64,000 bases of DNA, taken from positions 310,001 to 374,000 of the forward strand of contig NZ_CP101456.1 in assembly GCF_024362485.1 (NCBI RefSeq), written 5' to 3'. A program made the translations under genes and the position numbers. Shown one piece after another: positions 1 to 64,000 of this stretch (position 1 is the first letter of the stretch; each line of letters begins with the position of its first letter). The notes beneath the pieces are model-generated. The model had not been told where the DNA came from. It did no database searches and worked only from the letters and a program-made list of their open reading frames with translations. Origin of the DNA: Natronobeatus ordinarius (GTDB lineage Archaea > Halobacteriota > Halobacteria > Halobacteriales > Natrialbaceae).

Positions 1-79
1 GAGGGGTGTCGTTCCATATGTCAACCCCATGCTGCCTCCTGATTATCGAATTTCGAGTGTATAAAAGGAATTTTCGCTC

Positions 80-102
80 TCGAACCGTTCCGAACGGTTC
101 GA
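80..102. terminator. Perfect inverted repeat, probable terminator of the leftward operon
   Basis: TCGAACCGTTC and its exact complement GAACGGTTCGA are separated by one base. The repeat begins about 40 nt past the stop of the leftward nuclease-like gene and is followed on that strand by an A/T-rich run, which fits a hairpin terminator. A protein-binding palindrome for a gene left of the window is the alternative. Confidence 0.45.
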
Positions 103-140
103 AACCCTTCCATCATACCCTTTCAAAGACTGTCCTCTGC

Positions 141-788
141 TCAGAACAGGTTTTCAAGGTCTCGAAGGTCGTCGTGGTCGACAATCTTACTCGGATACGT
201 TTTGGCCCCAAAAAACCGACCTGCATCCCTGACCTCGTTATTGAGCGTCCATCCGGTCACGAGAGCAGAGTTAAAATCCTTGCTGAGCAACACTTGAATA
301 TACGTGTCTGCTCTAATATCGCTCTCATTGCCTGCTCTGCGCATTCCAACGAGCAAGTCCATGTGATACCCTTCGTTTTGGATTCGAGACTTAACATCAG
401 CCGTCAGAGCGCCTATTTCGAGGTCGCCCGTCTGATAACCATCGTGCCAATCCCAATCAACGCCTTCGTTCTCGCACACGGCGGCAACCACTCCTTCGGC
501 GATTTTTCCCTGCACAGAGTGTTCAGACGACGTTTTGGAGTCTCGTGCGTCCCGAGTGTCTCGCTCACTCTTAGACGCCTCTCTCGCCCAATCCCTAAGC
601 TCTGCAGGGACATCCACGTGCCAATGAGTGCGCCCAGCCCAATCTGTCTCGACAACGGACATGATGCGTACGAGGTCGTCGACATCAGTCGACGGCAACT
701 CAATCTCAGGCAGGTCTGGTTTCGGTAAGGTTCCCAAATCAGGCTCCTCAAGCGTCGAGACCCGATTCCCCGCCACAAACACACTCAT
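141..788 (-). CDS. PD-(D/E)XK nuclease-like protein of the integrated element
   Basis: A 215-residue protein with an acidic, poorly ordered N-terminal third and a compact C-terminal domain. Glu98 in a helix (GKIAEG), Asp122 in GDLEIG and the pair Asp131/Lys133 in ADVKSR reproduce the E-D-x(n)-(D/E)xK layout of PD-(D/E)XK nucleases; the following strands (YIQVLL, SALVTGW) fit the fold. The function is inferred from this motif only; no close family is recognised. It is the last gene of a leftward operon, and its ATG overlaps the stop of the upstream zinc-finger gene (ATGA). It could act in element maintenance, resolution or defence. Confidence 0.6.
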   Translation of the reverse strand: MSVFVAGNRVSTLEEPDLGTLPKPDLPEIELPSTDVDDLVRIMSVVETDWAGRTHWHVDVPAELRDWAREASKSERDTRDARDSKTSSEHSVQGKIAEGVVAAVCENEGVDWDWHDGYQTGDLEIGALTADVKSRIQNEGYHMDLLVGMRRAGNESDIRADTYIQVLLSKDFNSALVTGWTLNNEVRDAGRFFGAKTYPSKIVDHDDLRDLENLF

Positions 789-1063
789 CGAGAGTCACCC
801 CACTCTGACCCAGCGGCGAACGGCTCATCCGGCATCTCGTCCAGGCGTGTGTCCTCCCGTGCCTGCCAATGCTCCCGAGAGCCAACGCAATCCCAGCACA
901 CTCGAGGCTCATCCGACAACTCCACGCCGCTATCCGACACTGACACCGGCATGTGCGGTATGACATCCGACGACCCGCAGCACTCGCATGTCGTCGGTTC
1001 GTGTTCGGCGTCGTCGCTGTCGGGGACGGAGACCTCGTCTAGAGTTGCTTGCGCCAGACTCAT
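785..1063 (-). CDS. Small acidic zinc-finger protein
   Basis: A 92-residue protein with CECCG at residues 27-31 and CWDC at about 57-60, a likely single-zinc knuckle pair with acidic flanks. Both ends overlap neighbours by ATGA (the 34-codon ORF upstream, the nuclease-like gene downstream), so translation is coupled. The start has the purine-rich stretch GGAGGATG upstream. No family is recognised; small zinc proteins of this type in haloarchaeal elements are often nucleic-acid-binding or protein-binding adaptors. Confidence 0.6.
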   Translation of the reverse strand: MSLAQATLDEVSVPDSDDAEHEPTTCECCGSSDVIPHMPVSVSDSGVELSDEPRVCWDCVGSREHWQAREDTRLDEMPDEPFAAGSEWGDSR

Positions 1064-1164
1064 GCATCATCATCCTCCTGTTCGTCGTCATCGTCGTCAG
1101 ACGGCCACTCCACTCGCTCGAGCAGCGCTCGACGACATCGAGCATGCCACTGATGCTCCGTCAT
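1060..1164 (-). CDS. 34-residue acidic microprotein
   Basis: A short ORF of 34 codons fills the gap between the winged-helix gene and the zinc-finger gene. Its ATG follows a strong Shine-Dalgarno sequence, GGAGGTGAT, at good spacing, and its stop overlaps the next start as ATGA. The protein has a basic/aromatic N-terminal half and a tail of nearly uninterrupted Asp/Glu. The operon fit argues that it is real. It may be a coupling ORF or a small DNA-mimic-like protein; nothing in the sequence decides between these. Confidence 0.55.
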   Translation of the reverse strand: MTEHQWHARCRRALLERVEWPSDDDDDEQEDDDA

Positions 1165-1165
1165 C

Positions 1166-1498
1166 TCACATCACCTCCTGACCCTCGACGTAGTCGAGAT
1201 AGGCACGTCCACGGTCCGTAAAGACGACTGCACCAGCCCCAGTCGGCGACGACTCAGGATGCTCCTCGTCGACTCGGAGCAGGTCTCGGTGGACGCATCG
1301 GGTCACGGTCTGATAGCCGTACCGTGTCGACCCGTGCGGTCCGACCCGCTTGGCCAGTTGGTTTCGGGATGGGATTGCCCCGGACGCCACGAGGCGGACG
1401 GCGAGTTCCATTTTTGCGCCAATGCGCCCGTCAAATTCGGTCTCAGCGTTGTTCTCGGTCGATTCAGCTTCATTCGATGGGGTTGTGCTATCCATCAT
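1166..1498 (-). CDS. Winged-helix DNA-binding protein, first gene of the leftward operon
   Basis: A 110-residue protein. Residues from about 28 onward (KMELAVRLVASGAIPSRNQL) read as helix-turn-helix, followed by a wing-like segment and FTDRGRAYLDYV, a common C-terminal pattern of haloarchaeal phage and plasmid winged-helix regulators. It heads the operon 1498-141 and faces another winged-helix gene across 102 bp containing two palindromes, the usual geometry of a lysogeny or copy-control switch. On its strand a TTTATT box lies about 30 nt before the ATG, so the mRNA is probably leaderless. Confidence 0.6.
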   Translation of the reverse strand: MMDSTTPSNEAESTENNAETEFDGRIGAKMELAVRLVASGAIPSRNQLAKRVGPHGSTRYGYQTVTRCVHRDLLRVDEEHPESSPTGAGAVVFTDRGRAYLDYVEGQEVM

Positions 1499-1544
1499 AC
1501 ATCACACATATAAGGAGGAGAATAAAGGTGTATCCCCAACCCAC

Positions 1545-1559
1545 CCCATACTGTATGGG
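1545..1559. promoter_or_regulatory. Palindromic operator candidate between divergent regulators
   Basis: CCCATAC-T-GTATGGG is a perfect 7-bp inverted repeat around one base. It lies between the two divergent winged-helix genes, about 40-60 bp from each start, where a dimeric repressor could occlude one or both promoters. Confidence 0.5.
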
Positions 1560-1571
1560 TTGACCAAACAC

Positions 1572-1596
1572 TTATGCGCACGTGCGTAGTATAAGA
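1572..1596. promoter_or_regulatory. Second palindrome overlapping the rightward promoter
   Basis: The core CGCACGTGCG (1577-1586) is a perfect 10-bp palindrome flanked by CTTAT and ATAAG, giving a 25-bp interrupted dyad just upstream of the ATG at 1601. It overlaps the expected TATA/start region of the rightward winged-helix gene and is a candidate autoregulatory operator. Confidence 0.45.
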
Positions 1597-1600
1597 TGAT

Positions 1601-1867
1601 ATGGCAGACAAAAACTCTGTGAGCGAATTACCCGCCAGGGACTGGGCATGGACCGAGATATTAGACCATCTCTCCGCTGAGGGCAACGTACAAATCAAAA
1701 GAATGAGTATTCCAGACCACAGAAAACAGACCGTGCGGCGGGTGCTCCGGAATCTCGAGGATAAAGGATGGCTCTACCGTGAAAGCCCCCAAAAAGAGAC
1801 CTACTACCCGTCAGACGCAGGAATTCATGTTTTTAGTGGCATCGTCCACAACGCCGACTCCCCCTGA
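1601..1867 (+). CDS. Winged-helix transcription regulator
   Basis: An 88-residue protein: ARDWAWTEILDHLSAEGNVQI, then RKQTVRRVLRNLEDKGWLYRES and a short wing ending in TYYPSDAG. This helix-helix-recognition-helix-wing pattern is typical of small haloarchaeal winged-helix repressors. It is divergent from the regulator at 1166-1498 and shares palindromes with it. It is probably the rightward arm of the element's regulatory switch. Confidence 0.6.
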   Translation: MADKNSVSELPARDWAWTEILDHLSAEGNVQIKRMSIPDHRKQTVRRVLRNLEDKGWLYRESPQKETYYPSDAGIHVFSGIVHNADSP

Positions 1868-1906
1868 ATACAGTAACCCTGTCTAATTAGTGCAAGTTGG
1901 CGTTAA

Positions 1907-1916
1907 GCATATATAC
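1907..1916 (+). promoter_or_regulatory. TATA box for the gene starting at 1941
   Basis: GCATATATAC centred near 1911 is about 30 bp upstream of the ATG at 1941, the spacing expected for a leaderless archaeal transcript. It favours 1941 over the in-frame GTG at 1890. Confidence 0.5.
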
Positions 1917-1940
1917 CCCTACCCCTATGTATCACATGTA

Positions 1941-2234
1941 ATGTGTCAAACAGCCCTAACCGACGACGGCATCGACATCAAAGACAGCGGTATGACAATA
2001 TACGGCCTGCGGAGCGACTACTGTGCGCACCTAACTGTCGTTGCAGAAACAGAAGACAGTATACTGTTTGCTGACGGAACATTTAACGAGTTGGGAGAGT
2101 GGACCGAAGACATCGACGACATCGACGCTAAAGAGCTGTCGAAGCGTATGCATGACCTCGCCGCAGACATCGTCCCAGACCAAGATTGGTCAGGAGCCGA
2201 CCCACTCGTCGTCGCACGAGGCGATGAGCAATGA
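1941..2234 (+). CDS. Hypothetical acidic protein of the integrated element
   Basis: A 97-residue protein from the ATG at 1941; an in-frame GTG at 1890 would add 17 residues but lies upstream of the TATA box. The N-terminal half looks like mixed beta strands (IDIKDSGMTIYGL, CAHLTVVAETEDSILFADGTF); the C-terminal half is acidic and helical. No family is recognised. Its stop overlaps the next ATG (ATGA, 2231-2234), so the two genes form a coupled pair. Confidence 0.55.
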   Translation: MCQTALTDDGIDIKDSGMTIYGLRSDYCAHLTVVAETEDSILFADGTFNELGEWTEDIDDIDAKELSKRMHDLAADIVPDQDWSGADPLVVARGDEQ

Positions 2235-2455
2235 GTTGCATCCCACAACCATACTGCAACGACTGCGACAGCGACGAGCATATCATCAGCATCGGTCGAG
2301 CGAGTGCAGCAGAGCAAGAAGCCCGAGGAGTCGCAGAAGACGCCTACAAGTGCAGCGAGTGCGGAGCGGCGGGGAGCTATGAACACTGCATGCGCACTGG
2401 CGATTATGACGTCGCAGGCGACCTATTCAGCGGAGGCGATGAGCAAGCTCAATAA
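2231..2455 (+). CDS. Small zinc-ribbon protein
   Basis: A 74-residue protein with CNDC (9-12) and CSEC (about 42-45), two Cys-x2-Cys knuckles as in zinc ribbons, plus C3 and C53 nearby. It is translationally coupled to the gene before it. One of five cysteine-rich small proteins in this element; probably nucleic-acid- or protein-binding, but the partner is unknown. Confidence 0.6.
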   Translation: MSCIPQPYCNDCDSDEHIISIGRASAAEQEARGVAEDAYKCSECGAAGSYEHCMRTGDYDVAGDLFSGGDEQAQ

Positions 2456-2497
2456 ATCTTTTTCTACTACTATTACCTTATTCTATTCTATTAAGGA

Positions 2498-2532
2498 TTA
2501 AATATTTGTTGATGTAACACGTATTGTTACAT
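2498..2532 (+). promoter_or_regulatory. Promoter with operator for the 41-codon zinc-finger gene
   Basis: An AT-rich TATA-like segment (ATTAAATATT, about 34 bp before the ATG) is followed by the inverted repeat ATGTAAC (2512-2518) / GTTACAT (2526-2532) with a 7-base spacer. The repeat sits between the box and the start codon, an operator position. Confidence 0.45.
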
Positions 2533-2536
2533 ATAG

Positions 2537-2662
2537 ATGCGAGACAATCGTGACAAAGTCAATATTGACGGAGTGCCAGCATCGGCCATCGAACACATCG
2601 AGACATGGGACATTCCGGAGTGCGAGTGCGGCGATTTCGAAAACTGCGATTTCTGTCGGTAG
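2537..2662 (+). CDS. 41-residue zinc-finger microprotein
   Basis: A 41-codon ORF ending at 2660-2662. The last third carries CEC at 29-31 and CDFC at 37-40, a compact four-cysteine zinc site. It has its own TATA box and a palindromic operator, and it lies next to the origin-like region. Small zinc-finger proteins with two Cys pairs are known as regulators in haloarchaea; assignment here rests on the motif and promoter. Confidence 0.55.
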   Translation: MRDNRDKVNIDGVPASAIEHIETWDIPECECGDFENCDFCR

Positions 2663-2674
2663 CAAAATGCGGGT

Positions 2675-2738
2675 TTTTGGTAGCAAAATCAATTATCCAC
2701 GCTCTCTATGTGTGTGGATAGATTTCTGCGGCATGAAG
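2675..2738 (+). repeat. Left arm of 64-bp inverted repeat
   Basis: It matches the reverse complement of 3099-3162 at 59 of 64 positions by my reading. The mismatches cluster at the inner end. It includes one TATCCACACA iteron on the minus strand. Confidence 0.8.
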
Positions 2739-3098
2739 AAGGAGGGGCCACTACTCTCCAAAAACTAAATCAGCGATAGAGAGCTTCTAACCCACAGTTC
2801 TGTTCTGGCGGAGTTCGTTCCCTATCATTTTCACTTGCTTCTCCTTCCACACTATCCACACAACTTACCTTACAATAATAATATTAATACCAATTTGGTA
2901 GTAATAGTAGTAGTAGTAGTGTAGTTGTGTGGATAGAATGATGGTGATGCAGAGTGACGATGGCTGATGAAGCTTGATGAGAGTGCTGTGGATGAAAGCA
3001 GGAAGCCAACGCAATAACGCCTGAAAGTCGCTTTTAGTGGCGTTTTGACTCACTGCCCAGTAATCCTTAATTGGTTGTTTTTGGTTACCCCTCCCTCT

Positions 3099-3162
3099 CT
3101 TCGTGGCGCAGAATCCTATCCACACACATAGAGAGCGTGGATAACTGATTTTGCTACCAAAA
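3099..3162 (-). repeat. Right arm of 64-bp inverted repeat
   Basis: Reverse-complement partner of 2675-2738 with five mismatches. It lies about 60 bp upstream of the candidate initiator gene, so binding there could also control that gene. Confidence 0.8.
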
Positions 3163-3225
3163 TACAGATTTTTGCTTCCAATCGAGGATATACCTATATA
3201 CTCCCCCACTGTTAATTAGTTTGAG

Positions 3226-4464
3226 ATGACATTACAGAATCTCGACAAAGAACTGGCAGCGAAGGAGAATGGTAGCAAAAACAGCAAAAATCTGCGACTT
3301 CGAGAAGAATATGTCGAGTGGATAGAGCAAACCGCCCAGGAGAGGTTTGGCTCGTCGTACAAACAGGCCCGGTTGGTCGAGCACGTTATCGACTTTTACC
3401 GCAAATATCACGACGACATGGGGTCAATCGAAGGAGAACTCCACGAGATTAAGACGATGCTCGAAGAGATGCAGGAGACTGGGGTCGCCGTCTCTAACGA
3501 TTCTAACGCCGACGCCGACGACGAACCCACGCCTGCAGGCAATGAGTCGGACGATGAGACTGTTGACGAGGCATCTGATGCAGACGAGAATGATGACCTC
3601 TCCCCTGCAGAGAAGCTGGAGAAGATGGCTCATAACGGCGAGTCAATCGACCCAAGGGAGCACGACCTATCGGTCGCCAACGGAGCACGGGGGGTTGACC
3701 GTACTGCTATCCTGATTGCCGCAATGCGGCACGAGTCGACCCAAGATGAGTGGTCCAAGGAAGATATCGAATCGTTAGCATCAAGAGAGATGAATTATTC
3801 TGGCTCTGGAGCTAATGACCGAGCCAACGAAGTTATTAATCATATTGATGCCTCCCCGCTCCAGAAGCTCGAAGACACGTGGCTGCCAAATCGTGTGGAC
3901 GAGGATATCCGGGGGACGAGGATGAGGGAATTCCGAAAAACAAACAGTGAGGCAGTCTACCGCCGAGAAATCGGTAAATCTCTCGCTGATTATATCGGCT
4001 CGCACGACCTCGACACAGATGTTTATTTTTCCACGAATGGGGCAATGGCACAAGGAATGCTCGATGCCTACAAAACCATAATGCGGGCAATCCACGTTAA
4101 TCCTCGAAGTGAGCATCACAAGACGAGTGCTAAGCTCGCATTGGATGCGTTCGTGGACATCATCGAGCAGGACGGCCTCGACGCCGTCACGCCACTCGGT
4201 GTGGGTGGGACACTCGCTGACGAAATTACGAAAATACGTGTGCAGATGGGCATCGAAGATGTCCCGCTTGACGACCACGACCTCGATACGACTGAGGGCA
4301 TCAAAGCCTACGTCAACACGCATAATCTCAGAGTGTCGACTAAAGCACAAGACCAACTCGCCGACCTCGACGACGCAACTGAAGTCATCTCGACTCTCGT
4401 CGACGATTACAGTGACGCACCAGTTATTACGGCGAGCCATGTGGACGAGGCTCTTAAAAACTAA
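3226..4464 (+). CDS. Candidate replication initiator / DNA-binding protein
   Basis: A 412-residue protein. Residues about 20-65 (lysine-rich, then LRLREEYVEWIEQTAQERFG) look like a small helical DNA-binding segment, followed by a predicted coiled coil (about 68-85), a long acidic low-complexity linker (90-140) and a C-terminal helical half of unknown fold. No rolling-circle HUH motif, Walker A or polymerase motif is visible, so it is not a classical Rep. It is called a candidate initiator because the origin-like inverted repeats lie directly upstream. A TATA box (CTATATA, near 3198) gives a leaderless start. Partitioning or transcription control are alternatives. Confidence 0.5.
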   Translation: MTLQNLDKELAAKENGSKNSKNLRLREEYVEWIEQTAQERFGSSYKQARLVEHVIDFYRKYHDDMGSIEGELHEIKTMLEEMQETGVAVSNDSNADADDEPTPAGNESDDETVDEASDADENDDLSPAEKLEKMAHNGESIDPREHDLSVANGARGVDRTAILIAAMRHESTQDEWSKEDIESLASREMNYSGSGANDRANEVINHIDASPLQKLEDTWLPNRVDEDIRGTRMREFRKTNSEAVYRREIGKSLADYIGSHDLDTDVYFSTNGAMAQGMLDAYKTIMRAIHVNPRSEHHKTSAKLALDAFVDIIEQDGLDAVTPLGVGGTLADEITKIRVQMGIEDVPLDDHDLDTTEGIKAYVNTHNLRVSTKAQDQLADLDDATEVISTLVDDYSDAPVITASHVDEALKN

Positions 4465-4475
4465 TCCACCCAACT

Positions 4476-4658
4476 TCAATCGAGCGTGAACGTCGGGTAT
4501 TGCGGGGCGACTTTGATGAGGTCTCCATCCGCTGACGTCCATTGCCGCATCATCATTTGCATCTCAGCGTCCGCTACGTCTGCTAAATCGTCCGCAGTCA
4601 TTGATTCGTCGGTGGCGTCGACGACGAGTGCTCCGGCTTCCAATCGGATGTGAGCCAT
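4476..4658 (-). CDS. Small acidic protein, unknown
   Basis: A 60-residue protein convergent with the candidate initiator, 11 bp between stops. A beta-like N-terminus (MAHIRLEAGALVVDATD) is followed by an acidic helix with several methionines. It lacks cysteine clusters and has no recognised family. It is kept because it fits the gap, has haloarchaeal acidity and lies among packed small genes. Confidence 0.45.
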   Translation of the reverse strand: MAHIRLEAGALVVDATDESMTADDLADVADAEMQMMMRQWTSADGDLIKVAPQYPTFTLD

Positions 4659-4742
4659 ACGCTATTGATGACGCACTGGGTCGTCTTATCCGGCTTAATT
4701 TTCTGCACAACACCAATGCACTAATTTACCACCTTCATATGT

Positions 4743-4892
4743 ATGGAAGCAAATATTGATGCACTCATCGAACAGCACTATGTATCGACTGGTGATTCCG
4801 GATGGTATCGATGCCGTCGATGCGGTAAGAAGGTCTATTGTGGTGACACTCGGCAGGATGACCTGTGGATGCACGAGCAGCGAGACCACTAA
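4743..4892 (+). CDS. 49-residue zinc-finger microprotein
   Basis: A 49-codon ORF. The motif WYRCRRCGKKVYC begins at residue 21 (C24, C27, C33), followed by histidines at 44 and 49, giving a C2H2-like zinc site. Helical N-terminus (IDALIEQHYVSTG). Its stop codon ends exactly one base before the stop of the convergent zinc protein at 4893. Confidence 0.55.
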   Translation: MEANIDALIEQHYVSTGDSGWYRCRRCGKKVYCGDTRQDDLWMHEQRDH

Positions 4893-5072
4893 TTATACTG
4901 TTCCAAATTCTGTATCACAATAGGGACAAATATATGGGGCACAGGATTCACATACGGCGATGATATTTCCAGATTCTTTACATTGATTTGGGCACTTGCT
5001 TCCTGAACTATCTTCCTGAAATCTGTCCGATACCGTAGTCTTGCAATCAGCACAAGTGTATACTTTTGCCAT
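4893..5072 (-). CDS. 59-residue double zinc-ribbon protein
   Basis: A 59-codon ORF with four knuckles: CADC (7-10), CPNQC (27-31), CESC (41-44) and CPYC (49-52). Eight cysteines in 59 residues imply two zinc sites, like rubrerythrin-type or ribosomal zinc ribbons. It abuts the convergent gene at 4892 with no intervening base. The count and spacing of cysteines make it very likely a real gene. Confidence 0.6.
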   Translation of the reverse strand: MAKVYTCADCKTTVSDRFQEDSSGSKCPNQCKESGNIIAVCESCAPYICPYCDTEFGTV

Positions 5073-5110
5073 CGGTCGTTAATGACAGAGGAGACTAATA
5101 ATAGTGCCTA

Positions 5111-6103
5111 TCAGATATTGTCGAGATAGCCTCTCCGTTGCTCCATTTTCTCCCGCTCATCCCGGCGGTCGTAGTGCTTGTCCAGCACGTCGGTTGAGAC
5201 GTTTGCCCGGTCAGAAACGACGGTCTCTGGCATATCGTTTCGCAGAAAGTGTGTGATGGAACCACGCCTGAATGCGTGCGCAGCTACGCTGCTGGGGCAT
5301 TCGTAAGCATAGTTATCGCTCCGTTCAACGCTCCCCCGGCATTCGTCTAACTCCTGCTCATGTGGACACTCGCCACTGAACCAACAGGGTCTCGTCAGTC
5401 GATAGCACCATTTTCGCACTGTATTTCGGGCTATCCTCCCGTGTTTCGTGGTCAGCAGTGGGGCTCGCCCGTGTTCATCCTCGATGTCAACTCGCTTTTC
5501 CTCGATATAGTCGTCGAGGATTCGGCATGTTTCCTCACTTATGGCGACCATCCGCTCCCCTTCTCCTTGGTTCTTGAGCGGTGTCTCGGTCTCTGGACGG
5601 TGTTCAAGGCTTAGATACTGTTCCTCGGGGTGGTAGTCGTCGAGGTCGAGACCTCGCACAGCCCCGGTTCTTGCTCCAGTCCGCCAGAGCAAGAGAGTCA
5701 ATGCGTGGTGCATGCTCGCATAGTCGAATCGGTCCAAGCGTTCGAGGATTGCTTGTGCGACGTCCGCTTCAACCTCGTCGTCTCGGACGTTCTCTCCCTT
5801 TCTCAACGTTGGTGAGTCAGCCACGTCGACGAGGTCGTCATCGACGTAGTCGAGACGGCTCATATACTCCAAAAATCCCCGTAGGGTGTCCACGTGGGAC
5901 TTGATTGTGGGTTTCGATAGGTTTTGGTCTCTCAATTCAGTTTTATACTCGTGGATATCCTGCTTCGTCAACTCTTCAACGCCCCGGTCGCCCCACCAAC
6001 TCTCAAATTTCGAGAGCCGGTATTGGTAGGATTGGACGGTTTGGTGTGCGCAGTCGCTCTCTCGGGCGTCGAGGTAAATTGTGATGGCTTTGTTTGGTTG
6101 CAT
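5111..6103 (-). CDS. Tyrosine recombinase / integrase
   Basis: A 330-residue XerC/D-type integrase. The N-terminal SAM-like arm-binding domain (about 5-90) contains TVQSYQYRLSKFESWW. Catalytic residues visible are Arg145 (RTGARTG), His276-x-x-Arg279 (HAFR) and the nucleophile Tyr311 (DKHY). Between the two catalytic blocks is an insertion with C240, C246, C255 and C269 that could bind zinc. It starts about 160 bp from the tRNA-tail-like repeats, the usual int-att proximity of site-specific elements in archaea. It should integrate and excise the element that extends left of the window. Confidence 0.9.
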   Translation of the reverse strand: MQPNKAITIYLDARESDCAHQTVQSYQYRLSKFESWWGDRGVEELTKQDIHEYKTELRDQNLSKPTIKSHVDTLRGFLEYMSRLDYVDDDLVDVADSPTLRKGENVRDDEVEADVAQAILERLDRFDYASMHHALTLLLWRTGARTGAVRGLDLDDYHPEEQYLSLEHRPETETPLKNQGEGERMVAISEETCRILDDYIEEKRVDIEDEHGRAPLLTTKHGRIARNTVRKWCYRLTRPCWFSGECPHEQELDECRGSVERSDNYAYECPSSVAAHAFRRGSITHFLRNDMPETVVSDRANVSTDVLDKHYDRRDEREKMEQRRGYLDNI

Positions 6104-6227
6104 GGGGTTCCAGTCTCTGTGTTTGGTGGACCGTCAGCCAGAGTCGCAACAGCCTGTAGCTCGGGTCACGAGTTGGATTGGACTTCGAGTACGGTCGTGG
6201 GTGAGCCGCCTACGGCGGCGAATTAGG

Positions 6228-6288
6228 CTGAGGTCCTGAAATCTTTGATTTCAGCAACCTCAGACGTGGTTCGAATCCCATCGTGCCC
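6228..6288 (+). repeat. tRNA-tail-like module 1, candidate attachment site
   Basis: A two-tier hairpin (CTGAGGT 6228-6234 with ACCTCAG 6257-6263; CTGAAATC with GATTTCAG inside) is followed 2 nt later by a 23-bp sequence (6266-6288, GTGGTTCGAA...CGTGCCC) resembling the T-loop and acceptor 3' strand of a tRNA. One G is missing from the T-stem, so it is not a functional tRNA. It lies next to the integrase and, unlike modules 2 and 3, lacks a left inverted arm, as if cut there. Confidence 0.6.
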
Positions 6289-6330
6289 GTGATTCTGCGA
6301 CGAACGGACGTGAGGAGCGAATCACGGATC

Positions 6331-6405
6331 GCGATGGGTTCGAATCAGACCGAGGTTCTGCGCGACGCGCAGGTTCTCGGGCGTGGTTCGAATCCCATCG
6401 TGCCC
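6331..6405 (+). repeat. tRNA-tail-like module 2
   Basis: The same 23-bp tail (6383-6405, identical) is preceded 2 nt upstream by an unrelated hairpin (CCGAG 6350-6354 / CTCGG 6376-6380 with CTGCGC / GCGCAG inside). An arm at 6331-6345 (CGCGATGGGTTCGAA) is nearly complementary to the tail, so the module can fold into a long stem. Confidence 0.6.
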
Positions 6406-6445
6406 TGATTCTGCGAGGAGCGGACGCGACGAGCGAACAGCAAAC

Positions 6446-6530
6446 CGCGATGGATTCGAAGGAGACGAGTCGCAGCGTCCGAACGAAGTGAGGACGACCG
6501 TCTCGGTGTGGTTCGAATCCCATCGTGCCC
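6446..6530 (+). repeat. tRNA-tail-like module 3
   Basis: Third identical 23-bp tail (6508-6530), preceded 3 nt upstream by a third hairpin (GAGAC 6462-6466 / GTCTC 6500-6504; CGTCC / GGACG inside). The left arm CGCGATGGATTCGAA (6446-6460) again pairs with the tail with a one-base bulge. Confidence 0.6.
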
Positions 6531-6587
6531 GCGCGGAATCTGAAACTTCAGAAACTTCTGCGGCATCTATACCAGAAGGACTCAGTT

Positions 6588-6610
6588 ATCGTTGCCAAGC
6601 CGGCAACGAT
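6588..6610. terminator. Inverted repeat downstream of the FokI-like gene
   Basis: ATCGTTGCC and GGCAACGAT flank a 5-base spacer, about 85 nt past the stop of the leftward FokI-like gene. It could be its terminator hairpin; no T-run follows, so this is tentative. Confidence 0.3.
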
Positions 6611-6695
6611 GTCAAACACATGACTGAACTGGACGCTGGCAGCCGTCGTCGGTTCATCAGGTTCTAACGGGCATTCTGGTAGCCGAGATCTGTAA

Positions 6696-8333
6696 TCACG
6701 AAAACGCCATATCTAAAGCACCTTTCGCAGTATCAACGTCAAACAGGTCGGAGCCATAAAACGTCGATAGGGGAAGTTCTCTCCCATCTTTGTCGTGGTT
6801 TTCCAACCAGTACTCGGCCAATCGAACGAAGTCAACTGACCGAATCAGCCGAATATCGATCCCACCGACCAGTTTCTCGAGTTGATTCGCATTGGTCAGG
6901 GCAGTCTCGGTGAAATCTGGAGCGATAATGACGAACCACTTGACCTGATGTTGCTGGTTTTTCGTATCGATGTAATTTTTGATCGTACTTTGCGTATTGG
7001 CTCCGAGTTTGAACTTGCCAGAGCGACGTTTATTATCCCAGAGGAGCCATTCTCCGTCCTGTTCTATCTCGCCATCGGCGACGCTCCCACTTGCTTGCTG
7101 CCCCAAGAGATTCGTTCCGTCGAGATTGAAGACTTCGCGGAAGATCTCTGCCGTAGCCTCTTCGAAGAGCACCTCGAGTTTCTTCGATTGGTCGGCCTCG
7201 TCGACGGTTTCCTGTAATTGAGGTGGAATGAGCTGGATGTTTCCATCTGAAATGTCCTCGAAGCAGTTGAGATACAGCTCCGCATCGACTTCGTCTTCGA
7301 CTAGATCAGTCTGGGACTGCTCGAAGTACTCGATCGTCTGCTGGATCATCTCACCAGTTCGACGTTTGTGGGCGTCGAGACCGTACTGATCGACGATCTC
7401 TTTGAGTTCGTTCTTAGTGAGCATCGACTCGAGGAGTTCACTCGGGTATACGCCTGCATTGACGAGGCTCTCCCGTCGAAGGTCGTTTCGCCCCTTGGTG
7501 GCAGAAGTGACGCCGAAGTGTGCCCGAGCGTCGACGAGTCTGGATTGGTCATCGAAGTAATCCAGCGTCTCCAGCATCGTCAGGAAGCTCTCCTCGGACA
7601 TTTCGTAGTACAGCCATTCACGGATGAAGTCGACGTACTCTTCGGGGATTCCCACAACGTCACCGTGTTTGGGATCGACGACTTCGTAGACGATTGCCTG
7701 TTCTTGCAGCGACCAGAGCCCCTTCTCGATCGTGTCAATAGCGTGTTCGGGTTTTTCCGACCGAGAGACCTTCGGGAAGCGGTCGATTGCCGCCAGTCGT
7801 TTGAAGAAGTCCATCCACGTGTAGTAGTTATGTTTCTGTGACTGGTCCTCGTTGTGGAGTTCAAAGTAGCTGTAAACCATATGCAACTCCGAATCGTCAA
7901 CGTCGGAGCCGTAATCAACGGCAGCTTTCGCTAAGTGGAGTAGGTCGTCAGAGAAATCTTCTTCAACGTACTCATCGACGAGCCGACGTTGCCACGTCTG
8001 GACGCTCTCGAGTAGAGCCGTCTTGTCCATTTTATAACCACGCTGCTGGATCAATGTGCGAAGCAGGCCGTATCGGATAACGAGTGCCTGGTACGGTGAG
8101 TCGTTAATCGAACCCAGTCGTGGCGGCTCGAAATCGTTGAGTTCCAAGGCAAGGCGTTCCTCGTCGGCGAGTGCCGGTGCATACGTTTCGAGGTATTTCT
8201 CTCGGTCCTCGAATCCCTCGTGTTTGAACGACTCCGGGTCGAAGGCCTCTGTTTTGACTTTCGTATCATCCTTCAAGAATCGTTTTCGTTCGTGACTTTC
8301 CCATTCTTCGTCAATTAAATCCTTAATTTTCAT
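6696..8333 (-). CDS. Orphan FokI-like nuclease
   Basis: A 545-residue protein whose C-terminal part (about 385-510) reads like the FokI cleavage domain: a helix plus GTNLLGQ, then ADGE (Asp420), LLWDNKRRSGKFKL (Asp433, Lys435), a helix (STIKNYIDTK) and a strand (KWFVIIAPDF). These line up with FokI PDG, VDTKAYSGGYNL and FLFVSGHF, i.e. the PD...D-x-K catalytic set. Residues 1-380 are helical, acidic and unrecognised, presumably recognition or regulatory. No methyltransferase or other restriction partner is adjacent. It lies just right of the tRNA-tail modules, a place for accessory cargo, and its codon use is less GC-biased than the core genes. Probable defence or restriction nuclease; substrate unknown. 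Confidence 0.65.
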   Translation of the reverse strand: MKIKDLIDEEWESHERKRFLKDDTKVKTEAFDPESFKHEGFEDREKYLETYAPALADEERLALELNDFEPPRLGSINDSPYQALVIRYGLLRTLIQQRGYKMDKTALLESVQTWQRRLVDEYVEEDFSDDLLHLAKAAVDYGSDVDDSELHMVYSYFELHNEDQSQKHNYYTWMDFFKRLAAIDRFPKVSRSEKPEHAIDTIEKGLWSLQEQAIVYEVVDPKHGDVVGIPEEYVDFIREWLYYEMSEESFLTMLETLDYFDDQSRLVDARAHFGVTSATKGRNDLRRESLVNAGVYPSELLESMLTKNELKEIVDQYGLDAHKRRTGEMIQQTIEYFEQSQTDLVEDEVDAELYLNCFEDISDGNIQLIPPQLQETVDEADQSKKLEVLFEEATAEIFREVFNLDGTNLLGQQASGSVADGEIEQDGEWLLWDNKRRSGKFKLGANTQSTIKNYIDTKNQQHQVKWFVIIAPDFTETALTNANQLEKLVGGIDIRLIRSVDFVRLAEYWLENHDKDGRELPLSTFYGSDLFDVDTAKGALDMAFS

Positions 8334-8597
8334 TTTGATATGTTGCGAGTGTTGCAGGTAAGTGTAATAAAGATACTGGCAGTTTCAGCCGTGGCCACCA
8401 TTTGATCGAATGTACGACTCAACCAACATACCTTCAAACGACGGTCAATGCCGCCCCTACCCCTCGAGGCCCGCTCGAGGCCGCGCAACAACCCAGCGGC
8501 GAAGAAGGGACCGTCGCCACGAGGGAAGCCAACAGGTGGGGACTCGAGAACGGAGCCGACCGTCGAACCTAACCCACCGTGAACGAAACGAGCGGAC

Positions 8598-8870
8598 ATG
8601 GAGGTGAGCCTTCGCGCCGACGGCTGGACGACCCACGGGGACGTGGCGGTCCGCGGCTGGGCGTTCGATTTCGTGATCTCGATCGGTGAGTTCTCCTCGA
8701 CGGTGATCCTCGCGACCGGCACGGACCAGTACACGATGCCGGTGGCGATCGAACGCTTCATGAACCGACAGCTCGGACCGGCGACCGCGATGGGCGTCGT
8801 CCTGCTCGTGGTCACGAGCGTCAGTTTCGTCGTCATCGACCGGCTCGGGGGTGAGAGCTTTGGGATCTGA
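8598..8870 (+). pseudogene. C-terminal remnant of an ABC permease (ThiP-like)
   Basis: Ninety codons correspond to the last transmembrane part of a binding-protein-dependent permease: GWAFDFVISIGEFSSTVILATGT, then MPVAIERFM and a final membrane helix. The pattern GEF...LP(V)...I resembles the end of ThiP-type permeases. Normal family members have 500 or more residues; an in-frame TGA precedes residue 1 and no permease sequence is found upstream to 8334. The ATPase gene follows directly, so this is the decayed 3' end of a permease whose upstream part was removed, probably at the junction with the FokI-like gene. Confidence 0.65.
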
Positions 8871-8886
8871 TCGTCCGCCGATCGAG

Positions 8887-9960
8887 ATGACCGTCGAGAG
8901 CGAGCGAGCTGACGCGCCGGTCGCCCTCGAGCTCGAGGGCGTCACGAAACGTTACGCCGAGACGACCGCCGTCTCCGAGCTCTCGCTCTCGGTTCGCGAG
9001 GGAGAGTTTTTCACCCTGGTCGGCCCCTCCGGCTGCGGGAAGACGACGACGCTGCGGCTGATCGCCGGCTTCGAGGAGCCGACCGCCGGGACGGTTCGCT
9101 TCCACGGCGCAGACGTCACGAACGTCCCACCCGAGGACCGCGACGTCGGCGTCGTCTTCCAGAACTACGCGCTCTTTCCCCACATGACCGTCGGCGAGAA
9201 CGTCGGCTACGGGCTCAACTTCTCGAGTCCGCCCGGCGGCGTCGACGACGACGAACGCGTCGCCGAGCTGCTCGAGCTCGTCGACCTCGCGGGACTCGAG
9301 GAGCGCCGCCCCGACCAGCTCTCGGGTGGCCAGCAACAGCGCGTGGCCATCGCCCGCGCGCTGGCGCCGGGGCCGGACGTGCTGTTGCTCGACGAGCCGA
9401 TGAGCGCGCTCGACGCCCGGCTGCGAGAGCACCTGCGGGTGCAGGTGAAAACCATCCAGTCGGCACTCGACATCACGACCGTCTACATCACCCACGACCA
9501 GGAGGAGGCGCTGGCGGTCTCCGACCGCGTCGCGGTGATGAACCGGGGGCGGCCGGAGCAGGTCGGCTCGCCCCAGGAGATCTACCGCCGACCCGACAGC
9601 CGGTTCGTCGCCGAATTCGTCGGCGACAACAACGTCTTCGACGGGACCGTGACGGCGGTACGCGGGGACGTCGCGGTCGTCGACGTGGCGGGGACGCCGC
9701 TCGAGGTCGACTGCCCCGACGTCGACGTGAACGTCGGCGACCGGCTGACGTGCTGCGTTCGCCCGGAACACCTCACGGTCGGCCCCGCGACGAACCGCCT
9801 CGAGGCGACCGTCGAGAGCGCCGAGTTCCTCGGGGAGACGAGCCGAGTTCACCTCGCGTGGTGCGGACGGGAACTGTTGCTGCGGACGCTCGATCCGCTC
9901 GAGGGGCAGGTGACGGTCGGGTTCGAACCCGAGGACGCACACGTGATCGAACTCGAGTGA
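8887..9960 (+). CDS. ABC transporter ATP-binding protein (thiamine/iron/spermidine class)
   Basis: A 357-residue importer ATPase. Walker [11 protein letters not shown]-loop [11 protein letters not shown], signature LSGGQQQR, Walker B LLLDEP and H-loop ITHDQEEA are intact, followed by a C-terminal TOBE domain (from about 240). It belongs to the PotA/FbpC/ThiQ group. A GTG at 8851 would add 12 residues; the ATG at 8887 is preferred. It is downstream of a broken permease, so it either is a relic or energises another permease; the iron-type permease at 39692 lacks a local ATPase. Confidence 0.85.
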
Positions 9961-9992
9961 ACGATGTTCACGATCGAGTGAACGATGTTCAC
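9957..9992. promoter_or_regulatory. Two tandem GTGAAC-GAT-GTTCAC palindromes
   Basis: Identical 15-bp dyads at 9957-9971 and 9978-9992, 21 bp apart (two helical turns). The first overlaps the ATPase stop codon. They lie 70-100 bp upstream of the SWIM-protein start at 10060, so they may be operators for that gene. Confidence 0.45.
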
Positions 9993-10059
9993 GACGCCGA
10001 GACGGTCATCCGAACGCGACAACCGAACCAATTTTACAGTTCGCCACGGAGTCTGTGAC

Positions 10060-10416
10060 GTGCCCCAGGCGAACCCGGTCGAGGAGTGGGAGGCCCGACT
10101 CGAGGAGGAAGGAGAGCTGACGCCGGGGATCGTCGCCCGGATCGCCGAGCTCCACGGCGACCGCGGGCTGCGCGCCATCGAGGCCGTCGCCGAGGGACGG
10201 GTGAAAGTCTACCGCGACTTCACGGTCGTCGTCGGCTACGACGACGAGTACATCGTCGAGGGCCGTGGCTGTACCTGCAAGGACAGCGAGTATAATCTCG
10301 ACCCCGACGACCCGACCGACCTCTGCTGGCACGCCCTCGCCGTGGCGATCGGCCGCCGGGTCGGCCACGTCGACTACCACGACATGTGGTACTCAGACGT
10401 TCGCGAGTTCCTCTGA
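10060..10416 (+). CDS. SWIM zinc-finger protein
   Basis: A 118-residue protein from a GTG placed about 26 bp after a TATA-like ATTTTACA. The helical N-terminus is followed by a beta segment (GRVKVYRDFTVVVGYDDEYIVEG) and the zinc motif C71-T-C73...C89-W-H91, the CxCx(n)CxH signature of SWIM domains. SWIM proteins bind DNA or proteins; in archaea some accompany recombination factors. Upstream in-frame codons to 9985 are rejected because the promoter lies within them. Confidence 0.7.
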   Translation: MPQANPVEEWEARLEEEGELTPGIVARIAELHGDRGLRAIEAVAEGRVKVYRDFTVVVGYDDEYIVEGRGCTCKDSEYNLDPDDPTDLCWHALAVAIGRRVGHVDYHDMWYSDVREFL

Positions 10417-10631
10417 GCGAACCAATTCCGCAGAGACTCTTGGACTCGCGTGTCGCCGGTCCCGTTGCTGGCGGCCGGCGATAAATCGTCACACAGTTTC
10501 CATCAGAATACAGTCATAGGACGGTTCTCGGGGTGTTGATTTCGCCCGACCCTCCGGTGAATAGCGTGCTCAACCGAGTTGCGTACTGAACGCCAGAATC
10601 CTTATTGAGAATCGAGTTGAAGAGTTGAAAT

Positions 10632-10850
10632 ATGACTGAGAACGGTTCTGGGACGGGAACATTCGTTTCGTCCATCCATCGCTCAATTCTTGGCGCACTG
10701 CTCGCAATAGCTGGTCTCATCGGCCTCAGTTGGGCGCTTGGAGCCATTTATGGAGGAAGTCTCCTGCTCGGGGTTGCTGGGATCGCAGTTGTTGGGATCG
10801 CTGCCTGCTGGATCATCTACCTATTCGTTGAGGGACTCCAAGAGAGGTAA
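10632..10850 (+). CDS. Small membrane protein, two transmembrane segments
   Basis: A 72-residue protein with hydrophobic segments at about 18-37 and 41-66 and a short polar N-terminus rich in Gly/Thr. Monocistronic, with a CTTATT box about 30 bp upstream of the ATG. No family is recognised. Confidence 0.5.
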   Translation: MTENGSGTGTFVSSIHRSILGALLAIAGLIGLSWALGAIYGGSLLLGVAGIAVVGIAACWIIYLFVEGLQER

Positions 10851-10932
10851 TGGAACTGGTGTGTGCTACGTACGTTCCCTGTACGTACCGTCCACCTGAT
10901 AGTTCTAGAAAGAGAACGTTCTCTCTCACCCG

Positions 10933-11712
10933 CTAGTCGATCGCGTGTTCCTCGAGGAAGCCCGCCAGCCGATCGTTCACGATCCGCGAGTGTTCGACGT
11001 ACGCGAGGTGACCCGCCCCCTCGAGCGGTTCGAACGTCCCGCGGGGCAGCGAATCGGCGAGTTCCCGACCCGACTCGAGGGGGACGAGTTCGTCGGCCGT
11101 CCCGTGACAGACGAGCGTCGGCTGGGTGACCTCGTAGCCCCAGTCGGTCGCGTCGAAGCCCTCGAGGGCGCCGACCTGTGCCTCCCAGCCGTCTCGTGTG
11201 GCGTCGCCGTCGGCCCGCCAGTCGACGATTCCCTCGAGGACCTCGGGCTGTTCTGCGCGGAACTCGGCGGAGAAGGCGTGCTCGAGCGACTCGCGAAGCG
11301 CCTCGCGATCCTCGGGCGGGGCGAACAGGGGTTCGAGGTCGAACGCGGGTTCTCGAACGCCGGTGCCGAACAGCGTGAGCGTCTCGATCCGATTCGACGT
11401 CTGGGCGGCCTCGAGCGCGACGGCGCCGCCCAGGCCGGCGGCGACGACGTGGGCCGAGCGCGCGCCGTAGTCGGCGAGGACGGCCTCGAGGTCCGCGGCG
11501 AGCGTCGCCCGGCTGTAGGGCCCCGCCGGGGCGTCCGAGCGGCCGGTTCCACGGGGGTCGTAGACGATCGCCTCGTGGGGGCCGGCGAGGGCGGCGTGTT
11601 GCCAGCCCCAGGACCAGCCGCCGAGGCCGGCGTCGGCGACGAACGCGACGGGGTCGCCCTCGCCGACGGCCTCGTAGTACAGCGAGACGCCGCGGTTCGT
11701 TGCGGTGGGCAT
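10933..11712 (-). CDS. Alpha/beta-hydrolase-fold protein lacking the serine nucleophile
   Basis: A 259-residue protein with the alpha/beta hydrolase layout: oxyanion region DAGLGGWSWGW, YDPRGTGRSD, the nucleophile elbow at 88-96, Asp207 (GTADELVP) and His235 (GAGHLAYVEH). At the elbow, where GHSLGG is expected, it reads A91-A-G-L-G95-G: the catalytic serine position 93 is glycine. The DNA is unambiguous. It may be a non-hydrolytic member or use another residue. It is convergent with the small membrane protein and downstream of serA on the same strand. Confidence 0.75.
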   Translation of the reverse strand: MPTATNRGVSLYYEAVGEGDPVAFVADAGLGGWSWGWQHAALAGPHEAIVYDPRGTGRSDAPAGPYSRATLAADLEAVLADYGARSAHVVAAGLGGAVALEAAQTSNRIETLTLFGTGVREPAFDLEPLFAPPEDREALRESLEHAFSAEFRAEQPEVLEGIVDWRADGDATRDGWEAQVGALEGFDATDWGYEVTQPTLVCHGTADELVPLESGRELADSLPRGTFEPLEGAGHLAYVEHSRIVNDRLAGFLEEHAID

Positions 11713-11761
11713 ACTGGAGTCGAGGACGGCGGCGAAAACGACGGTTTCGGTTCGTGTCGCG

Positions 11762-13345
11762 TTACTGGCCGTTGAGCGTGATGTAGCGCACGCCGATGAT
11801 CCGCTCGTCGGCCTCGAGGTCGGCTTTCGCGCTCTCGGGGACGTCGCTGTCGACGTTGTAGACGGTGAGCGCTTCGCCGCCGTGGGTTTCGCGGGCGTTG
11901 AACATGCCGGCGATGTTGACGTCGTGGTCGCCCATCACGGTGCCGATGAGGCCGATGACGCCGGGTTCGTCCGTGTTGCGCGTGATGACCATCTTGCCGT
12001 GGGGGATGGCGTCGACGCGGTAGCCGTCGATGCGGACGATTCGGGGGTCGTCGCCGGCGAAGAGCGTGCCGTCGACGGAGACGTCGTCGTCGGCTCCGCT
12101 GACGGTCACGGAGACGAGGCTCTGGAAGTCCTCGGCCTGGCGCGTCTTGGACTCGGTGACGTCGACGCCGCGGTCGTCGGCGATCTGTGGGGCGTTGACG
12201 GCGTTGACCTGCCACTCGAGGGGCTCGAAGACGCCCTTCAGCGCCGAGGCGGTGACGAACTCGAGGTCTTCGTCGGCGATCTCGCCCTCGTAGGAGATCT
12301 CGACGCTCTCGATGCGACCGTCGAGCAGCTGGGCGGCGACCTTGCCCGCGGTTTCGGCGATGTTGATGTAGGGCTCGAGCCGGGGGAAGGCGGTCTCGTC
12401 GATCGAGGGGGCGTTGAGGGCGTTGGCGACGGGTTCCTCGGCGAGTGCGGCGACGACCTGCTCGGCCGTCGAGACGGCGACGTTCTCCTGGGCGGCCTCC
12501 GTCGACGCCCCCAGGTGGGGCGTGAGGATCGCGTCCTCGACCTCGAGCAGCGGCGAGTCTTCGGGGAGCGGTTCCTCGGCGAAGACGTCCAGTGCCGCGC
12601 CGGCGACGGTGCCGTCCTCGAGTTTCGCCGCGAGGGCGTCCTCGTCGACGATGCCGCCGCGGCCGACGTTGACGAGGTAGCCACCCTCGAGCGCGTCGAG
12701 TTCGGCCGCGCCGATCATGCCCTCGGTTTCGGGGGTCAGCGGCGTGTGGATCGTGAGGAAGTCGGCGCGGGAGAGACAGTCCTCGAGGTCGGCGAGTTCG
12801 GCGCCAAGACGGTCGGCGCGTTCCTGGCTGATGTAGGGGTCGAACGCGACCAGTTCCATGCCCAGCGAGTCGAGCTTCTTCGCGACCTCCTGGCCGACCC
12901 GGCCGAGGCCGACGATACCGAGAGTCTTGCCGTCGAGTTCGGCCCCGAGGAAGTCACCTTTGGCCCACTCGCCGGCCTTGAGGCGGACGTGTGCCTGCGG
13001 GATCGAGCGGGCGGCCGCGAACGTCATCGCGACGGTGTGTTCGGCCGCCGCCCGGACGTTGCCTTCCGGCGCGTTGGCGACGATAACCCCCTGGTCGGTA
13101 GCGGCGTCGATGTCGATGTTGTCGACGCCGATGCCAGCGCGACCGACGATGACGAGTTCCTCGGCGGCCTCGAGCACCTCCGCGGTAACCTCCGTCCCCG
13201 AGCGAACGATCAGCGCGTTCGCGTCGGCGATTGCCTCGAGGAGCGCGTCGCCCTCGAGGTCGTAGCCCGTTTCCACCTCGTAACCGGCGTCTCGAAGTAC
13301 GTCAAGACCCGCGTCTGCGATGGGGTCTGTGACCAGCACCTTCAT
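11762..13345 (-). CDS. serA: D-3-phosphoglycerate dehydrogenase
   Basis: A 527-residue enzyme oxidising 3-phosphoglycerate with NAD, the first step of serine synthesis. The N-terminal substrate domain, GRAGIGVDNID, the Rossmann GLGRVGQEVA, NVGRGGIVDEDAL and the HLGAS motif with the catalytic His are present, followed by an ASB-type regulatory domain and a C-terminal ACT domain (HDVNIAGMF, from about 455) that senses serine in homologues. The start MKVLVTDPIADAGL matches family N-termini, so the 25 upstream in-frame codons are excluded. Confidence 0.93.
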   Translation of the reverse strand: MKVLVTDPIADAGLDVLRDAGYEVETGYDLEGDALLEAIADANALIVRSGTEVTAEVLEAAEELVIVGRAGIGVDNIDIDAATDQGVIVANAPEGNVRAAAEHTVAMTFAAARSIPQAHVRLKAGEWAKGDFLGAELDGKTLGIVGLGRVGQEVAKKLDSLGMELVAFDPYISQERADRLGAELADLEDCLSRADFLTIHTPLTPETEGMIGAAELDALEGGYLVNVGRGGIVDEDALAAKLEDGTVAGAALDVFAEEPLPEDSPLLEVEDAILTPHLGASTEAAQENVAVSTAEQVVAALAEEPVANALNAPSIDETAFPRLEPYINIAETAGKVAAQLLDGRIESVEISYEGEIADEDLEFVTASALKGVFEPLEWQVNAVNAPQIADDRGVDVTESKTRQAEDFQSLVSVTVSGADDDVSVDGTLFAGDDPRIVRIDGYRVDAIPHGKMVITRNTDEPGVIGLIGTVMGDHDVNIAGMFNARETHGGEALTVYNVDSDVPESAKADLEADERIIGVRYITLNGQ

Positions 13346-13462
13346 GGGCGAGAGACTGGCGTCGAGACGGTAAACCCTTCCGTTGTCCACAGATCTTATC
13401 GGTTCGACCAAAACGCTCATGACACTGTATGGCAGAGTTTTACGTTACTGTAACGCCCTCTC

Positions 13463-15415
13463 ATGCGAAACGACAGTTCGGCTCGAATCAGACGGCAGCA
13501 CGCGCCACCGGAGCCGTTCACGCGTACCGCGAACGTGGTCGACGACGCGGTGGACGAGCGTTTCGATCGGTCCTGGCCGACGTGCTGGGGGGAGGCCGCG
13601 GCGTTGCTCGAGTGGATAGAGCCGTACGACGACGTCCTCGGCGACGCGGATGCGCCGTTTTCCCGGTGGTTCGTCGGTGGGGAGTTGAACGCCGCGGCGA
13701 ACTGCGTCGACCGTCACGTCGAGAACGGACGGAAAAACCAGGTGGCGCTGCGGTGGATCGGCAAGCGAGGAGAGCAGCGAACGTACACCTACCTCGACCT
13801 CGAGCGGGAAGTGTCTGCGCTGGCGGCGGGACTCTCCGAGCTCGGCGTGGGCGAGGACGACGTCGTGACGATCTACCTGCCGTCGCTACCCGAGTTGCCG
13901 ATCTCGATGCTCGCGTGTGCGCGCATCGGTGCGCTGCACAACGTCGTCTTCTCGGGGTTCGCCCCCGACGCGCTCGTGAGACGGATGGCGGCGACCGACT
14001 CGAGTGCGCTGATCACCTGTGACGGCTTCTACCACCGGGAGACGGCGATCAACCAGAAGCGAAAGGCCGACACCGCCCTCCACGCGCTCGACGCGTCGAT
14101 CCCGACCGTGGTCGTCGACCGGCTGGGCGACGACCACGAGCCGGCGCTCGACGAGAACCAGGTCGTCTACAGCGACTTGCTCGCTGAGTACGAGAGGACG
14201 ACCGTCCCGCCGGTTCCCCGCGCGGCCGACGATCCGCTGTTCGTCATCCACACGTCCGGCACGACGGGCGAGCCGAAGAAACTCACCCACGTCACCGGCG
14301 GCTACCTCGCGGGAGCGGCCTGGACGGCCCACGCCGTCCTCGACCTCGAGCCCGGAAACACGATCCTGTGTACTGCCGACGCCGGCTGGATCACCGGCCA
14401 CACCTACATCGACTACGGGCCGCTGGCGCTGGGCGCGACGGTGCTGCTGTTCGAGGGGACGTTTCGCTACCCGGATCGCCACCGGCCGTGGGAGCTGATC
14501 GAACGCCACGCCGTCGACGTCTTCTACACCAGCCCCGGCCTGATCCGGACGTTCATGAAGTGGGGGCCGGAGTACCCGGCCGCCCACGACCTCTCCTCGT
14601 TACGCCTGCTGGCGACCGTCGGCGAGCCGATCGGTCCGGACACCTGGGAGTGGTTCTACACCCACGTCGGCCGCGAGCGCTGCCCAGTCGTCGACACCTG
14701 GTGGCAGACCGAAACCGGCGCCATCACGATCACGACCCTGCCCGGCGTCCGTGAGATGAAGCCGGGCTCGGTCGGGCCACCGCTGCCGGGGATGGACGTC
14801 GCCGTCGTCGACGAGGACGGCGATCCCGTCGCCACCGGGGAAACCGGCTACCTGACGCTCACCCGGCCCTGGCCGTCGATGGCCCATCCCGACGAGGCCG
14901 ACCGGGAGGCGTTCCTCAAGGAGTACTACGAGCGGTTCTCCGACCCCGAGGCCGACGAGTGGCACTACTTCACCGGCGACCGGGCGCGGATGGACGACGA
15001 CGGCTACGTCACGATCGTCGGCCGGGTCGACGACGTCCTCACCGACGGCAGCTACCGCCTCGGTCGGGCGGAACTCGAGTCGGCCGTCATGGCCGTCGAC
15101 GGCGTTACCGAAGCTGCGGTCGTCGGCGGCACCGACGGGATGGGTGACCTCTCGGTGTTCGCCACCGTCGAACAGGGGCGGGACGACCACGAGGCGCTCC
15201 GGGAGGCGATCGACGACGCGATCGCCACGCGGATCGGGTCGTTCGTTCGACCGACTGACGTCGTCTTCACCCCGGAACTCCCCGAGACCCACTCCGGGAA
15301 GACGATGTACCGCGTGCTCGAGCACGTCGTCGGCGAGAAATCCCTCGAGAAGACCGACGTGCTGCGAAATCCCGAGATCGTTGGCGAACTCTCGGCGATC
15401 CGTGACACTGAATGA
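13463..15415 (+). CDS. Acetyl/acyl-CoA synthetase (AMP-forming), variant
   Basis: A 650-residue adenylating enzyme of the acetyl-CoA synthetase group. The ACS-type N-terminus (FSRWFVGGELNAAANCVDRH) is followed by HTSGTTGEPKKLTH, VVDTWWQTETG, YFTGDRARMDDDGY, GRVDDVL and ETHSGKTMYR with the adenylation Lys. Two deviations from canonical acetyl-CoA synthetase: PKK instead of PKG in the P-loop, and TDGSYRLG in place of VSGHRLG. It is divergent from serA. The substrate may be acetate or another short acyl group. Confidence 0.8.
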   Translation: MRNDSSARIRRQHAPPEPFTRTANVVDDAVDERFDRSWPTCWGEAAALLEWIEPYDDVLGDADAPFSRWFVGGELNAAANCVDRHVENGRKNQVALRWIGKRGEQRTYTYLDLEREVSALAAGLSELGVGEDDVVTIYLPSLPELPISMLACARIGALHNVVFSGFAPDALVRRMAATDSSALITCDGFYHRETAINQKRKADTALHALDASIPTVVVDRLGDDHEPALDENQVVYSDLLAEYERTTVPPVPRAADDPLFVIHTSGTTGEPKKLTHVTGGYLAGAAWTAHAVLDLEPGNTILCTADAGWITGHTYIDYGPLALGATVLLFEGTFRYPDRHRPWELIERHAVDVFYTSPGLIRTFMKWGPEYPAAHDLSSLRLLATVGEPIGPDTWEWFYTHVGRERCPVVDTWWQTETGAITITTLPGVREMKPGSVGPPLPGMDVAVVDEDGDPVATGETGYLTLTRPWPSMAHPDEADREAFLKEYYERFSDPEADEWHYFTGDRARMDDDGYVTIVGRVDDVLTDGSYRLGRAELESAVMAVDGVTEAAVVGGTDGMGDLSVFATVEQGRDDHEALREAIDDAIATRIGSFVRPTDVVFTPELPETHSGKTMYRVLEHVVGEKSLEKTDVLRNPEIVGELSAIRDTE

Positions 15416-15532
15416 CAGTTCTAATTATCCGCATCTAGCTCCCCCGATATCTTACTTTCAAAAATATACGCCGAATCGTTTGCAGTATCGAAGGCAGAAC
15501 TCGCTTGAATGGGGAGTCCCTAGAAGTACTCG

Positions 15533-18142
15533 ATGACGACCAGACGGGCGCACGTCGAGATTACGGGCATGTCGTGTGCGACTTGCTCGGGAGCCGTCGA
15601 GGACGCCCTCGAGGGGCTCGAAGGCGTGGAGTCGGCGAGTGCCAACTTCGCGACCGACGAGGGGACGGTCGAGTACGATCCCGAGGAGACCTCGCTGTCT
15701 GAGATTTACGACGCCATCGAGGCCGCGGGTTACGAGGCCGCCTCGGAATCCCGGACGATTACGGTTCTCGGAATGTCGTGTGCGACCTGCTCCGGTGCGG
15801 TAGCCGACGCGCTCGAGGACGTCCCGGGCGTGGTTCGCGCGGACGTGAACTTCGCGTCGGACGAGGCCCAGGTCACGTATAATCCGGTCGACGTCTCGCG
15901 CCGGGACCTGTACGACGCGATCGAAGAATCGGGGTACGAACCCGTCCGCGAGGACGACGGGAACGGAGACGAGGGCGGCCGCGAGCGAGCGATCGAGGGC
16001 GAACTCCGCCGCCACCGTCGGCTCGTGATCGGCGGCGGGCTGCTCACGCTACCGTTCGTGCCGATGATGATCGACATGGTGCTCGAGGCCCTCGGGATGG
16101 CGTCGCCGATCCCGATGGCGATCGCCCACCCGCCGGGCTGGCTCGAGTTCGTCCTCGCGACGCTCCTGATGGCCACGCTCGGAAAGGAGTTCATCGTCGG
16201 TGCGTGGCGGGCGTTCTCCCACGACCGGCGGGCGAACATGGACACGCTGGTCGCGATGGGGACCTCGGCGGGCTACGTCTACAGTACGGCGGTCCTCGGC
16301 GGCCTGATCGTCAGCGAGGGCTTTTACTTCGAGGCCGTCGCGTTCATCCTCTGGTTTATCACCCTCGGCAACTGGCTCGAGGTCCGCTCGAAGGCCCGCG
16401 CCGGTAACGCCCTTCGCGAACTCCTGCAGATGGAGGCCGACGAGGCGACCGTCGTGGTCGACGGGGAAGAGCAACAGGTGGCGCTCGAGGACGTCCAGGT
16501 CGGCGACGTGCTCAAGGTGCGTCCGGGCGAGAAGATCCCGACCGACGGGGTCGTGCTCGAGGGCCAGAGCGCCGTCGACGAGTCGATGCTGACGGGTGAA
16601 TCGGTCCCCGTCGAGAAGGGCGCTGGCGACGAGGTCGTCGGCACCACGGTGAACCAGAACGGCGTGCTCCTCGTGGAAGCAACGAAAGTCGGCTCCGAGA
16701 CCGCGATCCAGCAGCTCGTCGAGCGGGTCAAGGAAGCCCAGTCGCGCCAGCCCGAGATCCAGCGGCTCGTCGACCGAGTGAGCGCCTACTTCGTCCCCGC
16801 GGTGATCGTCAACGCGGTGGTCTGGGCGACCCTCTGGTTCGCGTTTCCCGAACAGCTCTACGCGGTCGCGAGCGCGCTCCCGCTGTGGGAACCCGTTGGC
16901 GGCGGCCCGGTCGTCGGCGGCGTCCCCGTCCTCGAGTTCTCCGTCGTCGTCCTCGCGTCGGCGCTGCTCATCGCCTGCCCCTGCGCGCTCGGGCTGGCGA
17001 CGCCCGCCGCGACGATGGTCGGCTCGACGCTTTCCGCCACGAACGGCGTGCTCTTCAAGGGCGGCGACGTGCTCGAACAGGTCCGCGGGATCGACACCGT
17101 CGTCTTCGACAAAACGGGAACCCTGACCCACGGCGAGATGGTCCTGACCGACGTCGTGACGCTCGAGGGCGGCGCAGCGACCGACGGCGGCACGGCGACC
17201 GACGGCGGCGTCCTCGTCGAGCGCGAGGAGGACCTCGAGTCGTACGTCTTAGGCGCAGCCGCGACCGCCGAATCGGGCTCGGAACACCCGATCGCCCAAG
17301 CGATCGTCGAGGGGGCCGAAGAACGCGGCGTCGACCTCGGCGACGTTCGCGAGTTCGAGAACGTCCCCGGCCACGGCGTGCGTGCCGAGACCGACCGCGG
17401 GACGGTGCTCATCGGCCGGCGGAAGCTGCTCGATGACGCGGGGATCGACCCCGAACCGGCCGAGGAGGCGCTGGCGCGACTCGAGGCCGAGGGGAAGACC
17501 GCGATCACGGTCGCGATCGACGGTGAGCTCCTCGGGGTGCTCGCGGTGGCCGACGAGGTCCGCGAGAGCGCCAGGGAGACCGTGGCGGCGCTTCGCGACC
17601 GCGGGGTCGAGGTCGTGATGCTCACCGGCGACAACGAGCGGACGGCGCGGGCCGTCGCCGAGGAGGTCGGCATCGACGCCGAGAACGTCCGTGCGGAGGT
17701 GCTCCCCGAGGACAAGGCCGACCACGTCGACGCGCTCCAGGCAGACGGGAGCCGCGTGATGATGGTCGGCGACGGCGTCAACGACGCCCCCGCGCTCACG
17801 GCCGCCCAGGTCGGCGTCGCCATCGGCTCGGGCACCGACGTCGCCATCGAATCCGCCGACGTGACCCTGATGCGCGACGACCCCGCCGACGTCCTCAAGG
17901 CCGTCCGGATCTCCGAGGCGACGATCTCGAAAGTGCGCCAGAACCTGTTCTGGGCGTTCGTCTACAACACGACGCTGATCCCCATCGCCTCGCTCGGCCT
18001 CCTGAACCCCGCGCTGGCAGGGCTGGCGATGGCCACCTCGAGCGTGAGCGTGATGACGAACAGCTTAGCGTTCGCGGCGTACGACCCCCACGAGGACTAC
18101 ACGCCCTGGCTGCTGAAGCCACTGGCGTGGCTCCGCGGCTGA
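15533..18142 (+). CDS. copA: Copper-exporting P1B-type ATPase
   Basis: An 869-residue membrane pump. Two N-terminal heavy-metal domains carry GMSCATC (12-18 and 80-86). The actuator motif TGES, the transmembrane CPC (about 481-483), the phosphorylation motif DKTGTLT (about 525), the SEHP motif, MLTGDN and [10 protein letters not shown] are all present, as is the MTNSLAF end typical of CopA. It exports Cu(I) from the cytoplasm at ATP cost. Insert 540-560 (repeat of ATDGG) is a low-complexity loop. Not in an operon; no chaperone gene is adjacent. Confidence 0.92.
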
Positions 18143-18196
18143 AACGTCACGGTTGATCGACAGGTATTTTCCGCGCGATCACCTCCTTTCGGGCCG

Positions 18197-18418
18197 ATGG
18201 ACGACGAACTCGAGGCGCGCCTCGACCGGATCGAACGCCGACTCGAGCGAATCTACGCGCTGCTCATGTTCATCGCCCTCTGCCTGGCCGTATTGGGCGT
18301 CGTGCTGATCGCGCTGGCGCCGATCTCCACGCTGGACATCCTCGTGCTCCTCGCCATCGGGGCGATCGTGATCGTCGCGTTCACACGCCGTGAATCCGTG
18401 CTGGCGAGCGCCCGGTGA
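18197..18418 (+). CDS. Small membrane protein with N-terminal coiled coil
   Basis: A 73-residue protein. Residues 1-20 (DDELEARLDRIERRLERIY) form a heptad-like helix; two hydrophobic segments follow (about 22-43 and 48-64). Such haloarchaeal proteins are uncharacterised. It is convergent with the SpoIIM-like gene, 3 bp between stops. Confidence 0.5.
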   Translation: MDDELEARLDRIERRLERIYALLMFIALCLAVLGVVLIALAPISTLDILVLLAIGAIVIVAFTRRESVLASAR

Positions 18419-18421
18419 CGA

Positions 18422-19240
18422 TCAGCCGACGACGAACGGGACGACGACCGCCGCGGCGGGCGCTTCCTCGAGTCGCGCGGCGAACAGGGCGTCGAGCAAC
18501 GCGGGCGTGAGGTAGGCCTCGACGAACGCCGCGACGACGAGCAAGAGCCAGGCGAAGACGACAAGGACGGCCGTCCGCGAGAGGTACGCTTTCGTCACGA
18601 ACGCCTCGCGCGAGCCGAGGATGCGCTGTCCGAAGCGATGGACCAGCCGGAAACCGACGCCGGCGGCGACGAACAGCGCGGGGAGTTCGAAGATGCCGTG
18701 GGGGAGCAAGCCGACGAGGATGAAGTCGACGCCGACGACCGCCGCCATCGAGAGGGCGATGTTACCGATGAGTAGGCCGTTCACCAGCATGATGATCGCC
18801 GTGAACAGGCCGAGCGTGATCGCGCCGGCGATCGAGAACAGGAACGGCGGCGTGTTCTGGACGACGAAAAAGGTCGCCGTCAGCTCGAGTTCGAACTCCT
18901 CCCCGGGGTCCTCGGGGGCGAACTCCTCGCCGAGGGCCTCGAGGAACAGTTCGGTGAGGTCGATCCCCGCGGCGAGAAGCGCGGCGCCCAGGAGCCCGCC
19001 GAACGCGAACAGGCCGACCGAGAAGTAGACGTAGGGGCGGTGTTCGGCCCAGGCCCCAGCGAGGCGGTCGGGGACGGCGACGACGAGCGCCGCGGCGACG
19101 ATCCCAACGCCGACGGCACCGACGGCGACGTCGACCAGACCCGGGCCGAGCAGCGCGACGAGACTCGTTGCGGACGCCACGACGACGGTGAGAAGCGCCA
19201 CGACGAGCCAGTTTCGCGGGGGGATCGGACGATCGTCCAT
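18422..19240 (-). CDS. SpoIIM-family membrane protein
   Basis: A 272-residue protein with about six to seven transmembrane helices. The sequence GLLPHGIFELPALF near the middle is the signature of the stage II sporulation protein M / DUF95 family, found in many non-sporulating archaea and bacteria with unknown function. The ATG at 19240 is used because the 31 upstream codons are not conserved-looking. Confidence 0.75.
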   Translation of the reverse strand: MDDRPIPPRNWLVVALLTVVVASATSLVALLGPGLVDVAVGAVGVGIVAAALVVAVPDRLAGAWAEHRPYVYFSVGLFAFGGLLGAALLAAGIDLTELFLEALGEEFAPEDPGEEFELELTATFFVVQNTPPFLFSIAGAITLGLFTAIIMLVNGLLIGNIALSMAAVVGVDFILVGLLPHGIFELPALFVAAGVGFRLVHRFGQRILGSREAFVTKAYLSRTAVLVVFAWLLLVVAAFVEAYLTPALLDALFAARLEEAPAAAVVVPFVVG

Positions 19241-19474
19241 GCTCGAGGTACGGTCAAACGGCGGATAAATCCGCCGACTGCGGAAGCGAGCGGGCGGTTC
19301 GAGCGCGCTCGACCCTCGACGTTCGGTCGACAACGTTCTGTATTCAGAAACGCACAGAAATAAATCAGGTAGTCGGTAATTTCATGTGCATACTGCGCTG
19401 GAGATCTATCAAGCTCACTTGGCCCGGTTTGTACGAGCCAAACGGTTATGTGCGGCTACCACGTCAGTAGGACT

Positions 19475-19795
19475 ATGAGCCAAGGACGTGATGATGCGGG
19501 CCGATTTGAGGAGTCTGTTACCGAACAAGAGATTCTCAAAGTATTCGACTACGAGGATGATCCAGTCCTCACAGCGCCAGAAGTTGCTGACGGCCTTCGG
19601 CGGTTTGGGAAACAAATCACCCCTGAAGGGGTCCGAAACCGGCTTGGGGAGATGGACGAGAAAGGACTCGTCAGTCGGAAAAAGCTCGGTGCAAGAGCTG
19701 TGGGGTGGTGGGCAGAGGTTGCCCCTGAGCTGGATTCTAGCACTGCCAAAACGATCGACTCAAGAAAGGAGTCTGACGAGTGGGAGGAATTGTAG
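19475..19795 (+). CDS. Winged-helix antitoxin-like protein paired with RelE-type toxin
   Basis: A 106-residue protein: GRFEESVTEQEILKVFDY, then PVLTAPEVADGL, VRNRLGEMDEKGLVSRKKLGARAVGWWAEV. This wHTH pattern belongs to a haloarchaeal family usually encoded directly upstream of RelE-like toxins. The toxin ATG is 6 bp after its stop (19802), but the toxin is interrupted by a small transposable element. It would repress its own promoter and neutralise the toxin if the toxin were made. Confidence 0.6.
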   Translation: MSQGRDDAGRFEESVTEQEILKVFDYEDDPVLTAPEVADGLRRFGKQITPEGVRNRLGEMDEKGLVSRKKLGARAVGWWAEVAPELDSSTAKTIDSRKESDEWEEL

Positions 19796-19801
19796 CGATA
19801 T

Positions 19802-20283
19802 ATGGCGACCGTGCATTCGTCTTTAGCTAAGACTGCTGGTTATACTCCGTGGCAGAATTATGCTTAATGGTATTAGTCGAACGAATCTAGCGGCTGAACC
19901 GCTGATGCGGCTGAGAGTCAACAGTACAGATAATGCAGAGACTGCTTTTTCGCCCCGCAGCGGTCGTATACTGACGAAACCCACCTCCAAAACGGTGTTA
20001 TTCGGTATTACTCTGAGTATTAGCTAAAGACGGATGGGCGACCGTGTTGTTGCATCCAGATGTGGAGAAGGAGCTGCAATCTCTTCCAAACGATATCGAG
20101 GATCGAATTCGAGCGAAATTGACTGAGGCCGGCAAGAATCCAGACCGGCATCTCAAACCGCTCAAAGGACGAGATGAATATTCGCTTCGCATTGGGAAAC
20201 GACGAGCAATCGTCGATTGGGTCAAAGAACAGAACGAACTTCGAGTACTGGAACTCGATACTCGAGACACAGTATATCAGTAG
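19802..20283 (+). pseudogene. RelE-type toxin gene interrupted by a MITE
   Basis: Codons 1-4 (ATG GCG ACC GTG) at 19802-19813 are separated from the rest (from 20047, TTG TTG CAT CCA) by a 223-bp insertion. Removing the insertion and one copy of the 10-bp duplication restores an 83-codon ORF that follows the antitoxin by 6 bp. The body is RelE/ParE-like: HPDVEKELQSLPNDIEDRIRAKL, LKPLKGRDEYSLRIGKRRAIVDW and a final strand. The residual ORF from GTG 20044 lacks only the first three residues, so residual expression is possible, but the antitoxin's promoter no longer reads directly into it. Confidence 0.75.
19814..20036. mobile_element. 223-bp MITE with 17-bp terminal inverted repeats
   Basis: The ends are CATTCGTCTTTAGCTAA (19814-19830) and the complement of CATCCGTCTTTAGCTAA (20020-20036), one mismatch in 17. 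The exact direct repeat GGCGACCGTG (19804-19813 and 20037-20046) is the 10-bp target-site duplication. No transposase ORF is inside, so it must have been mobilised in trans; a 10-bp duplication is compatible with IS4/ISH8-type transposases, but this is inference. Confidence 0.85.
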
Positions 20284-20342
20284 TACAGTCAATTGGAGCC
20301 TTGATGCGGTCACTACACGTGCAAACTGAACGTTCGAGGGAG

Positions 20343-20798
20343 TTAGCTTTCTGTAACGGAAATTGTGAACTCTTCTGTCACCGATTCGGCGTCGATATCG
20401 TCGTCAGCATAGACTGTTACTTCGTAACTGTACTCACCCGATTCGGCGTCTTCGGTAGACGTAACTGGAAACTCGCCTTCAACAGACGATCGGCCTGACC
20501 AAAGCCAGATTTGGGGATAAGAATCGAGAATAGTATCCGGTGGTGGAGACCAATCATGGTCATTTGCGTCAATGGTAACGGCATCTGTATCGGGCAGTGT
20601 AAGGGTAACTCCAGCGACTTCAGTTGCTTCTATAGTCAGTGCTACTTCGTCGCCAGGTACGAGTTCAGGCTCATTGTGTGTTATAGCCGGTGACCAACCG
20701 CTGTTTCCACTTATCGGTCCACCTCCAGAATTCAGGCAGCCACCCGTCAGAATTACCACTGCACCCAAGCCTGTTGTAAGATACCATCGCCTATTCAT
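20343..20798 (-). CDS. Predicted secreted lipoprotein
   Basis: A 151-residue protein with a Tat-like N-terminus (MNRRWYLTTGLG), a hydrophobic segment and lipobox LTGGC (Cys21), then a Gly/Ser-rich spacer and beta-rich domain (ELVPGDEVALTIEATEVAGVTLTL) resembling an Ig-like fold. It is anchored outside the membrane. Function unknown. Confidence 0.65.
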   Translation of the reverse strand: MNRRWYLTTGLGAVVILTGGCLNSGGGPISGNSGWSPAITHNEPELVPGDEVALTIEATEVAGVTLTLPDTDAVTIDANDHDWSPPPDTILDSYPQIWLWSGRSSVEGEFPVTSTEDAESGEYSYEVTVYADDDIDAESVTEEFTISVTES

Positions 20799-20965
20799 GT
20801 CTACAGTTTTAGATACGTATCCCGATAAGCGTATGCTTAGCTCAAATGGCGCTTGTAGCCAAATCTCACGCTATGTCCTTCACCTGTATTGAACGCTGGC
20901 TTCACAGTTAGTTCCGAGTGAAAAACCGCAGTACCAACACCGCAGTACCAACCACGGTAGCGATC

Positions 20966-22021
20966 CTACCGCTGCTCGAGGTACGCCTGCGTCCGACCGA
21001 GAACGACGTAGTCCGTCTGCTGGAGGTCAGCGACCGACGCCGAGCCGGTGACGAACATCGCCGTGGTGAGCTCGAGGCGGAGGTCCTCGATCAGTTCGAC
21101 GACGGCGTCGACGCCCTGCCCGGCGGGACTCAGGAAGGGTTTGGCGAGTCCACCCGCCTGCGCGCCGAGGGCGATGGCCTTCGCGACGTCGAGCCCCGAG
21201 CGGACGCCGCCGCTGGCGATGACGGTGTCGTGAACCGCCGCGGCCTCGAGCGTGCTGACGGCCGTTGGGACGCCCCAGGCGCGAAACAGCTGGCCGACTT
21301 TCTCCTGCCGGGTGGCCCCAACGGCCGCGGCGCGGTAGGACTCGATGCCCGACCACGTCGTGCCGCCCTTGCCGGCGGTGTCGATCGCGTCGACGCCCGC
21401 CTCGGCGAGCCGTTCGGCCGTCTCCCGCGAGATGCCGTTGCCCGTCTCCTTGACGATCACCGGGACGCTCAACTCCGAGGCGACGCGCTCGATCTCGCGT
21501 AGGCAGCCGCGAGCGTCGACGTCGCCCTCGGGCTGGACGGCCTCCTGGAGGAAGTTCAGGTGGATCGCCATCGCGTCGGCCTCGATCATCTCGACGGCTC
21601 GCTCGACGTCGCCGACGTCGTACTCGAGCAACTGCGCCGCGCCGACGTTGCCGTAGAGGAAGGCGTCGGGGCCGGCGTCGCGGACGACGGTGTAGGACTC
21701 GAGGAGGTCGGGATCGTCGAGCTCGAGGCCGGCGCGCTGGCTGCCGACGCCCATCGCGATGCCCGTCTGCTCGGCTGCGGCGGCGAGGTTCCGGTTGATC
21801 TTCGTCGTGTTCGGATGCCCGCCGGTCATGCTCTCGATGACGATCGGCGCGGCCAGCTCGTGACCGAAGAGGTCGATCGAGGTGTCGATCTCGTCCCGAT
21901 GGATCTCGGGCAGCGCCTCGTGGACCAGTTCGACGTCCTCGAATCCGGTCCCGGTGGTCTCGACGTCTTCTTCCTGAATGATGCGTATGTGGTCGTCTTT
22001 CCGGTCGGATGTTTCGGGCAT
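20966..22021 (-). CDS. fni: Type II isopentenyl-diphosphate delta-isomerase
   Basis: A 351-residue FMN enzyme interconverting isopentenyl and dimethylallyl diphosphate for archaeal lipid synthesis. Motifs: [88 protein letters not shown]. The start [14 protein letters not shown] has the family RKDDHI motif close to the N-terminus, so ATG 22021 is chosen over the upstream extension. Confidence 0.93.
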
Positions 22022-22134
22022 CTCGTACCTCTCTACTTCGCCCTCCGAATGCAGGAGGTGAAAAGCTGTCCATTCCGGTCGGCTCGACCGGAATTGGGCC
22101 ACACGCTTTTGCGAACGGCCGGCGAACGGCGGCC

Positions 22135-22551
22135 ATGCTCCGTCCCCTGTTCGTCGTCGTCGGCCTCCTCGAGGCTGCGTTTCCGGATCGACTCGTCGCG
22201 CGCGCGGAGCGCTGGGCGTTCGAGAACCCCGACGACGCCCGACTGCGGCCGTGGACCATCCCGATGGCCCGCCTCGAGGGGCTCGCGTTCGCCTGGATCG
22301 GCCTGCGCGACGGGGTTCAACCCGAGTCCGTCGCCCGGCTGCTCGGTCCCCTCGGCGTTCTGATGTGCCTGTTTCCCCGGCAGATCCTCGCGTTCGCGCT
22401 CGCGAGCGCCTACGAGAATCCCGAGGAGATTGAGCCGAAGCCGTGGGTCGGTCCCGTTACTCGAGGGATCGGCGCGTGCTACGTCGTGCTGGCGCTGTTC
22501 TCGCGTCGGGCCGGAGAGCCTCGAGCGGACGAGTCGTCACGGGCCGGTTGA
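22135..22551 (+). CDS. Haloarchaeal membrane-associated protein with internal duplication
   Basis: A 138-residue protein. Two halves repeat the pattern FP-(D/R)-x...A-(F/Y)-ENP-(D/E)2...PW...P-x-x-R followed by a hydrophobic helix (about 17-63 and 81-120). No family is named from the sequence. It is divergent from fni; ATG 22135 is used because upstream codons run through fni's promoter. Confidence 0.55.
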
Positions 22552-22582
22552 ACGCGAGCCGGTTGAACGCGCGTCCAGGTCG

Positions 22583-22870
22583 TTACTGGCGAACGCCGTG
22601 CCAGTGGTCGATAAGCAACACACCCGTGCGAACGAGTGCGTAGAGGCCAGCGGTGACGACGGCCATCGGGACGACGGCCCCCGAGAGCGTCCCGGGAACG
22701 CCGGTGAAAAACACGGGATCGAAGCCGAACAGTCGGATCGGGGCCGTCAGGAGCGCCACCAGGATCCCGATCGCGAACACGGCGACGACCCAGAAGAGGA
22801 GGATACCGAGGACGATCGACGCCTCCGTGAGCGCCCATCGGAGACGGCCGCGGGGTGTGGGAGGGAGCAT
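22583..22870 (-). CDS. Small membrane protein
   Basis: A 95-residue protein with two strong hydrophobic helices (about 16-43 and 64-86) and a Pro/Gly loop (FDPVFFTGVPGTLSG). Unknown function; convergent with the duplicated protein upstream. Confidence 0.5.
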   Translation of the reverse strand: MLPPTPRGRLRWALTEASIVLGILLFWVVAVFAIGILVALLTAPIRLFGFDPVFFTGVPGTLSGAVVPMAVVTAGLYALVRTGVLLIDHWHGVRQ

Positions 22871-22970
22871 GAGCGAAACATTCAGACGAATCGAAATAAA
22901 TCGGTCGAACTATCACTCGAGCAAAGACGTCGCGCCGATTCGATCGACGGCCGACGGGCGAGCCGAACCG

Positions 22971-23954
22971 CTAGGCGATCGTCCCGACGAACGCGTTGAA
23001 CGTCAGCCCGACGGTGATCCCGGTGGCGACGACGGTCGCGACGTACACCGCGAGCAGCCGCCACTCGAACAGCTTGTTGAGCAGGATCAGGTTCGGGATG
23101 CTGACGCCCGCACCGCCGATGACGAACGCGAGCACCGTTCCGATCGGGATGCCCTGGTCGGCCAGTGCCGCCGCGATCGGAAGCATCCCGCTGATGCTCA
23201 CGTACAGCGGCGCGCCGGCCAGTGCCGCGAGCGGGACGGCGAAGGGATTCTCGGGGCCGGCCACCCGGTGAAGCAGCGTCTGGGGCACCGCACCGTGGAT
23301 CAGCGCACCGATCGCGACCCCCAGGAGGAGATACGGGAGCGTCTCCCAGAAGAAGGACAGCGCCCCGCGACCGGCCGTTCCGATCCGATCGCGGTGGCTC
23401 CGATCGGCCGGCCCCACGGGACGCGAACAGCTTCCACCCTCGCCGCCACAGGTCGGAGACCCGCCGTCGGTGGTGATCGTCCGGTTCCCCGCCGTCACCT
23501 GGACGTCCTTGACGTAGCGCTCGAGGGCGAGCGAGTCGATGACGAGGCCGCCGACGACCGCGGCCAGCAGGGCCGCGAGAACGTAGGCGACGGTCACCTC
23601 GAGGCTGAACAGCCCGAGCAGCAGGAAGACGGCGATCCAGTTGACGATCGGCGAGGCGAGCAGGAACGAGAAGGCGAGCCCGAGCGGCGCACCCGCCCCG
23701 AGCAGCCCGGCGAGGACGGGCACGGTCGAGCACGAACAGAAAGGCGTCACGGCACCGAGTCCGGCGGCCGCAACGTTGCCCGAGCCGCGGTTGCGCTTGC
23801 GAAGAAACGCCTCGACGCGTTCGGGCGGCAAATACTCCTGCGCGAGGCCGACGAGAAACGAGGCTCCGATAAACAGCGGGACGAGTATCGTCAGTAGATG
23901 CAGGAAGTACTCCCAGGAGTCGACCAGCGCGTCGGCAGGCAGTTCCGGAATCAC
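22971..23954 (-). CDS. DUF318/ArsP-family permease
   Basis: A 327-residue membrane protein with eight or so helices in two halves. The family hallmark TPFCSCSTVPVLAGLLGAG (Cys73, Cys75) and the second-half ISGMLPIAAALADQGIPIGTVLAFVIGGAGVSIPN are intact. The central loop has extra Cys residues (PTCGGEGGSC). Relatives export trivalent organoarsenicals or other thiol-reactive metal species. Its ATG overlaps the ArsR gene stop (ATGA), so it is under metal-sensor control. Confidence 0.8.
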   Translation of the reverse strand: MIPELPADALVDSWEYFLHLLTILVPLFIGASFLVGLAQEYLPPERVEAFLRKRNRGSGNVAAAGLGAVTPFCSCSTVPVLAGLLGAGAPLGLAFSFLLASPIVNWIAVFLLLGLFSLEVTVAYVLAALLAAVVGGLVIDSLALERYVKDVQVTAGNRTITTDGGSPTCGGEGGSCSRPVGPADRSHRDRIGTAGRGALSFFWETLPYLLLGVAIGALIHGAVPQTLLHRVAGPENPFAVPLAALAGAPLYVSISGMLPIAAALADQGIPIGTVLAFVIGGAGVSIPNLILLNKLFEWRLLAVYVATVVATGITVGLTFNAFVGTIA

Positions 23955-24340
23955 GCCTCATCACCCGTCGTCTCGAGCGCCTCGGCTAAGTCGAGCAGCT
24001 GGAGCGTCGCCGTGTCGGCGATCCGGTAGTAGGTCCACTTGCCGGACTTGCGCGTGTGGACGAGCCCGACGTCACGCAGCCGACCGAGGTGGGAGGCGAC
24101 CGTCGACTGGGGAGCGTCGAGGATCGCCTCGAGTTCGCAGGCACAGAGCTCGCCGTCGCGCAGCGCCTCGAGGATGCGGATGCGGTGGTCGTTCGCGAGC
24201 GCCTTGAACGCCCGCAGCTGGCGGTCCACCGACGCCTCGTCGACACGGCGGTCACGAAGCTCCGGCAGGCCACACGTCGCCCCATCTGCGAGTCGATCGA
24301 GGAGTTCGTCCTCGAGGTCGACGCCGTTGGCGTCTGCCAT
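23951..24340 (-). CDS. ArsR-family metal-responsive repressor
   Basis: A 129-residue wHTH protein: LRAFKALANDHRIRILEALRDGELCACELEAILDAPQSTVASHLGRLRDVGLVHTRKSGKWTYYRI. The ELCACEL segment at the start of helix 3 is the position of the As/Cd-sensing cysteines in ArsR/SmtB proteins. A Cys in the N-terminal arm (ATCGLPEL) could be the third ligand. Second gene of a three-gene operon with the CCC microprotein and the permease. Confidence 0.85.
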   Translation of the reverse strand: MADANGVDLEDELLDRLADGATCGLPELRDRRVDEASVDRQLRAFKALANDHRIRILEALRDGELCACELEAILDAPQSTVASHLGRLRDVGLVHTRKSGKWTYYRIADTATLQLLDLAEALETTGDEA

Positions 24341-24342
24341 GG

Positions 24343-24456
24343 TCAGTCCCCAGATTCGGTTTCTTCGATCTGGACGTCACAGCAGCAGTCTCCGTCATCG
24401 TCGCTGCTGCCGGTAATCGCGTTCACGAGACGTCCAACGAGAGAGTTCGGCGACAT
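24343..24456 (-). CDS. 37-residue CCC-motif microprotein
   Basis: A 37-codon ORF from the ATG at 24456, immediately after the palindromic operator, with 2 bases between its stop and the arsR start. MSPNSLVGRLVNAI reads as an amphipathic helix; then an acidic stretch and DGDCCCDVQIEE. Three adjacent cysteines next to an ArsR/ArsP pair suggest a small metal- or metalloid-binding peptide; this is inferred from context. Confidence 0.55.
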   Translation of the reverse strand: MSPNSLVGRLVNAITGSSDDDGDCCCDVQIEETESGD

Positions 24457-24480
24457 ACGAATCGTTATTATCCGATTCGT
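24457..24480. promoter_or_regulatory. ArsR operator candidate
   Basis: ACGAATCG (24457-24464) and CGATTCGT (24473-24480) form a perfect 8-bp inverted repeat around the AT-rich spacer TTATTATC. It directly precedes the operon's first ATG, so repressor binding would block the promoter or start. Confidence 0.6.
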
Positions 24481-24727
24481 GTTAAGCGTTCCGATGGCGT
24501 GTCTGGACGGTCCTATCGGGAAAACCCCGGACTGCTGCACGCAGCGCGCACGCGTTCGAGGATTTAGACAATGCCGTTAGAACGGAACAGATCGATCGAT
24601 ATCGATTTGACTCGTTCCGAGACGAACGGGAGGATCGGCCGCGCGCCGCCAGGTTACCTCGAGGAAACCTACTAACCAACCGCCAGGTAACGGTTGTGTT
24701 GATGGACGGTCCTCGAGAAGAGAACGT

Positions 24728-25969
24728 ATGCAATCGGAGCTGAATCGGCGGCGCTGTCTACAGGCGATTGGGACCTCCGTTCTCGCCGTGACGGCGGGGT
24801 GTACCGGCGGACTCCTCGACGATACGCTGCCGACCGACGGTGGGGTCGGCGACGGTGAGGGTAGCGGTGATGGAACAGACGGATCGGACACCTGGGTGCC
24901 TGGCCGGTTCGACCGGCCCGGCTACTACGCGTTCGAGGTCTACAACCAGCAGCAGGGATCGGGGACGCTCATCTGGGCGGTCGAACGCGTGGGCGAAGAG
25001 ACCGCGACGATCACGGTCGACTACGACCACGGCGACGCCCAGTATCGCTCGACGCACACCGTCGACCAGGACGGGGCCGAACAGGAGCTGGCGACGACGC
25101 CGGTCTGGGCCCTGCTGATCCACACGATGTACGCGCCGGAGCTCCAGCAGTACAGCCAGGAGTCCCTCGAGGTCGGCGCCGGCTGGTCGGTGCCCACTCC
25201 AGAAGGGGAGTTCCGCTACGAGATCACGGGAACGAACACCCACGCTGGACTCGAGTGTTACGTCTCGGAGGTGCGACTCGGCGGCGACCTCATGCGCGAG
25301 ACGTGCATCGCCCCGGACCACGGGATGGCACTGCATACGGCCGTCTACGACGGCGACGGGGAGGTCGCCTACAGCCAGACGCTCACCGAGTACCACGAGG
25401 AGGTCCCGGCAGAGTTCGGCGGCGGTGGAGCCGACGTCGAGCGCTGGAACGAACCCGTCGACTGGACGAACCTCCCGCAGACCGTCCCCGGCAGATACAC
25501 GTACGACGTCGCGGGCGACGCCGTCGAGGACGGCTCGCTGGTGTGGGACTTCCTCGAAGACCACGGCAACGAGAAGACCGTCGAGATCAGCTACGAGCAC
25601 GACGACGGCGTCTTCGAGACGACGATCACCGACAGCGGTCCGGCTGGGGCAGTCTTCGGAGAGCCCGACGCGCCGGAGTTCTTCGCTACGTACGGCGTCT
25701 CCGGCCCCGCCTTCGAGCTGCTGGCCCACCACCGGAACTCGATCGCCGTCGGCGATTCACTCGAGGCTGGCGGCGGCCGGTGGGAGGTCCACGATTCGGG
25801 GAGCCAGTTCGACGTCCTGACGTTCGATATCAGCGCGGAAGACGACGGGCGCACGCGCGAGCTTCGCGTCGCCCCGGAGCTTGCAGCCCCGGTGTCAGCC
25901 CGGCTGACCGACAGCGAAACCGGCGCCGTCCAGTACGACGTCGAGCTGGTCGACTTCGAACCGTACTAG
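24728..25969 (+). CDS. Tat-exported lipoprotein with duplicated domain
   Basis: A 413-residue protein: Tat motif RRRCLQ, hydrophobic core and lipobox TAGC (Cys25), an acidic Gly-rich spacer, then two related beta domains. PGRFDRPGYYAFEV...GTLIWAVE...TITVDYDHGD (about 57-110) recurs as PGRYTYDV...GSLVWDFLE...TVEISYEHDD (about 257-300). It is anchored on the outer face of the membrane. Function unknown. Confidence 0.65.
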   Translation: MQSELNRRRCLQAIGTSVLAVTAGCTGGLLDDTLPTDGGVGDGEGSGDGTDGSDTWVPGRFDRPGYYAFEVYNQQQGSGTLIWAVERVGEETATITVDYDHGDAQYRSTHTVDQDGAEQELATTPVWALLIHTMYAPELQQYSQESLEVGAGWSVPTPEGEFRYEITGTNTHAGLECYVSEVRLGGDLMRETCIAPDHGMALHTAVYDGDGEVAYSQTLTEYHEEVPAEFGGGGADVERWNEPVDWTNLPQTVPGRYTYDVAGDAVEDGSLVWDFLEDHGNEKTVEISYEHDDGVFETTITDSGPAGAVFGEPDAPEFFATYGVSGPAFELLAHHRNSIAVGDSLEAGGGRWEVHDSGSQFDVLTFDISAEDDGRTRELRVAPELAAPVSARLTDSETGAVQYDVELVDFEPY

Positions 25970-25991
25970 ATTCCTCCGTCGAATCCGTCGG

Positions 25992-26438
25992 TCACTCCGT
26001 TCCCCGTCCGTCCCAGAGATCCCAGATCGTCCACGGCTGGATTCCCCACTCGGCCTCGAACGCGGTCTTGAGGCCGTCACCGTACAGCGCGTCGTGGTCA
26101 TCGTCACTTCCCTCGTCGACGAGCTGGGGGCCGTTGGCGAACGCGGCGTACAGTCGTCCGATGGCGGTGTCGCTGGTGTCGCTACACAGGGTGACGACGA
26201 CGTACTGTGGCTCGTAGCGGTCGAACACCTGCTCGAGAAAGCCGCTCGAGTTCGGCTGCGTGAGGAGGTTCGTCTGTACGCCGACGGTCCGTCCGTCGAC
26301 CCGGTGGTGACGGTACGCACCGTACTTCTCGCCGTAGCTATCGGGTTCACCAGGCGGCTCCGGCCACGAGTCGTCGACGTCCGAAGGGATCGCCGCTCGA
26401 TCTGAGAAAACGAGGGTAAAGACCGTGTAGCCACTCAT
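25992..26438 (-). CDS. Haloarchaeal hypothetical protein
   Basis: A 148-residue acidic protein with mixed strands and helices ([35 protein letters not shown]). No motif is recognised. It is translationally coupled to rpiA by an ATGA overlap and ends 22 bp from the convergent lipoprotein gene. Confidence 0.55.
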
Positions 26439-27133
26439 TTCCCGGCTCGGTACGTCCGTCGTTCGACGCCGTCTGCGGTCCCGACGTAGACCGCGTCCGC
26501 GAGCCCGACGAACAGGCCGTGCTCGAGGACGCCCGGGATCGCCGACAGGGACGTCGCCAGTTCGCCGGGCTCGTCGAGCTCGCCGAACGCGCAGTCGAGC
26601 ACGAGGTTGCCGTTGTCGGTCACGACGGGGCCGTCCTTCCGTTCGGCCGCCCGCAGCTCGGGCTCGCCGCCCAGCTCCCGAACGCGGTCGGCAACGACGG
26701 GCCGTGCCGCCGGCAGCACTTCGACGGGAACCGGCCGCTCGAGCGTCTCGACCAGCTTCGAGGGGTCGGCGACGACGAGAAAGCGGTCGGCCGTCGCGTC
26801 GACGACCTTCTCGCGGGTGTGCGCCGCCCCGCCGCCTTTGATCAGGTCGCCCTCGGCCACCTGATCTGCGCCGTCGATCGCGAGGTCCACGCCGTCGACC
26901 TCCTCGAGCGTGGTCAACGGAATCCCGACCTCGATCGCGAGCTGTCGGGACTGATACGAGGTCGGGATGCCCCGAACCGCGAGCCCGTCTTCGACCGCCC
27001 GACCGATCGCCTCGATGGCGTAGGCGGCCGTCGACCCCGTCCCGAGTCCGACGACCATCCCGTCCTCGACCGCCTCGGCCGCACGCTCGCCGGCACGGCG
27101 TTTTGCCGCCTCGGATCCACCTTCGGTCTTCAT
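26435..27133 (-). CDS. rpiA: Ribose-5-phosphate isomerase A
   Basis: A 232-residue enzyme interconverting ribose-5-phosphate and ribulose-5-phosphate. [39 protein letters not shown] and [15 protein letters not shown] are the substrate loops; the catalytic Asp/Glu/Lys positions of RpiA are present. The ATG at 27133 is chosen because it gives the usual length; 40 codons upstream are excluded. Next gene in the operon is the hypothetical protein at 25992. Confidence 0.92.
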
Positions 27134-27294
27134 GTGACGACGACGGTTCGGCTGGGGTAAAAAGGTGTAGACACGGACTCGAGGTGACGCTGGAGCCAGG
27201 AGGCAGGTGCCCAGGAGTCTGAGCGCGAGGCTGACGTTCTCCGCTCGTGACACTCGAGCGAACCCTTTTCAGCGGGCGAGCCTACCGGACGGCC

Positions 27295-28083
27295 ATGAGC
27301 GATGCGGCGGAGACGGCGGTCGCGTTGACCGACGTCCGCAAAACGTATTACGTCGGCGAGCCGGTGCACGCCCTCGACGGCGTCACGCTCGAGATTCCGC
27401 GGGGGTCGTACACCGCGATCATGGGCCCGAGCGGCTCGGGCAAGTCGACGCTGATGAACCTCGTCGGCTGTCTCGACACGCCGACGGAGGGGGTGGTGGC
27501 GATCGACGGTCAGGAGGTGACTGCCCTGAGCGAGCGCGAGCGAACCCGGCTGCGCGGGCGGGAGGTCGGCTTCGTCTTCCAGACGTTCAACCTCATGCCC
27601 CGGCTTTCCACGCTCGAGAACGTCGCCCTCCCGCAACTCTTCCAGGACGTCGGCCAGGCCGACCGTCACGAGCGAGCCCGGGACCTGCTCGAGCGCGTCG
27701 GCCTCGGCGACCGGGCGGACCACCTCCCGAACGAGCTCTCGGGCGGCCAGCGCCAGCGGGTCGCCCTCGCCCGGGCGCTCGTGAACGATCCCGCCATCGT
27801 GCTGGCCGACGAGCCGACGGGTAACCTCGATACCGACACCGAGGCGTCGGTGCTCGACCTCTTCGAGTCGTTTCACGAGGCCGGGACCACGATGATCGTC
27901 GTCACCCACGAGCGCCACGTCGCCGAACGCGCCGAACGCGTCGTCCACTTACTCGACGGGCGGATCGAACGAATCGAGGAGCTCGAGGGGACTGGCCGGC
28001 CGACGCCAGGGGAGACGGACACCGCAGTCGACGGTTCCGGGGACGAAGGCGCGAATCAAGGTGAGACGGAGGCCGAGCGCTGA
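27295..28083 (+). CDS. MacB/LolD-type ABC ATP-binding protein
   Basis: A 262-residue ATPase: Walker A GPSGSGKST, Q-loop FQTFNLMPRLSTLENV, signature LSGGQRQR, Walker B VLADEPTGNLD, H-loop VTHE. The PTGNLD extension places it in the MacB/LolD/FtsE group that pairs with FtsX-type permeases. The last 35 residues are an acidic tail. It overlaps the permease ATG (TGATG). Confidence 0.88.
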   Translation: MSDAAETAVALTDVRKTYYVGEPVHALDGVTLEIPRGSYTAIMGPSGSGKSTLMNLVGCLDTPTEGVVAIDGQEVTALSERERTRLRGREVGFVFQTFNLMPRLSTLENVALPQLFQDVGQADRHERARDLLERVGLGDRADHLPNELSGGQRQRVALARALVNDPAIVLADEPTGNLDTDTEASVLDLFESFHEAGTTMIVVTHERHVAERAERVVHLLDGRIERIEELEGTGRPTPGETDTAVDGSGDEGANQGETEAER

Positions 28084-29345
28084 TGCGGCCGCTCGAGTTT
28101 CTCAGACTCTCCTGGCGGTCGATCCGCGGCCACAAGCTGCGCTCCTCGCTGACGACGCTCGGGGTGATCATCGGAATCGCGGCGGTGATCGCCTTCGTCA
28201 CCCTCGGGGCGAGCCTCCAGGCGGGGATCATCGGCGACATCAGCCCGGACGACCAGCGAAACCTCTACGGCTGGGCAGCCGACCCCGACGTCGAGGGTGG
28301 CCCGGCCGCGGGCGCCCAGCCGGTGTTCAGCGAGGCCGACCTCGAGGCGGTGAGCGACCTCGAGGCCGTCGAGGCGGCCTACGGCTACGGAACGATCCAG
28401 ACCCAGGGGCTCACCTACGAGGGCGAGCAGGTGGCCCAAGGCGACGGCCTCGTCGCGTCGGGGCCGTCGTACATCCGGGAAGAACGCCTCAGCGAGGGGC
28501 GACAGTTCGACCCCGGCGAGCGCGAGGCGGTGATCAACCCCGCGGCGGCCGAGCGGTTCGAGGAGAACGTGACCGTCGGGGATGATCTCACCGTCACGCT
28601 ACTCGGCGGCGAGCAGACCACAGTTGAGGTCGTCGGCATCACCGACACCTCCGAGGGACTGAGCCCGTTCGAGGGGTTCGAGTCCGCGCCGCGGCTCTAC
28701 GTCCCCACGGACCCGTTCTATGCCGAGCAGACGGCCGGGCTGGGGATCGGCGACGAGGGCGGGGAAGGTGCCCGGTACATCGCGATCGTCGTCGAGGCCG
28801 AGTCGGCCGACGAGGCGGCGATCGACGACGCTCGAGAGAGCGCGACCGCCTACCTCGAGAGCGACGAGTCGGACGCCGGCGAACTCATGGGCGAGGAGCT
28901 CGCGGTCTCGATGCAGACGAGCACCGAACTCCTCCAGCAGCTGCAGGACATTCTCGACCTGTTGCAGAACTTCATCGTCGGCATCGCCGCCATCTCGCTG
29001 CTCGTTGGCTCGATCGGCATCGCGAACATCATGCTCGTCTCGGTGACCGAGCGGACCCGCGAGATCGGGATTATGAAGGCCGTCGGCGCGCAGAACCGCG
29101 ACGTCCTCGGGCTGTTCCTGGCCGAAGCCGTTGTTCTGGGCATCGTCGGCGCGATCTTCGGGACGGCGCTCGGGTTGGCCGCGGGCTACGCAGGGGCGTG
29201 GTACATCGATCTCCCGCTGGTCTACCCCTACGAGTACGTCGCCCTCGCGATCGGCGTCGGCATCCTCGTGGGGATCCTCTCGGGGCTCTACCCGGCGTGG
29301 CGGGCCGCGAGAACGGACCCGATCGACGCGCTGCGCTATGAGTGA
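28083..29345 (+). CDS. MacB/FtsX-type ABC permease
   Basis: A 420-residue permease: an N-terminal membrane helix (RSSLTTLGVIIGIAAVIAFVTLGA), a large extracytoplasmic domain (about 50-275) and three C-terminal helices containing VSVTERTREIGIMKAVGA and LSGLYPAWRAARTDPIDALRYE, the hallmarks of the family. With the ATPase upstream it forms a tripartite-type exporter without a visible periplasmic partner here. Substrate unknown; peptides, lipoproteins or antimicrobials are typical. Confidence 0.88.
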   Translation: MRPLEFLRLSWRSIRGHKLRSSLTTLGVIIGIAAVIAFVTLGASLQAGIIGDISPDDQRNLYGWAADPDVEGGPAAGAQPVFSEADLEAVSDLEAVEAAYGYGTIQTQGLTYEGEQVAQGDGLVASGPSYIREERLSEGRQFDPGEREAVINPAAAERFEENVTVGDDLTVTLLGGEQTTVEVVGITDTSEGLSPFEGFESAPRLYVPTDPFYAEQTAGLGIGDEGGEGARYIAIVVEAESADEAAIDDARESATAYLESDESDAGELMGEELAVSMQTSTELLQQLQDILDLLQNFIVGIAAISLLVGSIGIANIMLVSVTERTREIGIMKAVGAQNRDVLGLFLAEAVVLGIVGAIFGTALGLAAGYAGAWYIDLPLVYPYEYVALAIGVGILVGILSGLYPAWRAARTDPIDALRYE

Positions 29346-29347
29346 GC

Positions 29348-29860
29348 TCACTTCTCGAGTCGCTCCTCGTCCGCTTCCTCGTGCGATTCGTGCCACCTCG
29401 TCGGCTCCGGTTGAGACGTCGCTCGCGAGCGGCCCTGAAGTTCCGTTTCGGCCGGTGGCATCCGCATCGACTCGCGGGTATTGGCGTGTGACTCCGGATA
29501 CTCGCGGGCGAGGTACGCGCCGAGATACCCCCCGAGGGCGGCCAGGCCGACGGTGTAAACCAGCACCATCGAGACGCCGAGCCCGAGCGCCAGCAACAAG
29601 AAGAGAAAGCCCTCGATCGGGAGTCCGGCAAATCCCAGGCCGAACCCCAGAAACCAGAGGGCGACGAACGCGAACAGTCCGATCGGGACGAACATGATCA
29701 GCCCAGCGAGGGCACCGGCGAGCGTCGCGTCACGGCCGTCGGGACCCTCCAGAAACCCGGTGACGACGCCGCCGATGACCGTCGAGAACGGGAGAAACGA
29801 GAGGACGACGCCGACGACCGCACCGACGAGCGCGGTGACGAACGTGTGGCGAGAGGCCAT
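29348..29860 (-). CDS. DUF5518-like haloarchaeal membrane protein
   Basis: A 170-residue protein with four hydrophobic segments (about 8-28, 47-72, 80-100, 101-118) separated by Gly-rich turns and a polar C-terminal tail of 50 residues. GGVVTGFLEGPDGRDATLAGALAGLI resembles the DUF5518 family. Function unknown; convergent with the ABC permease, 2 bp between stops. Confidence 0.6.
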   Translation of the reverse strand: MASRHTFVTALVGAVVGVVLSFLPFSTVIGGVVTGFLEGPDGRDATLAGALAGLIMFVPIGLFAFVALWFLGFGLGFAGLPIEGFLFLLLALGLGVSMVLVYTVGLAALGGYLGAYLAREYPESHANTRESMRMPPAETELQGRSRATSQPEPTRWHESHEEADEERLEK

Positions 29861-29901
29861 ACGACACGTGATACGTCTGGCCGCAAAAAAGCGAGGGACG
29901 G

Positions 29902-31128
29902 TCAGGGAGACGGTGGCTCGCCGCTTTCGGTGAAGTCCTCGCGAGCCTGTGAACGAGGGGTCGTCGAACCGTGTTCGACAGCGTCCTCGCGAGTCCCATC
30001 CTCGAACGCCCCCTCGTGGGCGTCGACCTCGATCGCGTCTTCGCGGGCCTTCTGCAGGGACGATTCCAGGTCGACGTCGAATGCGTCCTCCCCGTGGGCC
30101 GCCTCGACGGAGTCGAGTTCGGCCTCGATCAGCCTGGCCTCGCGATCGTTGACCTCCTCGGACAGCAGGGAGACGGCCTCGACGAACACCGCGACGATCA
30201 CCGGCCCGACGACGATACCGATCGCCCCCAGCGTGAACAGTCCACCGGTGAAGCCGACGAAGTAGAGGCTACCCGGCATCCCTGCGGAGCGTCGCGCCAG
30301 CCGGGGTCTGACGGTGACGTCCGGCCCCCAGGCGATCAACACGACGCCGAGGACGCCGACGAGGACGCCCCGGACGACGTCGCCGGCGATCACGACCTCA
30401 TAGAGCGCGAGCGGAACGACGAGCAGGCTCGGGCCGATGATGGGAACGAACTGCAGGATGGCAGCGATCAACGCCAGCGTGAACGGCGCCTCGTACTCGA
30501 GGAGCCAGAACAACGGGTAACCGACGAGCAACGTCACCACGGCGGTCGCCAGCTGGAGAACGTAGATGGCGTACAGCGTCTCTCGGATCCGAAGCCCGAG
30601 CGCGTAGACGACGTCGCGATACTCGTGCGGGACCGGCGCAACCGTCGCGCGGATCGCGTCGTCGGCTTTCAACAACAGCGCAAACAGCAAGATGACGAAG
30701 AGGGCAAACTTCACCGCCAGCTCGGGCGCGGCAGTCGCGAGCGAGATGGCGAGCGTCTGGACCTGCCCGACCGCCCACGCCTGGGCCTCGACGGTCTCGA
30801 TCGAAAGCGACCCCCCGGCGACCGTTACCGTCACCTCCTCGGGGAGCAGTTCGAGGACGGCGATCAACTCGTCTCGACGGACGTAGAGGGTGTACACGAT
30901 CGGGGAGAAGACCGCTACCGCCCCCAGAAACCCGATCAGCGTCGCGACGACTCCGGCGGTCCACGCCGAGAGGCCCCGCCTGACCAGCCAGCCGTGAACC
31001 GGCAGGAGAACGTACGCCACGGTGAGCGCGAAGAGAATCGTGCCCAGGACCTCGAGCAGGATGGCACCCGTCACGAGGCCGAGAACGACCACGATCCCGG
31101 CCAGGACGTGTCGGCGGGTGGCAGTCAC
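29902..31128 (-). CDS. AI-2E family transporter
   Basis: A 408-residue protein with eight hydrophobic segments and the family pattern ILQFVPIIGPSLLVVPLALYEVV, then GPDVTVRPRLARRSAGMPGSLYFVGFTGGLFTLGAIGIVVGPVIVA. This is the PF01594 (YdiK/PerM/TqsA) family. The C-terminal 90 residues are acidic and disordered. Members export or exchange small molecules or Na+; the substrate here is unknown. Confidence 0.8.
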   Translation of the reverse strand: MTATRRHVLAGIVVVLGLVTGAILLEVLGTILFALTVAYVLLPVHGWLVRRGLSAWTAGVVATLIGFLGAVAVFSPIVYTLYVRRDELIAVLELLPEEVTVTVAGGSLSIETVEAQAWAVGQVQTLAISLATAAPELAVKFALFVILLFALLLKADDAIRATVAPVPHEYRDVVYALGLRIRETLYAIYVLQLATAVVTLLVGYPLFWLLEYEAPFTLALIAAILQFVPIIGPSLLVVPLALYEVVIAGDVVRGVLVGVLGVVLIAWGPDVTVRPRLARRSAGMPGSLYFVGFTGGLFTLGAIGIVVGPVIVAVFVEAVSLLSEEVNDREARLIEAELDSVEAAHGEDAFDVDLESSLQKAREDAIEVDAHEGAFEDGTREDAVEHGSTTPRSQAREDFTESGEPPSP

Positions 31129-31219
31129 GAACGTGGATCACACTCAGGCAATAAATTCTTTCTCGTCGCACGACCGTCGAGACGGGATCCTTAAGGCTAT
31201 TCGGAGTGACACGTTTGTA

Positions 31220-32347
31220 ATGAACCGACGAACCGTCCTGCACGCCCTGGGGTGTGGGGCCGCCGTCGGGTTCGCCGGCTGTCAGGCCCGGGAGGACGAC
31301 GAGGAAGAGCCCGTCGAGGAAGCCGAGGATACGCTCGTCGTCGCCACGGTCGAGTCGATCGTCGAGCCGGTCGACAAACGCGACGCGGCCGACGACGAGG
31401 ACGACGAGACGGAAGAGTCCGCAGGTGAGTGGCTCAGAGCGGCTTTCGAGGAGGCGTACGACGTCGACCTCGAGTGGACGGTTCCCGAGGACGGAGTCAA
31501 CCACTACGTCCAGCGTGCCCGGCAGGACGCGGTGATCGAACCCGACGTCTACCTCGGACTCACCGTCGACGACCTCGCATTCGTCGACGAGGAACTCGGC
31601 GCTGGCGGACTGTTCGATCCCCTCGAGCGCGATCGACTCGAGCGGGACGGCCGCGTCCAGGCGGCCTACGACTTCGGCGATCCGTTCGATCGCGTGATAC
31701 CCTACGGGACGGAGTACGTCAGCCTCGTCTTCGACGAGGCCGCGGTCGATCCGCCGAAGACGTTCGTCGATCTCACCGATCCCGCCTACGAGGGGACGCT
31801 GCTCGTCCCGAACGCCCGGCGATCTGTGCTCGGCCGGTCGTTTCTGTTCTGGACGATCGACGCCGTCGGCGAGGACGGCTACGTCGAGTACTGGAACGAA
31901 CTGCTCGAAAACGACGTTCGTCTCCTCCCCAGCCGGCGAGAAACCGCCGACGCGTACCTGAGGGGAGATCGCCCGATGGCCGTCTCTCACTCTGCGGTCC
32001 GGGTCGCCGCCGTCGAAGCCGATCGCGATCTCTCACGGTACCAGGTTTCGTTTCTCGACGAACAGGGGTACGCGAACGTTGGAGGGATGGCAGTCTTCGC
32101 AGACCCCAGCACTCCCGACCTGGCGGCCGACTTCCTCGACTTCGTGCTCTCGAGGGAGGTCCAGTCGGAACTCGCCTCCCGAACCCACCGCTTTCCCGCC
32201 GTCACCGACGAGTACGTCGACCTCGAGCCGCCGTTCGCCGAGTACGCACTCGAACCGCCCGACGCCGCGATGCTCCGCTACGACGACCTCGAGGGGAGCC
32301 TCGACGGGTGGCTCGATACCTGGGCGCAGCTCGTCGCAGGCAGGTAA
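31220..32347 (+). CDS. ThiB-like ABC substrate-binding lipoprotein
   Basis: A 375-residue protein with Tat-type signal (NRRTVLHALG) and lipobox FAGC (Cys21), an acidic linker, then a periplasmic-binding-protein fold. PYGTEYVSLVFDEAAV, DLTDPAYEGTLLVPNARRSVLGRSFLFWTI and YRGDRPMAVSHSAVRV-like stretches fit thiamine-binding ThiB/TbpA. No permease or ATPase follows it. A ThiP-like permease fragment with an intact ATPase is at 8598-9960, so the three parts of one importer may have been separated. Confidence 0.7.
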   Translation: MNRRTVLHALGCGAAVGFAGCQAREDDEEEPVEEAEDTLVVATVESIVEPVDKRDAADDEDDETEESAGEWLRAAFEEAYDVDLEWTVPEDGVNHYVQRARQDAVIEPDVYLGLTVDDLAFVDEELGAGGLFDPLERDRLERDGRVQAAYDFGDPFDRVIPYGTEYVSLVFDEAAVDPPKTFVDLTDPAYEGTLLVPNARRSVLGRSFLFWTIDAVGEDGYVEYWNELLENDVRLLPSRRETADAYLRGDRPMAVSHSAVRVAAVEADRDLSRYQVSFLDEQGYANVGGMAVFADPSTPDLAADFLDFVLSREVQSELASRTHRFPAVTDEYVDLEPPFAEYALEPPDAAMLRYDDLEGSLDGWLDTWAQLVAGR

Positions 32348-32471
32348 GGCGAGTCGCAGACGCCGGCCGACCGAGCGCGGCGGACGGGACTGATACTCGT
32401 CGGAGCTCGCCCGATCGCCAGCCCCAAGAGACGCGTTGTCCTCGTCCGATCGCCAGTCGCGAGAGTCGGCG

Positions 32472-33134
32472 CTACAGCGTCGTCCGTTCGTCGTCGGTGT
32501 CGGCGGCGTCCATCGCGTCGACCAGTTCGTGGACCAGTTTCGACTCGACTGCCGAGAGCCGCTGGGAAACCGCCGACCGCGAGACGCCGAACCGGTCGGC
32601 GAGCGCTCCGAGGTCGGTTCGTCGCGGACGCTCGTAGTAGCCGGATTCGACGGCAACCCGGAGCGTCTCTCGCTGGATCGCGGTCAGATCGTCGATTACG
32701 AGTTCGAACGAGGGACGATCAGTATCGACGTCACCACTGGTCGCGCGCTCGAGGGTCACCGTCGCGCCGTGGGCTCTGAGGGAAGTGACGATCGCCGCGA
32801 GTTCGTCACGGTCCGTCGTCGAGAGCGAGACGAAAAGCGCGCCGTCTTCGACCGAGTCGACCGACGCCACGCAGTTGTGGCGGCGAAAGACCGGGCAGAC
32901 ACAGCCGTCGCCGACGGTCGCCTCGAGAAACAGTCGGTCGTGGTCGTCACCAACTGTTGCCCGACACAGACGAGTGTCGCCGTCGACGACGTCCTGGGTG
33001 ACCGTCCCGCGCTGCGGTCCCGATTCGAGAACTGGACAGGCGGCCTCAGGCGACGGTTCGACTCTGAGCACAGCCTGAATGGGAGCTGTAGCGGGTGTCG
33101 ATTGGCGATCGTCGGTCGTGTCAGCGCGGGACAT
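32472..33134 (-). CDS. Bat-type HTH-10 transcription regulator
   Basis: A 220-residue protein. The C-terminal LTAIQRETLRVAVESGYYERPRRTDLGALADRFGVSRSAVSQRLSAVESKLVHELV is the HTH_10 domain of haloarchaeal Bat-like regulators. The N-terminal 150 residues form a sensor-type domain with a Cys pair in CVCPVFRRHNC that could bind metal or sense redox. It is convergent with the ThiB-like gene. Confidence 0.75.
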   Translation of the reverse strand: MSRADTTDDRQSTPATAPIQAVLRVEPSPEAACPVLESGPQRGTVTQDVVDGDTRLCRATVGDDHDRLFLEATVGDGCVCPVFRRHNCVASVDSVEDGALFVSLSTTDRDELAAIVTSLRAHGATVTLERATSGDVDTDRPSFELVIDDLTAIQRETLRVAVESGYYERPRRTDLGALADRFGVSRSAVSQRLSAVESKLVHELVDAMDAADTDDERTTL

Positions 33135-33232
33135 TCGGACCGACGTATGGATCCACGTTCAAAAACCGTCGGGGGCAATTCTCAGGCAGTAGGAACCCGC
33201 GGGATCGAGTGAGAAACGACGTGCAACAGCAG

Positions 33233-35605
33233 CTACAACTCGAGTCGGGCCCGAAATCGCTCGAGACCGAACTCGAGCATGTCGGGACTGACCGGCTGGA
33301 ACTCGTCGTCCTCGGGGAGGTACGGACGAACGGAATCCCAGCTGTCCCGGGCGTAGCGCTCGTCGAGCAGCACCCGGACACCGACGTCGTCGGGGCCGCG
33401 GATCACGCGGCCGATCGCCTGGCGAGCCTTTCTGACTGCTGGAACCGTCAGTGCGTACGTAAAGCCGTCCCCGAACTCGTCGTCGTAGGCCCGCCGGACC
33501 GCCTTCGTCCGCGGGCTCGCGGTGTTAACGATGGGGACGCCACAGATCACCGCCGCCGAGAGCCGGTCGCCGCTGTAGTCGACGCCCTCCGTGAGCGTGC
33601 CCCGGAGGCTCGTCACGAGCACCTTCCCCTCGCCGGCGAAGAAGTCGTCTTTCAGCGACTCGGTCGCGGCGTCGCCGCTCGAGGCGTCGAGCAGGACGGG
33701 CTTGTCGATCCGCTCCTCGAGGATCCCTGCGGCCCACTCGGCCTCGCCGTAACTCGGCATGCCGACGAGGACGTTTCCGGGGAGGGTGGCGACCCGCGAG
33801 ATCGCGTCGGCGTAGGCCAGCCGCGTCGGGTTCTCCTCGCCGGGTCGGCCGCGATTGTCGTAGGTGAACTTCGGAACGGCGACGGCGAAGCTCTCGCGGT
33901 TCTCCTCGGGGAAGTGCAGTCCGTACCGTCGTTCGGTGACCGGCCGCCCCTCCTCGCGCTCGAGATAGCCAAGCCCCGTCACCTCGGCGAACGCCTCGAC
34001 GGGCTCGAGGGTCGCACTCATCAGGACGCCGCCGCCGAAGGCCGCCAGTCGAGACCCGATGGCGTCACTCGGCACGCAGTTGTGCAGCGCGAGACGGGCG
34101 TTGTAGGCGCGCCGCCAGGCGTCGGCGGGTTCGGTGTCGTCCCAGGTTCGCTCGAGTTCGATCTCGCGGAAGTGATCCACGTGCCCCCGCCGGTACCACT
34201 CGCCGAGAACGCGGCCAGCCGCAGGGGCGGCCCGCGTTCGCTCTTCGTCCTCCGCCTCGTTCAGGATGCGCGCGACGACCGCGCCGACGTGTTCGGCCCG
34301 GACCCAGATCGCGTCGCTGTACCCCGCCCGCCTCGCCCACTCACTCAGCTCGTCCTCGCTCGGCACGGCGGGATCGCGAAGCGGGAGCTCGGCGTCCTCG
34401 AGCGCGGTGAGGTCGGACTTCCAGCCCGGCTGGTGACGGTCGAGGTGGGCTCGCACGCGCCGGTCGAGCTCCGTGCGCAGGTCGGTGACGAACGATCGCG
34501 TCTGCTCGAGTTCGTCGAACGAGACCTCAGAGTCGGCCAGCTCCGCCCGCACGAGGTCGGCGTCGGCGGTCATCGAGCCACCCTCGGCCCGCCGGCCCTC
34601 TCGCTCGAACTGGACGGGCTGGATCACCCGCGTGAGTTCGGTTTCCGCGTCCCGGAGCGTGGTGTCCGAAACCGACTCGCTCACGAGGTCGCGCACCCGT
34701 GGCTCGAGCATATGGGCCTCGTCGCAGACGACGAACGTCGACTCGTCACAGAGCGCGCCCGTGAACGCCGCAGTCGTCTGCGGGTCGAAGGCGTGGTAGT
34801 AGTTGCCGATCACGACCTCGACGTGGCCGAGGGCCGCACCCATCACCGAATGGGGGCAGGTGCCGGCACGAGCCGAGCGGGCGACGAGTTCGTCGGGCGT
34901 GATCAGTCCCGTCTCCGTGACGTCGAACGGGACGGCTTCGGCCGGGTCGCCGTCGCCGTCGTCGGGGAGGTCCTCGAGGTAGCGTGCGTAGAACGGACAG
35001 TACTCGACCTCGCTGCCGGCGGGACCGCCGTCGCTGTACGCCGGGAGTTCGGGTGGGTACGGCGTCGGTTCGCCCGCCGTTTCGAGAAAGCGCGCGCCAC
35101 CCCCGCGACGCCCGCTGTCGGCGAGCCCGATCTGCTGGCTGCGGGCGCGGGCGGCGAGGTCGCCCGCGGTCGTCACGCCGCCCTCGCCGGTCAGGTCGCG
35201 AGTGCGGTCGCGCAGGGTCTCACACCGGTCGTAGACGTTCCCGTCGTCGATCCCGCCCGCCCCCTCGCGGTTGTACGGACAGACGTCGGCCTTTCCGACG
35301 AGGGTGAGCCCCGAGATCGGGTCCCAGCCGTCGGGGAGGTTCGCGTTGATCGTCTCCAGATCCGCCTCGAACTGGCGCAGTTGCTGTTTGACGCTCGTGA
35401 GCACGAACACGCGCTTGAAGTCGGTGTCCGGATCGCGCACGAGGTGGATCCCCGCGGTGAGGGCGATCATCGTCTTGCCCGTCCCGCAGGCGCCCTCGAT
35501 CACGGTGTAGCCGCCGTCTCGAGCGGTCCCGATCGCGGCCTCGATGCCGTCGACCTGCTCGTCGTAGGGCTCGTCGTGGCCGAAGATCGCGCGCCAGTCG
35601 GTCAT
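33233..35605 (-). CDS. XPD/Rad3-like superfamily 2 DNA helicase
   Basis: A 790-residue helicase. Walker A EGACGTGKT (37-45), DEAH box VCDEAH (about 295-298) and the late motif RQAIGRVIRGPDDVG with the arginine fingers are intact. Four cysteines, C109, C128, C203 and C250, lie between motifs I and II as in the 4Fe-4S domain of XPD/DinG. It should unwind DNA 5' to 3' in repair or R-loop processing. The ATG at 35605 (MTDWRAIFG) is used rather than 24 codons upstream. Confidence 0.85.
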   Translation of the reverse strand: MTDWRAIFGHDEPYDEQVDGIEAAIGTARDGGYTVIEGACGTGKTMIALTAGIHLVRDPDTDFKRVFVLTSVKQQLRQFEADLETINANLPDGWDPISGLTLVGKADVCPYNREGAGGIDDGNVYDRCETLRDRTRDLTGEGGVTTAGDLAARARSQQIGLADSGRRGGGARFLETAGEPTPYPPELPAYSDGGPAGSEVEYCPFYARYLEDLPDDGDGDPAEAVPFDVTETGLITPDELVARSARAGTCPHSVMGAALGHVEVVIGNYYHAFDPQTTAAFTGALCDESTFVVCDEAHMLEPRVRDLVSESVSDTTLRDAETELTRVIQPVQFEREGRRAEGGSMTADADLVRAELADSEVSFDELEQTRSFVTDLRTELDRRVRAHLDRHQPGWKSDLTALEDAELPLRDPAVPSEDELSEWARRAGYSDAIWVRAEHVGAVVARILNEAEDEERTRAAPAAGRVLGEWYRRGHVDHFREIELERTWDDTEPADAWRRAYNARLALHNCVPSDAIGSRLAAFGGGVLMSATLEPVEAFAEVTGLGYLEREEGRPVTERRYGLHFPEENRESFAVAVPKFTYDNRGRPGEENPTRLAYADAISRVATLPGNVLVGMPSYGEAEWAAGILEERIDKPVLLDASSGDAATESLKDDFFAGEGKVLVTSLRGTLTEGVDYSGDRLSAAVICGVPIVNTASPRTKAVRRAYDDEFGDGFTYALTVPAVRKARQAIGRVIRGPDDVGVRVLLDERYARDSWDSVRPYLPEDDEFQPVSPDMLEFGLERFRARLEL

Positions 35606-35698
35606 TCCTGCCGTACTCGTCGCCGGTCGGTCATGAGGTTGACGGACCGAAGTTGCGACGTCATCTGTTATAAACACTCGTTCGAAGCGGCGAGTCGC

Positions 35699-36583
35699 TC
35701 ACCGGTCGCTCTCCACACTCCGATCGCCGCGGCGGTGGGCCACTCGAGCGGTCACCACGCCGCCGTCGTCCCGCGAATCGACGTCGACGACGTCGTCGAG
35801 TTCGACGTATCGCCGCGTTCGAACCGCCAGATCGAACGTCGATGCCGTAATCACGCCGAGGACGGGAACGCCGACCAGCGAGTAGACGCCGATGGAGACC
35901 AACACCGCGCTGTCGTACTGGCTACCGGCGGTGAGGAATCCGACGAACGTCGCCACCGCGAGCGCGGCGAAGACTGGAAGCGTGACGACGAACAGACGCG
36001 GAACGCATCCGGCCGCGTCGACGCGGGTTCGGCTCCTTGCGACCGCCGACTCCACGTCGCCCTCGTCTTCGAGCACGAGCGCGTGCGGGAGAAACGTAAC
36101 GCGTCGACGCCACGTGCCGTGCGACGTCGTGTCAACGAGGTCCCACCGGGACCAGCGGGCAACTCCCGGGAGATACCGACCGACGTACCCGAGGGAGAGC
36201 CACCGCAGAGCCGCCCATCGGAACAGCGGTCTCCAGGCGTCGACGACCGCCTCGGCCGTCGCCGGCTGCTCCTCGCGGAGCCGACGGCCAATCACGTGGA
36301 TCGCCGCCGCCCTCGAGCAGACCCAGATGCCGAGACAACACAGCAACACCGCGCCGAGATACGCCACGAAGAGCGCCGTTCCGAGGGCGACGAGCCAGAC
36401 AGGGACGACCAGCGGACCCACCAAGACGCCGACCGCGAGGTAGCCGACGGCCGACACGCCGGCAATGCCGACCATCGCCACACCGGCCGCGAGGAGGCCA
36501 CCGACGAACGCGTATCCCACCGCAGCGGGCGCCCGTCGCAAGGTAGCGATCGCCTCCCGGAAGGCGGTGATCGTCGGGACCAT
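35699..36583 (-). CDS. Haloarchaeal polytopic membrane protein
   Basis: A 294-residue protein with five or six hydrophobic segments (about 20-45, 46-70, 72-95, 205-225, 235-255) and a central soluble part (SRWDLVDTTSHGTWRRRVTFLPHALVLEDEGDVESAVARSRT). The repetitive Gly/Ala/Val helices resemble uncharacterised haloarchaeal membrane proteins. Function unknown. Confidence 0.5.
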   Translation of the reverse strand: MVPTITAFREAIATLRRAPAAVGYAFVGGLLAAGVAMVGIAGVSAVGYLAVGVLVGPLVVPVWLVALGTALFVAYLGAVLLCCLGIWVCSRAAAIHVIGRRLREEQPATAEAVVDAWRPLFRWAALRWLSLGYVGRYLPGVARWSRWDLVDTTSHGTWRRRVTFLPHALVLEDEGDVESAVARSRTRVDAAGCVPRLFVVTLPVFAALAVATFVGFLTAGSQYDSAVLVSIGVYSLVGVPVLGVITASTFDLAVRTRRYVELDDVVDVDSRDDGGVVTARVAHRRGDRSVESDR

Positions 36584-36725
36584 CGTGTGTCCAGTTCGAG
36601 TCCTGATACTTATATCGCCAGGTCATGTCGTCGAGCGGACTACTCGAGAACTCGACTGGCGAACGGAACGCCGTCCAGCCGCCGGAAACCACAACCCATT
36701 CCCCGTCCTGGGAGCTAACCCTACC

Positions 36726-37307
36726 ATGACCGATCCGTTCGACGCCGACACCTGGGCGACCGAACTCGAGGACAAACGCGCGGAGAAAGACCGCTTTTTC
36801 GACGAGCACCCGCAGTCGCCGATCCCGCCCGAAGAGCGCGAGGCGTTCGACGGACTCGCCTACTTCGATCCCGACCCGGCCTACCGCGTGAGCGCAACCG
36901 TGACGGTCCACGACGACCCGGAGGCCGATCCCGTGCCGATGGCGACCACCGCCGGGCGAGAGGTACGATACCTGCGGGTGGCGACGCTCACCTTCGACCT
37001 CGAGCGAGACGACGACGATCTCGCGGACGGCACCTACGAGCTCCACGCCTACCAGCAGCGACCCGGCGGCGACGAACCGCTCTTCGTCCCGTTCCGGGAC
37101 AAGACGACCGGCCAGCAAACCTACGAGGGCGGGCGGTACATGGAACTTGAGGCCGACCGCGACCTGGAGATCGGCGATGAGATCGTCCTCGATCTGAACC
37201 TCGCGTATTCGCCCTTCTGTGCCTACAGCGAGACGTTCGACTGCCCGAAGCCGCCCGAGGAGAACTGGCTCGAGGTGGCGATTCCGGCGGGCGAGCGCGT
37301 GGAATAA
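36726..37307 (+). CDS. DUF1684 family protein
   Basis: A 193-residue protein. The KDRFFDEHPQSPIPPEERE start, VPMATTAGREVRYLRVATLTFDL, FVPFRDKTTGQQTYEGGRYMEL and DLNLAYSPFCAYSETFDCPKPPEENWLEVAIPAGE are the conserved blocks of DUF1684, a cupin-like family of unknown activity. ATG at 36726; the long upstream in-frame extension is antisense to the membrane protein gene and is rejected. Confidence 0.8.
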   Translation: MTDPFDADTWATELEDKRAEKDRFFDEHPQSPIPPEEREAFDGLAYFDPDPAYRVSATVTVHDDPEADPVPMATTAGREVRYLRVATLTFDLERDDDDLADGTYELHAYQQRPGGDEPLFVPFRDKTTGQQTYEGGRYMELEADRDLEIGDEIVLDLNLAYSPFCAYSETFDCPKPPEENWLEVAIPAGERVE

Positions 37308-37340
37308 CAGGACGGGTACCGGTTCGGCTCCGGCGGGTGA

Positions 37341-37643
37341 TCAGATGACGTCGTCGGGATCGTGGTCGTTTGCCATTCGTTGGGCTTCGGCGGCGTACTG
37401 GTCGCGTACCTCAGGGTCGTCGACCGTACCGAGATTCTCCGGATCGGCGTCGACCGCTGCGGTCGTCTCCCGGGCGTCGGTAAAGGAGGTGAGCGCCCGC
37501 TCTTTGCGGAAGTAGCGCCGACCATCTGTGGTGGCGTAGGTGAGGATGATGAGGTTCTGCTCGTCGTCGGAGTACGTCCGCTCGACGAGCCACACGCGAA
37601 CGCCGTCGTCGGTGAGGTCGGCCTCGTCGTGGTCGTCTCGCAT
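37341..37643 (-). CDS. Haloarchaeal hypothetical protein
   Basis: A 100-residue acidic protein with a beta N-terminal part (GVRVWLVERTYSDDEQNLIILTYATTDGRRYFRKERALTSF) and helical tail ending HDPDDVI. No family is recognised. It is convergent with the DUF1684 gene and 60 bp downstream of the methyltransferase on the same strand. Confidence 0.6.
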   Translation of the reverse strand: MRDDHDEADLTDDGVRVWLVERTYSDDEQNLIILTYATTDGRRYFRKERALTSFTDARETTAAVDADPENLGTVDDPEVRDQYAAEAQRMANDHDPDDVI

Positions 37644-37703
37644 GGTGAACGGTTCGCGAGCGAGTCGGAAGTGGGTACTGGTGGAGACGGAGGACGGGTC
37701 CGC

Positions 37704-38384
37704 CTACGGCGCGACGCCGACGGTGAGCAGCGTCCCGAACTCGCGGTAGCGTTCGACCATCGCCTCGCGGGTGTCCCACTCGTCGGTGGGAAACGCCGAC
37801 TCGTCGGGGATCTCGGTCTCGAGGTCCGGGATACGGTCCTGTTCGGCGACGTACAGGCCCGCTTCACGAAACGCCTCGCGGTACTCCGCGTGGCTCCAGC
37901 GAGTCATCTCCACGGAGATCTTGTCCTGCCACCCGTGGGAGTGGACGTTCTCCTCGTAGTAGTTGACCGCACAGTAGAACGTGCCGCCAGAACGGAGGAC
38001 GCGGGCGATCTCCTCGAGCGTCTCGTGGGGGTCGGCGGCGTAGTAGAACGCCTCCATCGACCAGACGTGGTCGATCGAGTCGTCGGCGAACGGCAGGTGG
38101 CCGAAGTCGCCGACGACGTAGCCAACCTGCGGGTCGTCGGTGTAACTGGCGGCGTTGCGGGCCATCTCCGGCGCGCCGTCGAGGCCGTAGACTCGCCCCG
38201 CGTCGGCGGTGTCCCGAAGCGCACGCCCGGCGTAGCCGCTGCCACAGCCAAGGTCGAGGACGACGTCCCCGGGTTCGACCGGCATCCGGGCGAGCGCGTG
38301 CTTCGCCGTGTGCCAGTGGCGTGCTTCCATCCCTCGGTCCCTGCCCTCTGCTGCCCAGGCGTCGAACTCCTCGCGAACGCTCAT
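37704..38384 (-). CDS. Class I SAM-dependent methyltransferase
   Basis: A 226-residue enzyme: VVLDLGCGSGYAGRALRD (SAM-binding motif I), VYGLDGAPEMARNA, VGDFGHLPFADDSIDHVWSMEAFYYAADPHETLEEIARVLRSGG. The acceptor is not evident; UbiE/ArsM-like small-molecule methyltransferases share this layout. The start MSVREEFDAWAAEGRDRGME is preferred to MPSS four codons upstream. Confidence 0.8.
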   Translation of the reverse strand: MSVREEFDAWAAEGRDRGMEARHWHTAKHALARMPVEPGDVVLDLGCGSGYAGRALRDTADAGRVYGLDGAPEMARNAASYTDDPQVGYVVGDFGHLPFADDSIDHVWSMEAFYYAADPHETLEEIARVLRSGGTFYCAVNYYEENVHSHGWQDKISVEMTRWSHAEYREAFREAGLYVAEQDRIPDLETEIPDESAFPTDEWDTREAMVERYREFGTLLTVGVAP

Positions 38385-38517
38385 GGACGAGGGCACGCGT
38401 GCACGCCACTAAACTGAACAGGTTCGTAGTTCGCTTCAGGTTCGGTTCGTATCGGGTGCGTCGAACCCGTCTGCTCACACCGTCGTCGCCGTTCGAGGGT
38501 GGCCACCAGAACGCTCT

Positions 38518-38598
38518 TTAGGCCGGCAACTGAAGCACGTCTCGAGGGTTTTAGGCCGGCCAAAATCGGAAGCTATTTGTGTTTTAGGTTGGCCTAAA
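38518..38598 (+). promoter_or_regulatory. Palindromic iron-repressor-type operators before the Fe-binding-protein gene
   Basis: TTTAGG-TTGG-CCTAAA (38583-38598) is a perfect dyad 6 bp before the ATG. A variant, TTTTAGGCCGGCCAAAA, lies at 38549-38565 and a half site TTTAGGCCGG at 38518-38527. Spacing of about 33 bp suggests cooperative binding. TTAGG...CCTAA dyads resemble sites of DtxR-family metal repressors in archaea; the regulator is inferred. Confidence 0.65.
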
Positions 38599-38604
38599 CT
38601 AGAT

Positions 38605-39651
38605 ATGGGACTTAGACACGGAGACGAGCCCCAGAGTCGGGGGTCGATCGGCAGACGACGGTTTCTCGCGGCGACGGGACTCACGGTCTCGAGCGCGGCG
38701 CTCGCGGGCTGTTTCGGCGGGAACGACGCAGATCTCACGATCTTCTCCGGTCGAACGGAAGACCAGATCGAGCCAATCTTCCGTGAGGTCGAGGATCGCC
38801 TCGAGATAACGATCGCCGACCGGTACGGGAGTTCCGAGGGGATGGTCGGCGAGATCGTCGAGGCGGGCGAGGGCAGCGGCGCCGACCTCTTCTACACGCA
38901 GGACTCGGGGACGCTCGGCGCGCTCAAGGCCGAAGGCCGAACCGCCGACCTCTCGGACGCCGCTGTCGACGCAGTCCCCGAAGCGTACCGCGATCCCGAC
39001 GGGACGTGGGTCGGCGTTTCCGGGCGCACGCGGGCGATCGCGTACAACACCGATCGCTGGGCCGCCGAAGAGCTGCCGAACGACATCTTCGCCTACGCGG
39101 AGGACGACCGCTTCGACGGTGAGCTAGGCTGGCGCGTTGACTCCGGTTCGTTCCTCTCATTCATGCGTGCCATGATGATCGAGTACGGCGAGGACGCCAC
39201 CCGCGAGTGGGTCGAGGGGCTCCAGGCGCTCGGCATCACGAACAACGAGGGCGGGATGACCACCCCACAGCAGATCGCGAACGGCGAGCTCTCGGTCGGC
39301 TTCGTCAACCACTACTACGTCGGCCGGCTGCTCGAGGACGACCCCGATGCGCCGATCAACGTCACGTTCACCAACGGTGACGTCGGCGCGCTGTTCAACG
39401 TCTCCGGGGTCGCCCTCGTCGACACGGCGGACGACGTCGACCTCGCCCGGGAGGTTGTCGAAGAGTTCCTCGCCGAGGGGGTTCAGGAGCTGTTCGTCGA
39501 ACTCAACGCCGAGTATCCGGTCGTCGACGGTGTCGAGTACACCGGCGACATGCCGGGTCCAGACGAGCTCAACCCGCCGACGTTCGACCTGAACGACCTC
39601 GCCGACGTCGACCCCGCGAGCGACCTCCTCCGGGAGACCGGCGTCCTCTGA
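38605..39651 (+). CDS. Ferric-iron ABC substrate-binding lipoprotein
   Basis: A 348-residue Tat lipoprotein (RRRFLAATG, lipobox LAGC). The binding-protein domain contains LTIFSGRTEDQIEPIFREVE, DRYGSSEGMVGEI, GVSGRTRAIAYNTDRW and VNHYYVGRLL; the paired tyrosines of NHYY match the Fe(III) ligands of FbpA-type proteins. It is preceded by iron-box-type operators and followed by the permease after another such operator. Confidence 0.82.
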   Translation: MGLRHGDEPQSRGSIGRRRFLAATGLTVSSAALAGCFGGNDADLTIFSGRTEDQIEPIFREVEDRLEITIADRYGSSEGMVGEIVEAGEGSGADLFYTQDSGTLGALKAEGRTADLSDAAVDAVPEAYRDPDGTWVGVSGRTRAIAYNTDRWAAEELPNDIFAYAEDDRFDGELGWRVDSGSFLSFMRAMMIEYGEDATREWVEGLQALGITNNEGGMTTPQQIANGELSVGFVNHYYVGRLLEDDPDAPINVTFTNGDVGALFNVSGVALVDTADDVDLAREVVEEFLAEGVQELFVELNAEYPVVDGVEYTGDMPGPDELNPPTFDLNDLADVDPASDLLRETGVL

Positions 39652-39667
39652 TTTAGGAAGGCCTAAA
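39652..39667 (+). promoter_or_regulatory. Second perfect operator, in front of the permease
   Basis: TTTAGG-AAGG-CCTAAA starts at the first base after the binding-protein stop codon and lies 25 bp before the permease GTG. Its position implies that the permease also has its own regulated promoter. Confidence 0.65.
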
Positions 39668-39691
39668 CCTTCGCGTTCGATACGATCACCC

Positions 39692-41302
39692 GTGAGCGAC
39701 AGCCGGCCGACCTCGGAACGAACGCCGACAGCCCTCGGACGGGCCGACCACGCGCTCGGACTCACGCTCCTGAGCGGCGCCGTCGCCGCCTTGATTGCGA
39801 TGCCGCTGCTCTGGATCTTCGTTCGGGCCGCGGAGGTCGACCCCGGCCGCGCCGTCGACATTCTGATCAGGCCGCGCTCGCTCGAGATCGTCGCCAACAG
39901 CCTGGCGTTGATGGCCGGCGTAACGATCCTCTCAGTGTTGATCGGCGTCCCCCTCGCCTGGCTCACCGTCCGGACCGACCTGCCTTTCTCGCGGTTCTGG
40001 ACGGTCGTCGTCGCCCTCCCGCTCGCGATCCCGAGCTACCTCGGGGCGCTCGCGTACCTCGACGTCTTCGGACCGCACGGCCGACTGCAGTCGCTGCTCG
40101 AGCCGTTCGGCGTCACCTCCCTGCCCGAGATCTACGGCCTCGGTGGGGCGATCCTCGTCATCACCCTCTACACCTACCCGTACGTCTACCTCACCACGCG
40201 CGCGGCGCTGAAGACCTTCGACAAGACGCTCGTCGACGCCGCTCGGACGCTCGAGCACGGCTACCGCGAGACGTTTCGGCGCGTAACGCTCCCCCAGATC
40301 CGGCCCGCGATCACCGCCGGCGCGCTGCTCGTCGCGCTTTATGCGATCTCGGACTTCGGGACGCCCGCGTTCATGCGCCTCGACGTCTTCACCCGCCAGA
40401 TCTACGTCGAGTACCGCGGCTGGAACCTCGATTACGCCGCCATGCTCTCGATCCAGCTGATCGTCGTAACCGTCTTCATCCTCGCTCTCGAGTCACGCGT
40501 TCGCGGTCGTGAACGACTCTACACCGGATCAGGGGGCGGGAGCGGCAGCACGAACGTCGTCGAACTCGGGCGGTGGCGCTGGCCCGCGACCGCCTTCTGC
40601 GCACTCGTGGCGATCGCAACGCTCGTCCTGCCGGTGTTCGTCTTCGCGTCGTGGCTGATCACCGGCGCGGCGAGCGAGGTCGACGCCTACCGGTTCCGGC
40701 TCGAGTACGCGTTCAACTCGGCCGCCGTATCGACTGCGGCGGCGGCCGTCGCCGCCCTGGCGGCGCTGCCGGTCGCGTACCTGGCCGCCCGGTACGACAC
40801 GCTTGCTGGCCACCTCTTCGAACGGGCGACGTACGTCGGCTACGCCGTCCCGGGGATCGTCATCGGCCTCGCACTCGTCTTCTTCGGCGCGAACTACGCC
40901 GCGTGGCTCTTCCCGTCGATCCCGCTGCTCGTGTTCGCCTACGTCGTCCGTTTCATCCCCCAGTCCGTCGGGAGCACGCGAACCTCGGTCCTGCAGGTCA
41001 ACCCGAGGCTCACCGAAGCCTCCCGGACTCTCGGTCGAGGGTCGCTCGAGACCTTCCGATCGGTTACGCTCCCGATCATCGCCCCGGGGATCGTCGCGGG
41101 CGCCGCGCTGGTCTTCCTGACGACGATGAAAGAACTCCCCGCGACGCTCCTGCTCAGACCCACCGGCTTCGACACCCTCGTCACCCACATCTGGCGGGCC
41201 GAACAGGCGGCCTATATGAGCCACGCCGCCGTCCCCGCGTTCGTTATCCTGCTCGTCTCGGGCGTCTCAATGTGGATCATCCTCCGGCAGGAGAACGTCT
41301 GA
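39692..41302 (+). CDS. Ferric-iron ABC transporter permease
   Basis: A 536-residue fused-domain permease with about twelve helices and two EAA loops: DAARTLEHGYRETFRRVTLPQIRPAI (about 185) and EASRTLGRGSLETFRSVTLPIIAPGI (about 440). This two-domain architecture is FbpB/ThiP-like. Starts with GTG. No ATP-binding subunit follows; the next gene is unrelated. A PotA/FbpC-class ATPase is at 8887-9960. Confidence 0.85.
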   Translation: MSDSRPTSERTPTALGRADHALGLTLLSGAVAALIAMPLLWIFVRAAEVDPGRAVDILIRPRSLEIVANSLALMAGVTILSVLIGVPLAWLTVRTDLPFSRFWTVVVALPLAIPSYLGALAYLDVFGPHGRLQSLLEPFGVTSLPEIYGLGGAILVITLYTYPYVYLTTRAALKTFDKTLVDAARTLEHGYRETFRRVTLPQIRPAITAGALLVALYAISDFGTPAFMRLDVFTRQIYVEYRGWNLDYAAMLSIQLIVVTVFILALESRVRGRERLYTGSGGGSGSTNVVELGRWRWPATAFCALVAIATLVLPVFVFASWLITGAASEVDAYRFRLEYAFNSAAVSTAAAAVAALAALPVAYLAARYDTLAGHLFERATYVGYAVPGIVIGLALVFFGANYAAWLFPSIPLLVFAYVVRFIPQSVGSTRTSVLQVNPRLTEASRTLGRGSLETFRSVTLPIIAPGIVAGAALVFLTTMKELPATLLLRPTGFDTLVTHIWRAEQAAYMSHAAVPAFVILLVSGVSMWIILRQENV

Positions 41303-41456
41303 GACGGCTGGTCGTCACTGGGCGACGGGATAGTACGAGTCGGATGATCGTTCGGTTGCCGTCGAAATCGCTCGAGTGTGGTCGAACCGCGCGCGACGAT
41401 CGAGTCGAGCAGACACCCGCACTCTTAAGTTGGTTCCAGAACTTGTTGCGTTCAAT

Positions 41457-42035
41457 ATGGAGTATTCGCTCGAGATCGATGGGACGCCCGAAACGGTACC
41501 CGGGGGGACGGGGATTCTCTTGTTGCACCCGAGTACGGGCGAAACGGACCGCATGGACACCGACTTTCTGAAGACCGACACCGACCGCTTCTTCGTCGTC
41601 TCCACGCGAACCACCGCCCGCGAGGTCAAACAGAAACTCGAGTATTACGACGTCGACGAATCGCGCGCCGAGATCCTCGACACTCTCAGTATCGAGCGCG
41701 GCTACTCCCGGCGCACGAGCGATCACGTCCACTACGTCGCCGCACCGGACGACGTCGACGGCATCGTCGAACAGGTCCGGCGCTTCCTCGAGCGACACGA
41801 CGGCAAACTCCGCATCAGCTTCGACTCGGTCACCGAACTGGCCTACTACGCCGGCGAAGAAGACGCACTCGAGGCGACCGAACGGCTGCTGACGCTGCTC
41901 GCAGAGCACGACGCGATCGGTCTCTTCCACCTCTCCGAGGAGGTGCACGACGCCGACGTCGTCGACGACTTCCGCTCGCTCTTCGACGGCATCGTCGACC
42001 TCGACGAGGACGGTAACGTCACGGCGACGTTCTGA
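41457..42035 (+). CDS. HTR-like / degenerate RecA-fold haloarchaeal protein
   Basis: A 192-residue acidic protein. PGGTGILLLHPSTGETDRMDTDFLKT occupies a Walker A-like position but has no GKT, so nucleotide binding is doubtful; FFVVSTRTTAREVKQKLEYYDVD and LRISFDSVTELAYYAGEEDALEATERLLTLLAEHDAIGLFHLSEEVHD fit a KaiC/RecA-like core. Proteins annotated HTR-like in haloarchaea have this pattern. Role unknown. Confidence 0.55.
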   Translation: MEYSLEIDGTPETVPGGTGILLLHPSTGETDRMDTDFLKTDTDRFFVVSTRTTAREVKQKLEYYDVDESRAEILDTLSIERGYSRRTSDHVHYVAAPDDVDGIVEQVRRFLERHDGKLRISFDSVTELAYYAGEEDALEATERLLTLLAEHDAIGLFHLSEEVHDADVVDDFRSLFDGIVDLDEDGNVTATF

Positions 42036-42121
42036 TCGTCGATCCGAAGTCACTGACTCGAAACCGGAGCAGGGGACCGTTTCGAGTGGAACGGTCGGTC
42101 GTTCCGTCGTCGAACGACTGG

Positions 42122-43876
42122 TCAGTTGTCGAACCGGGCCTGGACGAACGGCTGCACGTCGTCGATCTCCGAGAGCCGAGAGTCGGAGAGAAGGACGACC
42201 TCGGTGTCCTCGAGCGGCACCGAGAGGCTGATCTCCTTGGTCCGACCGTAGCGTCCCTTCGAGACGACGACGGCGTTGACGATGCCGAGCATGTCGAGTT
42301 CGCTGATGAGGTCGGTTACGCGACGCTGGGTGAGGACGTCGGCGTCGATCTCCTCACAGAGCCGTTTGTAGATGTTGTACACCTCACCCGTGTTGATGCT
42401 GTGAACGCCGTTTTTCTCGAGCAGGATGATCGAAAAGAGGACGAGCTTGCTCTGGGTGGGGAGCGTCCGGACGACCTCGACGACGCGGTCGAGTTCGATC
42501 TTGTCCTGGGCCTGGCGAACGTGTTCTTCGACGACCGTCTCCGACTGGGAACGTTCGGCCAGTTCGCCCGCGGTTCTGAGGAGGTCGAGCGCGCGCCGGG
42601 CGTCGCCGTGTTCCTGGGCCGCGAAGGCGGCACACAGCGGGATGACGTCCGGCGAGAGGGCCCCCTCCTCGAACGCCACTTCCGATCGGTGCTGGAGGAT
42701 GTCCCGTAGCTGGTTCGCGTCGTATGGCGGGAAGACGATCTCCTCCTCGCCGAGACTCGACTTGACGCGCGGGTCGAGAAAGTCCGTGAACTTGAGGTCG
42801 TTGCTGATGCCGATGATCGACACTCGCGAGTTCTGCAGCTCCGAGTTCATCCGCGAGAGGTTGTAGAGCGTGTCGTCACCCGACTTCTCGACGAGTTTGT
42901 CGATCTCGTCGAGCATGATCACGACCACGCGCTCTGAGTAGTCGACGGCCTCGAAGAAGACGCTGTAAACGCGATCGGTCGGCCAGCCGGTCATCGGCAC
43001 CTCCTCGAAGGAGTCTCGGTCGTCCTCGAGACGCTCGATCTGCGCGTCCACCTCGGCGACCGACGAGAACGGCGTCTCCGCGAGCGGGTTGGTATCCTCC
43101 GGCCTCGAGTCGACTGGCGACTCCTCACCGGCCACTCCCGCTGCTCGACCGTCCGATCCAGACCCCTTTGTTTCGACTGGAGAATCAGACGACTGCGATG
43201 GACTGTCATCGCCACGTGAAACAGTGGAAGTCGAACTCGAGGACGGTCCGTCACCGAACTCGAACGGGCTCGCGTCGTCGGCCGAGGTCGAAGGCTCGTC
43301 GGTGGCGCGATCTGCGTCGTCGTCGACGGACGTTTCGTACGCCTCGACCGCCTTGAGAAGCGATTCGAGCGAGGCGATTCGGTCGTCGATCACCCGTTCG
43401 TTCTCCTCGATGAACTTGTTCGCGAGCTGGGCGAGCACGCGGTACTGCGTGTCGGTTACCTCGCAGTTGATGTACTCGACGTCACACGGAACCCGGTACT
43501 TCGTGGAGGTGGTCTCGAGTTCCTTGCTGACGAACTTCGCGCTCGCCGTCTTTCCCGTTCCGGTCTTCCCGTAGATGAGGATGTTCGACGGCGTCTCCCC
43601 GCGGAGTGCGGCGACCAGAATCGTCGCCATCTTGTTGATCTGGTCGTTTCGGTGGGGGAGTTCGTGTGGGGTGTAGGACGGACGGAGCACTTCCTTGTTT
43701 TCGAAGATCGGCTCGCCGCTCAGCAGGTCGTCGAACAACCCCTGGTTGGAGTTCTCCTCGAACAGCCCCTGGCTCGAGTCGTCGTCAGCCTCCTCGGCAC
43801 CTGTGGCGAATCCGTGGGGAGAATCGAGGTCGATCTCTCGACTCGAACCCGCCCGCTGTGAGTTTTCGTCAGACAT
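42122..43876 (-). CDS. orc1: Orc1/Cdc6 replication initiator
   Basis: A 584-residue initiator. Walker A YGKTGTGKT (103-110), Walker B MLDEIDK (321-327), sensor 1 IGISNDLKF, and a C-terminal winged helix (INTGEVYNIYKRLCEEIDADVLTQRRVTDLISELDMLGIV). It binds origin recognition boxes and loads MCM. Typical family length is about 400; here an acidic Ser-rich insertion of roughly 85 residues (180-265) splits the AAA+ domain and contains an ORB-like sequence in its DNA. ATG at 43876, 13 bp from an ORB, suggesting autoregulation. Divergent from the oapABC genes across the origin. Confidence 0.9.
   Translation of the reverse strand: MSDENSQRAGSSREIDLDSPHGFATGAEEADDDSSQGLFEENSNQGLFDDLLSGEPIFENKEVLRPSYTPHELPHRNDQINKMATILVAALRGETPSNILIYGKTGTGKTASAKFVSKELETTSTKYRVPCDVEYINCEVTDTQYRVLAQLANKFIEENERVIDDRIASLESLLKAVEAYETSVDDDADRATDEPSTSADDASPFEFGDGPSSSSTSTVSRGDDSPSQSSDSPVETKGSGSDGRAAGVAGEESPVDSRPEDTNPLAETPFSSVAEVDAQIERLEDDRDSFEEVPMTGWPTDRVYSVFFEAVDYSERVVVIMLDEIDKLVEKSGDDTLYNLSRMNSELQNSRVSIIGISNDLKFTDFLDPRVKSSLGEEEIVFPPYDANQLRDILQHRSEVAFEEGALSPDVIPLCAAFAAQEHGDARRALDLLRTAGELAERSQSETVVEEHVRQAQDKIELDRVVEVVRTLPTQSKLVLFSIILLEKNGVHSINTGEVYNIYKRLCEEIDADVLTQRRVTDLISELDMLGIVNAVVVSKGRYGRTKEISLSVPLEDTEVVLLSDSRLSEIDDVQPFVQARFDN
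43163..43184 (-). other. ORB-like motif inside orc1 coding sequence
   Basis: CCCCTTTGTTTCGACTGGAGAA on the plus strand matches the origin boxes flanking oriC at most positions. In orc1 it encodes SPVETKGS (about 232-239) within the disordered insertion, where codon constraint is weak. Confidence 0.5.
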
Positions 43877-43888
43877 CCGTCGTACACG

Positions 43889-43910
43889 CACCCCTTCGTT
43901 TCCCGTGGAA
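43889..43910 (-). other. Origin recognition box, orc1-proximal
   Basis: CACCCCTTCGTTTCC then CGTGGAA: the box core with its G-string (as CCCC) on the plus strand. It lies 13 bp upstream of the orc1 ATG. Confidence 0.6.
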
Positions 43911-44740
43911 TACCGACTCGAGAGGTCGATTTCGGCCTCTTTCAGTCTCGTTACGGTCAGTATATGTCTCCGTCGACAGTTCCCGAGTCCAGTTGATGCA
44001 AGCGAAGCAGAGGAACACATCGGTATTAAATTCTTCCCTTCAGTGATCACAGATGGTCAGCATACTCGAGTGAGCCGTGGGTTTCCACGCTGCAGTCAGT
44101 CGATTAGCAGTAATCAGCTCGAATGGGAAGTGGCAAAATATGGGGGTGTGGAAGTGCGAGACATGCCAGTTTCAACTCGAGAATCGATCGTCTCACTCGA
44201 GGTGAACGGAGGCCCTCGAATCGACAACAACCCGATAAGAGACGGCGGGCAATTTCCGGTCGACTGGGCGGGTTCCGACCACCGTGGAACGACTCGGGCA
44301 CCGAGCACTCGAGTGGCCGGTGTCACTGAACGTCAGAAAACGTGACCGGTGTGAAGACTGGGAGAAGTCGATGGAGACGGTGAGTAGGAGAGAAGATTGG
44401 AAGGGTGTAGAATGAGTTGTGAGATTACGTACTGTGGTTTGCGCGTACGCGGTAATCCGGTAGAGTTGAGACAGCAGGTAGAGTTAACCGGTAGGTTTCC
44501 AGTATTTAGAGAGTTGGCAGTCACGCTGTGAACAACCAGTCGTCCAGTAGAACTCGCTTCAGATGCCATTGAGAGACATTGGCGGGACACGGAGCCGAAA
44601 GGGAGACGTGGATAGGCTCATCGAACACAGTCTCGATGTGTTCGAAGTGGCTGGCGGAAGTCGAAAGGAGGTTACAGCTGAAGGAGGTCGGCTGGTGGTT
44701 GGCGTACGTTCGTCGTTGGTGTACGCCCGTCGCCTCGAGT

Positions 44741-44902
44741 GGTGCGTTCGTGACGAGTGGTGCGTTCGTGACGAGTGGTGCGTTCGTGACGAGTGGTGCG
44801 TTCGTGACGAGTGGTGCGTTCGTGACGAGTGGTGCGTTCGTGACGAGTGGTGCGTTCGTGACGAGTGGTGCGTTCGTGACGAGTGGTGCGTTCGTGACGA
44901 GT
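44741..44902 (+). repeat. 18-bp tandem repeat, nine identical copies
   Basis: The unit GGTGCGTTCGTGACGAGT is repeated nine times without a mismatch, ending in a partial unit. It lies between orc1 and the inverted ORBs. The 18-bp period keeps frame on both strands, so it creates long spurious ORFs. Confidence 0.9.
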
Positions 44903-45076
44903 GGTGGTGAGTGAGTAAGCCGTGGTGAGTGAACGATCGGCTCACGTGTCGAAGCTCATTCCGCATGATGATTGCTTCCGCGATAGCAATATTCGTGATG
45001 GCTATACTTACGGCAGTGACGCGACGGTGACGCGGTAGTGATGCCCACGACATGAGTTATCACTAGACGCTCCACG

Positions 45077-45103
45077 CCCCCCACCCCTTCGTTTCTACTG
45101 GAA
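45077..45103 (-). other. Origin recognition box, left of the AT-rich segment
   Basis: A C-string CCCCCCACCCC is followed by TTCGTTTCTACTGGAA. It points (minus strand) toward orc1 and is inverted relative to the box at 45395. Confidence 0.75.
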
Positions 45104-45104
45104 C

Positions 45105-45394
45105 CTCCCGAGAGAGGGACCGGGTGGGGGATGGATTCTAGGACGGGAAGATTCAAGTAGATAGGGTAGAAACAGTATCCGCAGTCCTAGCAGAAAAACC
45201 AATTTCCTAGAAGATTCGATTTTAGTTACTAGGCTTTACTAGAAATATCGCTTTTTAAGCTCTGAGTTACTAGAACAGTCGTAACCACTGAATTCTCTGC
45301 TTCTGCGGCTTCTCGTCGCTCCTCGAGTCGAAACTGAGCCCTCAAGGCGTCGTGAACGCCCCAACTTCGCCACGATCACCCGGACACCGTTCTC
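45105..45394. other. Candidate duplex-unwinding element
   Basis: The 290 bp between the inverted ORBs are AT-rich over 45135-45285, with runs such as TTTTAGTTACTAGG and CGCTTTTTAAGC, and hold six CTAG sites. This is where melting should begin. Confidence 0.6.
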
Positions 45395-45424
45395 GGTTTC
45401 CAGTCGAAATGGAGGGGTGGGGGT
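45395..45424 (+). other. Origin recognition box, right of the AT-rich segment
   Basis: GGTTTCCAGTCGAAATGG followed by AGGGGTGGGGG: the plus-strand orientation of the box with its G-string pointing rightward, inverted relative to 45077-45103. Confidence 0.75.
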
Positions 45425-45791
45425 CTACGCGAGATACCTAGTAGCATATTAACTCCACATACTCAACCACCCTGATACACTACCACATCACTATGCGTAC
45501 CGGTTCCACTGTGCCTCCGTTTCGTTTGGACGGTTTTTCGTTTCGTTTGCAGCCGGTGTCGGTCAACTTCGACACCCCGTCCGACGTAGCGATCTCGTTT
45601 CTTGGATGCATTAACGTTCGATATTCGTTCACGATGATCGTACAGTTCGCTCGAGTGACTGCTTCTCGTTTCTATCCCTCCGACCGATAATTCCGTACTA
45701 TTGGTTATTAAACACGTCTGACGTAGGCTTAAGTGAATCGAGCGCAGTACTACGCTCATACAGCACCCCGTGGTGCCGGAGGACCCCAAGG

Positions 45792-46430
45792 ATGGGACTG
45801 TTTACAGGACTCAAAGATAGCATTTCCCGCGTTACGGATCGCCTGTTCTCGGATCAGGAACCGAAGCGGATCGGAATCTACGGGCCGCCCAACGCAGGGA
45901 AGACGACGTTAGCGAATCGTATCGCTCGAGACTGGACCGGCGATGCGATCGGGAAGGAAAGTCACATCGCACACGAGACGCGCCGGGCCCGACGAAAGGA
46001 AAACGTCGAGATCGAACGGAACGGCAAGTCGGTCACGATCGACATCGTCGACACGCCGGGTGTGACAACGAAAGTCGACTACGAGGAGTTCACCGACGAG
46101 ATGGAAAAAGACGACGCCATCCGTCGGTCACGTGAGGCGACCGAAGGGGTCGCCGAAGCGATGCACTGGCTTCGTGAAGACGTCGACGGCGTCATCTACG
46201 TTCTCGACAGTGCCGAAGACCCCATCACGCAGGTTAACACGATGTTGATCGGGATCATCGAATCCCGCGACCTCCCGGTACTCATCTTCGCGAACAAGAT
46301 CGACTTACCGGAGTCGAGCGTCAAACGGATCGAGGACGCCTTCCCCCAGCACAAGACTGTCCCGCTCTCTGCCAAGGAGGGGGACAACATGGACGAAGTG
46401 TACGACAACATCGCGGAGTACTTCGGGTGA
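45792..46430 (+). CDS. oapA: Era-like small GTPase OapA/ArvA
   Basis: A 212-residue GTPase: G1 GPPNAGKTT (31-39), G3 DTPG (87-90), G4 NKID (168-171), G5 SAK. It is the origin-associated GTPase found beside oriC1 in haloarchaea; the same family (ArvA) has been reported to drive extracellular vesicle formation in Haloferax. It heads oapA-oapB-oapC with 1 bp or less between genes. A GGAGG lies 11-15 bp before the ATG after a small hairpin (GCACC-CCGT-GGTGC), so this mRNA is led, unlike many here. Confidence 0.85.
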   Translation: MGLFTGLKDSISRVTDRLFSDQEPKRIGIYGPPNAGKTTLANRIARDWTGDAIGKESHIAHETRRARRKENVEIERNGKSVTIDIVDTPGVTTKVDYEEFTDEMEKDDAIRRSREATEGVAEAMHWLREDVDGVIYVLDSAEDPITQVNTMLIGIIESRDLPVLIFANKIDLPESSVKRIEDAFPQHKTVPLSAKEGDNMDEVYDNIAEYFG

Positions 46431-46431
46431 T

Positions 46432-46827
46432 ATGATGCCGGAAGCCACAGGGAAGGACGACGGTGACGGGATCCAGATCGACCTCATCAGCGGCCAGCGG
46501 ATGGACGAACTGGCCACGATGGAGAAGATCCGAATGATTCTCGACGGGGTTCACGAAGGGAAGATCGTTATCCTCGAGGAGGGGCTCACTCCCGACGAGG
46601 AGAGTAAACTCATCGAGGTGACGATGAGCGAGATCAGCCCCGACGAGTTCAACGGCATCGAAATCGAGACCTATCCGAAGTCCGGTTCGGGTGACTCGTC
46701 GCTACTCGGACGGCTGATGGGGAGTGACGACTCGAGTGCCAAACTGACCGTGATCGGGCCGGCCAACCGAATCGAGACGCTCCACAAGGACGAGACGCTC
46801 ATCAGCGCGTTCGTGTCTAGAAACTGA
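46432..46827 (+). CDS. oapB: OapB/ArvB family protein (DUF2073)
   Basis: A 131-residue protein: GIQIDLISGQRMDELATMEKIRMILDGVHEGKIVILEEGLTPDEESKLIEVTMSEI, LTVIGPANRIETLHKDETLISAFVS. This is DUF2073, always next to the Era-like GTPase in haloarchaea. It follows oapA by one base and its stop overlaps the oapC ATG. Likely works with the GTPase; molecular role unknown. Confidence 0.8.
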   Translation: MMPEATGKDDGDGIQIDLISGQRMDELATMEKIRMILDGVHEGKIVILEEGLTPDEESKLIEVTMSEISPDEFNGIEIETYPKSGSGDSSLLGRLMGSDDSSAKLTVIGPANRIETLHKDETLISAFVSRN

Positions 46828-47747
46828 TGCCCCACCAGTGTACGACCTGCGGTCGGACGTTCGCAGATGGCTCGAAGGAGATGCTCTCGGGCTGTCCAGA
46901 CTGTGGTGGCAACAAGTTCCAGTTCGTGCCCAGTGACGGGGAAACGGGTGACACCGCCTCCGGGGACGGATCGACCGACGACAGCCGCTCCCGAGAGTCG
47001 GACGGCGTTCCCGACTGGGTGTCGAGTGCAACCACTGGCGCGCCCGATCCCGACTCGAGTGCCCGTTCGGATGACCTCTCGTGGCCCCCGGCCGAGACCG
47101 CCACCGAGTCGGCACCGTTCGACGGGTTTTCGGAGTGGCCGGACAGCGCTCGCCGACCCGAAGACCGTTCCTCGAGCGACGCCGACCAGTCGACGGCGCC
47201 CCAGCCACGGACCGACGCGGCGGAGGTCGCCGACGACGGCACCGAGGACACGGCGCAGGCGGACGCCCGTAGTTCGGTCGTTGCTCCAGACGAACTGCCG
47301 GCTGCACCGGAACGCGCACACGAGCCACCGGAACGCGAACGCGGTTCAGCGACGAGTGAACGCGGTTCAGCGACGAGTGAACGCGGTTCAGCGACGAGTG
47401 AACGCGGTTCAGCGACGAGTGAACGCGGTTCAGCGACGAGTGAACGCGGTTCAGCGACGAGTGAACGCGGTTCAGCGACGAGTGAACGCGGTTCAGCGAC
47501 GAACGAACACGAGCACGAGCCACCGGAACACGGACGCGTCATCAGCGAACCCTCCGGTGACCGACCGTCGCTCGAGGAACTTCGTGAGGAACTCAACGAG
47601 CAGTTCGAGAGCATCAAAATCGTCCGTCCCGGGGAGTACGAACTCAATCTGATGGAGCTCTACAATCGCGAAGAACACATCGTCTCCTTGCAAGAGGACG
47701 GTCGGTACGTCATCGAAGTCCCAGATTCCTGGCGCGACGGTGAGTGA
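46827..47747 (+). CDS. oapC: OapC/ArvC zinc-ribbon protein with tandem-repeat linker
   Basis: A 306-residue protein. The N-terminal zinc ribbon HQCTTCGRTFADG...LSGCPDCGGNKF (C5, C8, C28, C31 region) is followed by a long Ser/Asp/Pro-rich linker with eight RGSATSE heptads and a C-terminal domain (LEELREELNEQFESIKIVRPGEYELNLMELYNREEHIVSLQEDGRYVIEVPDSW). Third gene of the oap/arv operon. The heptads come from a 21-bp minisatellite and probably vary in number between strains. Confidence 0.8.
   Translation: MPHQCTTCGRTFADGSKEMLSGCPDCGGNKFQFVPSDGETGDTASGDGSTDDSRSRESDGVPDWVSSATTGAPDPDSSARSDDLSWPPAETATESAPFDGFSEWPDSARRPEDRSSSDADQSTAPQPRTDAAEVADDGTEDTAQADARSSVVAPDELPAAPERAHEPPERERGSATSERGSATSERGSATSERGSATSERGSATSERGSATSERGSATSERGSATNEHEHEPPEHGRVISEPSGDRPSLEELREELNEQFESIKIVRPGEYELNLMELYNREEHIVSLQEDGRYVIEVPDSWRDGE
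47340..47507 (+). repeat. 21-bp in-frame minisatellite in oapC
   Basis: Eight copies of a 21-bp unit beginning CGCGGTTCAGCGACGAG, seven identical and the last with a changed end. It encodes the RGSATSE heptad; copy-number change would not shift the frame. Confidence 0.9.
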
Positions 47748-47965
47748 CGGTCACTCCGGGTTCAGCACTCGAGTAGTAGCTCTCTCTGCAAAGAACCCTG
47801 TTATTTCCCCTCCAGAACTCCCTCGTTAGTCCCTGACACACCGATCTGTCCTCGATCCTCTTCCACCTGAAATGGTGGTCGCTGGTTCTGGAACGTGGCG
47901 GTGCATCACGGGCGAGCGATCGGGAGAAGGATGGATTTAAGCGATCCGGCCGATAGCTCTCGAGT

Positions 47966-48055
47966 ATGAGCACTGCAACCAAGGTCGTCCTCGCAACGCT
48001 CGGTGCGTCGGCGCTGCTGGCGATTCTGGCGATCGTTCAGAACCTCTTCGTCTGA
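47966..48055 (+). CDS. 29-residue single-helix membrane microprotein
   Basis: A 29-codon ORF, mostly one hydrophobic helix (VVLATLGASALLAILAIV) ending QNLFV. A TTTAAG box centred 28 bp upstream gives a leaderless start, and its TGA overlaps the next ATG (TGATG), coupling the genes. Context supports expression. Function unknown. Confidence 0.6.
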   Translation: MSTATKVVLATLGASALLAILAIVQNLFV

Positions 48056-48837
48056 TGTTCGAGTCCCGGGAGATTTCGGGCCCGGTCGAGGCCGTCCGTG
48101 CCGAGTACACCCCCGACGTCCTCGTCTTCGACTGCACGCGGGACTTCGAGACGCTCCCGCCGGCGGAAGCCGAGGACCTCGGACTCGTCGTCGACGCGCT
48201 CGAACCGGCGAGTTACCCGGCGTCGTGGCTCCCATCGGATGCCCCGACGCTCCTCCAGCGGTACGCGAGCGGTGACTTCACCATCGGAATGCCGGGTGAC
48301 GGCAGCGTCGTCTGGACGCGTCAGACCGACCCGCCTGTCCTGTTAGTAAAACCTCGGATCCAGGGATCGCCCGAGTCGTTCATCGACTTCCTCCTCGCGG
48401 AGGCGCTCGTCGAGGTCGGCCTCGAGATCCCGGAACACTTCCTCGGCTTCTTCGAGGAGGGATACCGCGAGCTCGACGCAGCGGTGGCGCTCGATCCCAA
48501 CGGTACGTACCAGATCGCCGCCGCGCTGTACGACGGCTGGACGGGGCTGTCGACTCGTGAGGCGTTTACGACGTGGCACGACGACCACCCCGAACTCGCC
48601 GACGCGTGGCAGGACGCGGGGGCGCGACTCGAAGATCGCGTCTCGGGCCTCCCTGGAGCTGTCGCGCGCGGCGAGACGGATTTCGCCGACGCCACCGAAC
48701 TCGCCTGTGCGGCGATCAAACACGCCATCGAACTCCCGGCCCCGTTCGCGGCGCTCGAGACCGACGCCTACCGCGATCACGGACCCGAGTACGCGATCAA
48801 GTGGGCGGAGAAAACGTTCGAGGCGCTCGCCGAGTGA
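48055..48837 (+). CDS. Haloarchaeal hypothetical protein
   Basis: A 260-residue acidic protein, mostly helical in its second half (AIKHAIELPAPFAALETDAYRDHGPEYAIKWAEKTFEALAE) and with a strand-rich first half (VLVFDCTRDFETLPPAEAEDLGLVVDAL). No motif is recognised. It is coupled to the membrane microprotein and may need it for membrane association. Confidence 0.6.
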   Translation: MFESREISGPVEAVRAEYTPDVLVFDCTRDFETLPPAEAEDLGLVVDALEPASYPASWLPSDAPTLLQRYASGDFTIGMPGDGSVVWTRQTDPPVLLVKPRIQGSPESFIDFLLAEALVEVGLEIPEHFLGFFEEGYRELDAAVALDPNGTYQIAAALYDGWTGLSTREAFTTWHDDHPELADAWQDAGARLEDRVSGLPGAVARGETDFADATELACAAIKHAIELPAPFAALETDAYRDHGPEYAIKWAEKTFEALAE

Positions 48838-48867
48838 GTCGGTGAACGCTGTCGACACTGAATCGAG

Positions 48868-49911
48868 TCACCAGCTCCCGGGACGTCGGCTGCCGGCGAA
48901 CGCCACAGCGCTCGCGACGGTCACGAGTCCGAGTTGTGCGCCGTCGCCGAGTGACCAGCCTGGGAGGGCACTCGAACCGGACGTCGTGAGCGGGAGGGAC
49001 GTGCTCGTGAGCGGAGTTGGCGAACTGAGCAGCAACTCGTCGACCGCGAGTCGGACGTGTCCGAGCCACGGGACGCGAAGCATACCTTTTCCGGTGACCC
49101 ACGCTGGCTTTACGACGTCCGTCCTGGCACCGCCGACCGCCTGGTCGTAGCCGCTGTTCGCGTCACCTTTCGTGATGAAGCCGTCGTGGTTGGCCGGACA
49201 GGTTGCGAGCTGTCCGCAGCTGGCTCCACCGACGTAGTCGGGGTTGGCCTTCGTCTCGACCCAGTTTTCACCTTCCTCGACCCAGAAGTGGACGCGGTGG
49301 ATGACCGGCGTCTGGAACTCGCTGCCGTCGGGTTTGAAGATAACGACGTCGCCGGGTTTGCCGAACTTCTCGTGGCTGCCACCGGCGCCGTTGTCGTAGG
49401 TGACGATGCCGGTTCCGTCGATGGGGTCGTCGCCGACGTACCGATCGTCGTCGACGACGAAGATCAGGTCACCGCGCTGCATGTTCGGCTCCATACTGCC
49501 GCTCTCGACGGCGACCAGCGGCGGCCAGGCGCCGCTGAGGCCGAACAGCACCAATCCCACGAAGGCGACGATCGCGACGCTGGTCAGCACGTCACGGATC
49601 GCGACGATTCGGCCGTCGTCGGTCTTCAGGAACCAGCGGAGGACGCCGTCGTCCTCGATCGTCACGGCGTCAGCGTTCCTGCGAGAGCCGGTGTTTCTGG
49701 GCGGCTGTGAGTTTCCGGATGACCGTGAGTTGCCGGACGAGCGTGACCGTCGGGACGATGGGACTCGGCCGTCGGTATTTTCCGTTCGGTCGTCGGTATT
49801 TCCCGTTCGACGTGGTGTGTCAGCAGTTCCCGGTTCGGTCCCCTTCTGAGAAGTAGGATCGTTGCTGTCGCCGGACTCGTCGGAGGGGCCATCGGGGCCG
49901 GGACCGCTCAT
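48868..49911 (-). CDS. sec11: Signal peptidase I (S26), paralogue 1
   Basis: A 347-residue membrane protease removing signal peptides from Sec substrates. Disordered repetitive N-terminus (SRSSGNSRSSGNS) to about 80; helix VAIVAFVGLVLFGLSGAW; catalytic Ser in VAVESGSMEPNMQRGD, His in VIHRVHFWVEE, and TKGDAN with the Asp. C-terminal helix. ATG 49911 is preferred to a TTG nine codons upstream because a TTGATTGT box lies at the leaderless distance. Tandem with a second paralogue at 50086. Confidence 0.85.
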   Translation of the reverse strand: MSGPGPDGPSDESGDSNDPTSQKGTEPGTADTPRRTGNTDDRTENTDGRVPSSRRSRSSGNSRSSGNSQPPRNTGSRRNADAVTIEDDGVLRWFLKTDDGRIVAIRDVLTSVAIVAFVGLVLFGLSGAWPPLVAVESGSMEPNMQRGDLIFVVDDDRYVGDDPIDGTGIVTYDNGAGGSHEKFGKPGDVVIFKPDGSEFQTPVIHRVHFWVEEGENWVETKANPDYVGGASCGQLATCPANHDGFITKGDANSGYDQAVGGARTDVVKPAWVTGKGMLRVPWLGHVRLAVDELLLSSPTPLTSTSLPLTTSGSSALPGWSLGDGAQLGLVTVASAVAFAGSRRPGSW

Positions 49912-50017
49912 CGACACTCGGTTTGCCGGCGCCGACAATCAACCTTCTGTTCCTGCTGGTAGTCGCGTCGCGAACCTGTGATGTACAGCGAAGCGATGGC
50001 GCGCACGGCCCGAAAAC

Positions 50018-50101
50018 GATGCTCGTTGATCACCACACGTCGTACGATGCTCGTTGATCACCACACGTCGTACGATGCTCGTTGATCACCACACGTCGTA
50101 C
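50018..50101 (-). repeat. Three 28-bp direct repeats at the end of signal peptidase 2
   Basis: Three identical 28-bp units (50018-50045, 50046-50073, 50074-50101). The rightmost contains the stop and last codons (YDVW) of the upstream-facing signal peptidase; the other two lie downstream of it. They look like a duplicated gene end. Confidence 0.9.
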
Positions 50102-50961
50102 CGCTGACCGACACCGATAGCGACCGCCCCACCGACGAACCCGAGCGACACGCCGACCGGACCACTGACGGTGAGGATCGACTCGAACGCCAGACGGATG
50201 TATCCCAGATAGGGGATGCGAATCATCGCTTTTCCAGTAACCCACTCGGGTTTGACGACATCGGTTTCGGCGTAGCTGCCGACGACCTGATCGTAGGCGT
50301 TGTTCGCATCTCCTCTGGTGACGAAGCCGTCGTGTTCGGCGGGACAGGTTGCGACCTCCTCACAGCTGGCGCCGTTGACGAACGCCGGATCGGCCTGGTC
50401 GTCGACCCAGTTGTCACCTTCCTCGACCCAGTAGTAGGCTCGATGGATAATCGGCGTCTGGAACTCGTCGCCGTTTGGCTGAAAGATGATGACGTCGCCA
50501 GGCTCGCCGAACTTCTCGTGGCCGCCACCGGCACCGTTCTCGTAGGTGACGATGCCGGTTCCGTCGATGGGATCGTCGCCGACGAACCGATTCTCGTCGA
50601 CGACGAAGACTAGGTCACCACGCTGCATGTTCGGCTCCATACTGCCGCTCTCGACGGCGACCATCGGCGGCCAGACGCCGCTGAGGCCGAACAGTACCAG
50701 CCCCACGAAGGCGACGATCGCGACGCCGGTCAGCACGTCACGGATCGCGACGATCCGGCCGTCGTCGGTCTTCAGAAACCAGCGAACGACGCCGTCGTCC
50801 TCGATCGTCACGGAATCGTCCGCCGTCGCCGTGGCGTCCTCTCCAGCCGTTCCGGACCGGGACGACTGTTCGCGTCGATCACGATCGCCGTCGGCTCGCC
50901 GGTTGCGACCGCTGCCGTCATCGGGCTCGTCTGTGGAATCTCGAGGACCGGGGCCGCTCAT
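50086..50961 (-). CDS. Signal peptidase I (S26), paralogue 2
   Basis: A 291-residue protease, nearly identical in its core to paralogue 1: same VTIEDDGVVRWFLKTDDGRIVAIRDVLTG start of the membrane part, ESGSMEPNMQRGDLVFVVDE, IIHRAYYWVEEGDNW, TRGDANNAYDQVVG. N-terminal tail and C-terminal helix differ. The pair is a tandem duplication. TTGATTGT lies 25-30 bp before the ATG in both copies. Confidence 0.85.
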   Translation of the reverse strand: MSGPGPRDSTDEPDDGSGRNRRADGDRDRREQSSRSGTAGEDATATADDSVTIEDDGVVRWFLKTDDGRIVAIRDVLTGVAIVAFVGLVLFGLSGVWPPMVAVESGSMEPNMQRGDLVFVVDENRFVGDDPIDGTGIVTYENGAGGGHEKFGEPGDVIIFQPNGDEFQTPIIHRAYYWVEEGDNWVDDQADPAFVNGASCEEVATCPAEHDGFVTRGDANNAYDQVVGSYAETDVVKPEWVTGKAMIRIPYLGYIRLAFESILTVSGPVGVSLGFVGGAVAIGVGQRYDVW

Positions 50962-51017
50962 CGTTACCTGGTTCGACGGGGCCGACAATCAACGTTCTGA
51001 CCGTGTCAACTGACCGA

Positions 51018-51086
51018 GAACAGTCCCCACCACCGGACGGGAACAGCACCCACCACCGGATGGGAACAGCCCCCACCACCAGATCG
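51018..51086. repeat. Three 23-bp near-identical direct repeats
   Basis: Units start GAACAG and continue with a C-rich CCCCACCACCGGA-type core (51018-51040, 51041-51063, 51064-51086). They lie upstream of signal peptidase 2 and of polD1, in the divergent intergenic region, and encode nothing convincing. Confidence 0.75.
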
Positions 51087-51175
51087 GTTCCATTCTGGAC
51101 CGTCGTCGAGCCGAAGCCACTCACTGACCGACCCATTCGCTAGCCTTTTCTCCCCGCTCGAGAGATACCGGGAGT

Positions 51176-52768
51176 GTGCCACTCGAGGGCCCCGCGCGCA
51201 TCGTGAGCGAACTCACGAGTCGTGGCTACAACGTCGAGCGCGAGGCCGTGACGTTGATCGCCTCCGCCCCCGATCCTGACGCGACGCTCGAGCGCGTCGT
51301 CGACGCCGTTCCAGACGACGTGCTCGTGGTCGACAGCGAACACGTTCGGGCCGCACTCGACCCGGAGGCGTCGACTGCTGCGGTGGCCGATTCGACCACT
51401 CGTTCGGCTGATTCGAACGGACCGAATCGCCAGCCCTCGTCGCAATCTCACCCCTCTGTTTCAACTGGAAACTCTCCGTCGAACTCGTCCGAAAGCGGTG
51501 GCGAATCTCCAGTTGAAACGAAGGGGTCTCGAGGCGATTTCGAACGGCCGGTCGACGCCTCGGCTCGTGAACTCGAGATCGCAAACGACATGACGGGGGC
51601 GAGCACCGGGACAGGCGAGTACCGCGACTTCGTGGCGGTCTTTCGCGATCGACTCGAGCGTCTCGGGCGAAAACTCCGGGGACGGGTCAACCACCGGCCG
51701 GCGAGTTCCATCGAGAGCATGCCCGGCGGGAGCGAGGTCGCCATGGTCGGCCTCGTCAACGACATCCGATCGACGGCCAGCGGTCACTGGTTGATCGAAC
51801 TCGAGGATGCCACCGGAACCTTCCCCTGGCTCGTGATGAAAGACCGGGAGTACGTCGACCTCGTCGAGGAGTTGCTCTGCGATGAGGTGCTGGCGATGGA
51901 GGGGACGCTCTCTGACGACGCGGGAATCGCCTTCGTCGACTCGATGTACTTCCCGGACGTACCCCGCACCCACCAGCCGTCGACGGCGGATCGTCACGTA
52001 CAGGCCGCGCTGATCAGCGACGTCCACGTCGGCAGCGACGAGTTCATGGAAGCGGCCTGGAACGACTTCGCCGACTGGCTGCACACCGAGCCCGCTCAGC
52101 ACGTCGAGTACCTGCTGATCGCCGGTGACATGGTCGAGGGCGTCGGCGTCTATCCGAACCAGGACGAGGAACTCCAGATCGTCGACATCTACGAGCAGTA
52201 CGAGGCGTTCAACGAGCACTTAAAAGACGTGCCGGGGGACTTAGAGATCGTCATGATCCCGGGGAACCACGACGCGGTTCGACTCGCCGAACCCCAGCCG
52301 GGTTTCGACGACGACCTCCGGGAGATCATGTCGGCCCACGACGCCCGCATCGTGAGCAACCCCTCGACGGTGACGCTCGAGGGCGTCTCCGTCCTGATGT
52401 ATCACGGCGTTTCGCTGGACGAGGTGATCGCCGAGCTCCCCGCCGAGAAGGCCAGCTACGACGAACCGCACAAGGCGATGTACCAGTTGCTGAAAAAGCG
52501 CCACGTCGCCCCGCAGTTCGGGGGCCACACCCGGCTGGCTCCCGAGGAGAAAGACTACCTGGTCATCGAGGAGGTTCCCGACATCTTCCACACGGGCCAC
52601 GTCCACAAACTCGGCTTCGGCAAGTACCACAACGTGCTCGCGATCAACTCGGGTTGCTGGCAGGCCCAGACCGATTTCCAGAAGAGCGTCAACATCAACC
52701 CCGACTCCGGGTTCGCGCCGATCGTCGACCTCGACACCCTCGACGTGACGGTCCAGAAGTTCAGCTAG
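51176..52768 (+). CDS. polD1: DNA polymerase D small subunit (DP1, exonuclease)
   Basis: A 530-residue subunit with a 3'-5' exonuclease of the calcineurin-like phosphoesterase fold: LISDVHVGSDEF, IAGDMVEGVG, IPGNHDAVR, YHGVSLDEV, GHVHKLGFGKY. The N-terminal OB-type part is separated from the nuclease by a Ser-rich linker (about 75-135) that contains an inverted pair of ORB-like DNA motifs. Starts with GTG. It ends by overlapping the convergent kinase gene by 8 bp. Synteny with orc1 and signal peptidase is typical of haloarchaeal oriC1. Confidence 0.92.
   Translation: MPLEGPARIVSELTSRGYNVEREAVTLIASAPDPDATLERVVDAVPDDVLVVDSEHVRAALDPEASTAAVADSTTRSADSNGPNRQPSSQSHPSVSTGNSPSNSSESGGESPVETKGSRGDFERPVDASARELEIANDMTGASTGTGEYRDFVAVFRDRLERLGRKLRGRVNHRPASSIESMPGGSEVAMVGLVNDIRSTASGHWLIELEDATGTFPWLVMKDREYVDLVEELLCDEVLAMEGTLSDDAGIAFVDSMYFPDVPRTHQPSTADRHVQAALISDVHVGSDEFMEAAWNDFADWLHTEPAQHVEYLLIAGDMVEGVGVYPNQDEELQIVDIYEQYEAFNEHLKDVPGDLEIVMIPGNHDAVRLAEPQPGFDDDLREIMSAHDARIVSNPSTVTLEGVSVLMYHGVSLDEVIAELPAEKASYDEPHKAMYQLLKKRHVAPQFGGHTRLAPEEKDYLVIEEVPDIFHTGHVHKLGFGKYHNVLAINSGCWQAQTDFQKSVNINPDSGFAPIVDLDTLDVTVQKFS
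51450..51530. other. Inverted pair of ORB-like motifs inside polD1
   Basis: ACCCCTCTGTTTCAACTGG (from 51450) and, inverted, CCAGTTGAAACGAAGGGG (51509-51526) flank 37 bp. In polD1 they encode PSVSTGN and SPVETKGS in the disordered linker. The orientation mirrors the pair at oriC1, at much shorter spacing. Confidence 0.55.
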
Positions 52769-54965
52769 CCTCGGGCGCCTCGACGCGAGGCAGCTCGAGG
52801 ACGGCGGTGGTCCCTCTTGGCTCGTCGACGTCGAACCGGAGGTCGCCGCCGATGTCGGTGACGATCCAGTTGACCGCCCACAGCCCCAGCCCGCTCGTGT
52901 GCTCGACCTGCGTGCTCTCCCGTCGCCCGGTGAGCAACTCGTACTCCGCCTTGGGGATCCCAGGGCCGTTGTCCGAGATCCGAACCTCGAGGACGCCGTC
53001 GGTCTCCCGCTCGAGCGCGGTGACCGCGACCCGTGGCTCGGCGGCGTCGTTGTGCTCGAGGCCGTTTTCGATCACGTTCTCGAGCGCGAATCGGAGTGCG
53101 TCGGAGCCTTCGACCCACATCCCGTCGGGAACGGCTGCGGTGCACTCCCCTTCCGGATATCGCTCGCCACACTCCTCGAGGACGTCGTCGACGAGCGCCG
53201 CCAGGTCGGTCGGCCGGCGATCGGGGCCGTCCGCGAGCAGCCGGTCAACCTCGCGGATCTTCTGGCTGGTCGAGAGCAGTTCGCGGGCGGCGGCGACGAT
53301 CCGCTCGGCCATCCGCGTCCGCCTCCCCTCGAGACCCTCTCGAAGCTCGGCGGCGTAGCCCTCGACGATGTTCATGTGGTTGCGGATGTCGTGACGGACG
53401 ATCCGGTTGAGCACCTCGAGCTGTTCGTTCTGTGCCTCGAGGCGCTGTTCGTAGGCTTTCCACTCGGTGACGTCCTGCAGAATTCCGACGACGCCCTCGA
53501 CGGCTCCGCTCGCGTCGACCGTCGCCTCGGCTCGCTCCCGGATCCACGTCGGTTCGCCGTCGACGACGACGCGATACTCGAGGTCGTAGGAGTCGCCCTC
53601 GAGCGCGGACGCCCACTCGGCCTCGAGGCGTGGCAGATCGTCGGGGTGGACGTACTCGAAGAAGCGCTCGAGGTCCAACCGGCCCTCGGCGACCGGGATG
53701 CCCAATCGGGCGTACACGTCGTCGGACCACTTGAGCGTGTCACTCGAGACGTCGTAGTGCCAGCTGCTGATGTCGGCGACCGCCTGGGCCTGCCGGAGGT
53801 GCGCCTCGCTTTCGTTCCGTCGCTGCTCCGCTCGTTTCCGCTCGGTGACGTCCTGGACGACGCTGTCGACGTATCGCTCGCCGTCCGCTTCGGTCCGGAT
53901 GGCGGTGACGGCTCCCCAGAAGGGCTCTCCCGAAAGCGTCTGCAGGCGGACCTCGTAGCTGACGAGCGGCTCCTCGTCGTCGAACAGCCGGGCACGGAGG
54001 CGCTCCCGGACATCGGGCTCGAGACACACCTCCTCGGGGGAGCGCCCGAGCAGCTCCCCCTCCGAATCCGCTCCGACCATCGTGACCATCGCCGGGTTGA
54101 CGAACTCGAACGCCACCTCGGGGTCGAGCGAGAGCCGAAAGACGCCGACGGGGACGTTCTCGACGATCCGCTCGTAGCGCTCGAGTTCGTTCGCCCGAGC
54201 CTTCTCCTCGCTCATATCCTGCAGTTTTGCGAGGATCAGCTCCTCGCCGTCGACCTCGATCCGCCCGAGGCTGACCCGGACCGGAAACTCGGAGCCGTCC
54301 GCCCGTCGGTTGCGCCCCTCGACCGTGATCGGCTCGCCGAACTCGTACGAGCGCCAGCGCGTCGAGAGCTCCTCGGGGTCGTGGTCCACTTCGACCTCCG
54401 CGACGTTCATCCCGATCAGCTCCTCGCGGTCGTAGCCCAGCTTTTCACACGTACGACGGTTGACGTTGTGGATGACCCCGTCCTCGTCGTGGATCGAGAT
54501 CATGTTCGGCGAGTGCTCGAAGATCGACCGGAACTGCGGGCCGCCCCACGTCTCCTCGTCCGCTCGTTCGGCCCGATACGCCGCGGCGTAGCCGCGAAGC
54601 CGCCGCCCGAGCTGCGTCGCCCGATGTCCCTCGAGCGGTCCCTCGAAGACGTCCGTGACGCCGGCGGCGATCGCCGCCGCGGTGTCGACGCCGTCCTCGG
54701 CGAGGAGCACGACGGGGAGCGCGGGACTGTGCGCCCGAACGCGCTCGAGGGCGTCGGCCCAGCCCGTCGCCGACCCCTCGATCCACAGGAGACAGTCGAC
54801 GTCGCCGGTCGTCGCGCGCTCGAGCGCGTCGTCGATCGTGGTTTCGACGGCGACCGCGAGCGACACGTCGCCGGTCGCGAGCGACGAGGCAGCCGACGCC
54901 GCCTCCGGTTCGTCGCCCACGATGAGCACGTCTCCCGGCTCGGTCGGTCCCCTGCTCCCATCCAT
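52761..54965 (-). CDS. Multi-PAS sensor histidine kinase
   Basis: A 734-residue soluble kinase: an N-terminal receiver-like domain (about 10-120, DVLIVGDEPEAASAASSL, DCLLWIE), at least three PAS domains (FRSIFEHSPNMISIHDEDGVIHNVNR; ERIVENVPVGVFRLS; WHYDVSSDTLKWSDDVYARLG with PAC WIRERAEATVD), a His box LNRIVRHDIRNHMNIVEGYAAELREG and an ATPase domain (VIENGLEHNDAAEPRV, ISDNGPGIP, SGLGLWAVNWIV). Haloarchaeal HisKA-less type. Its receiver partner is not adjacent. It ends inside polD1 by 8 bp. Confidence 0.88.
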   Translation of the reverse strand: MDGSRGPTEPGDVLIVGDEPEAASAASSLATGDVSLAVAVETTIDDALERATTGDVDCLLWIEGSATGWADALERVRAHSPALPVVLLAEDGVDTAAAIAAGVTDVFEGPLEGHRATQLGRRLRGYAAAYRAERADEETWGGPQFRSIFEHSPNMISIHDEDGVIHNVNRRTCEKLGYDREELIGMNVAEVEVDHDPEELSTRWRSYEFGEPITVEGRNRRADGSEFPVRVSLGRIEVDGEELILAKLQDMSEEKARANELERYERIVENVPVGVFRLSLDPEVAFEFVNPAMVTMVGADSEGELLGRSPEEVCLEPDVRERLRARLFDDEEPLVSYEVRLQTLSGEPFWGAVTAIRTEADGERYVDSVVQDVTERKRAEQRRNESEAHLRQAQAVADISSWHYDVSSDTLKWSDDVYARLGIPVAEGRLDLERFFEYVHPDDLPRLEAEWASALEGDSYDLEYRVVVDGEPTWIRERAEATVDASGAVEGVVGILQDVTEWKAYEQRLEAQNEQLEVLNRIVRHDIRNHMNIVEGYAAELREGLEGRRTRMAERIVAAARELLSTSQKIREVDRLLADGPDRRPTDLAALVDDVLEECGERYPEGECTAAVPDGMWVEGSDALRFALENVIENGLEHNDAAEPRVAVTALERETDGVLEVRISDNGPGIPKAEYELLTGRRESTQVEHTSGLGLWAVNWIVTDIGGDLRFDVDEPRGTTAVLELPRVEAPEAS

Positions 54966-55064
54966 GACTGTACGAATCGTTGGCTAGTTACCAAGAACCT
55001 TGCCCCTGATCGACGTCGGTCGCGATCACAAAACGGTAAGCCGCCGACGCCGTAACCCGACTCG

Positions 55065-56045
55065 ATGCAGCGAATTACGCTCGGAAACACGATCTTCGAG
55101 GGCGAGAACAACGCCTACCTGTTCACGGGCGAGTCGACCGTCCTCGTCGACACCGGCGTCGCGGTTTCCGAGGCTCGAGCCGAACTCGAGGCCGGCCTCA
55201 CAGCCCACGGACTCGGCTTCGCCGACGTCGACGCGGTCGTTCTCACCCACTACCACGCCGATCACTCGGGACTGGCTGGCGAAATCCAGGCGGCGAGTGG
55301 GGCGACCGTCCACGCTCACGCCGCTGACGCACCCCTGATCGCGGGCGAGTCGTCCACGTGGGACGCCGTCCACGAGACGCACGCCCAGCTGTTCGAGGAG
55401 TGGGGGATGCCCGACGACGCCCGCGAATCGCTTCTCGCACACATCTTCGACGGCCCCGACATCCGCGGCTCCGATCCCGCGGTCGAGCCGTTCGACGCCG
55501 ACGAGACGCTCACCTTCGGCGACCTCGAACTCGAGGTATTCCACACGCCGGGTCACGCCGCCGGCCACGCCTGTTTCGTCCTCAAGGGCGGCGACGAGTT
55601 CCTCTCCGGCGACGCCCTGTTGCCGGTTTACACCCCGAACGTCGGCGGCGCTGACGTCCGGGTCGACCGGCCCCTCGAGCGCTACCTCGAGACGCTCGAG
55701 CGGATCGCCGACCGCGGATTCGACCGGGCCTGGCCGGGGCATCGCGATCCGATCGACGATCCGGCGGGTCGCGCGCGCTATATCGTCGAGCATCACGAGG
55801 AACGCGCCTTCCGCGTGCTCACCGTGCTCGACGACCACGGCCCCGCCGACGCCTGGACGGTCAGCGCCCACCTCTTCGGCGACCTCGAGGGAATCCACGT
55901 CCTCCACGGGCCCGGGGAAGCGTACGCCCACCTCGAACACCTCGCCCGGGAGGGTGATCTCGAGCGGACGAACGACGGCTATCGGCTCACCGACGACGCG
56001 GCCGAGCGGCTAGCCGGGCGTTCGGATGATCGCTGGCCGCTCTGA
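55065..56045 (+). CDS. MBL-fold metallo-hydrolase
   Basis: A 326-residue protein: ENNAYLFTGESTVLVDTGVA, VVLTHYHADHSGLAGEI (HxHxDH), FHTPGHAAGHACFVL, LSGDALL and WPGHRDPIDDP, the two-metal site of the metallo-beta-lactamase fold. The C-terminal 80 residues form a winged-helix-like domain (AWTVSAHLFGDL...YAHLEHLAREGDLERTNDGYRLTD). This architecture resembles LACTB2-like hydrolases/endoribonucleases. Confidence 0.85.
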   Translation: MQRITLGNTIFEGENNAYLFTGESTVLVDTGVAVSEARAELEAGLTAHGLGFADVDAVVLTHYHADHSGLAGEIQAASGATVHAHAADAPLIAGESSTWDAVHETHAQLFEEWGMPDDARESLLAHIFDGPDIRGSDPAVEPFDADETLTFGDLELEVFHTPGHAAGHACFVLKGGDEFLSGDALLPVYTPNVGGADVRVDRPLERYLETLERIADRGFDRAWPGHRDPIDDPAGRARYIVEHHEERAFRVLTVLDDHGPADAWTVSAHLFGDLEGIHVLHGPGEAYAHLEHLAREGDLERTNDGYRLTDDAAERLAGRSDDRWPL

Positions 56046-56057
56046 ATCGGTCGTCGA

Positions 56058-56558
56058 TCAGGCCGGCAACGAGACGCGGCTCACCGGCAGCCGGTAGGAG
56101 CCGTCGAAGAACTCGAGTTCGTTCACCGTCCACTGGACGGGCTCGACCTCGCGGTCGGCCAGTTGGCGGGCCGCCTCGAGGTCGCCGCCGCGGGCCAGCG
56201 TTACGTGGGGGACGTAGTCGGCCGCCTCGAGGCCGGGAACGGCGCCGAAGGCGTCGACGAGGTCGGCGTGGATGGCCTCGAGGCCGGGGCTCTCGACGGC
56301 GAGGTAGACGACGGGGGCGTCTCCGAGCGGCGGATCGGCGAAGTACTCGATACCCGTGATCTGGGCCTCGACGGCCGGGGCACCCTCGAGTGCGCGGTGG
56401 GCGCGCTGCTGGAGTCCGTGGACGTTGTCGGCGTCGCCCAGGCGCTTGAGCAGACAGGAGTGGTCCTCGCGGACGGCGTCGAAGCTGAGCAGCGACGGAT
56501 AGAGGTCGGCGGCGAGTTCGCGGACGCGGCCGGGGACCGGAACGTTGACGCTGTACAC
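56058..56558 (-). CDS. 2'-5' RNA ligase-like 2H phosphoesterase
   Basis: A 166-residue protein. The first H-x-(S/T) motif is EDHSCLLKRLG and the second is HVTLARG, as in LigT-type 2H phosphoesterases acting on cyclic phosphates or 2',5' linkages in RNA. Start is the ATG at 56558 (MYSVNVPVPGRV). Convergent with the MBL gene. Confidence 0.8.
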   Translation of the reverse strand: MYSVNVPVPGRVRELAADLYPSLLSFDAVREDHSCLLKRLGDADNVHGLQQRAHRALEGAPAVEAQITGIEYFADPPLGDAPVVYLAVESPGLEAIHADLVDAFGAVPGLEAADYVPHVTLARGGDLEAARQLADREVEPVQWTVNELEFFDGSYRLPVSRVSLPA

Positions 56559-56757
56559 TTCGACGGTGCTACGGCCGGATCGCGTATGAGTGTGGTGGTT
56601 TCCGCCCTCGAGTCGTCGTGGTCTGCGGTCGACTCTGGCTCGAGCCGTCCCGAACCGGGTTCGAACCCTCGACGATCTCGTCGTTCGATCACCGATAAGA
56701 ACCTGTGACTGTCTCGAAATCAGGGGATAGCGGTCGGAAAGAGCTATCTGTCAGGCC

Positions 56758-57825
56758 ATGTCATCACCGATAATGGACGCCAGGGGGTGCCGACTGCTGG
56801 TGTGTCTCCTCGTGATTCTCAGTTGCGTCTTCGTCGGCCTGCCGGCGGCCGTCCTCGCCGACGTCCCCGACGAACCACGGCCAACGGGGTACGACGAACT
56901 CAAACACGAGATCGAACTGCGCGACGATGGCTCTGCGACGTGGACGGTCGAGTACCGCTATCGGCTCGATACCGGTGCCGACGAGGCGGACAACGATACC
57001 GGCTGGGCGGAACTCCGGGCGGACGTCGAGTCGCGTGAGGACGCCTATCTCGAACGCTTCGAGCAGAGCTGGATGGAGACGGTCGCCGAAGCCGAGAACG
57101 AGACCGAGCGCTCGATGGAGCTGTCGGGGTTCGAGCTCGAGATGCACGAGAGCTCGACGCCGCCGGAGTACGGGACCCTGCGCTTTACGTTCGAGTGGGA
57201 GTCGTTCTCCCAGGTCGAGGTCAACCGGATCGACGCCGGTGACGCGCTCGTGGGGTTCGATCTCGACGAGCGGACGCAACTCGTCGTCATCTGGCCGAGC
57301 TCGTACGACCTGCGTGACAATCAGACGGCGGTCGAACCCGCCCCCGACGACGCTCGTGAAACGGCCGTCATCTGGAACGGCGGGGAGACGAGCTTCCTCG
57401 AGGGCGAGCCACGGATCGAGCTCATCGAAGGGGATCCGTCGCCCGACGAGCCGACTCGCTCCGTTCCGTCGGCGTGGCTCGCTGCGTTCGGCGTCGCTGC
57501 CGTGGCGATCGTCGGGGCGGTGGGCTGGTGGGCCGTCCGGACGATCGGGTCGGAGGAACCACCGTCGTCGGCCTCGCAGGAGGTGCCACCGCCGGATGAC
57601 GGCACGGACGGCCCACCACGGGAGCTGTTGAGCAACGAAGAACAGGTTCTCAGGCTGCTCGAGGAACGAGGTGGCCGGGTCAAACAACAGGAGGTCGTCG
57701 GCGAGCTGGGCTGGACGGAGGCGAAGACCAGCCAGGTCGTGAGCAGCCTCCGCGAGGACGACGCGGTCGACGTCTTCCGGATCGGCCGGGAGAACGTCCT
57801 GACGCTGCCTGAAGGCGACGAGTGA
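56758..57825 (+). CDS. Membrane-anchored protein with cytoplasmic winged helix
   Basis: A 355-residue protein: N-terminal signal sequence/anchor (LLVCLLVILSCVFVGLPAAVLA), an extracellular acidic beta domain (about 40-230), one transmembrane helix (AWLAAFGVAAVAIVGAVGWWAV, about 238-259) and a C-terminal wHTH (EEQVLRLLEERGGRVKQQEVVGELGWTEAKTSQVVSSLREDDAVDVFRIGRENVLTLP). It has the topology of a one-component transmembrane regulator that could read an extracellular cue. Haloarchaeal families named DUF7345/DUF7343 look like this; the assignment is from memory of the pattern. Confidence 0.6.
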   Translation: MSSPIMDARGCRLLVCLLVILSCVFVGLPAAVLADVPDEPRPTGYDELKHEIELRDDGSATWTVEYRYRLDTGADEADNDTGWAELRADVESREDAYLERFEQSWMETVAEAENETERSMELSGFELEMHESSTPPEYGTLRFTFEWESFSQVEVNRIDAGDALVGFDLDERTQLVVIWPSSYDLRDNQTAVEPAPDDARETAVIWNGGETSFLEGEPRIELIEGDPSPDEPTRSVPSAWLAAFGVAAVAIVGAVGWWAVRTIGSEEPPSSASQEVPPPDDGTDGPPRELLSNEEQVLRLLEERGGRVKQQEVVGELGWTEAKTSQVVSSLREDDAVDVFRIGRENVLTLPEGDE

Positions 57826-57850
57826 GGAGCTATGCCACCCGAATCGCCGC

Positions 57851-57898
57851 GAACGGACGGTGTCGATGGCTCGAGAACAGACAGTGTCGATGGCTCGA
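57851..57898 (+). repeat. 24-bp tandem duplication upstream of the arg leader
   Basis: GAACGGACGGTGTCGATGGC... and its copy starting GAACAGACAGTGTCGATGGC differ at two positions. They lie 44 bp before the leader ORF. Confidence 0.7.
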
Positions 57899-57941
57899 GG
57901 TTCGACAACTTTTAATACTGCACCGATGCTATCGTTCTCCA

Positions 57942-58025
57942 ATGTCTCAGGCCGCGTCCCTCGACGTCGCTCCGTTCGGTAGCGACGCGGCCTCCGTCGC
58001 GCGACGACCGCGACCGGGCCTTTAG
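57942..58025 (+). CDS. 27-codon leader-like ORF before the arginine operon
   Basis: A 27-codon ORF (MSQAASLDVAPF..., ending VARRPRPGL) with a perfect leaderless promoter (TTTAATA centred 28 bp upstream). Its last codons include CGA CGA CCG CGA (three Arg of four) and its stop lies in the loop of the palindrome GGGCCTTTAGGCCC. It precedes argG by 156 bp. The layout suggests an arginine-responsive leader peptide, but argG also has its own TATA box, so the link is inferred. Confidence 0.45.
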   Translation: MSQAASLDVAPFGSDAASVARRPRPGL

Positions 58026-58029
58026 GCCC
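57949..58029 (+). promoter_or_regulatory. Mutually exclusive hairpins in the arg leader
   Basis: AGGCCGCGTC (57949-57958) pairs perfectly with GACGCGGCCT (57984-57993); an inner pair CGTCGCT (57965-57971) / AGCGACG (57981-57987) overlaps it. Downstream GGGCCT-TT-AGGCCC forms a second stem across the leader stop codon. Ribosome position on the leader could decide which forms. Confidence 0.4.
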
Positions 58030-58143
58030 AACACTACTTCATCCCTCGATCCCGGTTTTCTATCCCTCACAGAAGGTTGTCCTTCGACGCTTATTCTGTA
58101 GTTAGCGTGCGCTCTACGCAATAATTACCTAATCTAAACCAGT

Positions 58144-58153
58144 GAATTTAAAC
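58144..58153 (+). promoter_or_regulatory. TATA box for argG
   Basis: GAATTTAAACC lies about 33 bp before the argG ATG, suitable for a transcript with little or no leader. Confidence 0.5.
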
Positions 58154-58181
58154 CTGTGCGCCCGGTGCATTCGAGTACGAC

Positions 58182-59411
58182 ATGACACGTGTGGCACTCG
58201 CGTTCTCGGGTGGACTGGACACGACGATCTGTGTTCCGCTGCTCGAGGAAGAATACGGATACGACGACGTAATCGGTGTAACGGTGGACGTCGGCCAGCC
58301 GGCCGAGGAGTTCGACGAAGCCGAAGAAACTGCCGAGGCACTCGGCCTCGACCACTACGTCGTCGACGCGCGAGAGGAGTTCGCGCAACTCTGTCTCGAC
58401 AGCGTTCGCGCGAACGCAAGCTACCAGGGCTACCCGCTGGGAACCGCCCTCGCGCGCCCGGTGATCGCGAACGCGATCCTCGAGGTCGCCGAGGAACACG
58501 ACTGTACGGGCATCGCCCACGGCTGCACCGGCAAAGGGAACGACCAGCTTCGGTTCGAGGCCGTCTGGCGCGACTCAGAGCTCGAGGTGATCGCCCCGAT
58601 CCGCGAACTCGGGCTCACGCGCGAGTGGGAGAACGAGTACGCCGAGAAGAAGGGCCTGCCCGTCGAGGGTGGAAACGAGGGCGAGTGGTCGATCGACACC
58701 AACATCTGGAGCCGTTCGGTCGAGGGTTCGGAGCTCGAGGACCCGAGCTTCGTCCCCGGCGAGGAGATTTACGAGTGGACCCAGGCGCCGACGGGCGAGA
58801 CCGAGGAGATCGAGATCGAGTTCGTCGAGGGCTACCCGGTCGCCGTCGACGGCGAGGAGCTGGACGCCGTCTCGCTCATCGAGTACCTGAACGAGGTCGC
58901 CGGCGCCTACGGCGTCGGCCGCACGGACTCGATGGAAGACCGCATGCTCGGCCTGAAGGTGCGCGAGAACTACGAGCACCCCGCGGCGACGACGCTGCTT
59001 TCCGCCCACGAGGCGCTCGAGGGGCTCGTCCTCACCCAGGAAGAGCGCGAGTTCAAGCAGCTGATCGACCAGAAGTGGTCGAAGAAAGCCTACGAGGGAT
59101 TAATCGACGCGCCGCTCGTGAGCGCGCTCGAGGGCTTCGTCGCGGAGACCCAGAAACGCGTCACCGGGACGGTGACGATCAGATTCGAGGGCGGTCAGGC
59201 CCGCGCGGTCGGTCGCGACAGCGAGTACGCGGCGTACTCCGCCTCCCACGCCTCCTTCGACACCGAGACGGTCGGCAAGATCGAACAGGAAGACGCCACG
59301 GGTGTCGCAAAGTACCACGGCTTTCAGCGCCGGCTGGCCAACGAGTCGATCGCGCGCCTCGAAGGCGAGGAGTCGGTCGAACTGACCACCGACGGCGGGA
59401 CCGAGGAGTAA
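58182..59411 (+). CDS. argG: Argininosuccinate synthase
   Basis: A 409-residue enzyme condensing citrulline and aspartate with ATP. ALAFSGGLDTTICVPLL is the ATP-binding P-loop motif; GCTGKGNDQLRFE, EGGNEGEWSIDTNIWSRS and GRTDSMEDRMLGLKVRENYEHPAA match the family. First gene of argG-argH (7 bp apart). Confidence 0.95.
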   Translation: MTRVALAFSGGLDTTICVPLLEEEYGYDDVIGVTVDVGQPAEEFDEAEETAEALGLDHYVVDAREEFAQLCLDSVRANASYQGYPLGTALARPVIANAILEVAEEHDCTGIAHGCTGKGNDQLRFEAVWRDSELEVIAPIRELGLTREWENEYAEKKGLPVEGGNEGEWSIDTNIWSRSVEGSELEDPSFVPGEEIYEWTQAPTGETEEIEIEFVEGYPVAVDGEELDAVSLIEYLNEVAGAYGVGRTDSMEDRMLGLKVRENYEHPAATTLLSAHEALEGLVLTQEEREFKQLIDQKWSKKAYEGLIDAPLVSALEGFVAETQKRVTGTVTIRFEGGQARAVGRDSEYAAYSASHASFDTETVGKIEQEDATGVAKYHGFQRRLANESIARLEGEESVELTTDGGTEE

Positions 59412-59418
59412 CGTACCC

Positions 59419-60918
59419 ATGACCCAGGAGGGAGACGAGAGCGTGATCCGCCGCGACCGCTTCAGCGGCGGCCCCGCCCGGAGCTTCCTCTCCTCGCTCG
59501 AGGCGGACAAGCGGATCTTCGAGGCGGATCTCGCGGTCGACCGCGCCCACGTGGTGATGCTCGCCGAGTGTGACATCATCGAGGACGCAGTCGCGGGAGA
59601 GATCCTCACGGCGCTCGACGCGATCGAGGTCGAGGGCCACGCCGCCTTGCCCGAGGGCGAGGACGTCCACGAGGCGATCGAAACCGCCGTCATCGAGCAG
59701 ATCGGTCCCGACGGCGGAAAGATGCACACCGCGCGCTCGCGCAACGACGAGGTCGCCACGTGCATCCGCTACCGCCTGCGCGAGGACGTCTTCGAGGCGC
59801 TCGAGGCGACGCTGACGCTGCGCGAGGCGCTCTGTGCGGTGGCAGCTGAGGGAGCAGAAACGGTGATGCCTGGCTACACCCACCTCCAGCCCGCCCAGCC
59901 GATCACGGTCGCCCACTGGGCATGCTCCTACGAGTCGGCCGTCCGCCGCGACACGGCGCGGCTGCTCGAGGCCTACGCCCGGATCAACCAGTCGCCGCTG
60001 GGCGGGGCGGCCTTCGCGGGGACGACGTTCCCGATCGATCGCGAGCGGACGGCCGAGCTGCTCGGCTTCGAGTCGGTGATCGAGAACTCGATGGACGCCT
60101 CCTCGAGCCGGGACTTCTTACTCGAGACGACCCAGGCGCTGTCGACGCTCGCGACGACGCTGTCGGGGCTCGCCGAGGACGTGATCATCTTCGCGAACCG
60201 GGGGTTCGTTTCCCTCTCGGACGACTATTCGTCGACCTCGTCGATCATGCCCCAAAAGAAGAACCCCGACACGCTCGAGCTCGTCCGCGCGGTCGCGGGC
60301 GACGCGGCGGCCGGGGTGCAGGGCCTGACGACGACGCTCAAGGGGCTGCCCCGCGCGTACAACCGCGACTTGCAGCGGGCGACCCCCCACGCCTGGGAGA
60401 CCGTCGACGCCGTCTCCGAGGCGACGCGGGTCGCCGCCGGCGCCGTCGCAACCGCCGACTGGAACGAGGACGTCCTCGCTGCGGAGGCCGGTGCGGGCTT
60501 CTCGACGGCCACCGGCGTCGCCGACCTGCTGGCCGCGAACGGGTTGCCGTTCCGGACGGCCCACGAACTGGTTGCCAGCGCGGCGGAACGCGGCGCGGAA
60601 CGGGCGAACGGTGAAACCGTGAGCCACGCCGCCGAACGGGGAGCCGACTACGACGCGCTCGAGGCCGCCGCCGGGGAGGTGCTCGGCGAGGGACTCGAGG
60701 CGTACGTCGATCCCGATGCTGTCGAGGCGGCACTTTCCCCCGCCGAGAGCGTGGCGAGTCGCGACTCCCTCGGCGGGCCCGCTCCCGACACGGTCGCCGA
60801 GAGCCTCGAGTCGGCCCGCGCCGAACTCGCGGCCGACGAGGAGACCGTCGCGGCCGTCGGGGCCGACCTCGAGGTCGCCCACGAGGTGCTCCGCGCGGAG
60901 GTGAGCGGCTATGTCTGA
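59419..60918 (+). CDS. argH: Argininosuccinate lyase
   Basis: A 499-residue enzyme releasing arginine and fumarate. ARSRNDEVAT, MPGYTHLQPAQPITVAHW, and the signature SSIMPQKKNPDTLEL with the flexible catalytic Ser loop are intact. The C-terminal extension after about 440 is acidic. Confidence 0.95.
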   Translation: MTQEGDESVIRRDRFSGGPARSFLSSLEADKRIFEADLAVDRAHVVMLAECDIIEDAVAGEILTALDAIEVEGHAALPEGEDVHEAIETAVIEQIGPDGGKMHTARSRNDEVATCIRYRLREDVFEALEATLTLREALCAVAAEGAETVMPGYTHLQPAQPITVAHWACSYESAVRRDTARLLEAYARINQSPLGGAAFAGTTFPIDRERTAELLGFESVIENSMDASSSRDFLLETTQALSTLATTLSGLAEDVIIFANRGFVSLSDDYSSTSSIMPQKKNPDTLELVRAVAGDAAAGVQGLTTTLKGLPRAYNRDLQRATPHAWETVDAVSEATRVAAGAVATADWNEDVLAAEAGAGFSTATGVADLLAANGLPFRTAHELVASAAERGAERANGETVSHAAERGADYDALEAAAGEVLGEGLEAYVDPDAVEAALSPAESVASRDSLGGPAPDTVAESLESARAELAADEETVAAVGADLEVAHEVLRAEVSGYV

Positions 60919-61037
60919 GGTCGTCTGCCTCCCGCCACCGCCGCCGTCCCCGCCCGGGGACGACATACTACTTCGATGATAATCGAAACAAAATCTGCCG
61001 CAAAATGCCCCTTTTGACGCGATTAGGTGGAACTGCC

Positions 61038-61094
61038 GTTTTATAATTTCTCAGACAGGTTCGAAGGATTTAAGTCCGATGCTCCCGGAGGTGG
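61038..61094 (+). promoter_or_regulatory. Promoter and Shine-Dalgarno for lysW
   Basis: TTTTATAATTT (about 61039-61049) and GGATTTAAG (about 61066-61074) are two possible TATA boxes. GGAGGTGG (61087-61094) lies 7 bp before the ATG, so the upstream box with a short leader fits best. The lysW block therefore has its own transcript. Confidence 0.5.
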
Positions 61095-61101
61095 AAGTAC
61101 A

Positions 61102-61266
61102 ATGGCAGAATGCGTTGAGTGTGGGGCGGACGTGACCCTGCACGACGATTTGGAAGTGGGAGAGATCGTCGACTGTACGACATGCGGTGCGGAACTGGAA
61201 GTAGTGGACGTCGAGCCGCCAGTCCTCGAGCGAGCGCCGGAGCTCGAAGAGGACTGGGGTGAGTGA
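61102..61266 (+). CDS. lysW: Amino-group carrier protein LysW
   Basis: A 54-residue acidic zinc protein: CVECGADVTL and CTTCGAELEV form the zinc ribbon, and the C-terminus EDWGE carries the glutamate whose gamma-carboxyl is loaded with glutamate (arginine route) or 2-aminoadipate (lysine route). In haloarchaea with argG/H nearby it serves arginine. Its stop overlaps the argX GTG. Confidence 0.93.
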   Translation: MAECVECGADVTLHDDLEVGEIVDCTTCGAELEVVDVEPPVLERAPELEEDWGE

Positions 61267-62144
61267 CCTTGAAGATAGGATTACTCTACTCCCGGATCCG
61301 TAAGGACGAGAAGCTCCTGTTGAACGAGCTTCGCGAGCGCGGCCACGAGGTCGAGAAGATCGACGTCCGCAAGGAGTCGTTCGACATCGCCGAGGCCCCC
61401 GAGGTCTTTGCCGACCTCGACGTCGTGATCGACCGCTGTCTCGCGACGAGCCGGAGCCTCTACGCCACGCAGTTCTGTGAGGCCTACGGGGTTCCCGTCG
61501 TCAACAGCCACGAGACTGCAGCGATCTGTGCGGACAAGGTCAAGAACAGTCTGGCGCTCGAGTCCGCGGGCGTGCCCACGCCCGCGACGAAGGTGGCGTT
61601 CACCAAAGAGAGCGCCCTCGAGGCGATCGAGGAGTTCGGTTATCCCTGCGTGCTCAAGCCCGTCGTCGGCTCGTGGGGTCGCCTGATGGCGAAGCTCGAT
61701 TCGCGCGACGCCGCCGAAGCGATCTTAGAGCACAAGGCCACCCTGGGCCACTACGAGCACAAGGTGTTCTACGTCCAGGAGTTCGTCGAGAAACCCGGCC
61801 GCGACGTCCGTGTGCTCGCCGTCGATGGCGAGCCGATCGCGGCGATGGCCCGTTCTTCCGAGCACTGGCTCACGAACGCCGCGAAGGGAGCGAAAACCGA
61901 AGCGTTCGAGCTCGACGACGAGGCAATCGAGCTCGTCGAGAAGGCGAGCGACGCCGTCGGTGGCGGCCTGCTCGGCGTCGACCTCATGGAGACCGGTGAC
62001 AGTTACACCGTCCACGAGGTCAACCACACCGTCGAGTTCAAGGCGCTCAACGACGCCGTCGACGACGATGTCGCCGGCGCCGTCGTCGACTGGCTCGAGG
62101 AGAAAGCAGACGACGACCACGAGGCAGTCGAGGTGACCGCCTGA
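61263..62144 (+). CDS. argX: LysW-glutamate ligase (ArgX/LysX)
   Basis: A 293-residue ATP-grasp ligase attaching glutamate to LysW. KIGLLYSRIRKDEKLLLNEL, VVIDRCLATSRSLYATQFCEAYGVPVVNSHETAAICADK, CVLKPVVGSWGRLMAKL and GVDLMETGDSYTVHEVNHTVEFKAL are the family blocks. Starts with GTG 61263 or TTG 61269; coupled to lysW. Confidence 0.9.
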   Translation: MTLKIGLLYSRIRKDEKLLLNELRERGHEVEKIDVRKESFDIAEAPEVFADLDVVIDRCLATSRSLYATQFCEAYGVPVVNSHETAAICADKVKNSLALESAGVPTPATKVAFTKESALEAIEEFGYPCVLKPVVGSWGRLMAKLDSRDAAEAILEHKATLGHYEHKVFYVQEFVEKPGRDVRVLAVDGEPIAAMARSSEHWLTNAAKGAKTEAFELDDEAIELVEKASDAVGGGLLGVDLMETGDSYTVHEVNHTVEFKALNDAVDDDVAGAVVDWLEEKADDDHEAVEVTA

Positions 62145-63220
62145 TGGCCGTCGGAACGGACCAGGATGCCGACGGCACGACCGACGCCGTCACCGCGTCG
62201 GTCGTCGGCGGCAGCGGTTTCACCGGCGGCGAGCTGCTGCGGTTGCTCGACGGGCACCCGAACGTCGAGATCGTACAGGCGACGAGTCGCAGCTACGCCG
62301 GCAAGAGCGTCGGCTCGAAACATCCGCCGCTTCGCGGCCGAGACCTGCGCTTTAGCGATCCGGAAGACCTAGAGAGCGTCGACGTCCTCTTTACGGCGAC
62401 GCCCCACGGCGTTTCGATGGGCCAAATTGAGGAGTTCCTCGAGATCGCCGACACCGTCGTCGACCTCTCGGCTGACTTCCGGCTCAACACGGAAGCACAG
62501 TACGAGGAGTGGTACGAGGGCCACGACGCGCCCGAATACCTCGAAAGGGCCGAGTACGCCCTCCCCGAGATCAACCGGGAGAACCTCCCCGGTGCCGAGA
62601 TCATCGCTGGCGGCGGCTGTAACGCCACCGCGACGATCCTCGGCCTCTATCCGCTCGTCGAAGCTGGCATCGTCGACGGCGACCAGCAGATCGTCGTCGA
62701 CGTGAAAGTCGGTTCCTCGGAAGGCGGCGCAGGCGGCGGCGAAGCCTCGAGTCACCCGGAACGTTCGGGCGTCGTCCGCCCCTACGCGCCGACGGGCCAC
62801 CGCCACGAAGCCGAGATCGAGCAGTGGCTCGACACCTCGGTGGCGTTCACCTGCCACGCCGTGGACATGGTCCGTGGCGCGAGCGCGACGAGCCACGTCT
62901 TCCCCTCGGGACCGGTCTCGAAGGGCGACCTCTGGAAAGCCTACCGTGGCGCCTACGAGGACGAACCGTTCGTCCGCATGGCCGCCGGTGGCTCTGGCGT
63001 CTACCGCTACCCCGAGCCGAAAGCGGTCGCGGGCACGAACTACGCCGAGGTCGGCTTCGAACTCGATCCCAGCAACAAGCGCGTCGTGGTCTTCTCGGCC
63101 ATCGACAACATGATGAAGGGATCGGCCGGGCAGGCCGTCCACGCGGCCAATATCGCACTCGGCTTAGCGGAGACGGCCGGCCTCGACTTTGCGGGACTGC
63201 ACCCCGTGGGAGCGCCATGA
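62144..63220 (+). CDS. argC: LysW-gamma-glutamyl-phosphate reductase
   Basis: A 358-residue NADPH reductase: VVGGSGFTGGELLRLLDGHP at the N-terminus, FTATPHGVSM, the catalytic Cys in IIAGGGCNATATILGLYP and HRHEAEIEQ. It overlaps argX and argB (ATGA). Confidence 0.93.
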   Translation: MAVGTDQDADGTTDAVTASVVGGSGFTGGELLRLLDGHPNVEIVQATSRSYAGKSVGSKHPPLRGRDLRFSDPEDLESVDVLFTATPHGVSMGQIEEFLEIADTVVDLSADFRLNTEAQYEEWYEGHDAPEYLERAEYALPEINRENLPGAEIIAGGGCNATATILGLYPLVEAGIVDGDQQIVVDVKVGSSEGGAGGGEASSHPERSGVVRPYAPTGHRHEAEIEQWLDTSVAFTCHAVDMVRGASATSHVFPSGPVSKGDLWKAYRGAYEDEPFVRMAAGGSGVYRYPEPKAVAGTNYAEVGFELDPSNKRVVVFSAIDNMMKGSAGQAVHAANIALGLAETAGLDFAGLHPVGAP

Positions 63221-64000
63221 CGACGGTAGTCAAAATCGGTGGCGCACGCGCGGTCGACCCCGCGGGCGCACTGGCCGACGTGGCGAAGTTAGTCGAGGAG
63301 GGCGAGGAGGTCGTCCTTACCCACGGCGGCTCGACCGCCGTCGACGAGACGCTCGAGGAACTCGGCGAAGAGCCAACCTACGTCGAGACACCCGGCGGCG
63401 TCGTCGGCCGCTTTACCGACGAGCGCACCATCGACGTCTTCAAGATGGTGATGCCGGGCAAGCTCAACACCGACCTCGTCGAGGCGCTCCAGAACGAGGG
63501 CGTGAACGCCGTCGGCCTCACCGGCACGGACGGCAAACTGCTCGAGGGGAAACGCAAGTCGGCCGTGCGCGTACTCGAGGACGGCAAGAAGAAAATAAAG
63601 CGTGGTGACCACTCGGGCACGATCGAGTCGGTCAACGCCGACCTGCTCGAGATGCTGCTTTCGGGCGGCTACACGCCCGTCGTCTCCGTCCCGGTGCTCG
63701 GGAAGGAGAAGTCGGGTGGCTACACGGCCGTCAACGCCGACGCCGACCGCGCAGCCGCCGCCGTGGCGGGTGCGCTCGGGGCCGACCTCGTACTCCTCAC
63801 CGACGTTTCGGGCGTCTACGAGGACCCAGAGGACGAGTCGACGAAGATCGATTCGGCGTCGACCCCCGAGGCGTTCGAGACCGTCAAATCCGCCGCGGAA
63901 GGCTTCATGACCAAGAAAGTCATGGCCGCAGAGGAAGCCCTCGAAGGCGGCGCCGCCTCGGTCGTCGTCGCCGACGCCAACGCGGAGGAACCGATCTCGA
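63217..64000 (+). CDS. argB: LysW-glutamate kinase, truncated by window end
   Basis: Amino-acid kinase family: TVVKIGGARAVDPAGAL, VLTHGGSTAVDE, GLTGTDGKLLEGKRKSAVR, VPVLGKEKSGGYTAVNADRAAAAVAGALGADLVLLTDVSGVYEDP. About 261 codons are visible; the end lies beyond base 64000. It overlaps argC by 4 bp. Confidence 0.93.
   Translation, partial: MTTVVKIGGARAVDPAGALADVAKLVEEGEEVVLTHGGSTAVDETLEELGEEPTYVETPGGVVGRFTDERTIDVFKMVMPGKLNTDLVEALQNEGVNAVGLTGTDGKLLEGKRKSAVRVLEDGKKKIKRGDHSGTIESVNADLLEMLLSGGYTPVVSVPVLGKEKSGGYTAVNADADRAAAAVAGALGADLVLLTDVSGVYEDPEDESTKIDSASTPEAFETVKSAAEGFMTKKVMAAEEALEGGAASVVVADANAEEPIS

Follow-up and report, generated by a model that had tools for sequence, protein, structure and literature searches.

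A mirrored iteron region and its neighbouring gene as a candidate replication origin and initiator in a pleolipovirus-like provirus of Natronobeatus ordinarius

Introduction

Which site and which protein start the replication of an integrated archaeal element that has no recognisable replication gene? Surveys have found that some pleolipoviruses are without a recognisable replication protein (PMC10599561), and the replication protein of the betapleolipoviruses was characterised only in 2026 (PMC13107129). The locus described here supplies a specific candidate for both the origin and the initiator. Its element has a pleolipovirus ATPase, a virion-like gene order and an SNJ2-type integrase, whereas its replication module is a different one. 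The whole stretch of DNA analysed, 64,000 nucleotides long, is called the window (G000:C1:310001-374000), and positions refer to it unless the contig is given.

Results

The locus lies in a provirus of about 20.3 kb, inserted in a tRNA-Arg(TCT) gene. The intact tRNA is at G000:C1:295883-295958, and the right attachment site, a copy of the tRNA 3' end, is at 6270-6288. Further copies are present at 6387 and 6512, and three such fragments in a row at this end (6270-6530) suggest that integration took place repeatedly or that earlier elements left remnants. The element has a GC content of 52%, whereas most of the DNA on either side of it is at about 65-70%. The integrase (5111-6103, minus strand) matches Pfam Phage_integrase and is 41% identical to the SNJ2 integrase over its full length (E 2e-79). 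The predicted 372-residue ATPase matches the NTPases of HHPV3/4 and His2 (best E 3e-25, Harhisp1) and, weakly, those of HRPV3 and SNJ2.

The ATPase closes a virion-like block of predicted proteins of 69, 669, 290, 183 and 303 residues, in the order of SNJ2 gp12-gp17: a putative small membrane protein, a spike-like protein, two membrane-associated ORFs and the NTPase, with the 290-residue ORF as an addition after the spike. The spike-like protein has signal and C-terminal transmembrane segments, as judged by eye. The NTPase is the only member of the block with a sequence match to known pleolipoviruses. The spike has no match among known phage records, which points to a divergent pleolipo-like lineage, and a profile of the ATPase found no match among IMG/VR viral contigs. 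The ATPase recurs at about 59% in two relatives from other genera; the spike is present in one at 43%, and the integrase in another at 47%. The attachment sites, the tRNA-Arg gene, the integrase and the pleolipovirus-type ATPase all agree with the first-pass annotation, which had proposed an integrated element. Judged from its genes, it is a divergent pleolipovirus-like provirus with an SNJ2-type integrase.

Some other genes in and around the provirus are worth recording. An 88-residue winged-helix protein is encoded upstream of the repeat region (1601-1867, plus strand) and has a similarly placed homologue in the related locus L009. An IS66-type transposase gene lies within the provirus at G000:C1:298814-300271. 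A 215-residue ORF (141-788, minus strand) has a PD-(D/E)XK nuclease-like pattern by eye and no Pfam match; similar-looking ORFs are found in L009 (6262-6792) and in the related locus L010 (5388-5996). Just beyond the element, a 545-residue ORF (6696-8333, minus strand) is without a family match, resembles FokI cleavage domains only at E 0.017, and is possibly a defence nuclease.

The repeat region occupies a non-coding stretch of about 770 bp (2456-3225), and the genes on either side of it are in tandem, with no divergent promoter. The best ungapped inverted repeat in this stretch pairs 2675-2739 with 3098-3162, over 65 nt with 5 mismatches. Its score is 50, while dinucleotide shuffles (n=30) reach at most 16. 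When one more degenerate stretch is included, the arms lengthen to 2658-2739 and 3098-3179, a total of 82 nt of which 71 match (87%). The left arm contains two copies of GGTAGCAAAA, one of TTATCCAC and one of TATCCACACA on the minus strand.

Two families of 10-mers are found here, each occurring four times and no more in the 64-kb window, against an expectation of 0.01. Iteron A, TATCCACACA, alternates in orientation, at 2711-2720 (minus), 2853-2862 (plus), 2926-2935 (minus) and 3117-3126 (plus); the related TTATCCAC at 2693 (plus) and 3137 (minus) brings the number of boxes to six. Iteron B, GGTAGCAAAA, is at 2658-2667 (plus), 2679-2688 (plus), 3149-3158 (minus) and 3271-3280 (plus), the last of these being within the 5' end of the adjacent gene for a 412-residue protein. 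The presumed promoter of this gene lies between 3149 and 3271. The rest of the 20.3-kb element contains no exact copy of TATCCACACA or GGTAGCAAAA, and sites for a global regulator are therefore rejected. The repeat region as a whole has no further significant copies in the host genome; being single copy, it is not a MITE or the end of an IS or transposon.

Between the arms is an AT-rich palindrome of 85 nt (2852-2936), which is bounded by CTATCCACACAACT and AGTTGTGTGGATAG and folds as a DNA strand with z = -6.6. AT content in the core peaks at 78% in 40 bp, and a TAG-repeat tract at about 2898-2925 has 8 TAG per 60 nt, a density reached by 0 of 500 shuffles. The palindrome is a candidate unwinding element. 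The layout, in which repeated boxes stand on both sides of an AT-rich core and adjoin the gene for a putative DNA-binding protein, is the one associated with iteron- and ORB-type origins. The first-pass annotation had described a 64-bp inverted repeat with five mismatches, four 10-mers in inverted pairs and an AT-rich core. The present analysis agrees on all three, adding one nucleotide to the repeat before its extension and recognising the core as a palindrome. The earlier inventory of iterons was right for TATCCACACA, but overlooked the second family, GGTAGCAAAA.

The adjacent gene (3226-4464, plus strand) encodes a protein with an RHH-like N-terminus, an acidic linker, helical domains and possibly an AAA+-lid-like C-terminus. 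It had been described as having no known replication motifs, and it indeed has no match in Pfam, PHROG or NCBIfam. Neither the protein nor its relatives match HUH, DUF7845 or Rep_trans. Profile searches identified six carriers of the family among about 390 genomes of the class. Searches of phages and plasmids found no relatives; nor did an initial scan of genome contigs, or scans of IMG/VR viral contigs with proteins from the window, A1, L009, L010 and L028, which rely on short exact peptide patterns. A match in G031 (L013) proved spurious, being methionyl-tRNA synthetase, and one in G130 was weak, contained a stop and was not accepted as a member. As far as these searches reach, the family is rare and undescribed.

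All six members have the RHH-like N-terminus in common, as well as a linker of low complexity and a central domain that is helical. The N-terminal pattern is present in 6/6; RHH_1 gives E 0.007 in L010, which falls short of Pfam's cut-off, and an Arc-like repressor PHROG gives E 0.24. The full-length predicted model has a mean pLDDT of 41, too low to be of use, and a single-sequence model of the N-terminal fragment shows helices only and is uninformative. Profile searches of the PDB gave nothing credible. An N-terminal ribbon-helix-helix domain is plausible from the conserved pattern and the one sub-threshold Pfam match. For the C-terminal 60-70 residues (4243-4461), AAA+ lid domains (RFC, RuvB) are the top Foldseek matches at E ~1, which is not significant; an AAA+-lid-like fold is possible in this segment, which is absent from the relatives.

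Three of the carriers are pleolipo-like proviruses (the window element, L009 and L010) and three are other integrated elements. The latter are diverse: in L011 a serine recombinase is encoded close by, L012 (Halomicroarcula sp. SYNS111) has a different gene neighbourhood, and L028 has an integrase 51% identical to that of the window. No homologue of the pleolipovirus ATPase was seen in the stretches examined for L011, L012 and L028. Known Rep domains were likewise not found in the ORFs tested from the relatives' elements, small ORFs being covered in part. Movement of a gene between elements of different content is easier to reconcile with a role in replication or maintenance than with one in the virion, and presence both in pleolipo-like proviruses and in other elements is what is expected of an exchangeable module. 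The possibility raised earlier, that the homologues are structural proteins only, does not agree with this distribution, and a structural or virion role was rejected because homologues also occur in elements with no detected pleolipovirus genes. None of the homologues carries a functional assignment.

The relatives also have iterons beside the gene. In L009, L010, L011 and L028 there is an inverted pair 452-484 bp apart, whose downstream member is in the linker-coding part of the gene (residues ~70-85). The AT-richest 100 bp (66-92% AT) lies between the paired iterons, just 5' of the gene. The iteron sequences differ, these being GTGTGTGTG, AGAATAAAAAGAAAATCC and CACCCCTGAACGAAAAAA, with CACCCCTGAACGAAAAAA also occurring as an exact direct repeat. 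GTAGCAAAA is also present 5' of the gene in both L010 and L012, which share CACACA-type boxes with the window. L012 has no in-gene iteron partner.

The pairs are centred close to the start codon, at -0.5 bp in L010, -11.5 in L028, -5.5 in L011 and +10 in L009, although L009 fits only by way of its second direct copy, its best pair being centred at -34. Shuffles attain the observed pair score in 0-10% of cases per locus. Among control ORFs in the relatives' loci, 9/99 have a pair that scores 10 or more and has its centre no further than 12 bp from the start codon. Centring in three of four loci by the best pair, and in the fourth by the second copy, would have a probability of roughly a few in a thousand if the loci were independent. 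The start-codon-centred pair is thus only moderately unlikely by chance, and is suggestive rather than conclusive. The window differs from its relatives in that both arms are 5' of the gene, around a core away from the gene start.

The known replication genes of such elements were also looked for. The betapleolipovirus replication protein RepSNJ2 is Rep-Arvir, DUF7845, and the SNJ2 origin is a compact hairpin downstream of rep, with an ori motif defined experimentally (PMC13107129). DUF7845 (PF25227) is absent from the element and from the whole of G394, G364 and G374. Two such genes are found at distant sites in the host genome (G000:C1:1438312-1439286 and 633212-634186) and are probably parts of other SNJ2-type elements. 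The best site in the element for the SNJ2 ori hairpin motif GTGTGGCTAAGGCCA has 4 mismatches, while the HHPV3 control has 0. An SNJ2-type origin and Rep are therefore rejected, both being absent while the positive control worked. In the main ORFs of the element there is no Pfam match to Orc1/Cdc6, MCM, primase, polymerase or rolling-circle Rep. No ParA/ParM-like ATPase was found among the element ORFs scanned, the sole P-loop ATPase being the pleolipovirus one. With the known replication genes missing, the 412-residue protein is the best candidate for an initiator.

Discussion

On the basis of these observations, the most likely reading is that 2658-3280 is the replication origin of the provirus and the 412-residue protein its cognate initiator. 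We think it rather probable that this stretch and the gene at 3226-4464 form a replicator together with its initiator, and that the initiator represents a new family. In such a scheme, the integrase would first excise the provirus. The 412-residue protein would then bind both iteron families, plausibly through an N-terminal ribbon-helix-helix domain, and the mirrored sites would keep it on either side of the core. The AT-rich, TAG-containing core would melt, and the host helicase and polymerase would be recruited; as the protein has neither a catalytic nor an ATPase motif, the host would have to provide for unwinding and helicase loading. The iteron B pair at 3149 and 3271, around the gene start, suggests autoregulation as well, by which the protein would repress its own expression. 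Cumulative GC skew has its minimum near position 2.0 kb and its maximum about 8.5 kb away from there, which is consistent with an origin at this locus, yet the extremes follow gene orientation too.

The same features can be read in other ways. RHH proteins are commonly repressors, and the 412-residue protein might be a repressor or switch that loops the DNA around its own promoter by means of the mirrored sites, with no role in an origin. The symmetry about the start codon in L009, L010, L011 and L028 is the classical geometry of a repression loop, and in the window GGTAGCAAAA at 3149 and 3271 lies on either side of the presumed promoter. However, the window arms and palindromic core are 50-570 bp upstream, with the core not at the gene start, an arrangement that speaks for an origin rather than for repression looping alone; the tandem neighbours provide no divergent promoter to account for 770 bp of non-coding DNA; and the element would be left with no recognisable replication gene. 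We consider this explanation unlikely, although operator and origin roles may coexist at the locus. ParR-type RHH proteins bind iterons adjoining their own gene, a precedent for reading the locus as a partition or centromere site to which an RHH-type adaptor binds, while another protein drives replication. Against this, the scanned ORFs offer no ParA/ParM-like ATPase, the only P-loop ATPase is of pleolipovirus type and no alternative Rep was found, making a partition site very improbable.

The strong central hairpin (z = -6.6) could also be the nick site of a rolling-circle origin, the nickase being either a small unrecognised protein of the element or the 412-residue protein itself. Pleolipoviruses otherwise use rolling-circle Reps (PMC13107129, PMC10599561), but the absence of HUH, DUF7845 and Rep_trans from the 412-residue protein and its relatives tells against it, as do the long mirrored iteron arms, which are unlike the compact SNJ2 hairpin downstream of rep (PMC13107129). 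This we regard as improbable.

If the replicator-initiator reading is accepted, how does the module compare with known ones? Like the SNJ2 betapleolipovirus module, it belongs to a temperate pleolipovirus-type element with tRNA integration and an SNJ2-type integrase, and has one element-specific gene beside a structured non-coding site. In contrast to SNJ2, the window element is without the DUF7845 protein and the SNJ2 ori motif; the site is 5' of the gene, with mirrored iteron arms and an AT-rich core, rather than a short downstream hairpin; and gene and integrase are convergent, whereas in SNJ2 they are co-directed across the attachment site. This architecture supports the earlier proposal of a module unlike the known haloarchaeal Rep types, as does the retention of gene, inverted iterons and AT-rich core in the relatives. 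The comparison with pleolipoviruses and plasmids that had been advised gives matches of the NTPase and integrase to pleolipoviruses, and no plasmid relatives of the 412-residue protein. Epsilonpleolipovirus and HFPV-1, pleolipoviruses without a known Rep, are similar as described in the literature, having a pleolipovirus gene set, a large spike and no known replication gene (PMC10599561).

Archaeal oriC with Orc1/Cdc6 and ORBs also has inverted recognition boxes around an unwinding region beside the initiator gene, and there too boxes and initiator vary together (PMC4010727), but the 412-residue protein, for which Pfam gives no match, does not belong to the AAA+ Orc1/Cdc6 proteins, and the box sequences are different. 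Iteron plasmids of the bacterial RepE/TrfA/RepA class share multiple short iterons, an AT-rich region, an adjacent gene and likely autoregulation; their iterons are mainly tandem whereas these are mirrored, and the protein is unrelated by profile search.

We put forward, tentatively and as less probable than otherwise, a new class of archaeal initiator: non-AAA+, non-nuclease and probably of RHH type, acting on mirrored iterons that are spaced by about 450 bp, enclose an unwinding core and lie partly inside its own coding sequence. Such modules would pass between pleolipovirus-like elements and other elements of archaea, and for some of the pleolipoviruses would account for the missing Rep. 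If true, replication modules would be swapped among archaeal mobile elements, and the locus could be the basis of a new vector for use alongside the haloarchaeal replicons already available.

It is worth adding that the boxes and TAG tract of this locus bear a striking resemblance to bacterial oriC, which has the DnaA box TTATCCACA and the DnaA-trio 3'-GAT-5' (PMC10201434). The window boxes CTATCCACA and TTATCCACG are one base off the DnaA-box consensus and adjoin the TAG tract, the tract and the DnaA-box-like sequence beside it lying at 2898-2935. The iterons of the relatives, however, are of other sequence, and only L009 among them has a TAG tract. To our knowledge, archaea have no DnaA. For these two reasons, the lack of DnaA and the different boxes of the relatives, a DnaA-type origin was rejected; since the DnaA-like boxes and TAG tract are not common to most relatives, the resemblance is probably convergence or accident.

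Follow-up and report, generated by a model that had tools for sequence, protein, structure and literature searches.

The repeats at positions 6228-6530 of the 64,000-nucleotide stretch of Natronobeatus ordinarius DNA analysed here (the window) are two units of a repeat family together with the end of an integrated virus-like element. Judged from its sequence, the family has the behaviour of a very small mobile element or attachment site that targets tRNA genes. It appears undescribed so far: our searches of an open-access library turned up no description of it, and we found no Rfam model. A repeat family carried by most tRNA genes of this genome and present in 287 of 292 Halobacteria genomes bears on how tRNA genes, att sites and small false ORFs are annotated, and offers an archaeal setting in which to study a possible use of folded DNA by recombinases and the gathering of mobile DNA at tRNA genes. 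Excision, transcription and effects on fitness are open to direct test, Haloferax and Haloarcula being genetically tractable.

Three identical 23-mers lie at 6266-6288, 6383-6405 and 6508-6530, where a preliminary description of the window had placed three T-arm/acceptor-like sequences. Each matches the 3' portion of tRNA-Arg(UCU) known as the TΨC/acceptor tail, taking in positions 53-72 and 2-3 bases of flank; only its final 21 bases come from the tRNA, the initial GT being part of the hairpin side. The tRNA gene itself (G000:C1:295883-295958, reading GTGGGTTCG... and, in its 3' part, ...CGTGGGTTCGAATCCCATCGTGCCC) is outside the window, 20.3 kb upstream across a pleolipovirus-like island. The two-tier hairpins announced upstream of the three copies are real (6228-6263, 6350-6380 and 6466-6505), each ending 2 nt short of its tail copy. 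Compared with dinucleotide shuffles, their RNA folds reached z values of -4.8, -7.0 and -1.8 for modules 1, 2 and 3, so that module 3, only slightly better than its shuffles, is by itself a weak fold; folded as single-stranded DNA, the units that end at copies 2 and 3 (units 1 and 2 below) gave -3.9 and -0.8. The inverted arms of modules 2 and 3 were recovered at 6332-6347 and ~6447-6460, with one tail base unpaired in each. Module 1 does lack a full arm, as had been noted, but it keeps a 6-nt remnant, GAATTA, at 6220-6225. In modules 2 and 3 a first hairpin (A) also follows the preceding tail, a feature absent from the preliminary description. The spacers between successive tails (94 and 102 bp) are 78% alike, resemble the sequence behind many other tRNA genes and match the unit family; neither contains a convincing gene, and Rfam covariance models run against window 6000-6800 gave no match up to E=1. 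The three modules, presented as alike, are not of one kind. Their conserved fold stands, but module 1 is the attR of the island, with an insert in its T-loop, and modules 2 and 3 are solo units of a class-wide family.

Positions 1-6288 form the right part of the integrated pleolipovirus-like island (~20.3 kb), recognised by tail copies at both ends and by the similarity of its NTPase and integrase to viral proteins; it lies between tRNA-Arg(UCU) and copy 1. The NTPase is 29% identical to its His2/HHPV3 counterpart. The tyrosine integrase (330 aa, minus strand, 5111-6103; PF00589, Phage_int_SAM, PHROG 1 integrase) is ~41% identical to those of SNJ2 and HHPV4. Taken whole, the ~20-kb island (L006 5960-20000 plus window 1-6266) is a pleolipovirus-like provirus with the NTPase, phrog_1938/1979/2231 proteins and the SNJ2-like integrase; an IS66-type transposase and, near the tRNA end, a second integrase fragment are also present.

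The attR of this island (copy 1) is a decayed tRNA-Arg body whose T-loop is interrupted by a two-hairpin insert, all on the plus strand. The body (6156-6202, tRNA positions ~7-56) has a local alignment score of 39, matched by 0 of 1963 random window segments, and is conserved at the att end of the orthologous island of genome G046. The insert begins with a small hairpin, GAGCCGCC-TAC-GGCGGC (6203-6219), in place of which locus L391 has CCGACC..GGTCGG, and continues with a second one (6220-6265) made of the GAATTA half-arm and hairpin B1 (6228-6263; fold z -4.8), whose architecture is kept with a different sequence in L391 and L407. Tail copy 1 follows (6266-6288), identical to the 3' end of tRNA-Arg(UCU) except for the leading GT. 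The G046 island, with an integrase 86% identical, retains the att body and tail and has different hairpins of the same fold; the hairpins thus covary between the two orthologous islands. At L407 (genome G062), an attR carries a class-1 hairpin B, one of the types found in the units. Behind tRNA-Leu-GAG (L082) stands a pseudo-tRNA-Leu in which a two-hairpin insert sits precisely within the T-loop, as in the window attR.

A hairpin beside the att core is present in the window island, L391 and L407 and absent in Halfgib1, Humcor2, Harhisp1 and SNJ2, isolated pleolipoviruses whose attP is a core of 12-15 bp only, with no comparable hairpin. We therefore rejected hairpins as a general part of the pleolipovirus attP. 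Two more islands with integrases (~18-19 kb; L115 and L117, at G000:C1 ~1455193 and ~618157) separate tRNA-Arg(CCG) or tRNA-Met(CAU) from the unit that was displaced, and their attR keep only ~12 bp of tail, like the bare attP of the isolates. Because the four isolates' attP have no hairpins and L115 and L117 look alike in this, integrases of the pleolipovirus kind need none.

Copies 2 and 3 are read as solo units displaced by the island, since their spacers belong to the family and islands separate a tRNA from its unit. The ordinary explanation would be att duplication by a single island, with unrelated hairpins. It accounts for copy 1, which is the attR and the only copy for which an element with an integrase lies between the tRNA tail and its repeat; it is refuted for copies 2 and 3, which with their spacers are members of a family spread through the genome and the class, and as an account of the whole locus it is scarcely credible. 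That the modules go beyond passive att duplication, as had been suggested, is supported by the covarying units and by the G046 island with its different hairpins and same fold. The tail copies might instead serve as decoys, drawing integrating elements off the tRNA gene, and they do match the core used by integrases (annotated attP of haloviruses, 13-15 bp). Yet in all three islands examined the element lies between the tRNA and the units, meaning that the tRNA itself was used, and a tRNA is normally restored when an element integrates at its 3' end, which leaves little to gain from protection; we regard decoy sites as very unlikely.

A unit is ~75-160 bp long (~120 bp in the window), contains no genes and consists, in order, of hairpin A, antiT (the complement of that tRNA's T-arm), hairpin B and a copy of tRNA positions 53-72. 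In the window all parts are on the plus strand. Unit 1 comprises hairpin A (6289-6325; fold z -3.1, A1 in the family alignment), an antiT one base short of the T-arm complement (6332-6347), which pairs with the tail copy at 6383-6405, a class-1 hairpin B (GAGGTTCTGC..GCAGGTTCTC, 6350-6380), and that tail copy, number 2, as its end (covariance model match 6291-6398, E 1.6e-8). Unit 2 has a degenerate hairpin A (6406-6446), 78% alike to unit 1 and folding no better than shuffles. Folding places its antiT, also one base short, at 6447-6460 and its class-2 hairpin B (GAGTCGCAG..CCGTCTC, apex GAACGAAGTGA) at 6466-6505; it ends in tail copy 3 (6508-6530; covariance model match 6407-6523, E 8e-10). 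Two ORFs over the units, 6260-6523 (-) and 6383-6667 (+), are by-products of the tRNA-tail repeats and carry a risk of false gene calls.

The family extends through the genome. With 6228-6540 as query, BLAST against the same genome returned many loci; of those outside the window region, the nine best all adjoin a tRNA gene. Behind most of the 46 tRNA genes stand one to several units, always on the tRNA sense strand, directly after the 3' end and with a T-rich start; at least 12 tRNA genes have no unit. A copy of the gene's own tail (≤2 mismatches) occurs within 320 nt downstream of 32 of the 46 genes, 25 times exactly, against 0 of 1998 comparisons with non-cognate tails, which excludes chance. 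The covariance model, built from 20 units, matched 47 places, each behind a tRNA gene or displaced from one, with a single orphan (L118, G000:C1:3924686-3924792). This orphan has no adjoining tRNA, follows an Arg-CCU tail and ends in a Val-UAC-like tail; it is apparently chimeric. Exact class-1 B matches number seven in the genome, each beside a tRNA gene or displaced unit, and B hairpins are also common to tRNAs with different tails. At the Val-UAC locus (L053) two 118-bp units stand in tandem without a single base of difference, the product of a very recent duplication or of a second insertion. At Met-CAU (L068), the second unit contains a MITE-like palindromic element that appears to be inserted.

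When 43 units were folded, most yielded the same two hairpins. An alignment of 20 units from one genome contains 27 consensus pairs, in 18 of which both partners change. Pairing holds in 93.4% of cells (78.0% after shuffling), both sides change in 87 cells (27 after shuffling), and sliding the pairing by one column makes the signal collapse. Covariation extends to the apical pairs of hairpin A, and an apex of the form GA-RC-loop-GY-GA is common to hairpin A and many B hairpins. The idea that the fold is kept while the sequence changes, for which a lack of covariation in homologues was named as fatal, is thereby borne out, by the 20 units and by the orthologous islands alike. The covariation is strong, yet not by itself proof of selection, because the units are related and palindrome correction is possible. 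In the antiT/tail stem of 85 units, an unpaired base falls on the tail strand in 40, on antiT in 8 and on neither in 37. AntiT best matches its own tRNA in just 17 of 43 units (~1.2 expected, an estimate). K-turn and intron (bulge-helix-bulge) readings of hairpin B were dropped after inspection by eye.

Related genomes had been proposed as the place to look for the modules, and there the family proved near-universal: the covariance model matches the 287 Halobacteria genomes in 74 of 77 genera, the match number of each genome in this survey being an 'at least' figure. In a sample of the phylum, 41 of 43 Halobacteria had matches and ~204 genomes from outside the class had none. A tail-spacer-tail pattern at tRNA-Gly(UCC) occurs in genomes of Halorubrum, Halosimplex, Haloplanus, Halorientalis and Haloarchaeobius, and the tails track each genome's own tRNA variant (for Gly-UCC, GGCCGGCGC, GGTCCGCGC and CCTCCGCGC). 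Nucleotide searches of phage and plasmid records found no unit. Two matches of the class-1 B pattern in viral contigs were judged chance, the contigs resembling those of bacterial phages, and the class-2 pattern was unspecific; none of these viral-contig matches fit the covariance model.

Units swap hairpin B, decay distally and, inside a genus, turn over. Among 39 tRNA species shared by the congeners G005 and G028, neither genome has a unit at 22 and only one has it at 9; a single unit in each occurs at only 6, and those units differ. Many orthologous tRNAs of G047, from a related genus, lack a unit, and where both it and the present genome have one, hairpin A can be conserved with a hairpin B of another class (Arg-CCU, Val-GAC). 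Two Halorubrum strains (L142, L146) match in A and in both flanks and have different B hairpins. Hairpin B is exchanged at T-loop microhomologies. Of the arrays, 12 have a worse distal tail, 2 a better and 7 an equal one (sign test, about 0.013), and tail mismatches cluster at positions 70-72; the units look inserted one after another. They apparently also move between tRNAs with the same tail and between genera: the Val-CAC and Val-GAC units of G028, which have the same tail, are 95.5% identical over the whole spacer, and the Glu-UUC unit of this genome is 93.5% identical to that of G005, which belongs to another genus, although the DNA downstream of the two is unrelated and G028 has no such unit. 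In G047, the tail copies of Lys-CUU, Phe, Thr-CGU and Pro-UGG (L280, L282, L284, L299) now have GTTCA(C/T/CG)AATC-like forms: an insertion has recurred at one and the same point of the T-loop. The preliminary description had offered, as its own alternative, that the hairpins are unrelated scars of separate insertions; this is partly true, as the units turn over fast, are frequently absent at the orthologous tRNA and have the look of serial insertions.

These comparisons bear on two further explanations. According to one, the units are structured 3' trailers of tRNAs, acting as terminator, processing decoy or source of small RNA, and the covariation reflects selection on RNA. The constant sense-strand position right behind the 3' end, the T-rich start and the strong covariation up to the apex of hairpin A suit such a role, and antiT could pair with the tRNA T-arm or with the tail copy. 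A conserved host RNA is nevertheless disfavoured by the congeners, whose orthologous tRNAs are so often unit-free (22/39 in both, 9/39 in one), by three islands that part units from their tRNA by ~18-20 kb, by the dozen or more tRNA genes here that do without a unit and by the lack of an Rfam match, and we consider it improbable. According to the other, palindromes and tail copies at tRNA genes are generated and kept uniform by replication slippage, template switching and gene conversion, without enzyme or function. Palindrome correction by template switching can itself yield paired changes, and the identical tandem Val-UAC units, the identity of tail and neighbouring tRNA, the exchange of B at T-loop microhomologies and the fast turnover would all follow. 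Slippage is universal, however, and the fold is common across the class with none outside Halobacteria in the phylum sample; dozens of tRNAs have the same specific motifs (class-1 and class-2 B, the GA-RC-loop-GY-GA apex), and one unit is common to two genera despite unrelated flanks. Such passive origin is unlikely, though it deserves more weight than a host RNA.

We favour, with somewhat less than even confidence, the explanation that the units are very small (~75-160 bp) folded att-like elements that use tRNA-gene 3' ends as their site and are moved by tail recombination. The tail of a unit would recombine with the identical tail of a tRNA, catalysed by a candidate tyrosine recombinase supplied in trans. 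The moving form may be a single strand in which antiT/tail pairing makes the site double-stranded, that is, a folded att site. Each event would add one unit beside the tRNA gene. In the window, tRNA-Arg would first have had two solo units, and a pleolipovirus-like element would then have integrated at the tRNA tail, pushing them 20 kb away. At the level of sequence, the units present cognate tails, folds that covary, tandem arrays decaying towards the distal end, rapid gain and loss, replacement of B and exchange, and folds related to theirs stand at the att end of integrase-bearing islands. Movement by tail recombination is favoured by the cognate specificity, turnover, cross-genus unit with unrelated flanks, B swaps and polarity, by the bias of the bulged base to the tail strand (40 vs 8), and by the islands, where hairpins differ at same-fold att ends of orthologues and a class-1 B occurs at the L407 attR. 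According to a review (PMC8371274), stem-loop structures of att sites are bound by an archaeal XerA (PaXerA), less tightly than dif; we count this too in favour. The same explanation is weakened by the hairpin-free attP of the isolates and the similar look of L115 and L117, by the lack of a unit in nucleotide searches of phage and plasmid records, by the difficulty of recombining a ~120-bp double-stranded circle and by antiT being best for its own tRNA in just 17/43 units. Whole-unit movement at cognate tails leaves the B hairpins common to different-tail tRNAs unexplained, and gene conversion between same-tail tRNA loci could mimic movement. A bolder version, which we think rather doubtful, is that Halobacteria own a folded-site recombination system, with tRNA 3' ends as attI and antiT-B-tail hairpins as attC, in which gene-less mini-elements would be serially inserted at most tRNA genes by a recombinase reading the T-arm in folded single-stranded DNA.

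The units share features with several known systems. With the tRNA-targeting proviruses of pleolipoviruses (SNJ2, HHPV4, Halfgib1) they have in common the tRNA 3'-end site and the direct tail copy, and module 1 is such an attR. Unlike these proviruses, the units are gene-less, tandem, located at most tRNA genes and equipped with covarying hairpins and a complementary arm; att duplication applies to copy 1 only, there being no convincing gene between the tails at copies 2 and 3. Integron attC sites are imperfect palindromes of conserved fold and variable sequence, with strand-biased unpaired bases, arrayed beside a fixed site. The units are likewise folded imperfect palindromes with strand-biased unpaired bases (40 vs 8), in arrays that look as if built beside a fixed site, but they have neither cassette genes nor a common core, and their arm matches the neighbouring tRNA. 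The 178-bp repeats of Escherichia coli tyrT (rtT region) stand in tandem behind a tRNA gene, each with ~19 bp of the tRNA 3' end. The units too are tandem behind a tRNA and include its 3' end; the tyrT repeats are known at one tRNA locus, whereas the units are class-wide, found at most tRNA types and composed of own-tail copies and swappable hairpins. REP/BIME sequences and the palindrome-associated transposable elements (PATEs) of Haloquadratum (PMC3119063) resemble the units in being short palindromes that are non-coding, lack terminal inverted repeats and are plausibly mobilised in trans. The copies of REP and PATE lie scattered through intergenic DNA, a placement that the units do not show in this genome; nearly all units stand behind tRNA genes or have been displaced from them by islands, and their ends are target-specific.
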